Of a stretch of 64,000 bases of DNA, positions 1-64,000 are shown piece after piece. Position 1 is the stretch's first letter, and each line of letters begins with the position of its first letter. The position numbers and the translations under genes were made by a program. This DNA is from Candidatus Alistipes stercoravium (lineage in GTDB: Bacteria > Bacteroidota > Bacteroidia > Bacteroidales > Rikenellaceae). The notes below the pieces were generated by a model. It was not told where the DNA came from. It made no database searches and saw nothing but the letters and a program-made list of their open reading frames with translations. Where the stretch lies: assembly GCA_019119615.1 (NCBI GenBank), contig DWWQ01000011.1, positions 29,801-93,800 on the forward strand, read 5' to 3'.

Positions 1-212
1 AGCGCCAGCTTGAGGACCGTGCGCCACGCCTCGTGGCTCTCGAAGTACCATTTGCGCCCCTCGCGGTGCGCCAGGGCCCGGTCGGCCGCCACGCCCGAGA
101 GGAAATCGATGGCGATGAAGGCCACGGCCGTGGCCACCAGGGGCCCGATCGGCGCAAAGAGCGCCAGCAGCCCCAGCGCCGTGCCGCTAAAGAGTCTGTA
201 CAAAACCTCCAT
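1..212 (-). CDS. phage holin family protein (partial, cut by window edge)
   Basis: Reverse-strand translation from ATG at 212 gives MEVLYRLFSGTALGLLALFAPIGPLVATAVAFIAIDFLSGVAADRALAHREGRKWYFESHEAWRTVLKLA; hydrophobic helices plus D-FLSGV-A motif typical of phage holin_4 proteins; absent from the ORF track because it is truncated. Confidence 0.7.
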   Translation of the reverse strand, partial: MEVLYRLFSGTALGLLALFAPIGPLVATAVAFIAIDFLSGVAADRALAHREGRKWYFESHEAWRTVLKLA

Positions 213-660
213 CGGTCGAGCAGCGTTTGAGGATGTTTTTTTGGGGATCGTATTCGGGGAACTCCGCGCGGTGTACGTCGAGGTAGTCCGTGGCCCGGCG
301 CAGGAGCGTCCGGATCTCGGTGCGGAGGGCCCGGCAGAGGCAGCGCAGGGCCTCCCCGTCGGCCGGTTCGCTCCACGACGAGCGGGGTGCCGTCGTGCCG
401 CAGGCTCCCGTGAGGATATCCAGCCGGGGCTGGAGCAGCAGACGCACGCAGAGCGCCGCGGGAGCCGCGAGGTACGCCTCGCGGAACTCCCCGTAGGCAC
501 CCCCGAGCAGCTCGTCGTAGAGCTCCTGCCCGAGGACCGGAACGAGGTAGCGGTGCTCCGCGGCGGCGATGTCGGCCTCCGCGATGATCCCGGGAGGCAG
601 CGTTTCGCCCTCCCGGAAGGCGAGGCGCAGGGCCTCGGCGGGGGTTATCAGGGTGTTCAT
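187..660 (-). CDS. phage head-tail connector-like / hypothetical phage structural protein
   Basis: 157 aa ORF directly downstream of portal gene, overlaps holin start; position and size fit a connector/adaptor. Confidence 0.55.
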   Translation of the reverse strand: MNTLITPAEALRLAFREGETLPPGIIAEADIAAAEHRYLVPVLGQELYDELLGGAYGEFREAYLAAPAALCVRLLLQPRLDILTGACGTTAPRSSWSEPADGEALRCLCRALRTEIRTLLRRATDYLDVHRAEFPEYDPQKNILKRCSTDGGFVQTL

Positions 661-795
661 ATTCGGAAGAGGGTTTCTTGGAAAAAAGCGTCGGCCGACG
701 CTTCGGACGTGTTGCCAACGACCCCGGAGGGGTGGATCCGCCGTGCCGGCGACGGAGGGTCAGACCCCACCGCGAAGGGCGCATCCGGGACGACG

Positions 796-2022
796 TCAGC
801 CGATGCTTGTGATGTTGTATTTCGAGATCTCCGAGAGGAAGGCCTGCTGCCGCGGGTCCTCGGGATCGTAATCGAGGCCGTCGGCCTTGCGGGCCTCCCA
901 GACCTTCATGTAGATGGGTTTCGAACGCGTCGGCGGGCGGTTGATGATCTCCAGCGACGAGGTGTCGAAGCCCAGCAGCTCGGAGATCACCCGGCGAATG
1001 GGCTCCGTGAGCTCGGCCTGCTCGGCGAGGATCACCGTATTGAGCGCTACCTCGTATTCGTGGAGGATGCGCTCGGCGCTGAATCCCGAGCTGTAGTCCA
1101 GGCCGCTCAAGGTCCGGAACCACGAGTGCGCCACGACGATGTCCGCGGTGGCCTGCTCGTGCAGCGACTTCCAGTCGCCCTCGTTCTGCGAGGCGATGGG
1201 GATGAAGCGCGAATTGTCGTCGTCGCCCCCTTCGCGGATCACGAACATCACCTGCCCGGGGTTTCCGGCGAACTTCCGCTCGGCCAGCCGCACGATGCGT
1301 TCGGCGTCGGCCTCGTTGCCCGCCGAGGAGTCGAGCATCATGACGCCCGACAACTGGAACGAGTTGTCCAGGCGCGAGATGTTCCACCGGTCGGTCTTGT
1401 AGGCGATGGCCGAGACGTTCAGTCCGGCGATGTAGGGCGGCACGCCATAGTGCTCGAAGGCGGGTTCGTAGTCCTTGTAGTGGATCATCGTGCGGAGCGT
1501 GCCGTCGGCCTGCTCCTCGAAGAGCGGGTAGAGGGGCAGCGTGCGGGCCTCCTCGGCGCGGAAGGCGCTCCAGTCGTGGTGCAGCAGGATGTGCCGCGAG
1601 TCGCGGGCCACGCGGCAGCGCGTGGCGTCCTGATGGTAGAACGAGAGGAAGGTATGCCCGGGGTCGGTAACCACCTCGAGGAAGGCGTTGCCGAAGAGGG
1701 CCTTGTCGAAGGCCAGCTTGTTGAGCAGCTGCCGGAGGCTCTCGCCCTCGCCGTTCACGCGGCGGATGAAGGCCGCGAGCTGCGGCTCGTGCTCCCCGTC
1801 GCAGGTGAAGCCCTTGCCGGAGATGTAGTCGGCCTTGTCGTTGATGATCCGGCGGTGGGTTGTCGAGCGGCGCGCCATCAGGGCCAGGGCCATCGGGAAG
1901 AGGTTGTCGTCGCCCCACCGCCAGAAGGCGTCGCTCTCGACGCGCGTCGTCCCGAACGAGATGTAGGGATCCGTACGGTTGGCGACGCCGATCGCCGGTC
2001 TGAATTTTTTCGCTTTGTCCAT
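796..2022 (-). CDS. phage portal protein
   Basis: MDKAKKFRPAIGVANRTDPYISFG...; portal-like sequence (FGNAFLEVV, YHQDATRCRV), next to capsid gene; internal start chosen at 2022. Confidence 0.75.
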   Translation of the reverse strand: MDKAKKFRPAIGVANRTDPYISFGTTRVESDAFWRWGDDNLFPMALALMARRSTTHRRIINDKADYISGKGFTCDGEHEPQLAAFIRRVNGEGESLRQLLNKLAFDKALFGNAFLEVVTDPGHTFLSFYHQDATRCRVARDSRHILLHHDWSAFRAEEARTLPLYPLFEEQADGTLRTMIHYKDYEPAFEHYGVPPYIAGLNVSAIAYKTDRWNISRLDNSFQLSGVMMLDSSAGNEADAERIVRLAERKFAGNPGQVMFVIREGGDDDNSRFIPIASQNEGDWKSLHEQATADIVVAHSWFRTLSGLDYSSGFSAERILHEYEVALNTVILAEQAELTEPIRRVISELLGFDTSSLEIINRPPTRSKPIYMKVWEARKADGLDYDPEDPRQQAFLSEISKYNITSIG

Positions 2023-2083
2023 ATCGCAGGTTCGCTTGCCGGGGGCCGCCCGCAACGCATGTGCGGGCGGTCCCGAAGGCGGT

Positions 2084-3061
2084 TTACTGTTTGTAGAAGT
2101 AGGTGATGAGGCTCTCGTCGAGGATGCCGCAGCCGGCCATGAAGACCGCACGCTGGCGGTTCTCCATCTCGTCGGGGTTGTACCACATGCGCACCTCGTT
2201 GCCGGGCATGTCGGCCGTATTGACCGCCAGTACGAGGTTGCGACGGTCCGTGAGCATGCAGAACGACTTGTGGAACGAGGTTCCGGTCAGGTAGCTGCCC
2301 AGGCGCACGTCGATGATCGGGATGCCGTGGTAGGCGAGCGTCTTGCGGCCGTTCACCGCATCGACATAGGCCGCGTCGGCGCCCTTCGCGTCGAGGTACT
2401 TTTCGTAGAGATGGCAGATGTCCGAGGTTACGAAGTAGGCGAGCTGGCCGTCGGCCTTGAGGTCCTGCGTGCGGGTCGAGGCCTGGGTCCACAGTCCGTC
2501 GAAGAGCTCGACGACCTTCTCGGGCGAGGTCAGGTCGGCATCCGCGTAGGTCTCGTTGTAGATCTCCTCGGAGGATACCTTGGCGTTGATGAGCTTCAGG
2601 AAGCCGTCGAAGGTGTTGTAGCCCGTGCCGGCGGAGGTGTCGCCCACCCACATCGTCGCGCGCAGGTTCTCGGCCAGCGCCTGGCGGAAGAGGGCCGTCT
2701 CGGCCTTCTCGAGGTCGGTGCCCGAGAGGTCGTCCATGTGGACGTTGGTGATCGCCGAGATCTTCTCGTAGACCATCGAGAAGTAGTCGGCCGCCGAGAA
2801 GCCCATCTCGGCCTTCACGCGCTTGAGGTCGATCTCGCGCTCGATCTTCGTGGCCGCGTCGCCGCCCGACCAGCCGGCCGCGGAGTACTTCTGGAGGATG
2901 TTGCGCTGGCCGTCCCACAGCTGGACGTGCGTGGGCGTCGGCATGTTGTAGAGGACGCGCACGCCCAGATCCTGGGCCGACACGCCGGTCAGCATCGGAC
3001 GGAAGAAGACGTTCTCGAGATCCGCGCCGGTGTACTGCTTGGCATTTTCAAGGTAAATCAT
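2084..3061 (-). CDS. phage major capsid protein
   Basis: MIYLENAKQYTGADLENVFFRPMLTGVSAQDLGVRVLYNM...; capsid-like protein between protease and portal genes; start at 3061 after clear intergenic gap. Confidence 0.7.
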   Translation of the reverse strand: MIYLENAKQYTGADLENVFFRPMLTGVSAQDLGVRVLYNMPTPTHVQLWDGQRNILQKYSAAGWSGGDAATKIEREIDLKRVKAEMGFSAADYFSMVYEKISAITNVHMDDLSGTDLEKAETALFRQALAENLRATMWVGDTSAGTGYNTFDGFLKLINAKVSSEEIYNETYADADLTSPEKVVELFDGLWTQASTRTQDLKADGQLAYFVTSDICHLYEKYLDAKGADAAYVDAVNGRKTLAYHGIPIIDVRLGSYLTGTSFHKSFCMLTDRRNLVLAVNTADMPGNEVRMWYNPDEMENRQRAVFMAGCGILDESLITYFYKQ

Positions 3062-3137
3062 GGTTGTGAAAGTTTTTTGAGAGATTTGTGGATTTTGTCG
3101 GTTTCGCCGTCCGGGAAGCTCCCGGGCGGCTTTTTTA

Positions 3138-4010
3138 TCAGCTGTGGAAGCACTTGGCGTCCTCGGCGTAGGCCCGTTCGTTGGCCGAGCGCATCGCCTC
3201 GCCGTAGGAGGGATCCTCGCAGGGCTCCGTGCGCGTAGGCGCCACACGCTCCCGGGCCGCCTCGGCCGCCGATATCGAGCGGCGGCGCAGTTCGGCCTCG
3301 TCGGAGGCGAAGTGCAGGACGTTGCGATCCTCGGGGAGCTCCTCCTCGGCGCGCAGCCCGAGCCCTTCAAGCAGGCGGTTCCAGCCGCGCGAGAGGTTCT
3401 TCGCCAGTCCCGGGGCCGGGCTCTCCGCCGCCTCGATCACGCGGTCGGCCAGTCCGGCGATCACGGCCTCCGCGGGCGAGAGCCAGCGGCCGTTGCCGTG
3501 GTTTTCGGCCATCAGGCGCTCGAACTCCTCGACGGGGCGTCCCGAGCGGGCGGCGTAGACTCCGGCGATGCGGGCGTCGGTCTGACGGAGCAGTTCGAGG
3601 CGCTCCTCGAGCTCCGCGGCGTTGCCCTCGGTCGAGCACATCGCCCGGTGGATCAGGTAGAGGGCGTTGGCCGAGATTTCGCGGCATCCCGCCGAGGCCG
3701 CCTGGGCGATGATCGTCGCCGCCGAGGCCGTGTAGCCGTAGCAGCGGGTCGTGATGCGGGCCCCGAGCGAGCGCAGGGCGTCGTGGATGAGCAACGCGTC
3801 GTTCACGTCGCCGCCCGTCGAGCGGATCTCGACCACCACCTCCGGGGCCTCGATCTCCGAGATGCGGCGCACCGCGTCGCGGAACTTCTCGTAGGTCGCC
3901 ACCCGGGCATCCGGCTCCTCGAACTGCCACTCCTCGGGAACGCCGATCGTCCCTTCGATCTCGATCGTGCAGCTGCCGGCCTTGTCTTTGATTTGGATTT
4001 CCGATTTCAT
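3138..4010 (-). CDS. ClpP-type (S14) prohead maturation protease
   Basis: VVVEIRSTGGDVNDALLIHDALRS, YGYTASAATIIAQAAS, ALYLIHRA: ClpP-fold G-G-D, Ser and His motifs; next to capsid gene. Confidence 0.85.
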   Translation of the reverse strand: MKSEIQIKDKAGSCTIEIEGTIGVPEEWQFEEPDARVATYEKFRDAVRRISEIEAPEVVVEIRSTGGDVNDALLIHDALRSLGARITTRCYGYTASAATIIAQAASAGCREISANALYLIHRAMCSTEGNAAELEERLELLRQTDARIAGVYAARSGRPVEEFERLMAENHGNGRWLSPAEAVIAGLADRVIEAAESPAPGLAKNLSRGWNRLLEGLGLRAEEELPEDRNVLHFASDEAELRRRSISAAEAARERVAPTRTEPCEDPSYGEAMRSANERAYAEDAKCFHS

Positions 4011-4013
4011 GAT

Positions 4014-4274
4014 TCAGTGTTTGAAAGTGTTGTAAAAAACGGTCCGTACCTTTTCGTAGGAACAGCAGAAGATATCCGACACGACGTGCATCGCCTCGCA
4101 GCGCCGCATGCCCTCCCGTTCGAGGCGGTGCACCTCCTCCCGGATCGCCAGCTGTTCGCAGCCGCGGCGCGAGAGAACCCCCAGCTCCAGGAGGCGCTCC
4201 ACGGCCTGGGCGGCCGTCAGTCCCTCGATCTCGCGGCGGGCGGTCTCGGCCAGTATCGTATCGATGCGTGTCAT
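4014..4274 (-). CDS. small phage-operon protein, possible helix-turn-helix
   Basis: 86 aa, overlaps preceding gene by 4 bp and lies 3 bp before protease gene. Confidence 0.6.
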   Translation of the reverse strand: MTRIDTILAETARREIEGLTAAQAVERLLELGVLSRRGCEQLAIREEVHRLEREGMRRCEAMHVVSDIFCCSYEKVRTVFYNTFKH

Positions 4275-6634
4275 AGGGCGTCCTCCTCCAGCCGGTCGAA
4301 TTCACAGCGCGCCAGCCCCTGCGCCGGGTCGTACTTGCCCACGCTCCGCAGCAGGGCCCTCACCACACCGCGGCCCGTGTCGATGCGGAAGACCGAGCGG
4401 ATGTCGGGACCTCCGGTGCCGGGTGCGAAAAGCGCGGCATACTCTCCGGGGGCGATGCGCAGCGTGAGGGTGATGCGCTCGCGGAGCGCCTCGCGCCGCG
4501 TCTGGCGGTCGTAGTAGCGGTGAAGCCCCTGTGCGCCGTCGCGGTCCTCGAAGCAGAGCGTGAAGGGCTCCGCCGCGTCGTCGCCCGCGAAGTGGAAGGC
4601 CACGAGCGGATAGGAGGCCTCGTCCGAGGGGTATCCCCACCGCTCGCCATCGGGCAGGGGGTGCATCCCGACGTAGCGGACGATGCGCGGCGAGAAGTTC
4701 GTGCCGTCCTCCTCCAGGTCGTCGCGGTCGCCGACCTCGGGCAGCAGCGCCGAAGGGGCATTGAGGTAGTGGCCCACGGAGTCGATCGTCGGGTAGAAGA
4801 GCGGGTTGCGGATCGTCTGCTCGCCCTGCAGGGCCGCCGTCGAGGTGCAGTCGGCGCTCCAGGCCCCGAAGGTGCCGCCGTTCTCCGCGTCGTAACGGTT
4901 CACGGCGCCGTCGCCCTCCCGGTAGCACCACGTCCGCCGTTCGTGGATGTCGAAGGCATGGTCGCGGCGCTCGACGCCCTGCGAGAAGTCCGTGCGGGCG
5001 CTCCAGTCCGCCTCGGAGCCCGCACCGAAGAGGTCGTCGGACGGCTCGATCCAGATCCGTTTGGCCGCCTCCTCGGTGTAGAAGCGCAGGTTGAACATCT
5101 GCGCGAGGGCCTCGAGCAGCTCGACCTGCCGGATGCGGTGCTGCGCGACGTCGGTAAAACGGATCTGTTCGCCGAAACCCGGCCCGGAGAGAAAGCGCGG
5201 CGTGAGCGAACAGCTCTTGTCCAGTTCGAGGCGCATCCCCTCCTCGGCCCCGGCGAAGTAGATCTGGTCGAAATACTTGGGCGACGAGGGGCCGAGGCGT
5301 TCGGAGGCCGTGCGCATCCGCAGCTCGACGGTCGTCTCGCCCGTCTCGCCGATGTAGCCGGCGTAGAGGGCCCAGTCGCCCGTGTAGCTTGTCCAGGACG
5401 ACCCTTCGAGGATCTCCAGCACGGGGTCGGAGAAGCTCCCCGAGGACGGCGTGGAGACCAGCGTCGAGCGCACCGCGAACTGTGCCCAGTCGGAGAGCAG
5501 GCCGTTCTGGCGGTAACGCAGACGGTAGCTGGCGCCGTCGCGGTGGTCGAAGACGACGATCCGGTAGGAGAAGTTCGCGCGGAGCGAGCCGCGCAGATCC
5601 TCGTAGCGGTTGGCCAGCGTGAAGGAGAACTCCGAGCCGGGCCCGAAGTAGATCGTGTCGAAGCCGGTCAGGCGCGTCCGCGAGAGGATCCGGTGGGCGG
5701 TGGTGTACTTGAGGTAGTATTCGAAGCCGACGCTCGTCTCGACGAGGGGCGTGAAGCAGATCCGCTTGCCGTCGAGGGCGAAGCAGCCGCCGTTGTTGTA
5801 GAGCCCCTCGACCGGTGCGCCGTCCGCATCGACGCTCTGCGGCGTGGCCGTCTCGACGATGTTGCCCACGGAGTTGAGCACACTCAACGGATTGGCAATC
5901 ACCTTGCCGACCTCGTTGGCCGTCGCCGAGGCGGTGGAGAGCCTCCGGGCGAGGAAGCCCATGCGGGCCTCGGCCGCCGCGGTGTCCCGCGAGGAGTAGG
6001 CGCCGCTCATGTAGAGCGAGCGGAAGAAGTCCGAAGCGAGGAAGCGGCTCTCGATGCGGTAGCCGGCCTCGGCGAAGATCCGCTCGACGAGCGTCGCGAC
6101 ATGCAGGAAGGGGTGGTAGTCGTCCGTCGAGAGGAGCCGCTCGTTGGGCAGCAGGTCGGTCGGGCTGGCCGACCGGGGGTATTCGTCGCGGTGGACGGGG
6201 AAGAAGCGCACGGGGGTCGCGGCCGTCCAGCTGCTGCAGATCTCCGTGGGCGTGAGCAGCGCCGTGTAGTCGATGCCCAGCGTGTTGAACATCCTCAGCG
6301 AAGCGTTCGCCGCCCAGCCGGCCCCGCCGTATCCGATCTCCAGCTCGTAGCCCTCGTCCGAAGCCGCCAGCAGGCGGACCCGGCCGCGGAAGAGCTCGGC
6401 GCCGCCCTCCGTGAGGCAGGCCTCGTGCGCCGCGTCGTTGAATTTCGCGAGGGTGTGCAGCTCGCGGGCAAAGCCCGTCGCCTCGTCGTTGCGGGGCGTC
6501 GCGGGGATCGTGATCTTCCACTTGCGTCCGTCGCGGCAGGCCTCGATGTCGGCCGTCTGCGCCGCATCCCAGGCCGGAAGGAGCAGCCGCTCCGTACCCA
6601 GATCACAGGATTTGTTGTCGATCGTCAGTTCCAT
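4271..6634 (-). CDS. large phage tail/baseplate-like structural protein
   Basis: 787 aa ORF in the phage operon, overlaps neighbours at both ends. Confidence 0.6.
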   Translation of the reverse strand: MELTIDNKSCDLGTERLLLPAWDAAQTADIEACRDGRKWKITIPATPRNDEATGFARELHTLAKFNDAAHEACLTEGGAELFRGRVRLLAASDEGYELEIGYGGAGWAANASLRMFNTLGIDYTALLTPTEICSSWTAATPVRFFPVHRDEYPRSASPTDLLPNERLLSTDDYHPFLHVATLVERIFAEAGYRIESRFLASDFFRSLYMSGAYSSRDTAAAEARMGFLARRLSTASATANEVGKVIANPLSVLNSVGNIVETATPQSVDADGAPVEGLYNNGGCFALDGKRICFTPLVETSVGFEYYLKYTTAHRILSRTRLTGFDTIYFGPGSEFSFTLANRYEDLRGSLRANFSYRIVVFDHRDGASYRLRYRQNGLLSDWAQFAVRSTLVSTPSSGSFSDPVLEILEGSSWTSYTGDWALYAGYIGETGETTVELRMRTASERLGPSSPKYFDQIYFAGAEEGMRLELDKSCSLTPRFLSGPGFGEQIRFTDVAQHRIRQVELLEALAQMFNLRFYTEEAAKRIWIEPSDDLFGAGSEADWSARTDFSQGVERRDHAFDIHERRTWCYREGDGAVNRYDAENGGTFGAWSADCTSTAALQGEQTIRNPLFYPTIDSVGHYLNAPSALLPEVGDRDDLEEDGTNFSPRIVRYVGMHPLPDGERWGYPSDEASYPLVAFHFAGDDAAEPFTLCFEDRDGAQGLHRYYDRQTRREALRERITLTLRIAPGEYAALFAPGTGGPDIRSVFRIDTGRGVVRALLRSVGKYDPAQGLARCEFDRLEEDAL

Positions 6635-7608
6635 GTCATGGCGGTGTTTTGTCGGTCGCGGATATCGATTTCGAGGCAGCAGAGGTTCCCCAGGCGGCGG
6701 ACGACCGCCTCGTCGGTCGCCACGTCGATCGGCGTACAGCTATCCTCGCCGACGACCCACACCTCGGGCGACTCGACCAGCTCGGCCAGTGCCGTGAGCA
6801 CAGCCTCGGTCTCGTAGGCCGAGACGAGCGTGCGCGTCGCCTCACGGCGGCGGGGCACCGCAACCAGCCCCTCGGGTCCCTCGGCGCGGAGCTTCTCGAC
6901 CTGCACGGTCGTCGTCCGCACGACGGGGAAGCTGTACTGCTCGACCGAGCCGGCGCTGCTGCGCCACGCCACGCGCACGGCCTGCTCGGCGGCCGGCACG
7001 ACGGTGTATTCGACCGTGGCGATCCCGTCGATCTCGACCGTCAGCGTGTCGGCCCCGGGGAAGTCGCGCGTGTCGAGGACGAAGAGCACTGGACCCTTCA
7101 GAAAGGCGGAGTAGCTCTGAGCCGTCATCGTGTCGGCCGAGCGGGCCGTAACGGTGGCCTTGACCGTTCCGGAGTCCGGGGCGAGGAGCGTCAGTTCGTC
7201 GCGCGCTCCCTCGGGGATGAGACGTTGGAGGGGGAGGGTTGTCAGCAGAGCCGGGGCGGCCACCTGCGTGCGGCCGGCCAGGAAGGTACGCTCGGGAGCC
7301 GTCGCCGCAGCCCCGTCGGGGAGGGTTCCCGAGGGTCCGACGGCCACCGTGGCCGTAACCGTGCGGCCCGTGGCGGCGTAGAATCCCGTGTCGCTCACCA
7401 CGGGCAGGAAATGCAGTGCGCGGCGCAGGAAGGGGGCGGCATCGAAACGGGCCGCGGCACTGGCGACGAAGCGCAGCGTGCCGTAAAGCGTCGAGCCGCT
7501 CCGGTCGGCGATGCGGATGTCGAGGTCTTCGGCCGCGGAGTGCTCCACGGCGTAGAGCACCTCGGCGCCGAGCGGCGCATACTGGGACGGAATCTGTGAG
7601 AAGGTCAT
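6625..7608 (-). CDS. phage structural protein (putative tail-associated)
   Basis: MTFSQIPSQYAPLGAEVLYAVEHSAAEDLDIRI...; first gene of the minus-strand phage operon, 10 bp overlap with next gene. Confidence 0.55.
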   Translation of the reverse strand: MTFSQIPSQYAPLGAEVLYAVEHSAAEDLDIRIADRSGSTLYGTLRFVASAAARFDAAPFLRRALHFLPVVSDTGFYAATGRTVTATVAVGPSGTLPDGAAATAPERTFLAGRTQVAAPALLTTLPLQRLIPEGARDELTLLAPDSGTVKATVTARSADTMTAQSYSAFLKGPVLFVLDTRDFPGADTLTVEIDGIATVEYTVVPAAEQAVRVAWRSSAGSVEQYSFPVVRTTTVQVEKLRAEGPEGLVAVPRRREATRTLVSAYETEAVLTALAELVESPEVWVVGEDSCTPIDVATDEAVVRRLGNLCCLEIDIRDRQNTAMTWN

Positions 7609-7793
7609 GGGATAAGGGGTTTTTGGAGAATCCGGGGTTGCGACGGACACCGCCCGGCGCCGGGGGCCGCCGCCCGCCTGCGGGATGGATGAAAAGGGGC
7701 GCAGAAGACCCGGGGGTGAAAGGAATACGACGGCAGAGCTGCGAGCTGCGGACAAAGCCGCGGGGCGGGGAATCCCCCGACGGCGGGCCGGGG

Positions 7794-7924
7794 TGTTGAA
7801 AAGTCCGTGGATAAACCGTGGATAAAATGTGAATGGATGTGGATAAGTCTACACAACCCGCTGGTACCGAATGGTCTCCGATTGTTGATAAGCGCCCCCG
7901 GCGGGGCTGTGCGGGTGTGGATTC
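7794..7924 (+). promoter_or_regulatory. cluster of DnaA-box-like 9-mers (oriC-like)
   Basis: TGTTGAAAA 7794-7802, CGTGGATAA 7806-7814, CGTGGATAA 7817-7825, TGTGGATAA 7838-7846 (perfect TTATCCACA on minus), TGTTGATAA 7883-7891, TGTGGATTC 7916-7924; all same orientation, non-coding. Confidence 0.6.
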
Positions 7925-8025
7925 CGGAGGCAAATATACGACACGGCGACCCCCCTTGTCAAGAGGCCGGCGCATTTTTTCCACGAAAAATGGAAAAGCG
8001 CGCCCGGGAATTCGCCGAAAGGGGT

Positions 8026-8033
8026 TATCTTTG
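8026..8033 (+). promoter_or_regulatory. Bacteroidota -7 promoter element TATCTTTG
   Basis: Matches TAnnTTTG, 21 bp upstream of GH27 ATG. Confidence 0.7.
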
Positions 8034-8054
8034 TTACCGGAAAACGAAAACCCA

Positions 8055-9290
8055 ATGAAATCCGTCATGAAACATCTGATTCTCCTCTGCGTCGCCCTCG
8101 TCGGCGCCGCGACCGCCTCGGCCCAGAAGTGGGAGGGGCTGGCCGACACGCCCCCGATGGGGTGGAACTCCTGGAACAAGTTCGGCTGCAACATCGACGA
8201 GCGGATGATCCGCGAGATGGCCGACGCGCTGGTCGATACGGGCCTCGCGGAGGCGGGCTACGTCTACATCAACCTCGACGACTGCTGGCACGCCCCGGAG
8301 CGCGACGCCGACGGATTCCCGCAGTGCGACACGACGCGTTTCCCGAGCGGCATGAAGGCCCTTGCGGACTACGTCCATGCAAAAGGGCTCAAACTGGGCA
8401 TCTACTCCGACGCCGGATGGACGACCTGCGCCGGACGTTTCGGCAGCCTCGGCCACGAGTACCAGGATGCCCTGCAGTACGCCCGCTGGGGCATCGACTA
8501 CCTGAAATACGACTGGTGCAACACGGCGGATATCAATCCCAAGGGGGCCTATACGCTCATGCGCGAGGCGCTGCGCGCCGCCGGGCGCCCGATCCTCTTT
8601 TCGATCTGCGAGTGGGGTTCGAACAAGCCCTGGGAGTGGGCTCCCGAAATCGGCCACATGTGGCGCACGACGGGCGACATCGGCCTCTCGTTCTCCGACC
8701 CGGAGGTCTTCGAGGGTCCGTGGAAACCCCGCACGGTGCTGCAGAACGTCGATACGAACGCCCCGCTGCGCCGCTACGCCGGCCCGGGCCACTGGAACGA
8801 CCCCGACATGCTCGAGGTGGGCAACGGCATGACGGTCAATCAGGACCGCGCGCACTTCACGCTCTGGTGCATGATGGCCGCGCCGCTGATCCTGGGCAAC
8901 GACCTGCGCACGATGACCGACGAGACGGCGGCGATCCTCACCGACCGCGAGGTGATCGCCATCGACCAGGATCCGCTGGGCGTGCAGGGGCTGCGCTACG
9001 CCACCGACAACGGCATCGAGATCTGGTTCAAGCCCCTCGCCGACGGCGACTGGGCCTTCTGCCTCTTCAACCGCACGCACGAGGAGCGCACCTACGAGAT
9101 CGACTGGCAGCTCTACTGCTTCACCGACACGGAGGTCTCGCAGCGCTCCACGGACTTCGACCGCATCGTCTACGAGGGCCGCGACCTGTGGAACGGCGGC
9201 AAGAGCTTCCGCACGGACCGTCCGCGCAGCGTGGTCATCCCGGCCGAGGATGTCGTCCTCTACCGTCTGAAACCCGTCGCCGGGCGCTGA
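8055..9290 (+). CDS. alpha-galactosidase, GH27 family
   Basis: PPMGWNSWNKFGCNIDE, YINLDDCWH, LGIYSDAGWTTCAG, YLKYDWCN motifs; N-terminal signal peptide. Confidence 0.93.
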   Translation: MKSVMKHLILLCVALVGAATASAQKWEGLADTPPMGWNSWNKFGCNIDERMIREMADALVDTGLAEAGYVYINLDDCWHAPERDADGFPQCDTTRFPSGMKALADYVHAKGLKLGIYSDAGWTTCAGRFGSLGHEYQDALQYARWGIDYLKYDWCNTADINPKGAYTLMREALRAAGRPILFSICEWGSNKPWEWAPEIGHMWRTTGDIGLSFSDPEVFEGPWKPRTVLQNVDTNAPLRRYAGPGHWNDPDMLEVGNGMTVNQDRAHFTLWCMMAAPLILGNDLRTMTDETAAILTDREVIAIDQDPLGVQGLRYATDNGIEIWFKPLADGDWAFCLFNRTHEERTYEIDWQLYCFTDTEVSQRSTDFDRIVYEGRDLWNGGKSFRTDRPRSVVIPAEDVVLYRLKPVAGR

Positions 9291-9422
9291 TTCCGGCGGA
9301 AGGGGAAGGGCGCAAAACGCCGATCCGGCAAGGACCCGCCACCGAACGGCCGGCATACAGCGCCGATCCGGCAAGGACGCCTGCCGGGCGCCGTATCCGC
9401 CCCGCCGGATATTCCGAAATAC

Positions 9423-9450
9423 ACCCCGGAGCCCGCAGGCCCCGGGGTTT
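9423..9450 (+). terminator. rho-independent terminator-like hairpin
   Basis: CCCCGGAGCCCGCAGGCCCCGGGG followed by TTTCT. Confidence 0.5.
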
Positions 9451-9573
9451 CTGCGTCCGGGAGAGGGGGATTCCGCCCCGTCCGGAAAGCGGGGAATCGC
9501 CCGGCGGAGGCGAAAAAACGGAAAATTTTACGGCAATATGGATTTTCGGGTGCCGTTTTTCGAGAATTAAACG

Positions 9574-9581
9574 TATCTTTG
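9574..9581 (+). promoter_or_regulatory. -7 promoter element TATCTTTG
   Basis: TATCTTTG upstream of MqnA-like gene. Confidence 0.65.
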
Positions 9582-9612
9582 TGGTCGGAACCAACAGTCT
9601 TACCCCATATGG

Positions 9613-10173
9613 ATGATGGTCATAGTACCCCGTATAGCCGCCGTGTCGTGCCTCAGCACGACGCCATTCATCTATGGTATCCGGCACGAAGGTAACCTTC
9701 GCGCCGAGTTGCTGTTGTCCGATCCCGACACCGTCATCCAGGATTTTCTCGAACGCAGGGCCGACATCGCCCTGATCCCCTTCACGGCCATGCCGCTGCT
9801 CGCCGACGCGCGCACCGTCACGGAATATTGCGTCGGAGGCGTCGCGGCCGAGCGCGAGGCGCTGCTTGCGAGCGACGACCCGCTGGTCGGCATCTGGAAG
9901 GAGCAGTGCGGCGAGCTGCCCTTCGCCTTTGCGGTGTGGGTGGCCCACGCCGACACGGACGCCGACACGATCGAGGCGCTGCAGTACGCGCTGACCTACG
10001 GGCTCGAACGCGGTTACGAGGCGATGATGGAGGCGGCTCCGGAGCTCGACCCGCTGCGGGCCTGCGAGGTAATGTCGGGCTTCGACTACATCTTCGACAA
10101 CGAAAAGAACCAGGCGCTCCAGCAGTTCTGGGACTCCGGCATCAAGGTCGCTCCCCGGGCGAATCCCGGCTGA
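9613..10173 (+). CDS. MqnA/MqnD-like (menaquinone futalosine pathway) solute-binding-fold protein, short
   Basis: AAVSCLSTTPFIYGIRH, ADIALIPFTAMPLL, TEYCVGG resemble MqnA N-lobe; LPFAFAVWVAH resembles the MqnA C-lobe; only 186 aa. Confidence 0.65.
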   Translation: MMVIVPRIAAVSCLSTTPFIYGIRHEGNLRAELLLSDPDTVIQDFLERRADIALIPFTAMPLLADARTVTEYCVGGVAAEREALLASDDPLVGIWKEQCGELPFAFAVWVAHADTDADTIEALQYALTYGLERGYEAMMEAAPELDPLRACEVMSGFDYIFDNEKNQALQQFWDSGIKVAPRANPG

Positions 10174-10240
10174 AGAGGTTAGCGGGCCCGGCCCGCCTCT
10201 CTCATGCTCACGGATTCGAGAACCTTACAGAGAGCGATTT

Positions 10241-11224
10241 ATGATTACGATTTACCTCAAACAGTACAACAAGATCATCCGCAATGCCGACACCCGGCTC
10301 TTCGACGAGCTGGGCTACGACGACATTCTGTGGATCGACATGCTCTCGCCGACGATCAAGGAGCAGAAAGCCGTCGAGAACTTCATGGAGATCAGCCTCC
10401 AGACCCGCCAGCAGGTCGAGGAGATCGAATCGACCTCGAAATACTCCGAGAACGAGAACGCGATCATCTCCAACTCGAACTTCTTCATCCCCACGGGCGA
10501 CTCGTTCATCGTCGAGCCCGTGTCGTTCATCATCTCCAACGAGGGCGTGCTGGTCTCGGTGCGCAACGCCGAGTTCCGGACCTTCCGCGAGACGGAGAAA
10601 CGCCTGCAGATGAACTACCGCAGCTACTCGACAGGCTACCACCTGTTCATCTCGCTGCTCGAGGTGCGCATCGACTTCGACGCCGACCTCGTGGAGCTCA
10701 TCGCCAAGCAGGTCGGGGCCCTCTCGAAGGACATCAACTCGGAGGATTCGATCGACAAGGAGGTGCTGCACCGCATCAGCGCCCTGCAGGAGAGCACGAT
10801 GTCGCTGCGCGAGAACATCTTCGACCGCCAGCGCGTCCTCTCGGGCATCCTGCGCTCGGAACGCTTCCCGAACGATATCTACCCGCGCCTGCAGCTGATG
10901 ATCAAGGACGTCAATTCGCTCATCAACCACGCCGACTTCAGCTTCCAGCGACTCGACTACATCCAGGACGCCGCGCTGGGTCTGATCAACATCGAGCAGA
11001 ACGGCATCGTCAAGATCTTCTCGGTGGCGGCCGTGATCTTCATGCCCGCGACGCTCATCGCCTCGATCTACGGCATGAACTTCAAGGCGATGCCCGAGCT
11101 GGACTGGCACCTCACGCTCTCGAACGGGATGGTCATCCCGCTGGGCTACCTCTTCGCCATCGCGCTGATGATCATCTGCTCGGTGCTCACGATCTGGTTC
11201 TTCCGCTACAAGAAGTGGCTCTGA
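10241..11224 (+). CDS. corA: CorA family magnesium/cobalt transporter
   Basis: C-terminal FMPATLIASIYGMNF motif and two TM helices. Confidence 0.92.
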   Translation: MITIYLKQYNKIIRNADTRLFDELGYDDILWIDMLSPTIKEQKAVENFMEISLQTRQQVEEIESTSKYSENENAIISNSNFFIPTGDSFIVEPVSFIISNEGVLVSVRNAEFRTFRETEKRLQMNYRSYSTGYHLFISLLEVRIDFDADLVELIAKQVGALSKDINSEDSIDKEVLHRISALQESTMSLRENIFDRQRVLSGILRSERFPNDIYPRLQLMIKDVNSLINHADFSFQRLDYIQDAALGLINIEQNGIVKIFSVAAVIFMPATLIASIYGMNFKAMPELDWHLTLSNGMVIPLGYLFAIALMIICSVLTIWFFRYKKWL

Positions 11225-11266
11225 CCGGTGAAGGGTTGTCCGTCCGGCAGCGGTTCCCCCCCCCGA

Positions 11267-11294
11267 AAGCCCCCGAATTTCCCCGCGGGGGCTT
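11267..11294 (+). terminator. terminator hairpin after corA
   Basis: AAGCCCCCG / CGGGGGCTT arms followed by CTTTCTTT. Confidence 0.65.
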
Positions 11295-11345
11295 CTTTCT
11301 TTGAAAGAAGGGCCGCCCGACAGGGCATTTTTCCGGCGAAATTTG

Positions 11346-11353
11346 TATCTTTG
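11346..11353 (+). promoter_or_regulatory. -7 promoter element TATCTTTG
   Basis: 20 bp upstream of flippase ATG. Confidence 0.65.
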
Positions 11354-11372
11354 CTGCCTGTAAACCTGCACC

Positions 11373-12842
11373 ATGCTCGAAAAACTGGCCAAACAGACCG
11401 CCATCTACGGCATCAGCACCATCGTCGTGCGCTTCCTGAGCTACCTGCTCACGCCCTACTATACCCGGATCTTCGGGCAGGAGACCTACGGAATCGTTAC
11501 CGACGTCTACGCGCTGATCCCGCTGGCGCTGACGCTGCTGACCATGGGCATGGAGTCGAGCTACTTCCGCTTCTCGGCCAAGGCCGAGGAGGCCGGAGGC
11601 GACGTGCGGGGCGCCAAGCGGCGGCTCTTCGCCACGACGTGGGGCACCACGTCGCTCGCCGCCGCGCTCTTCTTCGCCGCAATCCTCCTCTTCCGCGACA
11701 CGGTGGCCCGCGCCATGGGCGAGACCTACGTCGCCCACCCCGAATACATCGTCTGGGTGGGGCTCATCATCCTCTTCGACGTCTCGGCCTGCATTCCCTT
11801 CTCGCGGCTGCGCGAACAGGGCCGCTCGATGACCTTCGTGGGGCTCAAGGCCCTCAACGTCGTGCTGAACGTCGTGCTGGCCGTGGCCTTCGGCGCCGCG
11901 GGGCTCTTCCGCACGGAGTTCGGCGTGGGCTGGGTCTTCGTGGCCAACCTCGCCGCAAGCGTCGTAACGTGGGCGGCGATCCTCGCAACCACCGACCGCA
12001 CGCTGCCGCGCATCGACGGCCGCCTGCTGCGTGCCGTCTTCGCCTACTCGCTGCCGCTGCTCGTCGGCGGCCTGGCCGGCACGGCCAACGAGTTCATCGA
12101 CCGCCAGCTCATCAAGTACCTCGTGCCCGCGGGGGCCATGGCCCAGCTGGGCGTCTACGGCGCCATCACGAAGATCGCCGTGGTGATGATGCTCTTCTAC
12201 CAGATGTACCGCCTGGCGGCCGAGCCCTTCTTCCTCTCGAACTTCCGCAAGGAGGAGTTCGTGGCGATGAACGCCGCGGCGCTGAAATACTACGTCATGG
12301 CCTCGATGCTCATCTTCCTGGGCATCGCGCTCTTCCGCGACCTGTTCGCCCTGATCGTCGGGCGCGACTTCCGCGAGGGTATCTTCATCCTCCCGGTGGT
12401 GCTCGGGGCCAATGTCCTCACGGGCGTCTGGCTCAACCTCTCGTTCTGGTACAAGCGCGAGGAGCGCACCTCGCTGGCGATCGTCGTAACGGGCACGGGC
12501 CTCGTGGCCATCCTGCTCTTCGGCTTCGCGCTCATCCCCCGCTGGGGCTACTACGGCGCGGCGTGGGCCCGCCTGGCCAGCGAGACGGCGATGGTCGCCG
12601 TGAGCTGGTGGCTCAACCGCCGCTTCTTCCCCACGCCCTACGACTGGCGCCGCATGGGCGAATACGTCGCCGTGGCGCTGGCCGTCTTCGCCGCCTCGGA
12701 GGCCGTGGCCTCCCGCGCGGACAATATGTTCATCGGCTATACGTTCAACATAATAGCACTTGCGGCCTACGTCGCCTACCTGGTCCGACGCGAAAGGATC
12801 GACCTGCGGGCGATGATGCGGGCCGTGCTGAAACGTTCATAA
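11373..12842 (+). CDS. oligosaccharide flippase / polysaccharide biosynthesis (Wzx/MATE-like) protein
   Basis: LAKQTAIYGISTIVVRFLSYLLTPYYTRIF N-terminus and about 12 hydrophobic segments. Confidence 0.85.
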   Translation: MLEKLAKQTAIYGISTIVVRFLSYLLTPYYTRIFGQETYGIVTDVYALIPLALTLLTMGMESSYFRFSAKAEEAGGDVRGAKRRLFATTWGTTSLAAALFFAAILLFRDTVARAMGETYVAHPEYIVWVGLIILFDVSACIPFSRLREQGRSMTFVGLKALNVVLNVVLAVAFGAAGLFRTEFGVGWVFVANLAASVVTWAAILATTDRTLPRIDGRLLRAVFAYSLPLLVGGLAGTANEFIDRQLIKYLVPAGAMAQLGVYGAITKIAVVMMLFYQMYRLAAEPFFLSNFRKEEFVAMNAAALKYYVMASMLIFLGIALFRDLFALIVGRDFREGIFILPVVLGANVLTGVWLNLSFWYKREERTSLAIVVTGTGLVAILLFGFALIPRWGYYGAAWARLASETAMVAVSWWLNRRFFPTPYDWRRMGEYVAVALAVFAASEAVASRADNMFIGYTFNIIALAAYVAYLVRRERIDLRAMMRAVLKRS

Positions 12843-12864
12843 CCCCCAACCGAAAGAAGAGACC

Positions 12865-14010
12865 ATGCGTTTTGCCGACATAACGGGACAGGAGGAGCTC
12901 AAGCGTCATCTGGCGCGGACCGTCGATACGGGCCGCGTGAGCCACGCGCAGCTCTTCACGGGCGCCGCGGGCTACGGGGCGCTGCCGCTGGCCGTGGCCT
13001 ATGTGCAGTACCTCTGCTGCCGCCACCACCGCAACGGGGATTCGTGCGGCGAATGCCCCGACTGCCGGCAGATCGCGGCCCTCGCGCACCCCGACCTGCA
13101 TCTGGTCTTCCCGGTGAACAAACAGGGCAAGAAGTCGGGCGAGGCGGTGCGCAGCGACGAGTTCCTGCCGCTCTTCCGCGAACTCTTCGCCGAGCGCGGC
13201 GGCTGCTTCACGCCGCAGGAGTGGTACGACCGCCTCGACCTGGGCAAGACGCTCAAGGGCATGATCTCGGCGCGCGAGGCCGACGAGATCATCCGCAAGC
13301 TCTCGTTCAAGAGCTTCGAGGCCGAGTACAAGACGGTGCTCGTCTGGCTGCCCGAGACGATGAACGAGGAGGCGGCGAACAAGATCCTCAAGATCCTCGA
13401 GGAGCCGTGGGAGCGCACGCTCTTCCTGCTGGTTTCGGAGCATCCCGAGCGGCTGCTGCCGACGATCCTCTCGCGCACGCAGGAGGTCGCCGTGCCGCGC
13501 ATCGCGACGGAGGTGCTGGAGGCCGAGGCACGCGGCCGCGGCATCGCGGACCCGCTGCAGGCGCGCACGCTGGCCCGGCTGGCGGGCGGCGACCGCATCG
13601 AACTCGAACACCTGCTCTCGGGCGAGCAGGATGCCGCACGCAAGGAGTATTTCGAGCTCTTCTGCGCGCTCATGCGCCTGAGCTACAACGACAGGCACCT
13701 CGAGCTCATCGCCTGGGCCGAGGAGGCGGCGCAGCTCACGCGCGAGCAGCAGCGGGGCTTCCTGCGCGATGCGGCGCGTCTTTTGCGGGAGAGCTACATG
13801 CTGCACGCCGGGATCCGCGAGATCTGCTACCTGTGGGGCGAGGAGCTGGCCTTCTGCACGCGTTTCGCCCCCTTCGTGGGATCGCGCAACATCGAGCCGC
13901 TGATCGACCAGATCGAGAGCGCCGCGGCCCAGATCGCGCAGAACGGCAACCCGACAATCGTATTCACCCACTTCGCGCTCTCGGTGAGCAAGATGATCAA
14001 ACATTTGTAG
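12865..14010 (+). CDS. holB: DNA polymerase III subunit delta'
   Basis: ITGQEELKRHLARTVDTGRVSHAQLFTG, C-x2-C zinc motif region, NKILKILEEPWERTLFLLVSE. Confidence 0.87.
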   Translation: MRFADITGQEELKRHLARTVDTGRVSHAQLFTGAAGYGALPLAVAYVQYLCCRHHRNGDSCGECPDCRQIAALAHPDLHLVFPVNKQGKKSGEAVRSDEFLPLFRELFAERGGCFTPQEWYDRLDLGKTLKGMISAREADEIIRKLSFKSFEAEYKTVLVWLPETMNEEAANKILKILEEPWERTLFLLVSEHPERLLPTILSRTQEVAVPRIATEVLEAEARGRGIADPLQARTLARLAGGDRIELEHLLSGEQDAARKEYFELFCALMRLSYNDRHLELIAWAEEAAQLTREQQRGFLRDAARLLRESYMLHAGIREICYLWGEELAFCTRFAPFVGSRNIEPLIDQIESAAAQIAQNGNPTIVFTHFALSVSKMIKHL

Positions 14011-14014
14011 AGAG

Positions 14015-14518
14015 ATGGCACGCGTAACACTTCTGATGGGAGGCAACAAGGGGGATGTCAAACGGACCCTGCAGACGGCACAACAGCTCGTCAATGCCCG
14101 CGTGGGCGCCGTACTGCGCTGCTCGCACCGCTACGAAAGCGAGGCCTGGGGCTTCCATGCCCCGGAACGGTTTTCGAACCAGGCCGTGGAGATCACCACC
14201 GACCTCACGCCGCACGAGGTGCTCGATGCCGTGCAGTGCATCGAGGCGGACCTGGGGCGCAACCGCGCCGCCGAGGCCGTCGAGAAGGCCGCGACGGGTG
14301 CCGCCTACGTCTCGCGGCCGATCGACATCGACATCATCTTCTACGACGACGCGGTCCTCTCGGACGAGCAGCTGACGATCCCCCACCCGCGGCTTGCCGA
14401 ACGGGAGTTCGCCCTCGTCCCCCTGTGTGAAATCATGCGCATGCGCCGCCACCCCGTTACGGGCACGACCGTCGGGGAGATGCTCGAGGCGCTGCGCCAA
14501 AAACAGCAGCAGGCATGA
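14015..14518 (+). CDS. folK: 2-amino-4-hydroxy-6-hydroxymethyldihydropteridine diphosphokinase
   Basis: LLMGGNKGDV, ADLGRNR, RPIDIDIIFYDD, IPHPRLAEREFALVPLCEI. Confidence 0.93.
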   Translation: MARVTLLMGGNKGDVKRTLQTAQQLVNARVGAVLRCSHRYESEAWGFHAPERFSNQAVEITTDLTPHEVLDAVQCIEADLGRNRAAEAVEKAATGAAYVSRPIDIDIIFYDDAVLSDEQLTIPHPRLAEREFALVPLCEIMRMRRHPVTGTTVGEMLEALRQKQQQA

Positions 14519-15498
14519 AACCGATCCGCCTCCTTACGCTCGCGGCGGCGTGCGCCGCGCTGGCGGGGTGTCTGAAGGACACCTCGCACGGCACGACGAC
14601 CTACATCCTCAAACCGCTGCAGCAGAACCTCTCGACCGACCCCAACGAGCCGCTCGAGGGGGTCCTGACCCACGCCTTCGACGCCGACACGACCCGCTAC
14701 ACGGTCGCCTCGTACGACGACGCGCTGCAGGGCATCGCCACCTCGAAGGAGAACCCTTCGCAGCAGCTGCAGGCCGTGGCCTCCTCGACGGCCTTCGACA
14801 AGGAGGGCACGACGGGCTGGGTGCAGATGGAACTGCCCCTCTCGGAGCGGAAGATGATCCTCGCGGTCGATACCGCGCACCGCGTCTACGCCTACACGGA
14901 GCAGGAGCTCGAGAAGACGCTCCCGACGCTCTACGTTACACTGATCTTCAAGACCTGGAAGGAGGGCTTCTCCTACCAGGACGGCAACTGGAGCTTCTAC
15001 AACGAGTTCTACGCGCCGCCGCAGCGCCTCGACACCTCGATCCGGCCGCTGCTGCAGACGGCCGAGGACGCCGCCGCGGAGCCCTACGGCGACCTGGGCA
15101 ACCTGAAGGCCTATGCCTATGCCGTCGATACGACCGCCTGGCGCATCGCCTCCTACGACGACGCGCAGCTGGGCCGCATCACCTTGAAGAGCGACGACTC
15201 GTTCACGCGCAGCGAGCCCTCGTTCCAGGCCTATGCCGACGCGGAGTCGGGGCTCTTCACCATGCAGGTGAGCGTACCGACGCTGATGGTCGTCGTCGTG
15301 GACCGCGCCAACCGCCTCTACGCCTACTCGCAGCAGACGGTCGATCTCGAGGGGGCCGGCCCCACCTTCGAGGTGCTCTTCCGGCCGTGGCGCAACGTCT
15401 GGATCGACGTCAATGACGGCTGGCGCATCGTGAACGAGGCGCTCGACCCCGCGAAGAACCCCACCACCACGCAGAACCAAACCGCCGCCGGACAATGA
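14515..15498 (+). CDS. hypothetical lipoprotein
   Basis: Lipobox LAGCLKD; ATGA overlap with folK. Confidence 0.75.
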   Translation: MKPIRLLTLAAACAALAGCLKDTSHGTTTYILKPLQQNLSTDPNEPLEGVLTHAFDADTTRYTVASYDDALQGIATSKENPSQQLQAVASSTAFDKEGTTGWVQMELPLSERKMILAVDTAHRVYAYTEQELEKTLPTLYVTLIFKTWKEGFSYQDGNWSFYNEFYAPPQRLDTSIRPLLQTAEDAAAEPYGDLGNLKAYAYAVDTTAWRIASYDDAQLGRITLKSDDSFTRSEPSFQAYADAESGLFTMQVSVPTLMVVVVDRANRLYAYSQQTVDLEGAGPTFEVLFRPWRNVWIDVNDGWRIVNEALDPAKNPTTTQNQTAAGQ

Positions 15499-17534
15499 CA
15501 CTACGCAGAACCCATATCCTGAACCTGTTGCGCGGCGGCGTCGCGCTGCTCTTCGTGTCGGCCTTCCTGAGCCGCTGCGCCAGCATGATGACCCCCACGG
15601 GCGGACCGCGCGACTCGCTGCCCCCGGTGATCGTCGAGATGCTCCCGGACAACTTCACGACGAACCTCCCGACGGTGAACACCGGGAAGATCTACATCGA
15701 GTTCGACGAGTTCATCCAGATCAAGGACCAGCAGAAGGAGTTTTTCACCTCGCCGGCGATGAAGAAAAAGCCGACGATCACGCAGCGCGGCCGGGGCATC
15801 GTCATCCAGATCCGCGACACGCTGCAGCCCAACACGACCTATGCGCTCAACTTCGGCAGCGCGATCCGCGACAACAACGAGGGCAACCCGCTCTACTCGA
15901 TGCGCTACGTCTTCTCGACGGGCCCCGAGATCGACTCGATGCTCCTCTCGGGCTATACGGCCGACGGCTACAAGGCCGACTCCGTGTCGAAGAGCTTCAT
16001 CTGGTTCTACCCGGCCGATTCGGTCGAATACACCCCGGACTACGACTCGACGATCTTCAAGCATACGCCCGCGGTGATCGCCCGCGCCGAGACCAACGGC
16101 ATCTTCATCGCGCAGAACCTCAAGCCGATACCCTACCGGGTCTACGCCATCGAGGACCGCAACGACAACCAGATGTACGAACCGGGCACCGACCAGGTGG
16201 GCTTCCTCGAGGGGACCTACAACCCGGCCGAGCTGCCCGATTTCGCCATCTGGTACGACTCGCTGCGCCGCTATGTGAGCGCGGAGCCGCAGCTCTACCT
16301 GCGTATGTTCACCGACAAGGCCTTCCGGCGGCAGCTGCTTTCGCAGAGCGAGCGGCCGCTGCAGCACAAGGCGATGCTCTACTTCGGGGCACCGCACCCG
16401 CAGATCACCTCGCTGCGTTTCGACAGCATTCCCGCGGATCGGGTAATCATCGACCCCCAGACCGAGGGCCGCGACACGCTGGCACTGTGGTTCAACGTCC
16501 CCTCGGCGTCGCTGCCCGACACGATCAAGGGGCAGATCACCTACTTCAAGCACGACTCGGTGAACCGCCTGCAGGAGGTTACCGAGAATCTGAAACTCGC
16601 CTGGCGCCTGATCGAGACGAAGGACCAGGAGCGCGAGCGTGAGCGACTCGAACGCGAACGGCGCAAGGCCGAGGCGGCGGGCGAGGAGTGGAAGGAGCCC
16701 GAGAAGGAGAACCCCTTCGCCTACAAGATGCCCCTCTCGGGGGAGGTGAATCCCGAGAAGGACCTGACGATCGACTTCGACTACCCGCTTGCGACGCTCG
16801 ACTCGGCGGCGCTCCTGATGACCTTCAAGACGCCGGACGACCGTATCGAGGACCTTCCCGTTACGATCCGCCGCGACACGGCGCAACTGCGCCGCTGGTA
16901 CATCCGTTTGGAGTGGAAGCTCGGCGGCGAATATACGCTGACGATCCCCCAGGGGGCGATCACCGACATCGCGGGCTTCTCGAACGACTCGATCGTCGGG
17001 AAGTACACGGTCTTCGACCCCGAGCAGTTCGCCACGGTGAAGATCCATGTCGCGGGGCGCAACGACGGTTCGAAATACATCATCCAGCTGCTCGACGCGA
17101 ACAACGCCCTGCAGCAGGAGAAGCGCGACATCACCTCGGGCGACGTGCAGTTCAACTACGTTCCGGCGGGCGAGATCAAGTTCCGCGTCATCGAGGACCG
17201 CAACGGCAACGGACGCTGGGACACGGGCAACCTGGTGGAACGGCGGCAGCCCGAGCGGGCGGAGATCTACAAGGATCCCGCGGGCGAGGAGACCTTCGCG
17301 ACGAAGACCAACTGGGAGATCGAGTTCACGATGGACATGAACCGGATCTTCGCACCCGTAACGATGAAGTCGCTCGTGCGGCTGCTCGACGAGCGCGAGA
17401 CGCAGCGGCAGCAGCGCGAGGCCGAGAAACGCGCCAAGGAGCTGCTCAAGGGCGACTCCCGGCGCCAGGGGCAGCAGCAGACCACGAACGCCAACTTCGG
17501 TTCGGCGGGCAACATGTTCAGCACATTCAGATAA
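15495..17534 (+). CDS. Ig-like domain-containing lipoprotein
   Basis: SRCASMMTPTGGPRDSLPPVIVEMLPDNFTTN (Big_5-like start common in Bacteroidota). Confidence 0.8.
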   Translation: MTLRRTHILNLLRGGVALLFVSAFLSRCASMMTPTGGPRDSLPPVIVEMLPDNFTTNLPTVNTGKIYIEFDEFIQIKDQQKEFFTSPAMKKKPTITQRGRGIVIQIRDTLQPNTTYALNFGSAIRDNNEGNPLYSMRYVFSTGPEIDSMLLSGYTADGYKADSVSKSFIWFYPADSVEYTPDYDSTIFKHTPAVIARAETNGIFIAQNLKPIPYRVYAIEDRNDNQMYEPGTDQVGFLEGTYNPAELPDFAIWYDSLRRYVSAEPQLYLRMFTDKAFRRQLLSQSERPLQHKAMLYFGAPHPQITSLRFDSIPADRVIIDPQTEGRDTLALWFNVPSASLPDTIKGQITYFKHDSVNRLQEVTENLKLAWRLIETKDQERERERLERERRKAEAAGEEWKEPEKENPFAYKMPLSGEVNPEKDLTIDFDYPLATLDSAALLMTFKTPDDRIEDLPVTIRRDTAQLRRWYIRLEWKLGGEYTLTIPQGAITDIAGFSNDSIVGKYTVFDPEQFATVKIHVAGRNDGSKYIIQLLDANNALQQEKRDITSGDVQFNYVPAGEIKFRVIEDRNGNGRWDTGNLVERRQPERAEIYKDPAGEETFATKTNWEIEFTMDMNRIFAPVTMKSLVRLLDERETQRQQREAEKRAKELLKGDSRRQGQQQTTNANFGSAGNMFSTFR

Positions 17535-17535
17535 G

Positions 17536-18348
17536 ATGACGACCATGCGACGACACACCCTGTATATCCTCCTCACGCTGGCGGCCCTTATGACAGGTGC
17601 CGCGGCCTCGGCGCAGCATACGCTGGGCTTCACCGCGGGTTACGGCATGTCCACGGGACGGTTCCAGCCCCAGCAGGAGATGCGGGCCCTGTGGGGCAAG
17701 TACGGCGGGGGTCTCTCGTGGCGCTACTACGGCAAGCAGCGCATCGTGGGAGGCTTCGGCATCGACCTGGAGTTTCTTCAGACGGGCTTCTCGTTCGCCA
17801 CGAACTCCTCGCAGGTCGAGGAGAAGAAGGACTACCTCTACTACACGCGGCACATCAACACGATCATGATGCCCGTGGTCTGGCAGCCGCACTTCTACAT
17901 GATCCGCAACCACGTCCGGGTCTATCTCGAGGCTGCGGCGACCTTCTCCTACAACCTCTCCTCGACCTACGAGAACCGGCAGGCCGAGCAGCGCGGCGCC
18001 GCGGACTGGCGGGGCGACTACACCTTCAAGACCCCGCGCGACAACCGCTGGGGATACGGGCTTGCGGGCGGCGGCGGCATCGCCCTGCTGATCGACCGCT
18101 TCGAGCTGAACTTCCGCGTGCGCTACTACTTCGGCTATGCCGACATCCTGCGCAACCGCAACCGCTATGCCGACAACGGCATCGACGGATCGGAGAATCC
18201 CTTTGCGCAGACGCCGATGCGTTCGCCGCTGGACAACCTGATGATCTCGGTGGGCGTGAACTTCCGCTTCAACAAGGAGGGCTTCGAGACCTGGAAGCCG
18301 CGTCCGAAGCGCGCCAAGGCCCCCGAGGCATTCACCTACGGAAAATAA
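17536..18348 (+). CDS. outer membrane beta-barrel protein
   Basis: Signal peptide ending ASAQ, amphipathic beta strands, SVGVNFRF. Confidence 0.75.
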   Translation: MTTMRRHTLYILLTLAALMTGAAASAQHTLGFTAGYGMSTGRFQPQQEMRALWGKYGGGLSWRYYGKQRIVGGFGIDLEFLQTGFSFATNSSQVEEKKDYLYYTRHINTIMMPVVWQPHFYMIRNHVRVYLEAAATFSYNLSSTYENRQAEQRGAADWRGDYTFKTPRDNRWGYGLAGGGGIALLIDRFELNFRVRYYFGYADILRNRNRYADNGIDGSENPFAQTPMRSPLDNLMISVGVNFRFNKEGFETWKPRPKRAKAPEAFTYGK

Positions 18349-18360
18349 ACACCTCAAGAT

Positions 18361-18702
18361 ATGGAAACCACACGACAGCAGAAAATCGCCAAACAGATCC
18401 AGCGCGACATCGCCGAGATCTTCCAGAAGGAGGGTGCGGGCATCGTCCGCGGGCGGCTCGTAACGGTTACGGCCGTGCGCGTCTCGCCCGACTTCGGCTA
18501 CGCCAAAATCTACGTCAGCATCTTCCCCTTCGAGCGGAGCGCGGAGACGATGCACGCCATCGAGGAGCAGAACCGGTTCATCCGCCACGCCCTGGGGCAG
18601 CGGATCCGCAACCAGCTGAAGAACATCCCCGAGCTGCAGTTCTTCCTCGACGACTCGCTCGAGTACATCGAACATATCGAAAAGGCCCTCAAGGAGGAGT
18701 AA
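18361..18702 (+). CDS. rbfA: 30S ribosome-binding factor
   Basis: RVSPDFGYAKIYVSIF, LKNIPELQFFLDDSLEYIEHIEKAL. Confidence 0.93.
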   Translation: METTRQQKIAKQIQRDIAEIFQKEGAGIVRGRLVTVTAVRVSPDFGYAKIYVSIFPFERSAETMHAIEEQNRFIRHALGQRIRNQLKNIPELQFFLDDSLEYIEHIEKALKEE

Positions 18703-18721
18703 CCCGCAAAACCGATCCGCC

Positions 18722-19927
18722 GTGCTTGCCCGCCTCTTCGCCCGCCGCTACTTCTTCTCGCCCCACTCCCGATCGGTCGTCAATCTGATCTCGGGGGTGA
18801 GCGTTGCGGCCGTGGCGATGCCAGTAGCGGCGATGATCATCCTGCTGTCGGTCTTCAACGGCTTCGAGTCGCTCGTGCGGTCGATGTATTCGCTCTTCGA
18901 CGCCGACCTGACGATCACCCCGCGCACGGGCAGGACCTTCGAGGCGGCGTCGCTCGACACGGCCGCCCTGCGCCGCCTGCCGGGGGTCGAGGGGCTCGCC
19001 TTCCAGCTCGAACAGAGCGTGCTGCTAGAGGCGGGCGATCGGCAGGCGACGACGACCCTGCGGGGCGTGGACGAAGGCTATGCGACGCTCTTCCCGCTCG
19101 ACGGGGCAATCGCCGCGGGAAGCGGCTCGGTGGGCGCGGGGGATACCGGACGGCTCGTCATGGGGCAGTCGATGGCCTGGGCGCTGGGGATCCACGCGCT
19201 TGCCGGGGCCGACGTGGCGGTCTACGCCGTACGGCGGGGCTCGTTCTCGACGCTCCTGCCGCTGGAGAACTACACGCGCCGCACGCTGCCGGTCGGGGGA
19301 ATCTTCTCGCTCGACCTCGAAAGCGAGCAGAACTGCGTCCTGGCGCCGCTCGACATGGCACAGCGGCTCTTCAACTACCCGGAGCGTGTCTCCGCGGCGG
19401 CGCTGCGCACGGCTGCGGATGCCGACGCCGCACGGCTGCGCGCGGCGGTTGCCGCGACGGCCGGCGACGCGTTCGAGGTGCGCACGCGCGACGAGCTGCG
19501 CGCCTCGTTCTACCGCATCATGACCTACGAGAAGTGGGGCATCTTCCTCATCGCGCTGCTGGTGCTCGTCGTGGCGTCGTTCTCGGTGGTCGGAGCCCTG
19601 GCGATGCTCATCGTCGAGAAGCGCGGCGAGATCGCAACGCTCCGCGCCCTGGGGGCCGACACGCGCCTCGTGCGGCGGATCTTCCGCACGGAGGGGTTGC
19701 TCATCTGCACGGCCGGGGCCCTGGCGGGCGTCGTGCTGGGCGTCGGCGCCTGCCTTGTGCAGCAGCACTTCGGCCTGATCGAGATCCCGGCCGAGAGTTT
19801 TCTGACGAAAAGCTATCCCGTGGAGTTCCGCCCCGGGGATCTCGCGGCGGTTCTCGCGGCCTTCGCCGCCGTGGCGTTGCTGCTTACCGGCCTCACGGTG
19901 CGCGGGATGATCAAACGATACGACTGA
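18722..19927 (+). CDS. FtsX-like/LolC-LolE-type ABC transporter permease (GTG start)
   Basis: LFARRYFFSPHSRSVVNLISGVSVAAVAMPVAAMIILLSVFNGFE and C-terminal FtsX-like TMs. Confidence 0.85.
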   Translation: MLARLFARRYFFSPHSRSVVNLISGVSVAAVAMPVAAMIILLSVFNGFESLVRSMYSLFDADLTITPRTGRTFEAASLDTAALRRLPGVEGLAFQLEQSVLLEAGDRQATTTLRGVDEGYATLFPLDGAIAAGSGSVGAGDTGRLVMGQSMAWALGIHALAGADVAVYAVRRGSFSTLLPLENYTRRTLPVGGIFSLDLESEQNCVLAPLDMAQRLFNYPERVSAAALRTAADADAARLRAAVAATAGDAFEVRTRDELRASFYRIMTYEKWGIFLIALLVLVVASFSVVGALAMLIVEKRGEIATLRALGADTRLVRRIFRTEGLLICTAGALAGVVLGVGACLVQQHFGLIEIPAESFLTKSYPVEFRPGDLAAVLAAFAAVALLLTGLTVRGMIKRYD

Positions 19928-19932
19928 ACGAC

Positions 19933-20763
19933 ATGAAACGAACCCTCCGTACGGCGCTCTGTGCGACCCTGATGCTGCTCGGCGCAGCCTGCTCGCGCCA
20001 CACGATCATCCCCGACGATGAGCTGGCGATGATCTTCCGCGACGCCTACCTGGCCAACGCCTACATCTCCGACCAGCGGGTTACGACCGACTCGCTGCGC
20101 ATCTACGAGCCGATCTTCGCCCGCTACGGCTACACGACCGACGACGTGCACTACACGATCGGCAACTTCTCGAAACGCAAGAGCGCCCGCCTGAGCGACG
20201 TCGTCGAGCGGGCCATCGACCTGCTCGAAGCCGAGGGCAAGATCTACAACCGCCAGGTGGAGATTCTCGACACGATCGACAACGTCGCCCGCCGCACCTG
20301 CACACGCACCGTCCTCGCGGACTCGATGCTGCGCATCCGGTCGCTGCGCGACACGGCGCGGCTGCACCGCACGCTCGACGTGCAGCCGGGCGAATACCGC
20401 GTAACGATGCGCTATACGATCGACTCGCTCGACCGCAACCAGCGGGGGCTGAAGGCCACGACATGGCTCGAACGCAAGGACAGCACCCGCATGAGCTACT
20501 ATACGACGTCGCTGCGGCGCGACCGCGAGGAGGAGACCTTCACGCGGCTCTTCACCGTCGATACGACGCACCGGCGGCTGCACCTCAACCTGCTGGACTT
20601 CTACGCCCGCCCGGAGCGTCTCTCGATGTTCGTCGAGGAGCTGCGCGTCGAGTACACGCCGCCGACCGGGGAGGCGGTCGAGGAGCTCTACGACCGCCAG
20701 CTCGATATCCGCATCTTCGCCGATGACTTCTTCCGCACAACCCAGCCGGCGGATAGCCTCTAA
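19933..20763 (+). CDS. DUF4296-type lipoprotein
   Basis: MLLGAACSRHTIIPDDELAMIFRDAYLANAYIS. Confidence 0.75.
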   Translation: MKRTLRTALCATLMLLGAACSRHTIIPDDELAMIFRDAYLANAYISDQRVTTDSLRIYEPIFARYGYTTDDVHYTIGNFSKRKSARLSDVVERAIDLLEAEGKIYNRQVEILDTIDNVARRTCTRTVLADSMLRIRSLRDTARLHRTLDVQPGEYRVTMRYTIDSLDRNQRGLKATTWLERKDSTRMSYYTTSLRRDREEETFTRLFTVDTTHRRLHLNLLDFYARPERLSMFVEELRVEYTPPTGEAVEELYDRQLDIRIFADDFFRTTQPADSL

Positions 20764-21076
20764 CCTGCTGTGGAGCCCCGCCACGGGGCTCGTCCGCCAT
20801 CCGCTCGCGGAGCTCTCGGCCGCGGGGCGCCTGCTCACGGTCGTCAGCTGCCCGGAACCCGACCGCCTGGCCGCGACGGAGTTTTACGCCGGACTGCTCG
20901 TTGCGGGCTTCCCCGCGGAGTACCGCGCGGCCTTCGAACGGCTGCGCCGCGACGGCCGCCCCCTGCCGGAGCTGCTTCCCGACATCGTACGCCCCGACGG
21001 CATCCTCGTGCTCCTCGCGGGTCTGGACTATGCGACGCTGCGGCTCACGCCGCAGGCGACCATCCGCAAAATCTGA
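20723..21076 (+). CDS. small hypothetical protein overlapping upstream gene
   Basis: 117 aa, 41 nt overlap with DUF4296 gene, between it and convergent xerD. Confidence 0.5.
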   Translation: MTSSAQPSRRIASNLLWSPATGLVRHPLAELSAAGRLLTVVSCPEPDRLAATEFYAGLLVAGFPAEYRAAFERLRRDGRPLPELLPDIVRPDGILVLLAGLDYATLRLTPQATIRKI

Positions 21077-21103
21077 TTCCGGAATAAAAACAGGAAAAAC
21101 GCG

Positions 21104-22000
21104 TCAGAGGGGCAAGTGCTCCTCGACGGTTTCGCGCAGGCGCGTGCGGTCGAGGTGGGTATAGATCTCGGTCGTGAGGATGCTCTCGTGGCCGAGCAGC
21201 TCCTGCACCTGGCGGATGCTCGCGCCTCCTTCGAGCAGGTGCGTGGCGAACGAGTGGCGGAGGGTGTGGGGCGAAATGCGCTTGGTGATGCCCGCGCGGC
21301 GCGCCGCCTCGCGCAGGATCGTGAAGACCATCACGCGGGTGAGCTTCCCGCCGCGGTTGTTCAGGAAGAGCACCTCCTCGCCGGCCCGCGCGGCACGCCG
21401 CACCTCCAGGTAGCGGTGGATGCGTTCGCGCGCCACGCCGCTGACGGGCACGAGGCGCTGCTTGTCGCCCTTGCCGATCACGCGCACATAGCCCTCGCCG
21501 AAGAAGAGGTCCTGCAGCCGCAGCGACGTGAGCTCCGAGACGCGCAGCCCGCACGAGTAGAGCACCTCGAGCATGGCGCTGTCGCGCAGCGCCTTGGCCG
21601 TCGTGCCGTCCACGGCGGCGATGATGCGGTCGATCTCCGCGGTCGTGAGCACGTCAGGAAGCTGCCGCGCGGCCTTGGGCGCCAGGATGAACTCCGCGGG
21701 CGAGGACTCCACGCGGTCGTTGAGCATCAGGAAGTTGTAGAAACTTCGGACGCCGCACAGCGCCCGGGCCTGCGACGACTTCTCGCGCCCGCGGTCGTAG
21801 AGCCACGCCATGTAGCGCTGGATCATCGCCTCGCCGACGCGGGCGGGCGGGACGTCGTACTGCCGCAGGATGAAGTGCGCGAACTGCCGCAGATCGCGCA
21901 TGTAGGCCTGCACGGTGTTCTCCGCAAGCCGCTTTTCGAGCTTCATGTAGGTGCGGTAGCGCCGTGCCGTCTCCTCCCATTTTTTCGTATTTTCCGCCAT
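21104..22000 (-). CDS. xerD: site-specific tyrosine recombinase XerD
   Basis: [38 protein letters not shown] with R-H-R-H-Y catalytic set. Confidence 0.9.
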
Positions 22001-22030
22001 CTTCCCTCTGCCGAATTCGAAGAATATCGC

Positions 22031-22038
22031 TAACTTTG
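22031..22038 (+). promoter_or_regulatory. -7 promoter element TAACTTTG
   Basis: TAnnTTTG upstream of prmA. Confidence 0.55.
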
Positions 22039-22070
22039 TCCTTGCGAAGATACGAAAATTTTACATAATT

Positions 22071-22901
22071 ATGGACTACATTGCCCTTCACGTCCCCACG
22101 CAGGACGAAACGCAGAGCGAGATCCTCACGGCCGAGCTGGCCGACTACCCCTTCGAGAGCTTCGAGAGCGAGGGCGGCCTGCTGAAGGCCTACATCCGCA
22201 AGGAGGCGCTCGCCGACTGCAAGGCCGAGGTCGATGCGCTGCTCGAACGCTACGGCCTGCGGGGCCGTTACATCGCCATCGAGACGCAGAACTGGAACGC
22301 CCTCTGGGAGCAGAACTTCCCGTGGGTCGATGTCGAGGGGCGGCTGCGCATCCGCGCGCCCTTCCACGAGGCAGCGCCCGCGGGCGAGGCCGAGGTGGTG
22401 CTCATGCCCAAGATGTCGTTCGGCACGGGGCACCACGCCACGACGTGGCTCATGGCGCGGGCTCTGCTTGACCTGGAGCTGGAGGGCCGCATGGGGCTCG
22501 ACATAGGCAGCGGCACGGGGGTGCTGGCGATCATCGCGGCACAGCGCGGCGCGGCGCATGTCGATGCCGTGGACATCGACGACTGGGCCGATGCCAACTG
22601 CCGCGAGAACATCGCAGCCAACGGCGTTGCGGATCGCATCACGCCGATGCTGGGCGACGTGAGCCGCATCGCGGGCCACGCCTACGACTTCATCGTGGCG
22701 AACATCAACCGCAACATCCTCACGGCCGACATGGGGGCCTATGCCGCGGCGCTGCGCCCGGGGGGCGACCTGCTCATGAGCGGCTTCTTCGAGGAGGATG
22801 TCGCGGCGATCCGCGCCGCGGCCGAAGGGCTCGGGCTGCGGCACGCGGCCACGGCCTCGCGCGAAGGGTGGGCCCTCGTGCATGTCCGCCGCGAGGCCTG
22901 A
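22071..22901 (+). CDS. prmA: 50S ribosomal protein L11 methyltransferase
   Basis: MSFGTGHHATTWLM, LDIGSGTGVLAIIAAQRGA, VANINRNIL. Confidence 0.93.
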   Translation: MDYIALHVPTQDETQSEILTAELADYPFESFESEGGLLKAYIRKEALADCKAEVDALLERYGLRGRYIAIETQNWNALWEQNFPWVDVEGRLRIRAPFHEAAPAGEAEVVLMPKMSFGTGHHATTWLMARALLDLELEGRMGLDIGSGTGVLAIIAAQRGAAHVDAVDIDDWADANCRENIAANGVADRITPMLGDVSRIAGHAYDFIVANINRNILTADMGAYAAALRPGGDLLMSGFFEEDVAAIRAAAEGLGLRHAATASREGWALVHVRREA

Positions 22902-22912
22902 ACCCGCCGCCG

Positions 22913-23638
22913 ATGAAGAGCTACAAGGGGCGCGGCATCGTGCTGCACACGCTCAAATACGGCGACTCGTCGATGGTCGTCTACCTGCTCACGGATGTCG
23001 GGGGGCGCCGCAGCTACATGGTCCAGGGGGTGAGAAGCCGCAACGGCCGGGGCTCGAAGCTGGCGCTTTTCCAGCCGATGTTTCCCGTGGAGTTCGAGGG
23101 GCTGGAGTCCCCGCGGCAGGAGATGCACCGTTTCAAGGAGGTGCGCGCCGGCTTCGCGCTGCGCGAGGTGCCGTTCGACGTCCGCAAATCGACCATGGCG
23201 CTCTTCATGGCCGAGGCACTCTACCGCCTGGTCCGCGAATGCGAGCCCAACGCGACGCTCTTCGACTTCGTCTGGAACTCGGTCGGGGCGCTCGACGCCA
23301 TCGAGCGGGGCGTGGCGAACTTCCACCTGTGGTTTCTGGTCCACCTCTGCCGGCTGCTGGGCTTCCAGCCGGGCAACGCCTACACCCCGGAGTCGTGGTT
23401 CGACATCCGCGAGGGCGAGTACGTTCCGGCACGGCCGCCGCACACGCTTTTCCTGACGCGGGAGTGCGCACGGCTGCTCGACGAACTGCTGCACAGCGAC
23501 GTGCGCCGTCTCGAACAGATCGCCCTTTCGCATACCGAACGCACGGAGTTCCTCAACGCCATGCTCGTCTACCTGGGCTACCACCTCGACGCCGTCAGCG
23601 CCGTGCAGTCGGTACGCATACTAAAAGAGGTCTTCTGA
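22913..23638 (+). CDS. recO: DNA repair protein RecO
   Basis: KGRGIVLHTLKYGDSSMVVYLLTDVGGRRSYMVQGVRS. Confidence 0.9.
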   Translation: MKSYKGRGIVLHTLKYGDSSMVVYLLTDVGGRRSYMVQGVRSRNGRGSKLALFQPMFPVEFEGLESPRQEMHRFKEVRAGFALREVPFDVRKSTMALFMAEALYRLVRECEPNATLFDFVWNSVGALDAIERGVANFHLWFLVHLCRLLGFQPGNAYTPESWFDIREGEYVPARPPHTLFLTRECARLLDELLHSDVRRLEQIALSHTERTEFLNAMLVYLGYHLDAVSAVQSVRILKEVF

Positions 23639-23668
23639 CGTTATAAGGATATAGAAAAGGAGGTCATT

Positions 23669-24121
23669 ATGAAACGTATGTTGCTTGCGGTCCTTGCGCT
23701 CGCTGCAGCGCTGACCGCCTGGGGCCAGGAGTTTTCCATTCCGCGCCGTGAGGATCCCCGCAAGGCGATGCTCCCGAAGTTCGAATATCCCGATTCGATG
23801 ACGCAGATGTATTTCTGGCAGCCCGATATCTCGGTTCTCTATCCGCTTCCGACCGACCTGCCGCAGAAGAACTTCAAAAAGCGGGATGCAGAGCGTACCC
23901 CCGAAATACTCGTACCGATGAAACCCGCAACGCAGCGGACCCGTGTCAGCGGGAGCAACGTCCTGCAGATCGGGCCCTTCGTTACGCTTTCGAACGGCCA
24001 GGCGTGGAACTGGCACCCCTCGCCGGAGTTCTTCCTGGGACCCGAGAGGCGCCCTGTCTGGGGGTCGTTCATCGGCTCGTATCTCGACGCGCGGACCCTT
24101 TCGTTCCCGATGCCGCGCTGA
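23669..24121 (+). CDS. hypothetical secreted protein
   Basis: Signal peptide MKRMLLAVLALAAALTAWGQ; 150 aa. Confidence 0.7.
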   Translation: MKRMLLAVLALAAALTAWGQEFSIPRREDPRKAMLPKFEYPDSMTQMYFWQPDISVLYPLPTDLPQKNFKKRDAERTPEILVPMKPATQRTRVSGSNVLQIGPFVTLSNGQAWNWHPSPEFFLGPERRPVWGSFIGSYLDARTLSFPMPR

Positions 24122-24156
24122 CAGCCGCAGCGGGCAGAAGGCTCCGGCAGCCACTG

Positions 24157-24190
24157 AAAAAAGCCCTTCCGTCATGGAAGGGCTTTTTTT
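24157..24190. terminator. bidirectional rho-independent terminator
   Basis: AAAAAAGCCCTTCC-GTCAT-GGAAGGGCTTTTTTT between convergent genes. Confidence 0.92.
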
Positions 24191-24208
24191 CGTGCCGAAG
24201 GGTGTCCG

Positions 24209-24796
24209 CTACCGTTTTTCGCGGTGGATGCTGCCGAGGATCCGTGCGGGAACCCCGCCGACGATCACCTCCGCCGGGACATCCTTCGTAACGACAGCCC
24301 CGGCCGCCACGACGGCGTTGTCGCCGATCCGCACGCCGCGGAGGATCGTAGCGTGCGAGCCGACCCAGACGTTGCGCCCCAGCGTGATGGGTGCCGGGCG
24401 GGTCGTCGCACGCTCCTCGGGTTCGAGGCCGTGGTCGAGCGTCGCGAAGACCACGTCGTGGCCGATCTGGCAGCCGTCGCCGAGCGTTACGCCCCCGTGG
24501 TCCTGAAAATGGCAGCAGGCGTTGATGAAGACCCCGCGGCCCAGGTGGATGTTCTGCCCGTAGTCGGTGTAGAAGGGCGGGAAGAGACGCACCGAAGGAT
24601 CGACCTCGCGGCCGAAGAGCTCCGAGAGCAGGGCCCGCAGCTCCTCGGGGGTGTGGTAGGCGCCGTTGATCTCGAAGGTGATGCGGCGCGCCCGCTCGCT
24701 CATCTCGTGCATGTAGCCGCGGACCTCCTCCGCGGCGAGCGGCTCGCGCCGCCGGACCAGCTCCAGAAACTCCTCGCGTGTCATGGTCTTTGTCAT
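24209..24796 (-). CDS. sugar (maltose/galactoside) O-acetyltransferase
   Basis: Left-handed beta-helix hexapeptides, IGHDVVFATLDHGLEPEER, NVWVGSHATILRGVRIGDNAVVAAGAVVTKDVPA. Confidence 0.92.
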   Translation of the reverse strand: MTKTMTREEFLELVRRREPLAAEEVRGYMHEMSERARRITFEINGAYHTPEELRALLSELFGREVDPSVRLFPPFYTDYGQNIHLGRGVFINACCHFQDHGGVTLGDGCQIGHDVVFATLDHGLEPEERATTRPAPITLGRNVWVGSHATILRGVRIGDNAVVAAGAVVTKDVPAEVIVGGVPARILGSIHREKR

Positions 24797-24799
24797 GTA

Positions 24800-25342
24800 T
24801 CAACAGTTGCGACCCGCTTCGCAGGCCTCCTGCAGCGCGGCGTGGCCCTCGATCTCGCCGACGTTCCATACCCCGGGGCAGAGGATGCTCCGGCGCAGGT
24901 GCGCCTCCTCGAGGCAGTCGAAAAATCCCTGGAACGTATCCACCGTGCGCAGCATGAGCTGGCGGTCCGGCTCGGCGGCCGTGAGCAGCAGGTAGAACTC
25001 CTTGCCGGAGATCTCCGTATAGCGGGCGCACGAGCGGTCGATGAGCGTCTTCATCTGGGCCGACATCGTATAGAAATAGACCGGCGAGGCCATCACGATG
25101 ACGTCGGCGCAGACCATCTTTTCGATGATCCGTGCGGCATCGTCCTGCTGGGGGCAGGGGCGTCCCTCACGGCTGCAAAGGCCGCAGCCCGTGCAGTAGT
25201 GGATCGTGCAGTCGCGCAGGAAGATCTTTTCGACCTGGTGGCCCGCCTCCGCGGCGCCGCGCAGGAATTCGTCGCAGAGCCGGTCGGAGTTGCCCCCGCG
25301 ACGCGGACTGGACGAGAGAATCAGCACTCGTTTTGCCATCAT
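24800..25342 (-). CDS. flavodoxin family / NADPH-dependent FMN reductase-like protein
   Basis: VLILSSSPRRGGNSDRL, CTGCGLCSREGRPCPQQDD, ASPVYFYTMSAQMKTLIDR. Confidence 0.9.
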   Translation of the reverse strand: MMAKRVLILSSSPRRGGNSDRLCDEFLRGAAEAGHQVEKIFLRDCTIHYCTGCGLCSREGRPCPQQDDAARIIEKMVCADVIVMASPVYFYTMSAQMKTLIDRSCARYTEISGKEFYLLLTAAEPDRQLMLRTVDTFQGFFDCLEEAHLRRSILCPGVWNVGEIEGHAALQEACEAGRNC

Positions 25343-25362
25343 GTTCGTGTGTTTCGTTGCGG

Positions 25363-25370
25363 CAAAGATA
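25363..25370 (-). promoter_or_regulatory. -7 promoter element TATCTTTG
   Basis: CAAAGATA on plus strand, upstream of flavodoxin gene. Confidence 0.6.
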
Positions 25371-25584
25371 GCGCAAAAGCTCTTTCGGCCTCCTATCCCG
25401 ATTCCGGTTTCCGCTACCCCGATTCCGGATTCGGGCGCCGGGCCGCACCCGCCCGGCGCCCGCAGACGGCGGCATAGGCCCGGATACCGGTCCGGGAGCT
25501 CTCCGACATGCGTTTTTAGGTATTTTCGCGTATTGACGCACCTTGATGAAATAGCGACATTTGCAGCAGAAAAAACCGACTTCC

Positions 25585-26835
25585 ATGAGACCTGCACCGC
25601 ATCTGCTGCCCCTTGTCCTGCTTCTCCTCATCCCGTTCGGAGTGCGAGCCGCCGAGCCGCCCGCCACGGAAAGCCCTACGGCGGAAGCCGCCCCGGCCGC
25701 CATGACGGCACCCGCAACGGCTCCGGTCGCGGAGCTTGCGGAACTCCGGCCCGCAGAGGCCGCCGAATCCCCCGAATCCCCCGGAACTCCCGAAACTCCC
25801 GAAACCTCCGAAACCTCCGGAGCCGCCGGAGCCCCCGGAACCCCCGGAACCCCCGGAACCCCCGGAACGGAGGATGCGGCGAAGGACTCCGCCGCGAAAA
25901 GGTGGCTTTCCCGCCTGCCGAAGGTCTCGGGCTATGTGCAGCTGGGCTACGAATTCGGCGACGGGCTGTCGAGCTTCTTCATCAAGCGCGTGCGCCTCGA
26001 CCTGGCGGGAGCGATCGCCCCGAAACTGGGCTACCGCATCCAGCTCGAGTTCGCCTCGCCGAAGATCGTCGATGCCTACCTGGAGTACAAGCCCCTGAAA
26101 CAGCTGAACCTCAAGGTCGGCGAATACAAGATCCCCTTCTCGATCGAGAATACGGTCTATCCGCCGCTGAAGTTCGAGCTGATCGAATACCCGCTGGCCC
26201 TGCAGCGCCTGATGGGCTTCGACGACGTCTGCGGCCTCGCGGCCACGGGCCGCGACATGGGCGCCACGCTCTACGGCGACCTGATCGAGCGCGACGGCCG
26301 GGCGCTTTTAAGCTACGACCTCGGAGTCTTCAACGGCGAGGGAATCAACGCCCGCGACCGCAACCTTTCGAAGGACCTCGCGGCCCGGCTGACGCTCCGC
26401 CCGTTGCGGGGGCTGCAGATCGCCGCCTCGTACTATTGGGGCGAATACGGCACGGAGTACCTGCGGCGCGTACGCTACGGCGCGGGCATCTGCTACGACC
26501 GGGGTCGGATTATCCTGCGCAGCGAGTGGATCGGCGGCGAGACGGGCCTCCCGGCACCCGAAGAAGTGCGGCACGGAGGCCTGCTCGAAAGCCGCGGCTG
26601 GTACGCCCTGGGCGGCTGGCGCGCCACGCCGACGCTGACCCCCCTCGTACGCTACGACACCTTCCTCGAGAACGCCTCCTCGGACGCCACACGCCAAACG
26701 AACTGGACGGCCGGCCTGCTGTGGCAGCCCGTGCGCTTCCTGCGCTGCCAGCTCAACTACACCTGCGAGCAGTACGCCGCCCGCGACACGGACCCGCGCA
26801 ACGTCGTCTCGCTGATGTTCACCGGAATTTTCTAA
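25585..26835 (+). CDS. porin (phosphate-selective porin O/P-like) with Pro-Gly-Thr repeat linker
   Basis: Signal peptide, low-complexity linker, then GYVQLGYEFGDGLSSFFIKRVRLDLAGAIAPKLGYRIQLEFASPKIVDAYLEYKP barrel. Confidence 0.82.
   Translation: MRPAPHLLPLVLLLLIPFGVRAAEPPATESPTAEAAPAAMTAPATAPVAELAELRPAEAAESPESPGTPETPETSETSGAAGAPGTPGTPGTPGTEDAAKDSAAKRWLSRLPKVSGYVQLGYEFGDGLSSFFIKRVRLDLAGAIAPKLGYRIQLEFASPKIVDAYLEYKPLKQLNLKVGEYKIPFSIENTVYPPLKFELIEYPLALQRLMGFDDVCGLAATGRDMGATLYGDLIERDGRALLSYDLGVFNGEGINARDRNLSKDLAARLTLRPLRGLQIAASYYWGEYGTEYLRRVRYGAGICYDRGRIILRSEWIGGETGLPAPEEVRHGGLLESRGWYALGGWRATPTLTPLVRYDTFLENASSDATRQTNWTAGLLWQPVRFLRCQLNYTCEQYAARDTDPRNVVSLMFTGIF
25762..25869 (+). repeat. 12 imperfect tandem copies of a 9-bp unit (consensus CCCGGAACC)
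   Basis: gccgaatcc cccgaatcc cccggaact cccgaaact cccgaaacc tccgaaacc tccggagcc gccggagcc cccggaacc x3 cccggaacg. Confidence 0.9.
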
Positions 26836-26860
26836 ACCCTTGAAATATTTCTGAAAAACG

Positions 26861-28141
26861 ATGAAAAACTGGATCGAACAACTCCGCACCGAGGATTGGG
26901 TCGTAGTCTGGGTCTCCCTGCCGCTGCTGCTCGCCGCCGCCCTCGCGCCCCACTGCCTGCCCTACGTTCCCTCGACGCTCGTCGGCACGACGGCCTGGTA
27001 CAACATCGTACTGCTCTTCGCCCTCGTGCTGGTGGTTCTCTACGTCGGGAGCCTCCTGCTACGCCGCCCCACACGGGGCATGATCCCCTCGCTGGCGGTA
27101 GTATTCGCCGTCTCGCTGCTGGCGCAGCTCGTAGCCAAGATCCCCGTCGTGGCCCACTACGGCTTCGAGTCGGTCTTCTTCTCGGTGCTCTTCGGACTGC
27201 TCATCCGCAACCTCTGGCGGGTTCCCGCGTGGATGAAGCCCGCCATCCAGGGGGAGTTCTTCATCAAGATCGGCGTCGTCTGCCTCGGCGCGACGATCCT
27301 CATCGGCGACGTCATGAAGTCTGGCATCTTCGGCCTCGTCCAGGCGTGCCTCGTGGTGGCCGTCGTCTGGTTCTTCGCCTTCCGCACGGCACGCCGCGCA
27401 GGGGTCGATGAACGCTCGGCGATGATCCTCTCAAGCGGCGTCTCGATCTGCGGCGTCTCGGCCTGCATCACCGCGGCGCGCGTGGCGGGCGGCGACGACC
27501 GCAAGCTCTCTTACATCGTCTCGCTGGTGCTCATCGTCGTCGTGCCGATGATCTACCTCATGCCGTGGCTGGCCCACCTGATCCTCCCGCACCTGTTTGC
27601 TCCGGAGGTGGCCCGCGAGGTCGCCGGGGCGTGGATCGGCGGCACGATCGACACGACATCGGGCGTCGTGGCCTCGAGCGAGATGGTCGGCGCGGAGGCC
27701 AGCAGCCACGCCGTCATCATCAAGGCGGCGCAGAACGTGCTGATCGGCGTCGTGGCCTTCTTCATCGCCCTCTACCTCTCGACGCGGGGCGAGCGGGGCG
27801 GACAGGCCCCCTCGCTGGGCATCGTCTGGGAGAAGTTCCCGAAGTTCATCCTCGGCTTCGTGGCCGCCTCGCTGGTCTTCAGCCTGCTGCAGTCGGGCGG
27901 GGTCTTCGTCCCCACGGCCGCGGGCAAGCTCGCCGAGACGGGCGCCGCGAAGACCCTCTCGACGCTCTTCTTCTCGCTGGCCTTCGTCTGCATCGGCCTC
28001 GACACACGTCTGAAGGAGATCATTTCGCGCGAGAACCGCAACATTCTGCGCTCGTTCCTCACGGCCCAGGCCTTCAACATCGTCGCGACGTTCCTGATCG
28101 CCTCGCTGCTCTTCGGCGTGCTGAAGCCGATGTGGTCGTAA
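26861..28141 (+). CDS. putative sulfate exporter family transporter (YeiH/UPF0324)
   Basis: Many TMs; KIGVVCLGATILIGDVMKSG, SSGVSICGVSACITAARVAGGDDRKLSY, GAWIGGTIDTTSGVVASSEMVG. Confidence 0.88.
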   Translation: MKNWIEQLRTEDWVVVWVSLPLLLAAALAPHCLPYVPSTLVGTTAWYNIVLLFALVLVVLYVGSLLLRRPTRGMIPSLAVVFAVSLLAQLVAKIPVVAHYGFESVFFSVLFGLLIRNLWRVPAWMKPAIQGEFFIKIGVVCLGATILIGDVMKSGIFGLVQACLVVAVVWFFAFRTARRAGVDERSAMILSSGVSICGVSACITAARVAGGDDRKLSYIVSLVLIVVVPMIYLMPWLAHLILPHLFAPEVAREVAGAWIGGTIDTTSGVVASSEMVGAEASSHAVIIKAAQNVLIGVVAFFIALYLSTRGERGGQAPSLGIVWEKFPKFILGFVAASLVFSLLQSGGVFVPTAAGKLAETGAAKTLSTLFFSLAFVCIGLDTRLKEIISRENRNILRSFLTAQAFNIVATFLIASLLFGVLKPMWS

Positions 28142-28148
28142 CGGAATT

Positions 28149-28181
28149 CCGGAGGGGGCGGTGAAAAAACCGCCCCTCCGG
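28149..28181 (+). terminator. GC-rich hairpin downstream of exporter
   Basis: CCGGAGGGGGCGGT-gaaaaaa-ACCGCCCCTCCGG; no strong T-run. Confidence 0.5.
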
Positions 28182-28233
28182 ATACGAAACACCCCGGGCG
28201 CCGCATTTGGTACAAGAACCTAATACTCCGCCC

Positions 28234-29976
28234 ATGCGAACCTGATTTATGCAGCGGCGATGCTGTCGTGCCTCGCCGTCCGTCCGGCTTTTGGCCGGAA
28301 TGCCGAACCCACCGTTCCCCCCTCGGACCCGAAAGCGTTCACGCTGACGTGCGACGATTTCGAAGATCCCCGCACGCTCCCCAACCTCGAAACGCTCTGC
28401 CGTGTCTGGGGCTATGCCAAGTACCACCATCCCGTCTTCTGCGACACGCTGCGCCGCGTCGATATCGACAGCGCCCTCTTTGCCCTGCTGCCGCGGGTCG
28501 TGCACGCCGACCGGGAGACCCGCAACCGGCACCTGCTCGACTGGGTCCGCTCGCTGGGAGATTATACCCCTAACCGGGTCGAGTACGAACAGGCGCTGGC
28601 TTCGTATGACCTGGTCGAGACGGCCGACCTCGGATGGACGGCCGATACCGTGTTGCTGGGCGGGGAACTCTCGAAGTTGCTGCAGGAGCTGCGTTATGCC
28701 GAGCGCGGCGAGAACTTCTACCTCCGCATGGGAACAATGGAAAACGGAGCGGGTTATCACTACCTTTCGTTGCGCAACGAGAGGTCCTATCCGACCCAGC
28801 AGATGGATAGCGGGCACAACCTGCTGACGCTCTTCCGTCTGTGGAACGTCATCGAATATTATGCTCCGAACCGTTCGCTGACGCTGCACCCCTGGGAGGA
28901 GGTGCTCACGAGCTACATTCCGCGCATGGGGGTCGAGACGGATCCCGTCCGCTTCTCCCGGCTCTATTTCCGGCTGATTCGCGAACTCAACGACGGCCAT
29001 GCCTACGCGCCGATCGAGATGCTCTTCGGACAGCGGATGCTGCCCGTGTGGCCGCTCCAGGCCGAAGGGCGCCTCTTCGTCGGCTACTCCGGCGACAGTG
29101 CCCTCGAACGGGGCGACGAGGTGGTGGCCATCGACGGGGAGCCTATCTCCAAACGGCTGGAGTTGCTGCGGGAATATGCCTCGCGGTCGAACGAGGCGAG
29201 CCTGCGCCAGGCCCTCCGTTATTATGGGCTCTGCACGCGCCGTGATACCGCCGAGGTGGTCCGCCGTCGCGCCGGGGCCTGCGACACGCTCCGCGTGGCA
29301 ACGGTGCCCTATGGCAGCGTCTCCCCCCCTTTACGACCCGGCACAACTCGTGCAGCCGCCCTTCCGCCTGCTGGCCGATTCGGTGGGTTACATCTACGCC
29401 GGGACCTTCTCACGCGAGCACCTCGCCGAGGTCGGGCAGACGCTACCCCGCACGCGGGCGCTCATCATCGACCTGCGCACCTACCCGCTGAATGTAGACG
29501 GCGCGCTGATAGCGCTGGCCGGCCAGTCGCTGCGTACCGAGTCGGTCGTTGTTAGGCAGGCGCTCTATCAGACGCTGGCCCTGCCCGGTCTCTTTTTCCG
29601 GCAGGAGCAGTGGCTGTTCGAGGACTTCGGAGAGGTTGCCGCACGATGTACCGAACCCTACAAAGGACGGGTGATCTTACTGGTGAACGAGATGACGCAG
29701 AGCAACCCCGAGTTCCAGGCCATGGCGCTGCAGCGATGCCCGCAGACGCTGACCATCGGTTCGCCGACCTCGGGTGCCACCGGCTCCATTGTCTGGATTC
29801 CGTTGCCCGGTCAGATAACCAGTTTCTCCGGTGTCGGCGTCCTCTATCCGGACGGAACCCAGACCCAGACCGTAGGAGTGCGCCTCGATGCCGAGCTCTA
29901 CCCGACGGTCGAGGGGCTTCAGGAGGGACGCGACGAGATTCTCGAACGGGCACTGAAGCTCGCCGCCGGGGATTGA
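28234..29976 (+). pseudogene. S41 family peptidase disrupted by two apparent frameshifts
   Basis: Frame 28260..29555 carries LWNVIEYYAPNRSL...ELNDGHA, PDZ-like GDEVVAIDGEPI; it then continues in the +1 frame after C7 (29323-29329) with LYDPAQLVQPPFRLL...ALIIDLRTYP...VNEMTQSNPEF...GSPTSGATGS. A proper signal peptide MRTLIYAAAMLSCLAVRPAFG is restored only by adding one C near 28240. Confidence 0.75.
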
Positions 29977-30002
29977 CCCGCGCCGCGATTGCACACCATG
30001 AA

Positions 30003-30034
30003 AAAGGCCGATCCCCTACGGATCAGCCTTTTTT
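30003..30034. terminator. bidirectional rho-independent terminator
   Basis: AAAAAGGCcGATCCcctacGGATCaGCCTTTTTT; minus-strand ygiQ stop lies inside it. Confidence 0.85.
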
Positions 30035-31891
30035 CGTGCCGGGGCCCTTCCCGAAACCCTTTCCGGGAGCTTTTCCGAAGCTCCGCGCCGGGCCTTTCCC
30101 GGAACTTTTCCCGGACTTTTTGGGACTGACCGCCTGCCCGCTTTCTGTTCCGGACCTTCTCCGATCCGCCAATCCGCTCCGGCCGGATGCCTGCCGACCG
30201 AAGAAGTAGCTCTTCTGCCGCCGCTTCTCCTCCTGCGTGCGGGCCACATAGACCTTCTCGTGCGTATAGGGGTTCTCGCCCGTGCAGAACATCACCGACG
30301 AGAGGGTCATCGGCGTGGGCGTGAGGTCCTGCACCTGTTCGAGGTTGAAATGGAGCTTTCCGAGCACCTTTTCGGCCAGCGCGCGCATGTCCTGCTCCGT
30401 GCATCCGGGGTGCGACGAGATGAAGTAGGGAATCAGCTGGTAGGGCAGCCCCTCGCGGTCGCAGATGCGGTGGAAGTCGGTGTTCAGCCGCTCGAAGAGG
30501 GCGAACGGCGGCTTGCGCATCAGCCGCAACACCCCGTCTTCGGTGTGCTCCGGGGCGACCTTCAGCCGCCCCGAAGTGTGGTGCTTCAGAACGGTTTCGA
30601 GATAGGGCTTGTCGTCGAACAGGTCGTAGCGGATGCCGCTGCCGATAAAGGCCTTCCGGATCCCCTTGACAGCGCGGATCTTCGCATAGAGGGCCAGCAG
30701 CGGGCCGTGGTCGTTGTCCAGGTTGGGGCACATCCGCGGGTGGAGGCACGACGGGCGGCGGCACTTCGCGCAGAGCGTGCGGTCGCGGCCCCCCATGCGG
30801 TACATGTTGGCCGACGGGGCCCCGACATCCGAGAGGTAGCCCTTGAATCCGGGCATCTTCACCACACGCTCGACCTCGGCGAGGATCGACCGCTCGCTGC
30901 GTGCATGGACGAACTTGCCCTGATGGGCCGAGATCGTGCAGAAGGAGCAGCCGCCGAAGCAGCCGCGGTGGATATTCACCGAAAACTTGATCATCTCCCA
31001 GGCCGGGATCTCCCCCTTGCCGCGGTAGCGCGGGTGGGGCGCCCGCTCGTAGGGAAGGTCGAACGAGTGGTCGAGCTCCTCGGTCGTGAGCGCCGCATTC
31101 GGGGGCGTTACGACGACGTAGCGGTCGCCCACGGCCTCAACCAGCGTCGCCTCGGGCTCCATCAGGTTGCTCTGCGTCTCGATGACGGTGAAGTTGTCGC
31201 CGAAGGCCCGCTTGTCGCGCAGGCACTCCTCGTATCCGTGCAGGCGGATCGTCCGCGCGGGGTCAAGGCGCGCGACATACTCCCCGTCGGCGAGGAAGGC
31301 CACCTGGCGGATGCGGCGCAGCAGCTTGGCGTTGTAACCGTTGCGGAGCGTGCGGGCCACCTGCTGGATGACCCGCTCGCCCATGCCGTAGATGAGCAGG
31401 TCGGCGCCCGACTCGACGAGCACCGAGGGTTTGAGCGAGTCGCTCCAGTAGTCGTAGTGGGTCAGCCGCCGCAGCGAGGCCTCGATGCCGCCGATGACCA
31501 CCGGGACGTGGGGAAAGAGCCGCTTGAGGATCCGCGCATAGACCGTCACGGCGTAGTCGGGGCGGAATCCCGCCTTGCCGCCTGGCGTGTAGGCGTCGTC
31601 GTGGCGCAGCCGGATGTTGGCCGTATAGTGATTGACCATCGAATCCATGGCGCCGGCCGTGATACCGAAGAAGAGACGCGGGGCGCCCAGCTTGGTGAAG
31701 TCGCGCAGGTCGTCGCGCCAGTTGGGCTGGGGGACGATCGCCACGCGGTAGCCCTCGGCTTCGAGCAGCCGCCCGACGACCGCGGCGCCGAAGGCCGGAT
31801 GGTCGATATAGGCGTCGCCCGTGAAGAGGATGACGTCGAGTTGCTCCCAGCCGCGTTCGCGGACCTCCTTGAGGGTGGTAGGCAGAAACAT
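30023..31891 (-). CDS. YgiQ family radical SAM protein
   Basis: NIHRGCFGGCSFCTISAHQGKFVHARSE, LPTTLKEVRERGWEQLDVILFTGDAYIDHP, PFLPYFISSHPGCT-like C-terminal region. Confidence 0.93.
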   Translation of the reverse strand: MFLPTTLKEVRERGWEQLDVILFTGDAYIDHPAFGAAVVGRLLEAEGYRVAIVPQPNWRDDLRDFTKLGAPRLFFGITAGAMDSMVNHYTANIRLRHDDAYTPGGKAGFRPDYAVTVYARILKRLFPHVPVVIGGIEASLRRLTHYDYWSDSLKPSVLVESGADLLIYGMGERVIQQVARTLRNGYNAKLLRRIRQVAFLADGEYVARLDPARTIRLHGYEECLRDKRAFGDNFTVIETQSNLMEPEATLVEAVGDRYVVVTPPNAALTTEELDHSFDLPYERAPHPRYRGKGEIPAWEMIKFSVNIHRGCFGGCSFCTISAHQGKFVHARSERSILAEVERVVKMPGFKGYLSDVGAPSANMYRMGGRDRTLCAKCRRPSCLHPRMCPNLDNDHGPLLALYAKIRAVKGIRKAFIGSGIRYDLFDDKPYLETVLKHHTSGRLKVAPEHTEDGVLRLMRKPPFALFERLNTDFHRICDREGLPYQLIPYFISSHPGCTEQDMRALAEKVLGKLHFNLEQVQDLTPTPMTLSSVMFCTGENPYTHEKVYVARTQEEKRRQKSYFFGRQASGRSGLADRRRSGTESGQAVSPKKSGKSSGKGPARSFGKAPGKGFGKGPGTKKG

Positions 31892-31902
31892 GGCGTGCGG
31901 TG

Positions 31903-33165
31903 CTATTCGTTCGTATTGCGGGTATTCTGCGGCACGCGGCCGCCGGCGGGAAGTGCGGCCACGGCGTCGCGCAGCCGTTCGAGGGCGCGGCGGATCACCG
32001 CGCGCGGGGCCCCGACGTTGAGGCGCATGAAGCCCTCGCCCTCCTTGCCGAACATCGCGCCGTCGTTCAGCGCCAGGCCGGCCCGCTCGACGAAAAGCCG
32101 CACGAGCTCCTCGTGCCCGAGGCCGAGGGCGCGGCAGTCGAGCCACACGAGGTACGAGGCCCGGGGCCGCAGGGGACGTATGGCGGGCAGTTCGCGGGCG
32201 CAGAAGCCGATCACCTCCTCGACGTTGCCCTCGATGTAGCGGATGAGCTCGCGGCGCCACGCCTCGCCGTGGCGGAAGGCCGCGATGGTGGCGATCGGCG
32301 CAAAGAGGTTCGGGGCGTCGAGTTCGTTGGCCTCGAGCCATGCGAAGAAGCGGCGGCGCAGCGCCTCGTCGGGGACGATGGCGTAGGAGCTGACCACGCC
32401 GGCGATGTTGAAGGTCTTGGTCGGGGCGCCGAAGGTGATGCTGCAGCGTGCCGCGGCCTCCGAGACGGAGGCGAAGGGGATGTGGCGCGCGCCCCAGAGC
32501 GCCAGGTCGCAGTGGATCTCGTCGGCGAGGACCACCATGCCGCGGGCCGCGCAGAAGTCGGCCAGGCGGACGAGCGTCGCGCGGTCCCAGACGATGCCGC
32601 CGGGGTTGTGGGGGTTCGAGAGGATGAGCATCCGGCACTTCGCATCGACGACGCGTTCGAGATTCTCGAAATCCATCTCGTAGGAGCCGTCCGGCCGCTC
32701 GCGCAGCGGGTTGCAAACCACCTCACGGCCGTTGCCCTCAGGCACCAGGCGGAAGGGGTGGTAGACCGGCGGCTGGATGACGACCCGCTCGTCGGGGGCG
32801 AGCAGGCGGTTTACGGCCATACCGATCCCCTTGACGATGCCGGGGATGTAGGCGATCCACTCGGGGCGGACCTCCCAGCCGTGGTGCGTGCGGATCCAGT
32901 CGATGATTGCGGGGCGGTAGTCCGCCGGCTCGAGCGTATAGCCCAGCACGGGGTGCTCGAGCCGCCAGCGGAGCGCTTCGAGGATGAAGTCGGGGGTTTC
33001 GAAATCCATGTCGGCGACCCACAGGGGTTCAAGGTCCCCGCGGCCGTAAGCCTCCGCGAGGCCGTCGTACTTGACGCAGCCGGTGCCGCGCCGCTCGATC
33101 CGACGGTCGAAGTCATAGCGGGACGCGGCGGCGTCCTGCGGCGGGGTGCTGAAGGATTTTTCCAT
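31903..33165 (-). CDS. MalY/PatB family PLP aminotransferase (cystathionine beta-lyase-like)
   Basis: LWVADMDFETPDFILEALRWRLEHPVLGYT, LSNPHNPGGIVW, ITFGAPTKTFNIAGV. Confidence 0.92.
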   Translation of the reverse strand: MEKSFSTPPQDAAASRYDFDRRIERRGTGCVKYDGLAEAYGRGDLEPLWVADMDFETPDFILEALRWRLEHPVLGYTLEPADYRPAIIDWIRTHHGWEVRPEWIAYIPGIVKGIGMAVNRLLAPDERVVIQPPVYHPFRLVPEGNGREVVCNPLRERPDGSYEMDFENLERVVDAKCRMLILSNPHNPGGIVWDRATLVRLADFCAARGMVVLADEIHCDLALWGARHIPFASVSEAAARCSITFGAPTKTFNIAGVVSSYAIVPDEALRRRFFAWLEANELDAPNLFAPIATIAAFRHGEAWRRELIRYIEGNVEEVIGFCARELPAIRPLRPRASYLVWLDCRALGLGHEELVRLFVERAGLALNDGAMFGKEGEGFMRLNVGAPRAVIRRALERLRDAVAALPAGGRVPQNTRNTNE

Positions 33166-33203
33166 GGCGGTATGCGGTTTCGGAACCGGGCGCGGGCCCG
33201 GCA

Positions 33204-34373
33204 TCAGGGTTCTTCGCGGACGGTATAGGTCTCCCACTTGGCGAGCAGGGCGCGGAAATCCTCCGGGAGCTCGCTGTCGAAGCACATCTCGCGGGGTGTC
33301 GCGGGGTGTTCGAAGCCCAGCAGCCGCGCGTGCAGCGCGTGGCGGGGCATCACCGCAAAGCAGTTCTCGATGAACTGCCGGTACTTGGCGAAGGTCGTGC
33401 CCTTGAGGATGCGGTCGCCGCCGTAGCGCTCGTCGTTGAAGAGCGGGTGGCCGATCCAGGCCATGTGGACGCGGATCTGGTGCGTGCGACCCGTTTCGAG
33501 GCGGCACTCCACGAGGGTAACGTAGCCGAAGCGGCGCAGCACCTTCCAGTGCGTTACGGCGTGCTTGCCGTCCGAGCCGTCAGCGAAGACGTACATCTTC
33601 TGCCGCTCGCGGGGGCTGCGGCCGATATTGCCCGTGATGGTCCCCTCGTCCTCGTCGAAGTTGCCCCACACGAGGGCCACATAGCGGCGCTGGATCGTAT
33701 GGTCGAAGAACTGCTTCGCCAGACGCGCATGCGCCTGCTCGTTCTTCGCCACGACGAGCAGCCCCGAGGTGTTCTTGTCGATGCGGTGGACCAGCCCGGC
33801 GCGCGTCTGCTCTTCGGCCGGGATGCCCTGCTCGTTGAGGTGGTACATCAGGGCATTGACCAGCGTGCCGCTCCAGTTGCCCACCCCGGGGTGGACGACC
33901 ATTCCGGCGGGTTTGTTCACGATCAGCAGGTCGTCGTCCTCATAGGGGATCTCGAGCGGGATGTTCTCCGCCACGAGCTCCGTCTCGCGCCGCGGGTAGG
34001 GCAGCACGATCTGGATGCGGTCCAGGGGCTTGACCTTGTAGCTCGACTTCGCGGGGCGTCCGTTCACGAGGATGTTGCCGCTGTCGGCCGCCGCCTGGAT
34101 GCGGTTGCGCGAGCAGTGCTCCATGCGCACGGTGAGGAACTTGTCCAGCCGCAGGGGCGTCTGCCCCTTGTCGGCCGTTACGGCAAAGTGTTCGTAGAGC
34201 CCCGCGCCCTCGTCGTCCTCCTCCGCGGCATCGTCCTCCGGCTCGTCGCCGTCGGCAGGGAGGCTGTCCGCACGGGAACCGTCGGCATAAGCCGCTCCCG
34301 CCCCGGCGGCAAGGGGGCCGTCATGCAGGCCGGGACCGGATTCCGGTCCGGCGTATGGCTGTCGGGTCTTCAT
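33204..34373 (-). CDS. RluA/RluD family pseudouridine synthase with acidic N-terminal extension
   Basis: VHRIDKNTSGLLVVAKN, GRTHQIRVHMAWIGHPLFND, S4-like domain. Confidence 0.93.
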   Translation of the reverse strand: MKTRQPYAGPESGPGLHDGPLAAGAGAAYADGSRADSLPADGDEPEDDAAEEDDEGAGLYEHFAVTADKGQTPLRLDKFLTVRMEHCSRNRIQAAADSGNILVNGRPAKSSYKVKPLDRIQIVLPYPRRETELVAENIPLEIPYEDDDLLIVNKPAGMVVHPGVGNWSGTLVNALMYHLNEQGIPAEEQTRAGLVHRIDKNTSGLLVVAKNEQAHARLAKQFFDHTIQRRYVALVWGNFDEDEGTITGNIGRSPRERQKMYVFADGSDGKHAVTHWKVLRRFGYVTLVECRLETGRTHQIRVHMAWIGHPLFNDERYGGDRILKGTTFAKYRQFIENCFAVMPRHALHARLLGFEHPATPREMCFDSELPEDFRALLAKWETYTVREEP

Positions 34374-35377
34374 CAGTCGAAAAATTCATCCTCTTCCGCA
34401 CGGTCGCGGCGGCGGGGCGCCTCGCGGCGCTTCTCCTCCGGAGCGGGCGCCGCCGGAGCGACCGCGGCGGGCAGTTCGGGCCGTGCCGCACCCTCGAGGC
34501 GTTCGAGCGAGTCGCGCTCGCGCTCCTGGCGGACCCGCTCCTCGGCGGCTTCGGCGGCCTGCTTGCGCGCCTCGGCCTGCGAACGGCTCCACTTTGCGGC
34601 GTCGAGCGTCAGGCGCAGCGCCACGCGCGAGCCCAGCACGGCGGAGCGTTCGGCGCCCGGCGTCTGGAGGTAGACGCGCGCCTCCTTCTGGTTGAGGAGA
34701 TTGATCCCCTCGTCGAAGTCGATGCGCCCGATGTTGAGGCCCAGCTCCCAGAGGCGTCCCTTGGCCTGCTGGAGCGGAAGCCCGACGACCTGCGGGACGA
34801 CGGTGATGCTGTCGCCCGCCTGAACGCCGACATGAAGCGTAACGCCCGAGCCGATCTCGGCCTCCAGACGGCTCGTCGGGCTGACGGGGCGTCCGTCGTA
34901 GTACTCCTCGAGGACATAGTTCGTGGCCAGGTCGGGACGGTAAACCAGCTCGGCGATCTCCAGTCCGGCGATTTCGAGCATGTTCTTGGCCTGGCGCAGC
35001 GAGCGGCCCGCGACATAGGGCACGGGGACCGTCTTCTGGCGGAAGGCGTTGATCGTCAGGTAGACCGTGCGTCCGGGCTTCACCTCGACGCCCCCTTCGG
35101 GCAGCTGGTCGAGGACGACGCCCCCGGCGTAGGCCGGCACGAAGAGCGAGTCGTTTACCTGCAGCACGAGGTCGTTGGCCCGGGCGATGCGGCGGGCCTC
35201 GTCGAGGGCCACGCCCGAGAGGTCGGGCACCGTGCGGCGGGCGCCGTGGCGCGTGCCGAACTGCATGACCAGGTGCGCGACAACGGCCATCGCGAGAATG
35301 ATCGCCGCGATGAGCAGCAGGTTCCACAGCAGCGGATGCTGCCGGAGGCGCGTAAGGAGATTCTGCGGTTTTTCCAT
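34373..35377 (-). CDS. PASTA domain-containing protein
   Basis: N-terminal TM plus three PASTA-like repeats (VPDLSGVALDEARRIARANDL, VPYVAGRSLRQAKNMLEIAGL, VPQVVGLPLQQAKGRLWELGL). Confidence 0.9.
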   Translation of the reverse strand: MEKPQNLLTRLRQHPLLWNLLLIAAIILAMAVVAHLVMQFGTRHGARRTVPDLSGVALDEARRIARANDLVLQVNDSLFVPAYAGGVVLDQLPEGGVEVKPGRTVYLTINAFRQKTVPVPYVAGRSLRQAKNMLEIAGLEIAELVYRPDLATNYVLEEYYDGRPVSPTSRLEAEIGSGVTLHVGVQAGDSITVVPQVVGLPLQQAKGRLWELGLNIGRIDFDEGINLLNQKEARVYLQTPGAERSAVLGSRVALRLTLDAAKWSRSQAEARKQAAEAAEERVRQERERDSLERLEGAARPELPAAVAPAAPAPEEKRREAPRRRDRAEEDEFFD

Positions 35378-35392
35378 GGGAGGGTTACGGGG

Positions 35393-36493
35393 TTATTTCG
35401 GCGCCTTGCGGTAGAGGTACACGGCGATGCCGAGGTAGATGATGTTCGGCAGCCATACGGCCAGACCCGAAGGCAGGGAGCCGCTCTTGGCGAACTCCTC
35501 GAAGAAGCGGTTGAAGAGGATGTACGAGAAGCAGAGACCCGTACCGATGCCGATGTGGAGTCCCGTGCCGCCGCGCACCTTGCGCGAGGAGAGCGAGACG
35601 CCGATGAGCGTCAGGATGAAGGTCGAGAAGGGGTAGGCGTAGCGGACGTGGCGTTCGACCTCGATGATGTTGATCGAATCGGAGCCCTTGGCGCGCTGCT
35701 GCGCGAGAAATTCGTTGAGCTGCGAGATGTTCATCGTCTGGATGAAGTCGTTGATCTCGCCCAGCTCCGTCACTTCGAGGTTGATGAGCGTGTCGAGGTT
35801 GCGGAACTGCTCGAAATGCTCCACGCCGAGCGAGTCGAAGGCCCGCTTCGTATAGCGGGGTGCGGTCCAGCGCTTGGTCTCGGGGTCGAACTTGATGTCG
35901 GCTGCCTCGAGCGAGCGGGTCATCGATCCCCCTTCGTAGTGTTCGAGGGCGAAGAACGAGGCCTGCTGCGTGGAGGCGCTGTACCCGCGGATGTAGGCGA
36001 AGGTGCCGGGTTCGATCTGCCGGTAGATGTGGCGGTCGAAGGCGCCCTTCTTCTTGTCGATGTACTGCTCCTTGAAGGCCACGACCTTGCGCTGCGAGAT
36101 GGGGATGAGCCAGAGGTTCAGGCCCAGCGACAGCGTGGCGATGATCAGCGCCCCCAGGAAGTAGGGCCACATGAGCCGCCGGAAGGACATGCCGCCCGAG
36201 AGCATGGCGACGATCTCGGTCTGGTAGGCCATCTTCGAGGTGAAGAAGATACAGGCGATGAAGGTGAACAGGCCGCTGAACTGGTTGATGAAGAAGGGGA
36301 TGAAGTTGAGGTAGTAGGTGAAGATGATCCCCTTGAAGGGCGCGTGCGACTCGGTGAAGTTATCGACCTTCTCGACATAGTCGAAGATCACGACGATGAC
36401 GATGATCATCGCGATGGCGAAGAAGAAGGTGGAGAGGAACTTCCCCAGTATGTAGCGGTCCAAGATCTTGAACCCCGGCCAGTATCGTTTCAT
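35393..36493 (-). CDS. LptF/LptG family permease
   Basis: ILDRYILGKFLSTFFFAIAMIIVIVVIFDYVEKVDNF, MLSGGMSFRRLMWPY. Confidence 0.9.
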   Translation of the reverse strand: MKRYWPGFKILDRYILGKFLSTFFFAIAMIIVIVVIFDYVEKVDNFTESHAPFKGIIFTYYLNFIPFFINQFSGLFTFIACIFFTSKMAYQTEIVAMLSGGMSFRRLMWPYFLGALIIATLSLGLNLWLIPISQRKVVAFKEQYIDKKKGAFDRHIYRQIEPGTFAYIRGYSASTQQASFFALEHYEGGSMTRSLEAADIKFDPETKRWTAPRYTKRAFDSLGVEHFEQFRNLDTLINLEVTELGEINDFIQTMNISQLNEFLAQQRAKGSDSINIIEVERHVRYAYPFSTFILTLIGVSLSSRKVRGGTGLHIGIGTGLCFSYILFNRFFEEFAKSGSLPSGLAVWLPNIIYLGIAVYLYRKAPK

Positions 36494-36497
36494 GGTA

Positions 36498-37634
<1,137 letters not shown>

Positions 37635-37643
37635 AATACGGAG

Positions 37644-37651
37644 CAAAAGTA
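37644..37651 (-). promoter_or_regulatory. -7 promoter element TACTTTTG
   Basis: CAAAAGTA on plus, upstream of tgt. Confidence 0.5.
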
Positions 37652-37756
37652 GCGAAAATATTTCGGATTCGGGAATCCGCCCGTCAAATAGTTGCGGGCA
37701 GAGGGGCACGGCGGCCGGCAGCCGATAAAAAATTTGGCATTGCGCGCGGCAAATCG

Positions 37757-37764
37757 TATCTTTG
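37757..37764 (+). promoter_or_regulatory. -7 promoter element TATCTTTG
   Basis: 17 bp upstream of glycosyltransferase ATG. Confidence 0.65.
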
Positions 37765-37780
37765 CGCATATTTCGCCGAT

Positions 37781-38782
37781 ATGCAATTCTTCGATACATT
37801 TCTGGCATGCTACGGCTGGGAGGGCGCAGCCCTCGCGGGGGCGATGCTCCTGATGCTCGGCGTGCAGCTCTACTACTATCTGGGGGTTTTCGGCCGCATC
37901 GCCGGCTACCGGAACAACCGCCGCATGGCGCGTCTCGAGGCCGAACCGCCCGTGTCGGTCATCATCCCGCTCTTTTCGGAGGACTACACCTTCATCGAGG
38001 AGCGCCTGCCGCTTGTCCTGGCCCAGAGCTACCCCGATTTCGAGGTGATCCTGGTCTATGTGGGCCACGACACGGATTTCTACGAGGACCTCGTGCAGCT
38101 GCGCCACAGCTTTCCGCAGATCGCGACGACGAAGATCCACCTCGACCCGCGCTTCCCGATCTCGCGCAAGATGGCCCTCAACGTGGGCATCAAGTCGGCG
38201 CACTACGAGCACATGGTCTTCACCTCGACGGACGCCGTGCCGCAGACCGACCGCTGGCTCTCGCTCATGGCCAAGGGCTTCATGCGCGGGGAGATCGTCC
38301 TGGGCTACTGCGGCGTGGAACGCACGAAAGGCCTTGCCAACTACCTGATGCGCTCGTGGCGCATGATGCACGCCGCCGAGTGGATCGCCCGCGCCGTGCG
38401 GGGCCGCGCCTACCGGGGCACGCTCCACAACTTCGGATTTACCAAAAAGCTCTACTTCGGGGCCAACGGCTTCAGCCACCTGAACATGAATATCGGCGAG
38501 GACGACCTCTTCCTGCAGCGGGTCATCACCCCGGATAACGTGAGCGTCATCCTCTCGCCGCGGGCCACGCTGCGCGAAAAGACGTGGGGCGGCCTGCGCT
38601 GGTGGATGAGCCAGCTGCGCTACTACGGCTCGTCGCTGCGCTTCTACCCCGCGGCGGTGCGGAGCTACATCCGCCAGGAGACGGGCTCGCGCGTGCTCTT
38701 CTTCCTCACGGTGCTCTGCGCCCTGGCGGTCATGCCCCTCGAATACAAGCTCGCGGCGCTGCTGCTCGCGCTCATCCGCTAG
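37781..38782 (+). CDS. glycosyltransferase family 2 membrane protein (truncated by in-frame TAG)
   Basis: PPVSVIIPLFSEDYTFIEERLPLVLAQSYPDFEVILVY; TAG at 38780-38782. Confidence 0.88.
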   Translation: MQFFDTFLACYGWEGAALAGAMLLMLGVQLYYYLGVFGRIAGYRNNRRMARLEAEPPVSVIIPLFSEDYTFIEERLPLVLAQSYPDFEVILVYVGHDTDFYEDLVQLRHSFPQIATTKIHLDPRFPISRKMALNVGIKSAHYEHMVFTSTDAVPQTDRWLSLMAKGFMRGEIVLGYCGVERTKGLANYLMRSWRMMHAAEWIARAVRGRAYRGTLHNFGFTKKLYFGANGFSHLNMNIGEDDLFLQRVITPDNVSVILSPRATLREKTWGGLRWWMSQLRYYGSSLRFYPAAVRSYIRQETGSRVLFFLTVLCALAVMPLEYKLAALLLALIR

Positions 38783-38935
38783 GCCGTGGTGCTCCTCGAG
38801 GTGCGGCGCACCGCCCAACGCCTGGGCGAGACGGGCATTCTGGGCCGTTATTTCCTCTATGACCTGCTGAGCCCGCTGTGGGCCGCCCTGCTGGGGCTGC
38901 AGCTGCTGCGGCGCGACGAACGCGTATGGAGATAG
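38783..38935 (+). pseudogene. in-frame continuation of the glycosyltransferase C-terminus beyond TAG
   Basis: AVVLLEVRRTAQRLGETGILGRYFLYDLLSPLWAALLGLQLLRRDERVWR* in the same frame, ending in a 10-bp overlap with the sigma factor start. Confidence 0.75.
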
Positions 38936-39489
38936 CCGACTATATCGTAGCGAGCGACGGCGAGCTGGCCGCCCGGGTGCTCGAGGGCGACGACCACGCC
39001 TTCGAATACCTGTTCAACCGCTACCGCGAGGCGATCTACCGGCTCTTCGTCCAGCGGCTGGGGCGCACGGACGATGCCGACGACCTGCTGCAGGAGACCT
39101 TCATCAAGGTCTATATCAACCTGCACCGCTACAATACCGCGTACACCTTCGGGCAGTGGGTCTATACCATCGCGCGCAATACGTTCGTCGATTACATCCG
39201 GCGCCGGCAGGACGGGCTGCCGATCGACGAGCACTTCGCAGCCCCGGCCTCGAGCGCCCCGACACCCGAGGAGCGTTTCATCAACCTCCAGCAGCGGACG
39301 CAGATCGAGCACTACCTCGAACGCCTCACGCCGCGCTACCGGCAGCTGATCCGCATGCGCTTTTTCGAGGAGTACTCCTACGAGGAGATCGCCGCGAAGC
39401 TCTCGCTGCCGCTGGGGACCGTGAAGACGCAGATCCACCGCGCCCGCGAACAGATGTGCCGCATGATCGCCGAGGGCGAGCAGCACTGA
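38926..39489 (+). CDS. RNA polymerase sigma-70 (ECF-type) factor
   Basis: HAFEYLFNRYREAIYRLFVQRLGRTDDADDLLQETFIKVYINL, YSYEEIAAKLSLPLGTVKTQIHRAREQM. Confidence 0.94.
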   Translation: MEIADYIVASDGELAARVLEGDDHAFEYLFNRYREAIYRLFVQRLGRTDDADDLLQETFIKVYINLHRYNTAYTFGQWVYTIARNTFVDYIRRRQDGLPIDEHFAAPASSAPTPEERFINLQQRTQIEHYLERLTPRYRQLIRMRFFEEYSYEEIAAKLSLPLGTVKTQIHRAREQMCRMIAEGEQH

Positions 39490-39659
39490 CCCCCGGAGGG
39501 GAGGGCCGCGGAAGAGGGTACGGAGGAGGCCGGCAGAACCGCCGGACCGCCGCAGAAGCACAACCCGCCCCAGAACCGCTGCAAAACCGCCGCCAAGAAC
39601 CACAGAACCGCCAAAAACCGCCGAACCACACCGAAAACCGCCATTTCCCGCATACGACC

Positions 39660-40286
39660 ATGGAAACGATCTTCGAAAAATACTTTCCGGAGCTCACCCC
39701 GGAGCAGTGCGCGCAGTTTGCGGCGCTCGAAGGGCTCTACGCCGCATGGAACGCCCGCATCAACGTCATCTCGCGCAAGGATTTCGACCAGCTCCGGGTG
39801 CGGCATGTGCTGCACTCGCTGGCCATTGCGAAGGTGTGCCGCTTCGACGCCGGGGCCCGGGTGCTCGACGTGGGGTGCGGCGGCGGCTTTCCGTCCATCC
39901 CGCTGGCGATCCTCTTCCCGGAGGCGCACTTCACGGCCGCGGACTCGATCCGCAAGAAGATCACCGTGGTCGAGGGGGTCTCGGCGAGCCTGGGGCTGCG
40001 GAACCTCACGCCGCAGTGCGTGCGGGTCGAAACGCTTCAGACGCGCTACGACTACGTCGTCTCGCGGGCCGTTACGGCGATGCCGGAGTTCGTCGGCTGG
40101 GTCTGGAAGCTGCTCGAACGGGGACAGCGGGGCTCGCTGCCCAACGGCATCCTCTACCTCAAGGGCGGGGACCTTGCCGAGGAGCTGGCCCGCACCCGCC
40201 TGAAGTGGACGCTCTACGATATCCAGGATTTCTTCACGGAGCCCTTCTTCGAGACGAAAAAGGTGGTCTACACCCCGAAACAATAG
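39660..40286 (+). CDS. rsmG: 16S rRNA (guanine(527)-N(7))-methyltransferase
   Basis: NVISRKDFDQLRVRHVLHSLAIAK, VLDVGCGGGFPSIPLAILFPEAHFTAADSIRKKI, SRAV. Confidence 0.95.
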   Translation: METIFEKYFPELTPEQCAQFAALEGLYAAWNARINVISRKDFDQLRVRHVLHSLAIAKVCRFDAGARVLDVGCGGGFPSIPLAILFPEAHFTAADSIRKKITVVEGVSASLGLRNLTPQCVRVETLQTRYDYVVSRAVTAMPEFVGWVWKLLERGQRGSLPNGILYLKGGDLAEELARTRLKWTLYDIQDFFTEPFFETKKVVYTPKQ

Positions 40287-40326
40287 CGTCGCCCCGGAGG
40301 CGACGCCCTCCGGTCCCGCCGGCATC

Positions 40327-40370
40327 AAAAAAACATCCGTCCACACACCTTTCGGCTGCGGACGGATGTT
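40327..40370 (-). terminator. terminator of the fimbrial operon
   Basis: On minus: AACATCCGTCC...GGACGGATGTTTTTTT (11-bp stem plus T-run). Confidence 0.85.
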
Positions 40371-40435
40371 CCATTTCAAAGAAAAGGGTATCGGGATGGG
40401 GAGCGGCCGTCGGGGGCGGCCGCCCGTCTGCAGGG

Positions 40436-42919
40436 TCAATCCACCGGATTCAGATCGACGCGGAAGGCACGGATGCGCAGCACCTCGGTCCGCAGCGCAT
40501 AGCCGCCGTTCCCGTATTCGTAGGCATATCGCGTCCAGTCGCCGTCGCCGCCGCCGCTCTGCGCATAACCGGTAGGATCGTTCAGATCGACCTTTGTGGC
40601 ACGGGCGCGCGTCTCGCTCTGTCCGTCCGTGCCGCCCTCCTCCTCACCGGCCGAGGAGCTCCAGTAGTATTCGGTCTGGAACTCGCCGAAGGTCGTATAG
40701 TACTGCGTCAGGGCATCCTCCATCTGGCGGATACCGGGCAGGAACCACTTGCTTTCGTTGGTAATCTCCTCGTAACCGAAGAGTCTGTAATAGTCATATT
40801 CCATATTGACCGTACCGTTCGCATTGCGCTTGTTGCGGTTGAAGCAGTACTCGAAGGCGGAGCGAGGCCGGCCGTTGAGCGTCATGATGCCCTGATTGGA
40901 GCGATAGATCACAAAACTCGTATAGGGATAACCGTCATTGAAAACCTGTCCGGGAGCCTCGTATGAACTGGTCGGGATCAAGCCAAAATGATCCGCATAG
41001 AGCTGCTCCACCTCGAAATTCTCGAGGCCCGAATTCAGTTCGGCCCAGGGCAGGCCGTCGTAGATCTGTTCGGTGGCATACTCGTCGAGCGGGTCGTAGT
41101 GGTCGAGGTACTCCTCGTACTGCTCCATGTAGAGCGTACCGCCGTCGCGCATCGCCACGGGCAGCAGATGGGCCTGCCCGAGAAGCAGCGTGCGGCGTTT
41201 CTTCTCCACGCCGTTCTCCTTGTAGATCATCGTAACGGTCGCCGAACGGTCCTGCAGCACCAGATTTTCGTCGATATAGAAGTAGACGCGGTCGCGCGAG
41301 TTCCGGACCGTCGTCCGGGTGTTGTTGTAGAGGGCGCCGCCCGCCTTGAGCAACCCCCGCGTGAAGAAGGCGCGCTTGCCGTTGCCCGCGGTCCACGGCG
41401 TGCCGACGGCCAGGTGGGTGCCGCCCTGGGCATAGGCCGTGAAACCGGACGCGGAGACCGTGCCGGCAGCCATGTCCGCCGCCGCGATCCGCTCCATGCG
41501 GACCCAGTCGGGAACGGTGGCCGGATCGGGCGTCTCACTTCCCTCGGGCACCTCGCCGAGGATTACCTCCATCGTCGGATTCACCGCCTCGGGCGCAAAG
41601 AGATAGACATCCATGGGCGTGATGCAGAAGTGGGCGTCGTGGTTGCGCTCGCGCAGTATGGCGATGTAGTACTCGTTGTCCTCCTCCTCGACATTCACGC
41701 GCGCATCGAGCGTATATTCGCCCGTCTCCGAATCCTGCGCCGTCAGGCCCTTGATCGTGATGTCGTTCTTGTACTGGTGGTTGCGCTTGATGCTGAAGTC
41801 GTTCGTATGGTTGGCCCCCAGATAGAGCGTGTAGCTCACTTCGTAGATCGCGCTGTTGTAGGTGGCGTAGAATCCGTGGAGCACGACGGCCGTCGCATCG
41901 GCATTGGCCAGATAGGGCTTGTAGCGCTGTTTCTGGGCATCGGTAATCCCCTCGGGATAGAGTGCCTTTTCGCGTTCGGCATCGGTCAGCGTCGCGGGAT
42001 CGACCGTCGGATTGGCCCACTCCTCGCCCGGATCGATCTTCCACTCGGGCTGCTGGATGTTCTCGTACATGTAGAACGTGAAGGTGATCTGCCCGTTGCG
42101 ATTGTAGATGGTGCGCTGGAGCGACGCCCCGGCCTCCTTGGTCCAGGCATCGTCCCAACCGGTCTGGGAGCCCGCCGCCGGAGCCGTGAAGGGAACCCGC
42201 GTCGGGAGGTTGCGGACCGTCCAGTCCATCAGGTAGAAGGCCGGGAAATTCTCCTCCTGCACCTCGCTGTCGATCTGAAGGCTGACATCGACGCGCGCCA
42301 TAAGCGCCGTCAGCTCGACATAGCGGTCGCCTTCGGGCGTGCCGCCCGTCAGGTCGATCGTCTTGAATCCCACCATCGGCATGCCGCCCTCGGGCAGTCC
42401 GAGCGCCACCTCGCCGGCATCGGGGATGTAGTTGAAATTCTCCAGGTCGCCGCGGTTGCGGATCCCGTCGGGACGTCCGTCGCCGTCGTCGTCGCGGCCG
42501 AAAATCGCGGCATCGACGTTGGCCACGGCGTAGACCGTGGCGCTCTTCGCCAGGTCGGGATTGTCGAAGAGCTCCCGGTCGATCTTCAGCAGCGTAACGC
42601 CTTCGCCCGGGGCGTAGTAACCGCCCTTCTGCGCAGCATCGGGATAACCCGTCAGGTAACCGCCCTCGAGGTAGTTGCCGTCGGCGTCGAAGAAGAAGAT
42701 ATGGAGGTTGTTGATGCGTTTCTCATCCTCGTCCTTGATGTCGCTCGCACGCGTCGTAACCCGGTGGAACGACATCGGGTCGCTGACGAAGGCAAGCGTC
42801 GTCATCGGGTCGTCCGTCTTCCCGGAGGGCCCGAGCAGCTCCTCCTGCCGGCAGGAGGAGAGTCCGGCGAGTCCCAGCAACACGGCACCCGCAAGCAGCC
42901 GGTATTTCATGCGTATCAT
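40436..42919 (-). CDS. DUF4906-type / fimbrial tip or anchor-like lipoprotein
   Basis: Lipobox LAGLSSCRQ; IKDEDEKRINNLHIFFFDADGNYL; last gene of fimbrillin operon. Confidence 0.75.
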   Translation of the reverse strand: MIRMKYRLLAGAVLLGLAGLSSCRQEELLGPSGKTDDPMTTLAFVSDPMSFHRVTTRASDIKDEDEKRINNLHIFFFDADGNYLEGGYLTGYPDAAQKGGYYAPGEGVTLLKIDRELFDNPDLAKSATVYAVANVDAAIFGRDDDGDGRPDGIRNRGDLENFNYIPDAGEVALGLPEGGMPMVGFKTIDLTGGTPEGDRYVELTALMARVDVSLQIDSEVQEENFPAFYLMDWTVRNLPTRVPFTAPAAGSQTGWDDAWTKEAGASLQRTIYNRNGQITFTFYMYENIQQPEWKIDPGEEWANPTVDPATLTDAEREKALYPEGITDAQKQRYKPYLANADATAVVLHGFYATYNSAIYEVSYTLYLGANHTNDFSIKRNHQYKNDITIKGLTAQDSETGEYTLDARVNVEEEDNEYYIAILRERNHDAHFCITPMDVYLFAPEAVNPTMEVILGEVPEGSETPDPATVPDWVRMERIAAADMAAGTVSASGFTAYAQGGTHLAVGTPWTAGNGKRAFFTRGLLKAGGALYNNTRTTVRNSRDRVYFYIDENLVLQDRSATVTMIYKENGVEKKRRTLLLGQAHLLPVAMRDGGTLYMEQYEEYLDHYDPLDEYATEQIYDGLPWAELNSGLENFEVEQLYADHFGLIPTSSYEAPGQVFNDGYPYTSFVIYRSNQGIMTLNGRPRSAFEYCFNRNKRNANGTVNMEYDYYRLFGYEEITNESKWFLPGIRQMEDALTQYYTTFGEFQTEYYWSSSAGEEEGGTDGQSETRARATKVDLNDPTGYAQSGGGDGDWTRYAYEYGNGGYALRTEVLRIRAFRVDLNPVD

Positions 42920-42931
42920 AGTCTCTTCGCT

Positions 42932-44137
42932 TTATTCGAATACCACATCGTCGTTATCCTCGCGGCCGTCGTCCGCCTCGCCGTCCTCCCACTGTTCGCC
43001 GTTGTCCACCATGAACTGCAGGACAAACGTGTCGCCCACGAAGTTGAGCTGCGCGGTATACTTCACGCCGGGGCGCGGCGTGAAGGTGCCGGGACGGGGG
43101 ATCGACTGCTGCTTCCGCTCGCCGCCGAACGTATAGTCGATATTGACCGTTACGTTCTCGCCGAAGCTGCTGCCCGTGCCGGAGATCAGCAGCAGGTGTT
43201 CGCCGCCGACGACCCCGGAGGAGGTTGCGGTCTCGCCCTCGGCCGGAGCCGGCAGCGCGAGATCCGATTCGAGCAGCGGGTAGTAGCCCGCATAGCGGTT
43301 CGCGGAGAACGAGAAGGCGACGCTGTTGCCCCGCAGGTCGATCGTTACATCCTTGTAGAAGCTGCCGCTCACTGACACCGAGTGCACCGTGAGGTCCCTC
43401 TCGCTGAGGTTGTTCACCTGAAACCCGAGTCCGGTGAGCACATGGCTGAAGGTAAAGCGCAGGTTGCCGTCCGCACGCGTACGGTCGTAGAGCACGGCGA
43501 GCATGGCGTCGGGCGTCGCCGTATGGTCGAGCCGGTCGGAGGAGATGTCCGCACCCGTCTGGGGCATGGTGAAGGTCATCACGGGCGCGCCGGCCGTGGT
43601 CTGCTCGGCCGGTTCGGAGATCGTGAAGAAGTTTTCGCCGTAGGGATACCAGGCGATGAAGGAGTAGCGGTAGTCGTCCGCACCGACGACCTCCCCGTTT
43701 GCGTTGTTGTCCGTGTCATACCCGTCGCGGTACCAGTATTTGGGGTTGTTGGCCCCGCCGCCGGTCCGGTCGTAGGTGCAGCCGCCGGTCCCGACGACCA
43801 CCCGCTGCTTGTAGAACACCTCGGGCGAGGAGTGCGCCTTTTTCAACGTCCACGGGTTGCCGCCGGAGGTATAATCCATGTGGATTTTCGTCGGGTCGGA
43901 ACTTACCGTATAGGGCACGCAGTAGCCGAGGACTCCGAATTCGTCGCCTGCGGAGAGAGCATTCCTGAACGTGCTGCGCGTCTCGACGGAAAGCGTCGGC
44001 ACGCCGAAAAGGATGCGCTGCGAGGCATCCGCCGCCGGATTCACGCCCTCCTCCTTTTCACAGGACAACGCCGCAAGACCTATTGCCAGAAGGGCTGCCC
44101 ACCCTGTCAATCGTTTCGTATTCATGGCTTTACTCAT
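42932..44137 (-). CDS. fimbrillin family lipoprotein
   Basis: Lipobox AALSCEKEE; RSTFRNALSAGDEFGVLGY, FSHVLTGLGFQV. Confidence 0.82.
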   Translation of the reverse strand: MSKAMNTKRLTGWAALLAIGLAALSCEKEEGVNPAADASQRILFGVPTLSVETRSTFRNALSAGDEFGVLGYCVPYTVSSDPTKIHMDYTSGGNPWTLKKAHSSPEVFYKQRVVVGTGGCTYDRTGGGANNPKYWYRDGYDTDNNANGEVVGADDYRYSFIAWYPYGENFFTISEPAEQTTAGAPVMTFTMPQTGADISSDRLDHTATPDAMLAVLYDRTRADGNLRFTFSHVLTGLGFQVNNLSERDLTVHSVSVSGSFYKDVTIDLRGNSVAFSFSANRYAGYYPLLESDLALPAPAEGETATSSGVVGGEHLLLISGTGSSFGENVTVNIDYTFGGERKQQSIPRPGTFTPRPGVKYTAQLNFVGDTFVLQFMVDNGEQWEDGEADDGREDNDDVVFE

Positions 44138-44147
44138 TTTTCCGCGA

Positions 44148-45140
44148 TCAATCCACGATGATGATGCCGCCGACGGCCTCGCTCCACGGATTCACCGCCG
44201 GGGTATCGAACAGGATCCTGTCCTCGTCCGAAATGCTGAACGAATAGCGGTACTGCTGCCCGGCCTCCCAGATCGTTACGGGGAGTGCCGTCAGCTGTAC
44301 GGCCGTGGTTTTCCGGTTGGTGCCTGCGCTGTCGGTCGAATATTCCACCTCGACAAAGGCCTCCTGCGTAAGCTGTCCGGGAAGGGGCAGCGCATCGAGC
44401 AGAAGCAGCCCTTCGCCCGTAACCTCCACGCCCGCGGCGTCGGAGAATAGGGCCAAAGGTGCCGCGGAGGTCGTCATGTTGGAGCCGGTCCAGGCGTTCC
44501 GGACGGCACCGGAGGCAGTCAGGTCGGCCGCAGCCACGGAGAGCGTGCCCGTTCGGGGCACTCCGTAGAGCTTGACCGAATAGATGCGGGGCGTGAAGCC
44601 CACGATGCCGAGGGAGGTTCCGTTGATCCTGCCGACCACCTGCACCCGGGAGAGCAGATGAGTGAAGGCGAACTGCACGACGGCCGGCGAGCTTCCGTTC
44701 ATGCCCGTGGCGGCTGCCGCCATGAGATCCACCTGCTGCGCGGCGTCGAACTCCCCGACCGAGAGCCGGCCGTCGGAGGTGTATCCGGCCGCCGTGGCGG
44801 GAAGGGCGTCCACCGCGGGATACAGGGCATAGAAGGCGTATGTTTTCCCGGATTTCCAGTATTTCAGTTCGTCGTAGCTCCACGTTGCGCCGTCCTGTGT
44901 CGAGACTTTCGTGGCGTCGAACACCTGCGAGGAGGCATCTTCGGGCGTGTACCAGCCCCACACGGCAAAGGCGTCGCCCGCCGCAAAGTCCTCGACGGCG
45001 GCACGCGACGCCGTCGGGGCGAAGCCGATGGCGGCGCCCCGCGGCGGAGCCGCTTCGTCGATCGTCCGCGAACACCCCGCCGCAAGCAGGAGCGACACGA
45101 AGCCCGCGCAGGCGCAAATGAGTCTGTTGTTCCGTTTCAT
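44148..45140 (-). CDS. fimbrillin family lipoprotein
   Basis: LLLAAGCSRT; ASRAAVEDFAAGDAFAVWGWYT, FTHLLSRVQV. Confidence 0.85.
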   Translation of the reverse strand: MKRNNRLICACAGFVSLLLAAGCSRTIDEAAPPRGAAIGFAPTASRAAVEDFAAGDAFAVWGWYTPEDASSQVFDATKVSTQDGATWSYDELKYWKSGKTYAFYALYPAVDALPATAAGYTSDGRLSVGEFDAAQQVDLMAAAATGMNGSSPAVVQFAFTHLLSRVQVVGRINGTSLGIVGFTPRIYSVKLYGVPRTGTLSVAAADLTASGAVRNAWTGSNMTTSAAPLALFSDAAGVEVTGEGLLLLDALPLPGQLTQEAFVEVEYSTDSAGTNRKTTAVQLTALPVTIWEAGQQYRYSFSISDEDRILFDTPAVNPWSEAVGGIIIVD

Positions 45141-45229
45141 GACACCGGTCATTGGTTGGTTTGGGGCCGGGAGGGGAGATCCAACCCCTCGCGGCCAAAG
45201 GTTCCGGGTCCCATGCCCGGAAAATGTTG

Positions 45230-46207
45230 TTACTGCAACGGCAGCGTCTCGTCGGTAGCCGGGGTCCACGGCGTAACCGTCGGATCGCCGAACTGGATGT
45301 AGTCCAGCTGCACGCTCTCGGGCGTGATCGTAGCCACATAGTTGTACTTGTAGCCCGGATCCCACTCCGTAACCGTTCCCCTCGGAACCGTCGTGGTGAA
45401 GGGCTGGTTGTTCACCAGCACACCGGCCGAGGAGGTTACCGTAACGTTGAAGGATACCTCGATCGAGGGCACCGTCTGCGGAATGGCGAAGAAGTTGTCG
45501 TAGGAGCTGCCTTCGGCCTCGGTGATCGGGGCGATCGTCAGCTGGTAGTTCTGCGGGCTGGAGGCTGCGCCCCAGCTGCCGCCGAGGTTGCCCGAGCCGG
45601 TTACCGTATTGTCGGGCGTGAAGGTGGCCGTCGAGGGAACGCCGTTTACCGCAACGTTCGAAATCGTCAGCTCGGTATCGGCATCGAAGCTGCTCTTGAA
45701 GGTGAAACCGACGATCGAGAGCAGGTGGTTGAAGGTGAATACCACCTGCTGGTTGTTGCCGTAGGTCTGGCCGGTTGCCTGCTGGGTGGCGTAGATCAGG
45801 TCATACTGGTTGGCCGACACATCGTAATTCGCCCAGGAGAGATAACCCCCGGCGTTCACCGCGGGAGCCGTAACGTTGCTCGGAGCGTAGCCGGCGAATA
45901 CATAGGCGGCACCTTCGATCCACGGACGCAGGCCGCCCGTATAGGTCCAGGTTCCGGTTGCCTTCGAAACCTCCACGTTGTCGAACACCTGCACGGCTGC
46001 GGCCGCATCCTTGGTATACTGTCCGTACACCTGGAAGGAGGTGATCGAGTTGTCCAACTCCGTTACGGCACGGGAATCGGTCGGATTGCCGATATAGGCA
46101 CCGTTGAAACCGATGGCATCCACCGACTGCTCATTCACCGTCTCCGTCTTGCTGCAGGCTGCCAGAGCCAGCGCGGCCCCGACAAGCAAAAAAGTAATTT
46201 TTTTCAT
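45230..46207 (-). CDS. fimbrillin family lipoprotein (possible major subunit)
   Basis: LALAACSKTETV; DSRAVTELDNSITSFQVYGQYT, FTFNHLLSIVGFTFKS. Confidence 0.87.
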   Translation of the reverse strand: MKKITFLLVGAALALAACSKTETVNEQSVDAIGFNGAYIGNPTDSRAVTELDNSITSFQVYGQYTKDAAAAVQVFDNVEVSKATGTWTYTGGLRPWIEGAAYVFAGYAPSNVTAPAVNAGGYLSWANYDVSANQYDLIYATQQATGQTYGNNQQVVFTFNHLLSIVGFTFKSSFDADTELTISNVAVNGVPSTATFTPDNTVTGSGNLGGSWGAASSPQNYQLTIAPITEAEGSSYDNFFAIPQTVPSIEVSFNVTVTSSAGVLVNNQPFTTTVPRGTVTEWDPGYKYNYVATITPESVQLDYIQFGDPTVTPWTPATDETLPLQ

Positions 46208-46263
46208 TGCTTAAGTTGTTTTTAGGGGTTATGAAATGTGATTTGTCAAGATATTTCCAGTTA

Positions 46264-47277
46264 TCAGTTGAGCGGCATTTCGATATCCTCGTACTCGCCC
46301 CATCCGTCCACGACCACGTCGAAGCCCGATTCGACCGCCGCCTCCTCGCGCGAGACCGTGAGGCCCGAGACGGTGATGACGCCGCCGCGGGGCTGCTGGG
46401 CCATCTGGTCCGTAACGTCGAAGTCGAAATTCTTGAGATTGCCGTTGGTGAGCATCACCTCGAGGTTCACGCCGTGGGTGTTGTCCGCGCGCGTGGTGCG
46501 CGTGTCGGGCGAGAATCCCGGCACTCCGAACGAGGTTACGAGAGCTTCGACGCCGTAGTCGGTGATTTCGCAGTCGTAGAGCACCGTCGCGGCCTCGTCG
46601 CCCGTACTGCCGTCCTGCAGGTAGACCGATCCGGCCATGCCGGCCAGGGCTCCGCGGGCCTGGGCCACATGTTCAAGGCCCTCGTCGAATTCATAACGGA
46701 TCAGATAGGTGTAGACCAGCGGCCGGAAGAGAACGGGCAGCGCCACGGGTCCGAGCGTCCGCACGGCATCGAACTGCTCGACACGCGCCCAGTAGAGCAC
46801 GTCGGGCGCATTGACCGTCCGTTCGTTGCCGTGCAGTTCGGTATAGGTCGCGCGGGTCCGCGTACGGGTCGTCGCGGTTGCCGAAGCCCACGAATCGAGG
46901 TTTCCGAAGACGATATAGGAGGTGTCGTCGTTGTAGAAAAGCAGCGACTTGCGCCCCTCGGACATCGGCAGCAGGCCGCCCTCGTCCGGGAGGTGGTACT
47001 CCGTGCGGGAGCCGTCCTCGTTGAAGACGAAGGCCGCGATGCCGGTGGCCTGTTCGGGATGGAGCTCCTCGTACTCGCGGCTGAAGCGCTCCGCGTTCCA
47101 GTTTTCGGACCACGCCATGCCGTGGTCATACTCCCACACGCACTCCCAGGCGGGCTGCAGAGAGACCTGCACGCGGGGTGCATGCCGGTCGTGGTCGTAG
47201 CAGAGATCCTTGCGGCAGCCGCCCGACAGCAGCACGCCGCACAGCAGCAGGGTGCCTCGCATCATGATCCGTTTCAT
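46264..47277 (-). CDS. DUF5119-type lipoprotein of fimbrial operon
   Basis: LLSGGCRKDLCYDHDRHAPRVQVSLQPAWECVWE (CRKDLCYDHDHH-type motif). Confidence 0.85.
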   Translation of the reverse strand: MKRIMMRGTLLLCGVLLSGGCRKDLCYDHDRHAPRVQVSLQPAWECVWEYDHGMAWSENWNAERFSREYEELHPEQATGIAAFVFNEDGSRTEYHLPDEGGLLPMSEGRKSLLFYNDDTSYIVFGNLDSWASATATTRTRTRATYTELHGNERTVNAPDVLYWARVEQFDAVRTLGPVALPVLFRPLVYTYLIRYEFDEGLEHVAQARGALAGMAGSVYLQDGSTGDEAATVLYDCEITDYGVEALVTSFGVPGFSPDTRTTRADNTHGVNLEVMLTNGNLKNFDFDVTDQMAQQPRGGVITVSGLTVSREEAAVESGFDVVVDGWGEYEDIEMPLN

Positions 47278-48611
47278 TTGCGGCCTCCTTTCCTGTTGAT
47301 GTCCCAAAGTCGGTAGACAAGGGCGAATTTCACCTTTACGGGGCCGAGCCAGTTCGTGCGGCTCGTCTGCTGGTAGACGTAGTGCCCGTCCAGCGGGAGG
47401 TACTCCTCGTAGCGCGTGCGGAGGAATCCCACGCCGAGCCCCGCCTCGAACGACCACGAACGGCCGATCGGGAACATGTATCCGTAGCTGATGCCGGCGG
47501 TCCAGAACTCGCCCTTGTAGCCCCGCGCGCCGTTTTCGAGGTCATACCAGCTGCCGCCGGCAAACAGGCCGACATAGTGCCCGTGCCAGGGTTGTTTCGT
47601 ATGGAACCAGTAACGGCCCTCGGCGAGGATCGTGGAGATCTGGTAGTATTTGTGGGCACTGTCGCGCTTCCACCACGCCACATCGCCCTCGACGGCCACC
47701 GACCAGCGGTCGTCGATGCGGCACTCCACCTCGAGCGAGGGCATGAGGATGGCGTCGTAGAGCAGGTTGGTCTTGACGGCCAGGCGGTGCAGGGGCTCCT
47801 GCGGGGCATCTTCCGCAGCCGAAACCGCCATTCCGGCGTCGGAAACGGCGACAGCCGCGGCAGCGGGCATGCCGGCATCGGACGCCGCACTTTCCGCGAC
47901 AGCCTCGACAAGAGCGCCTGAATCAGTTGCTTCAGGTCCGGAATGAAGGGGGGGGGATTTTGGCGTCTCCGACCCGGCAAGCGGAGCGCGCTCTCCGGAA
48001 GCGGCCGTTGCGGCCTCGCCGCTCACGACAACCGCCACGTTGCGCAGTGCGGGGAACATCTTCTCCGCCATATATTTATAAGGGATGCCGCCCCGAAGAT
48101 CCATCAGTTGTTTCTTGCGGCCGTCGATCACCCGGTCCCGGGCATCGCAGATCCACTCGGGCGTATTCTGGAGGATATGGAGCACCTCGGCCCGCGCCGG
48201 GCAGGCCGTATCGGCAATAACCAGCTCCTCCAGGCCCTGCCAGTCGATACCGCAGGCCGTTACGGTGATCCGCTCCCGGGGGATCGACGTATGTTCGCAC
48301 AGCCATCCGCAGAGGACGGCGGCCCGCTCCTCGGCCAGCCGTTCGCTGGTTGCCGTAGAGCCGTCGGGGCAGGCGCTGCCCCGCAGCAGAATCCGCAGTT
48401 CGGGCATCTCGGGGAATTCGTCCGAGCCCGGGAATCTTTCGGACCAGGATTCGAGGATCCGGCCGTTGTCGCCGATCGAAGAATCGATCACGGAGCTGCC
48501 CTGCCGGAAATAGATGTGGTCCGAATCGGCTTGCGTTTGCGCTTCCGCACCCGGGAGAAATCCCAGGGTGCACACCAAGGCGCTCACCCTTATCTTGTTC
48601 AGTAACCGCAT
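47274..48611 (-). CDS. DUF3575-type outer membrane protein with OmpA-like N-terminal region
   Basis: IYFRQGSSVID, RGSACPDGSTATSERLAEERAAVL, KTNLLYDAILMPSLEVECRIDDRWSVAVEGDVAWW. Confidence 0.87.
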   Translation of the reverse strand: MRLLNKIRVSALVCTLGFLPGAEAQTQADSDHIYFRQGSSVIDSSIGDNGRILESWSERFPGSDEFPEMPELRILLRGSACPDGSTATSERLAEERAAVLCGWLCEHTSIPRERITVTACGIDWQGLEELVIADTACPARAEVLHILQNTPEWICDARDRVIDGRKKQLMDLRGGIPYKYMAEKMFPALRNVAVVVSGEAATAASGERAPLAGSETPKSPPLHSGPEATDSGALVEAVAESAASDAGMPAAAAVAVSDAGMAVSAAEDAPQEPLHRLAVKTNLLYDAILMPSLEVECRIDDRWSVAVEGDVAWWKRDSAHKYYQISTILAEGRYWFHTKQPWHGHYVGLFAGGSWYDLENGARGYKGEFWTAGISYGYMFPIGRSWSFEAGLGVGFLRTRYEEYLPLDGHYVYQQTSRTNWLGPVKVKFALVYRLWDINRKGGRK

Positions 48612-48960
48612 TTTATTGTTTTCTCGTGAATCCTCATCGGATTCGGGTTATTTAAACGAGGCCTCCTTTCTGTCGCACTTTGGCCGTTTAATACAAAGAT
48701 ATAGATTTTTTCGCAAGAACAAGCAAAATATTTGTTTATTCGTTGGATTTTTCCGGCCACGATTTTAAAGCTGCAATAATCGGGAAGTCCGATTTTACAA
48801 TAGATGTAACTTATTGTATTATATTAAATTTGTTTTAATTTTACCAATTGGAAGATTCGTATTATATTGTTGAAAAAATGCCACAAATAAACCGATAATT
48901 CTTTTTTGGGGGGAAATTTTTCCCAAAAACAGAACAAAACAAAACGGGGACGAAAAGTTT
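48612..48960 (-). promoter_or_regulatory. AT-rich upstream regulatory region of fimbrial operon
   Basis: Minus-strand TATCTTTG (CAAAGATA at 48694-48701), TACAATA-N9-TATTGTA (48796-48818), CCAATTGG, strongly AT-rich. Confidence 0.65.
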
Positions 48961-49049
48961 TATTCCGGACCCCGTTTTTGAGACGGGTCCGGGAGGCCGC
49001 TGCTGTTTTTACACGACGGAGCGGACGGCGCCAGGGAGCGTGCGGGCAC

Positions 49050-49080
49050 AAAAAAACCGGCATCGGAAGCGGTGCCGGAT
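49050..49080 (-). terminator. terminator of DUF3467 gene
   Basis: On minus: CCGGCA...TGCCGG followed by TTTTTTT. Confidence 0.75.
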
Positions 49081-49105
49081 CCATTCCAAGTCTACTCGGA
49101 ACAAA

Positions 49106-49411
49106 CTACGCCTGGCCCATCTTGGGGCCCGTATCCCCGGGGCTCGAGGGGACCGGGATCACGATCTTGCCCACGTTGCTCTCATAGCGCACGATATTCT
49201 CCTGCAGGGACCGCAGGAGGCGTTTCGCATGTTCGGGGGTGAGGATAATCCGGCTTTTGACACGCGCCTTCTGCACGCCGGGCAGCACTGCGGCGAAATC
49301 GATGATAAACTCCGAGGTGGAGTGAGAGATGATCGCCAGATTCGAATAGTGGCCCTGGGCCACCGTTTCGTCCAGCTCGAGGTCGATTCCGAAAGGTGTC
49401 GTTTCAGCCAT
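49106..49411 (-). CDS. DUF3467-type protein
   Basis: GHYSNLAIISHSTSEFIIDFAAVLPG, SRIILTPEHAKRLLRSLQENI. Confidence 0.9.
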   Translation of the reverse strand: MAETTPFGIDLELDETVAQGHYSNLAIISHSTSEFIIDFAAVLPGVQKARVKSRIILTPEHAKRLLRSLQENIVRYESNVGKIVIPVPSSPGDTGPKMGQA

Positions 49412-49428
49412 AGCAAACGTAGTTTGTG

Positions 49429-49436
49429 CAAAGATA
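49429..49436 (-). promoter_or_regulatory. -7 promoter element TATCTTTG
   Basis: CAAAGATA on plus, upstream of DUF3467 gene. Confidence 0.65.
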
Positions 49437-49600
49437 TGCATTTTTGAGTGCAGCTATACCCCCGCAGAGGCGAATTTATCGATATTTTATCAACAGCCGG
49501 AGCCTCCGGGAAGGGTCTCGGCCCCCGCGGCCCCACATGCATGCCCCGGGAAAGGGGCGCCGCCCCTCCAAATAAATTTGTTTGTGCGCACGGGTTGTAT

Positions 49601-49608
49601 TATCTTTG
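49601..49608 (+). promoter_or_regulatory. -7 promoter element TATCTTTG with TTTG -33
   Basis: TTTG at 49577-49580, N20, TATCTTTG. Confidence 0.75.
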
Positions 49609-49638
49609 TTCCCTAAAAATTCAGGTAAGCCGGCAACC

Positions 49639-50316
49639 ATGACACTCGGAATTCTGAACGACCTCATCCGCGGTTTCTGCGTGGGTGTCGCGGCGTCGAT
49701 CACGGTCGGCCCCGTGGCGGTGCTCTGCATCCAGCGGACGCTCTCGAAGAGCCGGCGCTCGGGCATCGTCTCGGGCATCGGCGTGGCCTGCGCCGATACG
49801 TTCATGGCCATGGCGGCCCTCTTCTTCTACTCGATGCTCCAGACGCAGATCGAGCAGTACAACACGCTGCTGCGCGTCATCGGCGGCATCTTCGTGGTGA
49901 TCGTCGGCGTCTACATCTTCACGCAGAACCCCGTGCCGCAGATCCGCCGCAACCGTGCCGGGAAGAGCTCCCTGTGGCAGGACTTCGCCTCGATCTTCGG
50001 GCTGACGATCGCCAACTTCATCATGGTCATCCCCTACATCCTCGCCTTCTTCGCCGTCTTCAAGATCTCGAGCGGCGAGGTGGCCGGCACGGGCATCGGC
50101 GGTTTCGTGCGCGCGGTCTTCGTCATCGCCGGGTTCTTTGCCGGGGCTTCGTCCTGGTGGACGCTGCTGGCCTCGGTCATCAGCCTCTTCCGCCGGCGTT
50201 TCCGCCCGCGCCACATGCTGACGATCAACCATGTCGCGGGTCTCGTGATCGGGATCCTCGGCATCTACACCATCTTATCCACCTTTTTCTCCATCTTCCC
50301 CAATGTCGGACACTAA
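49639..50316 (+). CDS. LysE family translocator
   Basis: GFCVGVAASITVGPVAVLCIQRTLSKSRRSGIVSGIGVACAD. Confidence 0.88.
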   Translation: MTLGILNDLIRGFCVGVAASITVGPVAVLCIQRTLSKSRRSGIVSGIGVACADTFMAMAALFFYSMLQTQIEQYNTLLRVIGGIFVVIVGVYIFTQNPVPQIRRNRAGKSSLWQDFASIFGLTIANFIMVIPYILAFFAVFKISSGEVAGTGIGGFVRAVFVIAGFFAGASSWWTLLASVISLFRRRFRPRHMLTINHVAGLVIGILGIYTILSTFFSIFPNVGH

Positions 50317-51013
50317 CAGACCCCAAAAGATCATAATCGCCATCGACGGCTTCTCGTCGTGCGGCAAGAGCACCTTCGCGAAGGTCATCGCCGCACGCCT
50401 GGGCTACATCTTCATCGACACGGGCGCCATGTACCGCGCCGTAACGCTCTACGCCCTCGACCACGGGGCCATCCGTTCGGGCATCGTCGATGAGGAGGCC
50501 GTAGTGCGGCTGCTGGGAGAGATCTCGATCACTTTCCGCTTCAACCCCGAGCGGGGCGCCAGCGACATCTATGTAAACGGCGACCTGGCCGAGGGGCGGA
50601 TCCGCACGATCGAGGTTTCGAACTGCGTGAGCCGCGTGAGCGCCATCCCCGAGGTGCGGAGCAAGCTGGTGGCCATGCAGCAGGAGATGGGGCGCCGCCG
50701 CGGCGTAGTGATGGACGGCCGCGACATCGGCACGGTGGTCTTCCCCGATGCCGAACTGAAGATCTTCATGACGGCCGACCCCGCGGTGCGGGCACGCCGC
50801 CGCTACGACGAACTGCGCGCCAAGGGCGACGCGGTGTCGCTCGAGGAGATCGAGCGCAACGTCCGCGAGCGCGACCGCGCCGACATGAGCCGTGCGGTGT
50901 CGCCGCTGCGGCAGGCCGAGGATGCCGTCGTGCTGGACAACAGCCACATGAGCGTCGGGGAGCAGATGGACTGGTTCCTCCGCGAATACGAACGGGTCCT
51001 CGCCGCACGGTAG
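50303..51013 (+). CDS. cmk: (d)CMP kinase
   Basis: IAIDGFSSCGKSTFAKVIAARLGYIFIDTGAMYRAVTLYAL, VVMDGRDIGTVVFPDAELKIFMTA. Confidence 0.96.
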   Translation: MSDTNRPQKIIIAIDGFSSCGKSTFAKVIAARLGYIFIDTGAMYRAVTLYALDHGAIRSGIVDEEAVVRLLGEISITFRFNPERGASDIYVNGDLAEGRIRTIEVSNCVSRVSAIPEVRSKLVAMQQEMGRRRGVVMDGRDIGTVVFPDAELKIFMTADPAVRARRRYDELRAKGDAVSLEEIERNVRERDRADMSRAVSPLRQAEDAVVLDNSHMSVGEQMDWFLREYERVLAAR

Positions 51014-51073
51014 GGGCCGCAACCGTATAAACCGTATAAACCGTACAAACCGCACCAACCAAACGACAGAACC

Positions 51074-51940
51074 ATGCGCGTAGAGATTGACGAACGGTCG
51101 GGATGCTGCTTCGGCGTAGTCCGGGCGATCTCCGAGGCCGAGAAAGCCCTCGGCGAGGGGGGCACGGTCTATTCGCTGGGCGACATCGTCCACAACCGCG
51201 TCGAGGTGCAGCGCCTGGAGGCGCTCGGGCTGCGGACCGTAACGCACGACGAGATGCCGCGCCTGGCAGGCTGCCGCCTCTTCATCCGCGCGCACGGCGA
51301 GCCGCCGACGACCTATGCCGCGGCGCAGCGGCTGGGCATCACGCTCATCGACGCCACCTGCCCCGTCGTGGCGCGCCTGCAGCGCCGTGTCAAGGAGGCG
51401 CACGAGGCGATGCGTGCCGTCGGCGGGCAGGTCGTGATCCTCGGCAAACGGGGCCACGCCGAGGTCGTGGGCCTCACGGGACAGGTCGCCGAGCCGACGA
51501 TCGTCATCGAGGGGGCCGGGGACCTCGCACAGATCGACTTCACGCGCCCGATCCATTTCCTCTCGCAGACCACGCAGAGCGTCGCCCTCTTCGGGCCGCT
51601 GGGGGCCGAGATGAAGCGCCGCGCGGCCGACCCCGCGCAGGTACGCCTCGACGACACGATCTGCCGCCAGGTCTCGGGCCGCGAGGAGCATCTGGCGCAG
51701 TTTGCCGCCCGTTTCGACGCGGTGCTCTTCGTCTGCGGGCGCAAATCCTCGAACGGCAAGGTGCTCTTCGAGGTGTGCCGCCGGGCCAACCCCCGGACGT
51801 ACAACATCGAGGAGGCCGCGGAGATCGACCCCGCCTGGCTCGAAGGAGCCGCCTCGGTGGGGATCTGCGGTGCGACCTCCACACCCCGGTGGCTCATGCA
51901 GCGCGTCGCCGAGGCGGTCGAGGCCCTCGGCCGGAGCTGA
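51074..51940 (+). CDS. ispH: 4-hydroxy-3-methylbut-2-enyl diphosphate reductase
   Basis: SGCCFGVVRAISEAEKAL, IRAHGEPP, DATCPVVARLQ, CGRKSSNGKVLFEVC, GICGATSTPRWLM. Confidence 0.95.
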   Translation: MRVEIDERSGCCFGVVRAISEAEKALGEGGTVYSLGDIVHNRVEVQRLEALGLRTVTHDEMPRLAGCRLFIRAHGEPPTTYAAAQRLGITLIDATCPVVARLQRRVKEAHEAMRAVGGQVVILGKRGHAEVVGLTGQVAEPTIVIEGAGDLAQIDFTRPIHFLSQTTQSVALFGPLGAEMKRRAADPAQVRLDDTICRQVSGREEHLAQFAARFDAVLFVCGRKSSNGKVLFEVCRRANPRTYNIEEAAEIDPAWLEGAASVGICGATSTPRWLMQRVAEAVEALGRS

Positions 51941-52020
51941 CCCCCGCCGCCCGACAAGGCCCGGCCCATTGCCGGCGCCCGGATGAACTTTACTGGAAAA
52001 AACCTGAAAAATCCAAAGAT

Positions 52021-52500
52021 ATGAAACGTTATCTGATCCGTGCTTCAAAATATTTCGTCGCGCTGTGCGTTCTCTGTGCGGCGATCATGGCGCTCAACCT
52101 GATGACCGGCATGGCGGCGCTCTCGCTCGGCGAGACCTTCTACGTCATGTTCCACACCCCGCGGGGGCTGCTGCTCCCGGCGGTCATCGTCCTGCTGGCG
52201 GCCTTCTACCCGAAGTTCGGCTTCATCAGCCGCCGTGTCGAGGGCGACGTCGAGGAGCATCGCGAGCAGATCCTCAACGCCTTCCGTTCGGCGGGCTTCG
52301 AGCTTGCCGGCGAGGAGGAGGGGGTGATGCGCTTCCGCGCCAAGGGGGCGCTGCACCGCCTGCTGCTGCTCTTCGAGGACGAGATCCTCGTCTCGCAGTA
52401 CGGGCAGTGGATCCTCATCGAGGGCATCCGCCGCGGCGTGGCGCGCGTGATCTATCGCCTGGATTCGTACATTCGCATGAAGCAATATGACAAGGAGTAA
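52021..52500 (+). CDS. hypothetical membrane protein
   Basis: 159 aa, two hydrophobic segments, 14-bp overlap with ctpA-like gene. Confidence 0.75.
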   Translation: MKRYLIRASKYFVALCVLCAAIMALNLMTGMAALSLGETFYVMFHTPRGLLLPAVIVLLAAFYPKFGFISRRVEGDVEEHREQILNAFRSAGFELAGEEEGVMRFRAKGALHRLLLLFEDEILVSQYGQWILIEGIRRGVARVIYRLDSYIRMKQYDKE

Positions 52501-54151
52501 CCGGAAATACCGCTTTTGGGGCATCGCCGCCGCCACGCTGCTGGTGGCCGGCACGGTGATTTTCGCCCGCCGCAACGACTTCGGCCTGGGCCGCACGATG
52601 GAGATCACGGTCAATATGATGCGTGAGCTCTCGCTGGGCTATGTCGATCCGATCGACGCGGACCGCCTGCTGGAAGGGGCCGCCGCGGGCATGGTCCGCG
52701 ACCTGGACCCCTACACGGAGTTCTTCTCCGAGGAGGGGATGTCCGACTTCGAGATTCTCACCACGGGGAAGTACGGCGGCGTGGGGGCCCTCATCCGCCA
52801 GAAGGACGACTGGGTGCGCATCGCCCAGCCCTATGAAGGCTCGCCGGCAGACCGCGGCGGGCTGAAGATCGGCGACCGCATCCTCTCGATCGACGGGAAA
52901 TCGACCCGGGGCTTTACGACCGAGCAGGTCTCGGCACTGCTCAAGGGCGAGCCGGGGAGCCGCGTGAAGATCACCGTCGAGCACCTCGACAGCACGCAGC
53001 AGACCGTTACGCTGCGCCGCGAGCGCATCTCGATCCCCGGGGTACCCTACGCCGGATGGGTGGCCGACGGCATCGGCTACATCCGCCACAGCGACTTCAC
53101 CGAGGGTTGCTACGAGCAGATGCGCGCGGCCGTCGAGCGGCTGCGCGGCGAAGGCGAGCTGCGGGGGCTGATCCTCGACTACCGCTCGAACGGCGGCGGC
53201 ATCCTCCAGGAGGCCGTGAAGATCCTCTCGATGTTCGTGCCCAAGGGTACCGTGGTGCTCACGACCCGGGGGCGCACCGAGCAGAAGGAGTACCGCACCG
53301 AGTCGGAGCCGATCCTCCCGGAGGTGCCCCTCGCGGTGCTGGTGAACGGCAATACGGCCTCCTCGTCGGAGATCGTCGCCGGGGCGCTCCAGGACCTCGA
53401 CCGCGCGGTGCTCATCGGCCAGCGGAGCTACGGCAAGGGGCTCGTGCAGACCACGCGCCCGCTGGGCTACAACACGATGCTCAAGCTCACCACGGCCAAA
53501 TACTACATCCCCTCGGGACGCTGCATCCAGGCCGTGGACTACTCGCACTCGCAGGAGGGCGACGTGCGCGTCGTTCCCGACTCGCTCATCTCGGAGTTCA
53601 CGACGCGCGCCGGCCGCAAAGTCTATGACGGCGGAGGCATCATGCCCGACCTGTGCACCGAGCCGGAGTACATCTCGCGTTTTGCGGCGACGCTCTACGC
53701 CCTGGGTTTCATCGAGGATTTCGGCGACGACTACACGCGCCGCCACCCCGGGCAGCAAATCGACCTGCGCAGCTTTTCGATCACCGACGCCGACTACGCC
53801 GATTTCGCAGCCTTCATGAAGGACAAGAAGGTCCCCTACGAGTCGGACACGCGGCGGGCGCTGAAGGTGCTCAAGCAGGCGGCCGAGGATGACCGCTTCG
53901 AGGCGCTGCGCGCGCAGTTCGAGCGCGTCGAGGAGGAGCTGCGCGACGACACGCAGACCAACCTCGAGACCTACCGCGAGCAGATCGTCGAGACGATCAA
54001 CAGCGACATCGTGCTGCGCCACGGCTACCAGGCCGGGGTCATCGAGCATTCGCTCGGCAGCGACGGCGACGTGGCCGAGGCGGTGCGGGTGCTCGGCACG
54101 CCCGGGGAGTACCGCCGCATCATCGCGGAACAGGACACGAAGAAGAAATAG
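52487..54151 (+). CDS. S41 family carboxy-terminal processing peptidase
   Basis: PDZ (GGVGALIRQKDDWVRIAQPYEGSPADRGGLKIGDRILSIDG), LILDYRSNGGGILQEAV, NGNTASSSEIVAGALQDLDRAVLIGQRSYGKGLVQ. Confidence 0.95.
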   Translation: MTRSNRKYRFWGIAAATLLVAGTVIFARRNDFGLGRTMEITVNMMRELSLGYVDPIDADRLLEGAAAGMVRDLDPYTEFFSEEGMSDFEILTTGKYGGVGALIRQKDDWVRIAQPYEGSPADRGGLKIGDRILSIDGKSTRGFTTEQVSALLKGEPGSRVKITVEHLDSTQQTVTLRRERISIPGVPYAGWVADGIGYIRHSDFTEGCYEQMRAAVERLRGEGELRGLILDYRSNGGGILQEAVKILSMFVPKGTVVLTTRGRTEQKEYRTESEPILPEVPLAVLVNGNTASSSEIVAGALQDLDRAVLIGQRSYGKGLVQTTRPLGYNTMLKLTTAKYYIPSGRCIQAVDYSHSQEGDVRVVPDSLISEFTTRAGRKVYDGGGIMPDLCTEPEYISRFAATLYALGFIEDFGDDYTRRHPGQQIDLRSFSITDADYADFAAFMKDKKVPYESDTRRALKVLKQAAEDDRFEALRAQFERVEEELRDDTQTNLETYREQIVETINSDIVLRHGYQAGVIEHSLGSDGDVAEAVRVLGTPGEYRRIIAEQDTKKK

Positions 54152-54208
54152 CCCGGGGAGAAAGAATCGGCCGGAGGGGCCCGCTCCCCGGCGCAAACCG
54201 TTCGCAAG

Positions 54209-55396
54209 ATGAAGTTCAAGCTGCGTCGCAACCGTTTTTCGTTCCGCAACCGTGTGGTGGTGATCATCGTGGGCATCACGCTGGGTGCCGTCTCGCTGCT
54301 CTACACGAACAACATGGCGCGCAAGCTCCGCGAGAAGGAGCAGCACGACGTCGTGCTCTGGGCCCATGCCATGGAGCGCATCAACCGCGACGTGCTGGGG
54401 GGCAGCACGCCCTTCCAGGATCCGCTCGTCTCGGACATCATGTCCACGGGCAACAACATCCCCTTCATCATCACCGACGAGAACCTCAAGGTGCTCCACT
54501 CGCACCTGATCCCCGAGAAGATCATCAACCACCCGGGGCGCCTGCGCAAGCAGATCGACCGCTTCACGGAGGAGAACACCCCGATTCCGGTGAAGGTGCT
54601 CTGGTCGGCCGAGCACTACCACATCATCTTCTACGGCCGCTCGTCGCTGCTCAAGTCGCTCTACTACTTCCCCTACATCCAGATCCTCGTCATCACGGCC
54701 TTCGTGGCGCTGGGGTTCATCGCCTTCCGCTCGTCGAAGCACGACGAGCAGAACCGCGTCTGGATCGGCCTTGCGAAGGAGACGGCGCACCAGCTGGGCA
54801 CGCCGACCTCGTCGCTGCTCGGATGGATCGAATACCTGCGCTCGCAGGATGTGGACCAGACGGCCGTCGATGAGATGCAGAAGGACTTGGCGCACCTGAT
54901 GAAGATCGTGGACCGCTTCTCGAAGATCGGCTCCGAAACGCCGCTCACGCCGGCCAACATCAACGAGGTGGTGGGCGAGTCGGTGATGTACTTCCGCAAG
55001 CGCATCCCGCGCAACGTTACGCTCGACTACAACGGGCTGGCCATCGCCCCCGTGCAGGCGAACATCAACGCGGCGCTTTTCGAATGGGTCGTCGAGAACC
55101 TGATGAAGAACGCCCTCGACGCCCTCCAGGGCCACGGGGCCATCGACGTGCGCATCTCCTCGGACGAGCAGCACGTCATGGTCGATGTCAAGGATACGGG
55201 CAAGGGAATCCCCAAAGGCAACTGGAAACTGATCTTCGAGCCGGGCTTCACGACCAAGACGCGCGGCTGGGGCCTCGGACTTTCGCTCTCGCGCCGCATC
55301 ATCGAGGAGTACCACCAGGGCAAGATCGCCGTCATCGACTCCGAGCCGGGCAAGGGCACGACCTTCCGCATCACCCTCAAACGCAGCTTCGCATGA
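54209..55396 (+). CDS. sensor histidine kinase
   Basis: KETAHQLGTPTSSLLGWIEYL, VVENLMKNALDAL, VKDTGKGIPKGNWKLIFEPGFTTKTRGWGLGLSLSRRI. Confidence 0.93.
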   Translation: MKFKLRRNRFSFRNRVVVIIVGITLGAVSLLYTNNMARKLREKEQHDVVLWAHAMERINRDVLGGSTPFQDPLVSDIMSTGNNIPFIITDENLKVLHSHLIPEKIINHPGRLRKQIDRFTEENTPIPVKVLWSAEHYHIIFYGRSSLLKSLYYFPYIQILVITAFVALGFIAFRSSKHDEQNRVWIGLAKETAHQLGTPTSSLLGWIEYLRSQDVDQTAVDEMQKDLAHLMKIVDRFSKIGSETPLTPANINEVVGESVMYFRKRIPRNVTLDYNGLAIAPVQANINAALFEWVVENLMKNALDALQGHGAIDVRISSDEQHVMVDVKDTGKGIPKGNWKLIFEPGFTTKTRGWGLGLSLSRRIIEEYHQGKIAVIDSEPGKGTTFRITLKRSFA

Positions 55397-56436
55397 GCCG
55401 TGCCGCGTGGACATACGCCGCGGCCGACAGCGTCGCGGCATCCCCTGCGACATCCCCTGCGGCACCGCATCCGGGCACCGCGGCATCCGCCGCCCTCTCC
55501 GCCCGGCCGCACACCGCGATACGGCACACCGCTTCCGAAGGCGACCCGCTGCCGGCAGCCGATTCGCTCGCCGCAGCCGACACGCTCGCCGGGACACCGG
55601 TCCCCGACTCCCCGGCGGGTCTCTTCGCCGCGGACCGGACGCCGGCCGAGATTCTCTTCCTGCCCACTCCGGAGGAGATGCCGCACCCGTGGCGCGACAC
55701 GACGGGCGAGGCCGTTTTCGGCCGGGAATCGATTCTCGTACCGCCGGAAAAGCTGCAGCGCCCCGAGACGGTCTCCTTCACGGACAACGCCCTTTTCCAG
55801 GGTTTCGTGCTCCTGCTTGCCGCGATGTACGCCATGCTGCTCTACCGCAACATCGGCGACATCCGGACCCTTTTCAGCCACATCTCGCGCGAGGCCTCCT
55901 CGCGGCAGCGCCTGACGGAAGACCCGGGTAGCAGCGGTTTTTCGCGCTTCCTGCACGTCGTAACGGCCATCGGGATGCTCTTCCTCGGCATCTTCGCCGT
56001 CAAGTACGGCGACACGCTCCTGCCGCAGTTGCTCGGGCGGCTGCCCCACGGGATCCTTCCGGCGTTGAGCCTGCTTGCCGCCCTGGCCTGCGCCGCGATC
56101 CTCGCGTTCCAGACGCTCCTGCTCCGGTGTATCGGCTCACTGCTCGTCGCGGAGGGTTTCATCGCCCGGCTGCGCTTCCTGCGCCGTACCTATTTCGCCC
56201 TCGCGGTCATCGTTACGGCCCCCGTCCTGCTGCTCTTCGCGCTCTGTCCGCGCAACACGGGCGACGTCTGGTTCCTCATCATTACCATCGAATTAGCCGT
56301 TACGGCCGTTTTGTACCTCCGGGAGTCGCTGCATCTGTTTATTTCTAAAAAAATTTCGATTTTGAATTGGATTTTGTACCTTTGCACCGTGGAAATCTTC
56401 CCGGTGAGCCTCGTATGGCTCCTGCTGGCAAGATGA
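55393..56436 (+). CDS. DUF4271-type membrane protein with Ala/Pro/Thr-rich N-terminus
   Basis: ATGA overlap with kinase; multi-TM C-terminus ending YLCTVEIFPVSLVWLLL. Confidence 0.82.
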   Translation: MSRAAWTYAAADSVAASPATSPAAPHPGTAASAALSARPHTAIRHTASEGDPLPAADSLAAADTLAGTPVPDSPAGLFAADRTPAEILFLPTPEEMPHPWRDTTGEAVFGRESILVPPEKLQRPETVSFTDNALFQGFVLLLAAMYAMLLYRNIGDIRTLFSHISREASSRQRLTEDPGSSGFSRFLHVVTAIGMLFLGIFAVKYGDTLLPQLLGRLPHGILPALSLLAALACAAILAFQTLLLRCIGSLLVAEGFIARLRFLRRTYFALAVIVTAPVLLLFALCPRNTGDVWFLIITIELAVTAVLYLRESLHLFISKKISILNWILYLCTVEIFPVSLVWLLLAR

Positions 56437-56469
56437 TTTGTGAAAGCTACAAACTAAACCGATCCGCCA

Positions 56470-57339
56470 TTGAAAGTCAAGAGAGTCCTTATATCGCAGC
56501 CGAGGCCCGCCATCATTGAAAAGTCCCCGTTCTACGAACTCTCCCGGAAATACGACGTGGAGGTAGCCTACCGGCCCTTCATCAAGGTCGTGGGCGTTTC
56601 GCTCAAGGAGTTCCGGGCCCAGCGAGTCGAGATACTCAACCACACCGCCGTCATCTTCACGTCGCGCACCACGGTGGACAGCTTCTTCCACATCTGCGAG
56701 GAGGCGCGCATCACCGTGCCCGAAACCATGAAATACATCTGCCAGACGGAGGCCGTGGCGCTCTACCTGCAGAAATACATCGTCTACCGCAAACGCAAGA
56801 TCTCCTTCGCCGACGGCTCGTTCACCTCGCTCGTCGAGCTGATCATCAAGCACAAGGAGGAGAAGTTCCTGCTGGCGTTGAGCGAGCCCCACAAGCCCGA
56901 GCTGCCGGAGACGCTTGCCAAGCTCAAGCTGCCGGTCGATCCGGTGATCCTCGCCCGCACGGTGGCGTCGGATCTGGACGACGTGTCGCTGGGCGACTAC
57001 GACGTGCTGGCGCTCTACTCGCCGACGGATGTCCGCACGCTTGTCGAGAAGTTCGGTACGGAGCAGCTTCCGGCCATCGCCGTCTTCGGCGAGGGCACGC
57101 TGCGTGCGGCGCTCGATGCCGGGATCACCGTCCTGGCCAACGCCCCGACGAGCGAGGCTCCCTCGATGGCCAAGGCCCTGGACATCTATATCCACAAGGC
57201 CGAGGCGGGTGAGGAGATCGCCCCCGTGGCCCTCGTTACGGACACGCGCAAGGAGGAGTTCATCCGCACCCAGCAGCACAAGCTCACCAAGAAGAGCCGT
57301 GTGCGCCGCCCCGCTGCGGATACCGCAACCCGCAAATAG
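56470..57339 (+). CDS. hemD: uroporphyrinogen-III synthase (TTG start)
   Basis: KVKRVLISQPRP...FTSRTTVDSFFHICEEA, LALYSPTDVRTLVEKF; hemD-rnpA-yidD order. Confidence 0.85.
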   Translation: MKVKRVLISQPRPAIIEKSPFYELSRKYDVEVAYRPFIKVVGVSLKEFRAQRVEILNHTAVIFTSRTTVDSFFHICEEARITVPETMKYICQTEAVALYLQKYIVYRKRKISFADGSFTSLVELIIKHKEEKFLLALSEPHKPELPETLAKLKLPVDPVILARTVASDLDDVSLGDYDVLALYSPTDVRTLVEKFGTEQLPAIAVFGEGTLRAALDAGITVLANAPTSEAPSMAKALDIYIHKAEAGEEIAPVALVTDTRKEEFIRTQQHKLTKKSRVRRPAADTATRK

Positions 57340-57349
57340 CCCCGCCCGC

Positions 57350-57721
57350 ATGACGACCGACCGCTCGCTTCCCCGCAAGGAGCGGCTCCGCTCGCTCGGA
57401 GCCGTACGCCGGCTCTTCGAGAGCGGCCAGAGCGGTTTCATCTTTCCGTTCCGCTACCTGTGGTATGCCGAGGCGGACAGCGAACGTTCGGTGGAGGTGC
57501 TCTTCTCGGTTCCCAAGAAGTTCCACAAGCGCGCCAACCGGCGCAACCTGCTGCGGCGCCGTACGAAGGAGGCCTACCGCCTGCAGAAGGAGCTGCTGGA
57601 GGCGTGCGGCGCGGTGAACCTCGACGTGGCGCTGATCTATTCGTCGAAGGAGGTCCTCCCCTACAAAACCATCTCGCATGCCGTCCGCCGGATTCTGGAG
57701 TCGATCGTGGAGCGTATGTAA
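57350..57721 (+). CDS. rnpA: ribonuclease P protein component
   Basis: [51 protein letters not shown]. Confidence 0.95.
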
Positions 57722-57938
57722 GCGGCTGCTGGCCCTGCCGCTCATCCTCCTGGTGCGGATCTACCAGATCTGCATCTCCCCGCTGCTGCCGCCGTCGTGC
57801 CGCTTCGTGCCTTCCTGCTCGCAGTATGCCCTTGAGGCGCTGCGCAAGTACGGCCCGCTGAAGGGATCGTGGCTCACCCTGAAGCGCCTCGCGCGCTGCC
57901 ATCCCTGGGGCGGCAGCGGCTACGACCCGGTGCCGTAA
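57678..57938 (+). CDS. yidD: membrane protein insertion efficiency factor YidD
   Basis: [60 protein letters not shown]. Confidence 0.95.
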
Positions 57939-57995
57939 AAGAGGCGGCCCGCACGGACAACCAGCTCCCCCCAAAGAGGCGGCCCGCACGGACAA
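57938..57995 (+). repeat. 23-bp perfect direct repeat
   Basis: AAAGAGGCGGCCCGCACGGACAA at 57938-57960 and 57973-57995. Confidence 0.9.
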
Positions 57996-58042
57996 TGCAG
58001 CCGCGGCTCCGCGCCGCAGACAACCCCGAATACAAATGATGT

Positions 58043-58072
58043 GCGGCGGATCCTTCGGAAAGGATCCGCCGC
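58043..58072. terminator. 13-bp perfect inverted repeat between convergent genes
   Basis: GCGGCGGATCCTT-CGGA-AAGGATCCGCCGC; no long T-run. Confidence 0.55.
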
Positions 58073-58107
58073 CCGTATGTTTTGCCGGAAGCGCCGGCCG
58101 CCCCTGG

Positions 58108-59052
58108 TTATTCGCCCCGGTCGCAGCAGCTCTCCGCGGCCGTCTCGAATTCGAGCGTCGCATGCTCGATGCCTCCGGCACGGAGCTCCGCCTTGAGCGC
58201 CCGCTTGACCGGCTCGAGCTCTTCGAGACGCTGCAGGACGACATGGGCCGTCAGGGCGTTTTCCGTGGTGCTCATGGCCCACACATGCACATGGTGCACG
58301 GCCCGGACCCCCTCGACGGAGGCCATGCGGCGGGTGATCTCCGCAATGTCGAGCCCTGCGGGCACGCCGTCGAGCGACAGGCGCAGGCTGTCGCGCGTCA
58401 GCGACCAGACCGAGGCGACGATCACGGCGGCGACGGCCAGTCCGACCAGCGGGTCGATCAGCCGCCACCCGGTCCATGAGATGACAAGCCCCGAGACAAG
58501 CACGCCGACCGACACCAGCGCGTCGGCGGCCATATGGAGGTAGGCGCCACGGACATTGAGGTCGCGCGCGCGGTCCTTCATGAAGAGCCAGGCGGTAAAT
58601 CCGTTCACCGCGACGCCCACGCCGGCCGTCCAGGCGATTGCGCCGCCGGCCACCGTCTCGGGATGCAGCATGCGGCCGATGCTCTCGGCGATGATGACCC
58701 CCACGGCGATGAGCAGGATCACGGAGTTGAGCAGCGAGATGAGCACCGTGCTCTTGCGGAGCCCGTAGGTATAGCGTGGCGTGGCGCGCCGCTGCGCGAG
58801 GCGGAAGGCCAGCAGGGCCAGCAGCAGGCCCGCGACGTCCGAGAGGTTGTGCCCGGCGTCGGAGAGCAGCCCCATGGAGCCCTTGCAGAGCCCCACGACG
58901 AACTCCACGACGACAAACGCCACGTTGAGGGCGATACCCAGAAGGAAGGCGCGATTGAGCGACGAGATCCGGGGTGCATGGTGGTGATGGTGGTGATGGT
59001 GCGCAGCCTCTGCGGCGGATACCGGTGCCGCGCCTTCATGCGGAGTTTTCAT
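58108..59052 (-). CDS. cation diffusion facilitator family transporter
   Basis: HHHHHHHH N-terminus, GSMGLLSDAGHNLSDVAGLLLALLAFRLA, YLHMAADALVSVGVLVSG. Confidence 0.94.
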   Translation of the reverse strand: MKTPHEGAAPVSAAEAAHHHHHHHHAPRISSLNRAFLLGIALNVAFVVVEFVVGLCKGSMGLLSDAGHNLSDVAGLLLALLAFRLAQRRATPRYTYGLRKSTVLISLLNSVILLIAVGVIIAESIGRMLHPETVAGGAIAWTAGVGVAVNGFTAWLFMKDRARDLNVRGAYLHMAADALVSVGVLVSGLVISWTGWRLIDPLVGLAVAAVIVASVWSLTRDSLRLSLDGVPAGLDIAEITRRMASVEGVRAVHHVHVWAMSTTENALTAHVVLQRLEELEPVKRALKAELRAGGIEHATLEFETAAESCCDRGE

Positions 59053-59053
59053 G

Positions 59054-59986
59054 TCAGGCTTCGGCGCTTATGGAGTCCTTGATTTCGGAGAGTTCGACGA
59101 GTTTGTTCACGATGGCATAGATCGTCAGGCCCGCCGCGGAGTGTATCTGGAGCTTTGCGGCGATGTTGCGCCGGTGGGTGATGACCGTATGGGTCGAGAT
59201 GCAGAGCGCATCGGCGATCTGCTTGTTGGTCATGCCCTTCACCACGCAGACGATGATCTCGCGCTCGCGGGCGCTCAACGGTTCCTGCCGCTCGCCGCGC
59301 AGGCTGTCGGCCGCCAGCCGCTCAACGGCCGGGATGAAGAGGTCGTCCTCGACGGCGTTGTGCGAGGCGAGCTCCCGTTCGCAGGTGAAGATGTCGAAGA
59401 GCACGCCGTTCAGTTCGTTCGTGCTTCCCGAGGGGTAGTACTTGATGATGATGTTCTTCAGCTCGCGCAGCTTGGCGTCCACCTGGTCATGGCGGCGGCG
59501 GAAGTCGTCGATCGAGTAGCTGTCGCTCACGCGCCCTTCGAGCAGCCCCTCGACATAGGGGAAGACGGTCTGCTCCTCGTAGTCCATGTGGCGCTGCACC
59601 TCGGCGACATACTCGTCGAAGAAGCGCATGATGGCAAACGAGACGTCGTTGTGCGCATAGTCGATCGCCTCGATGAGCTTGCGCCGGATGGCCGGGAGGC
59701 GGAACTCCAGGAAGTATCCGTGCGAGTTGTGCAGGTAGTCGGTCAGGGCCCTCACGGAGAGCTCCGGCACGGAGTGTGCGCTGTGGTACGACCCGCCCAG
59801 CAGCATGTTCACCACGGCCAGGAAGGTCGCCGTATCGACGCGGTGCTCCTCGCAGACCTCGGCGATCGTCTTGTCGCCGAATCCCAGGGCGATGCCGAAG
59901 CGGCTCATCACCTGCAATACCGCAAAACGGTCGCTGACCAGATCGCACATCCGGTCGTCGCCCGTATATCCGCCGTTTTTATACAT
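59054..59986 (-). CDS. hemerythrin-domain / LuxR-type HTH transcriptional regulator
   Basis: ScdA_N-like FAVLQVMSRFGIALGFGDKTIAEVCEEHRVD; hemerythrin-like H-x-x-x-E and HMDYEEQTVFPYV, RRHDQVD, SHNAVEDDLFIPAV; LuxR LSAREREIIVCVVKGMTNKQIADALCISTHTVITHRRNIAAKLQ. Confidence 0.88.
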   Translation of the reverse strand: MYKNGGYTGDDRMCDLVSDRFAVLQVMSRFGIALGFGDKTIAEVCEEHRVDTATFLAVVNMLLGGSYHSAHSVPELSVRALTDYLHNSHGYFLEFRLPAIRRKLIEAIDYAHNDVSFAIMRFFDEYVAEVQRHMDYEEQTVFPYVEGLLEGRVSDSYSIDDFRRRHDQVDAKLRELKNIIIKYYPSGSTNELNGVLFDIFTCERELASHNAVEDDLFIPAVERLAADSLRGERQEPLSAREREIIVCVVKGMTNKQIADALCISTHTVITHRRNIAAKLQIHSAAGLTIYAIVNKLVELSEIKDSISAEA

Positions 59987-60013
59987 ATTTATAGGTATTT
60001 TTTGTTGTCGCTG

Positions 60014-60021
60014 CAAAAATA
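60014..60021 (-). promoter_or_regulatory. -7 promoter element TATTTTTG
   Basis: CAAAAATA on plus, 28 bp upstream of hemerythrin-LuxR ATG (59986). Confidence 0.55.
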
Positions 60022-60064
60022 GCGCCCCCCGCGCGAAGGATCAATACCCACAAAGGGGGATTTT

Positions 60065-61912
60065 CTACCGTTCGGCCAGGTCGCGGTAGGTGCTCTGGAG
60101 CATCGTGCGGCCGACGTCGAGCAGCCCGGGAGCCGTCTCGCTGACGACGCGGTCGGAGGTGGCGTCCCAGATCGCCTCACCCGAGGCATCGACCACGCCG
60201 AAGCCGTCGTTGAAGGTGTAGTAGGCGAACTTGCGCGGCGGTTCGGGGGCGAAGAGGTCCTTGCTGAAGGCGTAGTCGCCGTGGGCGATGCCCAGCTGCC
60301 CGAGCAGCGTCGCCGCCAGGTCGATCTGCGAGCCGTAGGTCTCGACGACGCCCGGCGCACGGACCGCGCCGCCGGTCCAGATCATCGGGATGCGGTGGCG
60401 CAGCGGCACGTTGTAGGGCAGCGTCTTCGGGTAGGGGTATCCGTGATCGGCCACGAGGATGACGAGCAGGTTCTCCCACGCCGGGGAGGCCTTGAGGCGG
60501 TCGATCATCCGGCCGACGCACTCGTCGGAGAAGGCCATGGCGTTGAGCACCTCGTTTTCGAACTTCGCGTAGGGAACGTCGAAGGGCTTGTGGCTACTGA
60601 GCGTCAGCAGACCCGCCAGAAAGGGCTGCCCCGCGGCGTCGAGGTCGATGACGCGGCCGGCGAACCAGTCGCACATCAGCGCGTCGTCCCAGCCCCAGTC
60701 CGAGGGGTCGGCGCCGGCAAAGCGCAGGTCCCGCTGCCAGATGAGTTCCTGCCACCCCGTGGCGTACATGTACTGCGCCTGGTTCGTGAAGTTCAGGTCG
60801 CCGCCGTAGGCGAAGCTCGTGGCGTAGCCTTCGGCCGCGAGCGACCGCGCAATCGAGGGCAGCGTGCGGCTCTTGGCCGGGAGTTTCATGATCGAGGTGC
60901 GCGTCTGCGCGGGGTAGCCGCTCAAAACGGCCACCTCGCCGCGGTCCGTGCGGAAGGAGTTGGCAAAGAAGTTCTCGAACCAGATGCCCTCGCCCTTGAG
61001 GCGCTGCATCGACGGCATGACGGGCTCGCCGCCGACCTGCTCGTCCATGACCGTGCGGGCGAAGCTCTCGAGAATCACCACGACGATGTTGGGGCGCCGC
61101 GTGGTGAGCAGCAGCGTGTCGGGCTGCTGTGCGGGGTCGTCGCCGCGCAGGGCGGCGAACTTCGCGTCGAGGGTCTCCGTGTCGTAGAAGGGGTAGGCCG
61201 CGGCGTAGTCCTCATTGTCGCCGAGGCTCGAAAGCAGCGAGAAGAGGGGGTTCGTGGCGGCGTGGTTGAGGAAGGCCTCGGAGCTGAAGCAGACCTTCGA
61301 GACGTTGGCCACCGAGGCGCCCATGCCGCCGCGTATGGCCAGGAAATCAAAGGCCGCGAGCATCACGAAGAGCAGCGTCGCGGGTGTGGCTGAACGCACG
61401 CCGAGGGGCTCGCCGTCGAACAGGCGCAGCGTGCGGCGGTAGAGCCAGAGGATGCCCGCCGTGCAGAGCGCCGCAATGAGCGTCTGCCGCACGCCGAGCC
61501 ACCAGTCGACGCTGGCCATCGCCTCCTTCGGGTCGGCCAGGTAGATGAGCACCGTCGCGTCGATGCGGAATCCCCAGTGTTCGTAAAGGGCCAGGTCCAC
61601 GGCGAAGACCACGGCCGTCAGCAATGCCACGAGGGCGAAATAACCCGTCAGCAGTGCGCGCCACAGCCGCTGGGGCAGGCGCACCCACAACGAGAGGAGC
61701 ATGACCAGCAGCGGCACGGCGGTAACATACCCCGCCACCGTGAGGTCGAGCGAGAGGCCGTGTCCCAGCACCTCGAACCAGCCCCGCCACTCCGCGCCCG
61801 TCGCGGCGGCCTCTCCGGCGTACCACGCCATGAAGAGCGGCTTCTGCAGGGCCATGACGAGCACCGTCGCGGCAAAGACGGCCAGCGGAAATGCGATCTT
61901 GCGTCTCAACAT
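60065..61912 (-). CDS. LTA synthase family sulfatase
   Basis: PNIVVVILESFARTVMDE, FENFFANSFRTDRGEVAVLSGYPAQ, LVILVADHGYPYP; N-terminal TMs. Confidence 0.93.
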   Translation of the reverse strand: MLRRKIAFPLAVFAATVLVMALQKPLFMAWYAGEAAATGAEWRGWFEVLGHGLSLDLTVAGYVTAVPLLVMLLSLWVRLPQRLWRALLTGYFALVALLTAVVFAVDLALYEHWGFRIDATVLIYLADPKEAMASVDWWLGVRQTLIAALCTAGILWLYRRTLRLFDGEPLGVRSATPATLLFVMLAAFDFLAIRGGMGASVANVSKVCFSSEAFLNHAATNPLFSLLSSLGDNEDYAAAYPFYDTETLDAKFAALRGDDPAQQPDTLLLTTRRPNIVVVILESFARTVMDEQVGGEPVMPSMQRLKGEGIWFENFFANSFRTDRGEVAVLSGYPAQTRTSIMKLPAKSRTLPSIARSLAAEGYATSFAYGGDLNFTNQAQYMYATGWQELIWQRDLRFAGADPSDWGWDDALMCDWFAGRVIDLDAAGQPFLAGLLTLSSHKPFDVPYAKFENEVLNAMAFSDECVGRMIDRLKASPAWENLLVILVADHGYPYPKTLPYNVPLRHRIPMIWTGGAVRAPGVVETYGSQIDLAATLLGQLGIAHGDYAFSKDLFAPEPPRKFAYYTFNDGFGVVDASGEAIWDATSDRVVSETAPGLLDVGRTMLQSTYRDLAER

Positions 61913-61917
61913 GCGGA

Positions 61918-62574
61918 TCAGAGCTTCTCGCCGTAGGCCAGGTCGCCGGCATCGCCGATGCCCGGCACGATGTACGAACGCGAGGTGAGCTCCTCATCGA
62001 CGGCGGCGACCCAGATCGAGGTCGTCTCGCGCGGCATGTGCTTCATGGCGTACTCGACGCCCTGCTCGCTGGCGATGACCGACGCGACGTGCGTATGCGC
62101 CGGCGTTCCGCCCTTGTCGCAGAGGGCGTTGTAGGTCAGCACGAGCGACGACCCGGTGGCCAGCATCGGATCGACAAGCAGCAGCGTCTTGCCCTCGAGG
62201 CTGCCGCAGGAGATATACTCGACCTTCACGGTGAACTTGCCGTCCTTGGTGCTCTTGCGGTAGGCCGAGACGAAGGCGTTCTGCGCGTCGTCGAAGTAGT
62301 TGAGGAATCCCTGATGGTAGGGAAGCCCCGCGCGGAGGATCGTCGCCAGGACGATCTCGTCGCCGATCATCTCGACGGTCGCCTCGCCCAGCGGCGTCTC
62401 GACAACCGTCGGGCGGTAGTTGAGCTCGCGCGAGATCTCGTAGGCCATGACCTCGCCGATGCGCTCCATGTTGCGGCGGAAGCGCATCGAATCCTGCTGG
62501 ATCGACTTGTCGCGGATCTGGGCGATGAACTTGTTCAGAACGGTGTTCTGCTGGGAAAGGATGTGCAGTGTCAT
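61918..62574 (-). CDS. upp: uracil phosphoribosyltransferase
   Basis: ATILRAGLPYHQGFLNYFD, LLVDPMLATGSSLVLTYNAL, VPGIGDAGDLAYGEKL. Confidence 0.92.
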   Translation of the reverse strand: MTLHILSQQNTVLNKFIAQIRDKSIQQDSMRFRRNMERIGEVMAYEISRELNYRPTVVETPLGEATVEMIGDEIVLATILRAGLPYHQGFLNYFDDAQNAFVSAYRKSTKDGKFTVKVEYISCGSLEGKTLLLVDPMLATGSSLVLTYNALCDKGGTPAHTHVASVIASEQGVEYAMKHMPRETTSIWVAAVDEELTSRSYIVPGIGDAGDLAYGEKL

Positions 62575-62598
62575 ATCGTGCGTGTTCGGTTGGTTGTG

Positions 62599-63819
62599 TC
62601 AGTAGAGGAAGTTGTTGAAGGGGTAGCGCCCGGCGTGGATCTCGCGGACCATGCCGTAGAGATCCGTGCGGAACTTCTCGATGTTGGCCCTCGTCAGCGC
62701 CGAGAGGAAGATGCAGGGGGTGTTCTCGCGGGCGATCCAGCTCTGCTTCAGCTCGTCGAGCGAGCGGTTCTCGCGCGTCGGGGGCGTCAAATCGTCGGGA
62801 TCCTTCTCCACCCAGGTGTAGGCATCGACCTTGTTGAAGACCAGGTAGACCGGCTTGTCGCCGGCGCCGATCTCCTGCAGGGTCTGCCTGACCACGGCGA
62901 TCTGCTCCTCGAACTGCGGGTGCGAGATATCGACGACATGCACCAGCAGGTCGGCCTCGCGCACCTCGTCGAGCGTCGATTTGAACGACTCGATAAGCTC
63001 CGTGGGGAGCTTGCGGATGAATCCCACCGTATCCGAAAGCAGGAACGGCAGGTTGTCGAAAACCACCTTGCGGACCGTCGTGTCGAGCGTCGCGAAGAGC
63101 TTGTTCTCGGCGAAGACCTCGCTCTTGGAGATGAGGTTCATGAGGGTCGATTTGCCGACGTTCGTGTAGCCCACGAGCGCCACGCGGACCAGTGAGCCGC
63201 GGTTCGAGCGCTGCACGGCCATTTGGCGGTCGATCTTCCGCAGGTCCTCCTTGAGCTTGGCGATGCGGTTGCGGATGATACGCCGGTCGGTCTCGATCTC
63301 GCGCTCGCCGGCGCCGCCGCGCGTTCCCGTGCCGCCCCTCTGCCGCTCGAGGTGGGTCCACAGACCCGACAGGCGCGGAAGCATGTATTCGTAGTTGGCC
63401 AGCTGCACCTGCGTCTTGGCGTAGGCCGTCTGCGCGCGCGAGAGGAAGATGTCGAGGATCAGGCGCGTGCGGTCCAGCAGGCGGCAGGGTATCTGCTGCT
63501 CGATGTTGCGCGTCTGCGACGGCGAGAGTTCGTCGTCGAAGATCGCCACGTCGATCTCCTCGTCACGGCACCAGGCGGCGATCTCCTCCAGCTTGCCGGG
63601 CCCCACGTAGATGCGGGCCGAGGGCTGCGGCAGCCGCTGCATGAACCGCCTGACAGCCCGGATATCGGCCGTCTCGGCCAGGAACTCCAGCTCGTCGAGG
63701 TACTCCTCGGCCTGACGCACAGGCTGCCCGTCGCGCACGACGGAGACCAGCACGGCCCGCTCGCAGGGGGTGGCAGGGCCGTCGGCCGGAGCAGTATGTC
63801 TGTTCTGTTTCTCTTCCAA
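62599..63819 (-). CDS. hflX: GTPase HflX
   Basis: VALVGYTNVGKSTLMNLIS, DTVGFIRKLPTELIESFKSTLDEVREADLLVHVVDISHP. Confidence 0.95.
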   Translation of the reverse strand: MEEKQNRHTAPADGPATPCERAVLVSVVRDGQPVRQAEEYLDELEFLAETADIRAVRRFMQRLPQPSARIYVGPGKLEEIAAWCRDEEIDVAIFDDELSPSQTRNIEQQIPCRLLDRTRLILDIFLSRAQTAYAKTQVQLANYEYMLPRLSGLWTHLERQRGGTGTRGGAGEREIETDRRIIRNRIAKLKEDLRKIDRQMAVQRSNRGSLVRVALVGYTNVGKSTLMNLISKSEVFAENKLFATLDTTVRKVVFDNLPFLLSDTVGFIRKLPTELIESFKSTLDEVREADLLVHVVDISHPQFEEQIAVVRQTLQEIGAGDKPVYLVFNKVDAYTWVEKDPDDLTPPTRENRSLDELKQSWIARENTPCIFLSALTRANIEKFRTDLYGMVREIHAGRYPFNNFLY

Positions 63820-63923
63820 ATCGAATCGTTTTTAGGGTTGCGGAGCCGCCGCCGTCGACGGCCGGCCCGGCATCTGCACCCGGGAACGTCGTCCCGATGC
63901 AAATCCGATGCTGAATATGGCTA

Positions 63924-63960
63924 AAAATAAGGGTATCCCGCCCGAAAGCCGGATACCCTC
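63924..63960 (-). terminator. rho-independent terminator
   Basis: On minus: GGGTATCCGGCTTTCGGGCGGGATACCCTTATTTTT, downstream of a gene whose end (DFRVQN*) enters from the window edge. Confidence 0.8.
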
Positions 63961-63979
63961 CATAGGAAAGAACGCACCA

Positions 63980-64000
63980 TCAGTTCTGTACGCGGAAGTC
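63980..64000 (-). CDS. 3' end of an unidentified gene (…DFRVQN*)
   Basis: Minus-strand frame ending in TGA at 63980-63982 just before a terminator. Confidence 0.4.
   Translation of the reverse strand, partial: DFRVQN

Follow-up and report, generated by a model that had tools for sequence, protein, structure and literature searches.

The hemerythrin-CdhR system and the locus studied here

Among the Bacteroidales, the dominant Gram-negatives of the gut, the closest described system is the hemerythrin-CdhR operon, which is encoded as a split gene pair in Porphyromonas gingivalis (PG1236-PG1237) and Bacteroides thetaiotaomicron (BT0519-BT0520) and in fused form, as PIN17_RS10465, in Prevotella intermedia (PMC10434189). 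As that study already describes the fusion, the architecture itself is not new. In low iron the operon rises about 7-fold in P. gingivalis and 16- to 20-fold in B. thetaiotaomicron; the study calls the iron-sensing mechanism unclear and notes that iron binding by CdhR had not been demonstrated. Other genes respond to low iron as well (PMC10434189). In B. thetaiotaomicron, pflAB rises 2.6- to 8.3-fold and CcsA/ResB 2.3-fold, TonB/PepSY loci rise strongly, and the 5.9-fold change of feoB is not significant (P 0.25); in P. gingivalis, feoB2 rises 2.2-fold and a class I SAM methyltransferase 15.8-fold; in P. intermedia, a class I SAM methyltransferase rises 64-fold and a FeoB locus is also up. CusA/CzcA-type metal efflux systems are likewise elevated in low iron in B. 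thetaiotaomicron, with a counterpart in P. gingivalis (PMC10434189). Further, microaerophilic conditions bring cdhR down in P. gingivalis (PMC10101095), and CdhR is reported, in work cited by PMC9666725, as controlling hmuYR. The open-licence literature searched yielded neither an operator nor a feoAB link for hemerythrin-CdhR.

The locus compared here lies in a stretch of 64,000 nucleotides (the window) from Candidatus Alistipes stercoravium. The initial annotation had described a three-part protein of 310 aa, followed after 1 bp by a His-rich CDF transporter on the same strand. Both descriptions are confirmed: the regulator runs from an ATG at 59986 to 59054, with Pfam Hemerythrin and GerE matches and an N-terminal alignment to the RIC model, and a single base (59053) separates its stop from the ATG of the CDF gene. 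This spacing on a shared strand suggests that the two genes are probably co-transcribed. Kinship with CdhR, which the annotation had left open, is supported by the account of the system in PMC10434189 together with fused orthologues in Prevotellaceae, the named proteins being set beside ours by description. The genes and domains are as follows.

59986 to 59054, minus strand: fused regulator, 310 aa, ATG to stop (ScdA_N-like segment, hemerythrin-like domain and LuxR/GerE helix-turn-helix; from ORF, Pfam and TIGR03652)
59801..59953, minus strand: ScdA_N-like N-terminal segment, residues 12-62; LGFG replaces the RIC Cys pair; C45 invariant
59327..59743, minus strand: hemerythrin-like domain, residues 82-220; ligands H89, H133, E137, H166, H209 and E213
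59114..59281, minus strand: GerE/NarL-type helix-turn-helix, residues 236-291 (PF00196)
59052 to 58108, minus strand: CDF exporter, 314 aa, ATG to stop (from ORF, Pfam and TIGRFAM)
58043..58072, no strand: hairpin 3' of the CDF stop, between the convergent CDF and yidD genes

The hairpin is the likely end of the operon. Between it and yidD, at 57939-57996, lie two copies of a short direct repeat, aaagaggcggcccgcacggacaa. Nothing pointed to a connection with defence or phage functions.

Domain architecture and di-iron ligands of the regulator

The regulator, which is the only match to the Hemerythrin family in the source genome, is recognized above the Pfam cut-offs by Hemerythrin (PF01814; residues 82-220, E 3.6e-14) and GerE (PF00196; residues 236-291, E 6.3e-18). 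Pfam detects no ScdA_N domain in the N-terminus, no receiver domain in the fused protein, and no autoinducer-binding domain of the kind seen in AHL-binding LuxR proteins of quorum sensing. The relationship of the N-terminal part to the RIC proteins emerges from longer alignments: the RIC model TIGR03652 aligns with residues 15-219 over nearly its full length, though it scores 54 bits where the cut-off is 204.7, and a profile of the regulator family aligns with Staphylococcus aureus ScdA over the whole of the latter (E 2.3e-9). In these alignments the place of the RIC Cys pair is occupied by L34-G35-F36-G37, in agreement with the original remark that the pair is missing.

The same annotation had pointed to several conserved His and Glu residues, and these prove to be a complete RIC-type set: H89, H133, E137, H166, H209 and E213 are 100% conserved in an alignment of 96 fused and 15 split homologues, in which C45 is likewise invariant. 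Four His and two Glu are what we take to be the di-iron ligand pattern of YtfE and ScdA, so that the domain would be expected to bind metal. An AlphaFold model of the regulator (mean pLDDT 87) places H209 and E213 on one long helix, residues 190-230, that runs to the helix-turn-helix. Foldseek searches with this model ranked YtfE first and also matched ScdA and GerE-type domains; the E-values are weak (best 1.7e-3, none below 0.001), probably an effect of the fusion being matched in separate pieces.

Fused and split forms

Fused orthologues occur across Bacteroidales, including many Prevotellaceae. Other families and some Alistipes instead carry a split pair: first a gene for a hemerythrin protein (about 236 aa), then one for a LuxR protein (about 200 aa) whose receiver fold is devoid of the phosphorylation Asp (a pseudo-receiver). 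A single origin of the fusion was rejected (AU test, p 0.004): the fused proteins do not form one clade, and at least three changes between the forms are required. On these trees fusion may have happened more than once, though fissions are also possible; recurrent fusion, if this is the right reading, would be evidence that the two domains work jointly. One Alistipes locus (L090, 2805-5044) has split hemerythrin and LuxR genes followed by a CDF gene. It branches as the sister of the fused proteins of Alistipes, suggesting that the CDF link there may predate the fusion.

In two genomes, feoAB, a hemerythrin gene and a pseudo-receiver luxR gene stand in a row on one strand (G001:C22, L180 3618-7474; G015:C11, L181 3472-7622). 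These rows are apparent feoAB-HHE-luxR operons.

A predicted operator and its promoter geometry

Almost every Alistipes locus, and several distant and split loci too, has a 20-bp palindrome, AATMCC-N8-GGKATT, upstream of the regulator, mostly about 65-90 bp ahead of the conserved regulator start. This candidate operator was identified solely through its conservation. Read as TACC-N8-GGTA, it has what we take to be the 7-2-7 layout of NarL-like sites. It occurs 185 times in 121 genomes of the genus, versus 16 times for the reversed control. In the window the elements are these.

60043..60062, minus strand: predicted operator AATCCCCCTTTGTGGGTATT, 22.1 bits
60014..60021, minus strand: Bacteroidetes-type -7 element TATTTTTG, 21 bp after the predicted operator
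59980..59999, minus strand: possible second site AATACCTATAAATATGTATA, 21.5 bits, overlapping the regulator start codon

For comparison, the best score in random 350-bp stretches has a 99th percentile of 6.9 bits. The right arm of AATACCTATAAATATGTATA is partly coding, and this site is therefore given low weight. An alternative TTG start at 60016 would fall inside the predicted -7 element, which makes ATG 59986 the likely start of the regulator. A sigma-70 promoter scan found nothing, as expected for Bacteroidetes promoters.

Among 65 regulator promoters, the end of the operator lies 20-22 bp ahead of the -7 element TAnnTTTG in 51, and exactly 21 bp ahead of it in 45, with a spacer of variable sequence. 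At this distance the right arm of the palindrome abuts or replaces the -33 element, and the placement is suggestive of a class-II activator. The composite motif of operator, spacing and TAnnTTTG has about 80 sites in 56 of the 121 genomes, while the control gave no matches.

Predicted targets and co-occurrence across the genus

About 48 composite sites lie outside the regulator's own promoter, and about 39 of them precede feoAB or TonB receptors. By hand count they comprise about 23 at feoAB, 16 at TonB-dependent receptors, 2 at Ccs/ResB, 2 at porin genes, 1 at a lipoprotein gene and 4 unassigned. The prominence of iron-uptake genes behind the predicted operator across the genus suggests that what the regulator signals is probably iron shortage. 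The source genome has an exact composite site at the regulator-CDF promoter, and its other candidate targets are a lipoprotein-PepSY_TM operon, a SAM methyltransferase, zupT (2 mismatches) and pflB-pflA. A further candidate site lies between feoAB and an Hc1 histone-like gene at the break between contigs C12 and C20; because feoAB is cut by the contig end, this site is reconstructed from the nearly identical overlap of the two ends. The pflB site is present in all 8 genomes with both the fused regulator and pflB and absent from the 3 that lack the fused form. It departs from the 21-bp rule: in five loci it stands a further helical turn away, 31 bp (21+10) ahead of TAnnTTTG, and the remaining pflB sites have no clear -7 element, L116 and L185 (G000:C24) being among the pflB loci.

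Several other neighborhoods deserve mention. At L241, L229 and L214 the operator lies between feoAB and a divergently oriented gene for an Hc1 histone H1-like protein. At L237, L196 and L220, in three species, the operator precedes a lipoprotein with a CTHxCxHG-like motif that matches no Pfam family, and at L237 this is followed by a PepSY_TM protein. Operator-like sites are also found near a gene for a putative cofactor-dependent phosphoglycerate mutase at L215 (G100) and L297 (G091; the same site is in G126).

The hemerythrin part of the regulator family is present in 87 of the 121 genomes. Composite sites occur in 55 of these 87, versus 1 of the 34 genomes devoid of the regulator (p 1.6e-10); with the regulator's own promoter set aside, the counts are 37 of 87 versus 1 of 34 (p 4.5e-6). 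The genomes are related, so that both p-values overstate independence. The single exception, G107 (85% complete), has a feoAB site and no regulator match. Conversely, 32 of the 87 regulator-bearing genomes have no exact composite site, and in several genomes feoAB is without a strong site.

Such genomes, and the fact that the operator is known from conservation alone, would fit the view that the palindrome belongs to another iron regulator, of which the hemerythrin-LuxR gene is merely one target. We regard this as quite improbable. The dyad suits a NarL-type 7-2-7 binding mode and lies ahead of the regulator gene whether the lineage is fused or split, and genomes without the regulator have almost no composite sites. 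Canonical Fur is also scarce in the genus: Fur-family proteins are found in 18 of the 121 genomes and missing from 103; the source genome has one weak match. Binding of the palindrome by the hemerythrin-LuxR protein itself is the reading that we follow below.

The CDF exporter as a local addition

The CDF protein matches Pfam Cation_efflux and ZT_dimer above cut-off and TIGR01297 with E 7e-73; the nearest equivalog is ZitB, with a score below its cut-off. It has a His-rich N-terminal stretch and two HxxxD motifs (HNLSD and HMAAD), which we take to be a Zn-type rather than an Fe-type combination. Of 34 Alistipes loci, 23 have the gene beside the regulator, L090 included, as against 0 of 46 loci of other Bacteroidales; the cultured A. 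montrealensis (L036) is among the Alistipes that carry it, whereas even the close relative L034 has no such link. A regulator-CDF pair conserved across Bacteroidales, which was considered, is accordingly rejected.

These observations bear on the initial idea of a di-iron sensor controlling metal efflux, and possibly the Mfa-type operon at 40-48 kb of the window. The sensor half of this idea is sustained by the presence of all six ligands in one protein with a DNA-binding domain, and a recurrent linkage to the CDF gene does exist within Alistipes. Efflux as the main function is not sustained, given the confinement of the link to that genus, the iron-uptake genes among the predicted targets and the Zn-type motif; nor is the fimbrial part, as no operator above 10 bits was found at 40-48 kb. 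A di-iron sensor dedicated to excess metal, which would turn on efflux by the CDF and perhaps Mfa-type fimbriae too, would account for the 1-bp gap, the shared promoter and the linkage retained in about two-thirds of the Alistipes loci. We nonetheless consider it very improbable, because the exporter adjoins none of the 46 orthologues from outside Alistipes, the motif is of the Zn type, the genes predicted to be co-regulated are importers rather than exporters, and the Mfa region has no operator.

Control of efflux is better seen as a local add-on to an iron regulator, the CDF being of the Zn type and linked in only part of Alistipes. As it shares the predicted autoregulated promoter, the CDF should rise together with the iron importers. 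FeoAB and ZupT are able to carry other divalent metals, and a zinc exporter would correct the resulting load. The low-iron rise of CusA/CzcA-type efflux noted above may be a parallel for such a coupling.

Direction of the response and a model for iron sensing

The genes induced by low iron in the published experiments, which concern other genera, match the classes of predicted targets, which suggests that the regulator activates when iron is low. The nature of the signal can be conceived otherwise, with the same regulator and operator responding to O2, NO or redox stress at the di-iron site rather than to iron supply, and with the iron genes belonging to a stress or repair response. RIC, YtfE and ScdA relatives act in nitrosative and oxidative stress, and YtfE and ScdA are the nearest structures; moreover, pflB encodes an O2-sensitive glycyl-radical enzyme. 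The microaerophilic fall of cdhR in P. gingivalis points the same way (PMC10101095). Against this, iron importers dominate the predicted targets, the homologous operons rise under iron limitation (PMC10434189), and the Cys pair of RIC has been lost from the regulator family. A stress signal is on balance unlikely.

The regulator is probably a one-component di-iron activator of iron uptake that responds to iron status and belongs to the CdhR (hemerythrin-LuxR) family. Under this model, the RIC-derived four-helix domain would sense cellular iron directly, through gain or loss of its di-iron site, or alternatively by an indirect route through the redox or NO/O2 state of that domain. The state of the site would be passed along the long helix bearing H209 and E213 (residues 190-230 of the model) to the NarL-type helix-turn-helix. 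In iron starvation a dimer would bind the 20-bp dyad AATMCC-N8-GGKATT abutting the -33 region and activate transcription at promoters of the class-II type. Besides the regulator's own operon, the predicted regulon takes in feoAB, TonB-dependent receptors and further genes of the low-iron response; in the source genome zupT, the lipoprotein-PepSY operon and the SAM methyltransferase would join them, as would pflB, whose sites are spaced differently. Some Alistipes would have drawn the Zn-type exporter of the CDF family into this autoregulated operon, and its task would be to clear the cell of zinc, or of other divalent metals, let in by induced iron importers of relaxed specificity.

More broadly, and only tentatively, with chances that we put a little under even, iron uptake in Alistipes and many other Bacteroidales may be governed mainly by hemerythrin-LuxR proteins as iron-responsive activators, which would do by activation what Fur does elsewhere: a di-iron fold would have become a transcription factor and been joined repeatedly to its DNA-binding partner, with a zinc exporter co-wired in some Alistipes. 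If true, a di-iron activator would be added to the few iron regulators of bacteria, in a genus mostly without Fur, and iron import and zinc removal would rise together in some Alistipes. With a specific operator, a rule for the promoter (operator + 21 bp + TAnnTTTG), a set of predicted targets and invariant ligands in hand, the question of iron sensing in these bacteria is now testable.

Comparison with known systems

The regulator resembles the CdhR system in combining hemerythrin with a LuxR-type regulator, fused as in P. intermedia according to the published description; going by its predicted operators, it may likewise act on iron and heme uptake genes. It differs in that the gene of the window shares its operon with a CDF exporter and shows no link to mfa. 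Judged by the literature searched, what appears to be new is the operator with its promoter rule, the set of targets and the coupling to a CDF. With the RIC proteins YtfE and ScdA it shares the ScdA_N-like segment, the six di-iron ligands and an alignment over the full length of ScdA; however, it is without the Cys pair, possesses a DNA-binding domain and scores far below the RIC equivalog cut-off. The GerE helix-turn-helix and the 7-2-7 style dyad recall the NarL/FixJ response regulators, whose receiver fold is still kept in the split homologues. Yet the split partner is a pseudo-receiver devoid of the phospho-Asp, and in the fusion the di-iron domain replaces the receiver. An analogy may also be drawn with FBXL5, in which a hemerythrin-like di-iron domain reads cellular iron, although FBXL5 is a eukaryotic ubiquitin ligase that does not bind DNA. 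Finally, the exporter is akin to the ZitB/CzcD-type CDF zinc exporters in its Cation_efflux and ZT_dimer domains, His-rich N-terminus and HxxxD/HxxxD motifs, but falls below the ZitB equivalog cut-off and is apparently co-transcribed with an iron-type regulator.
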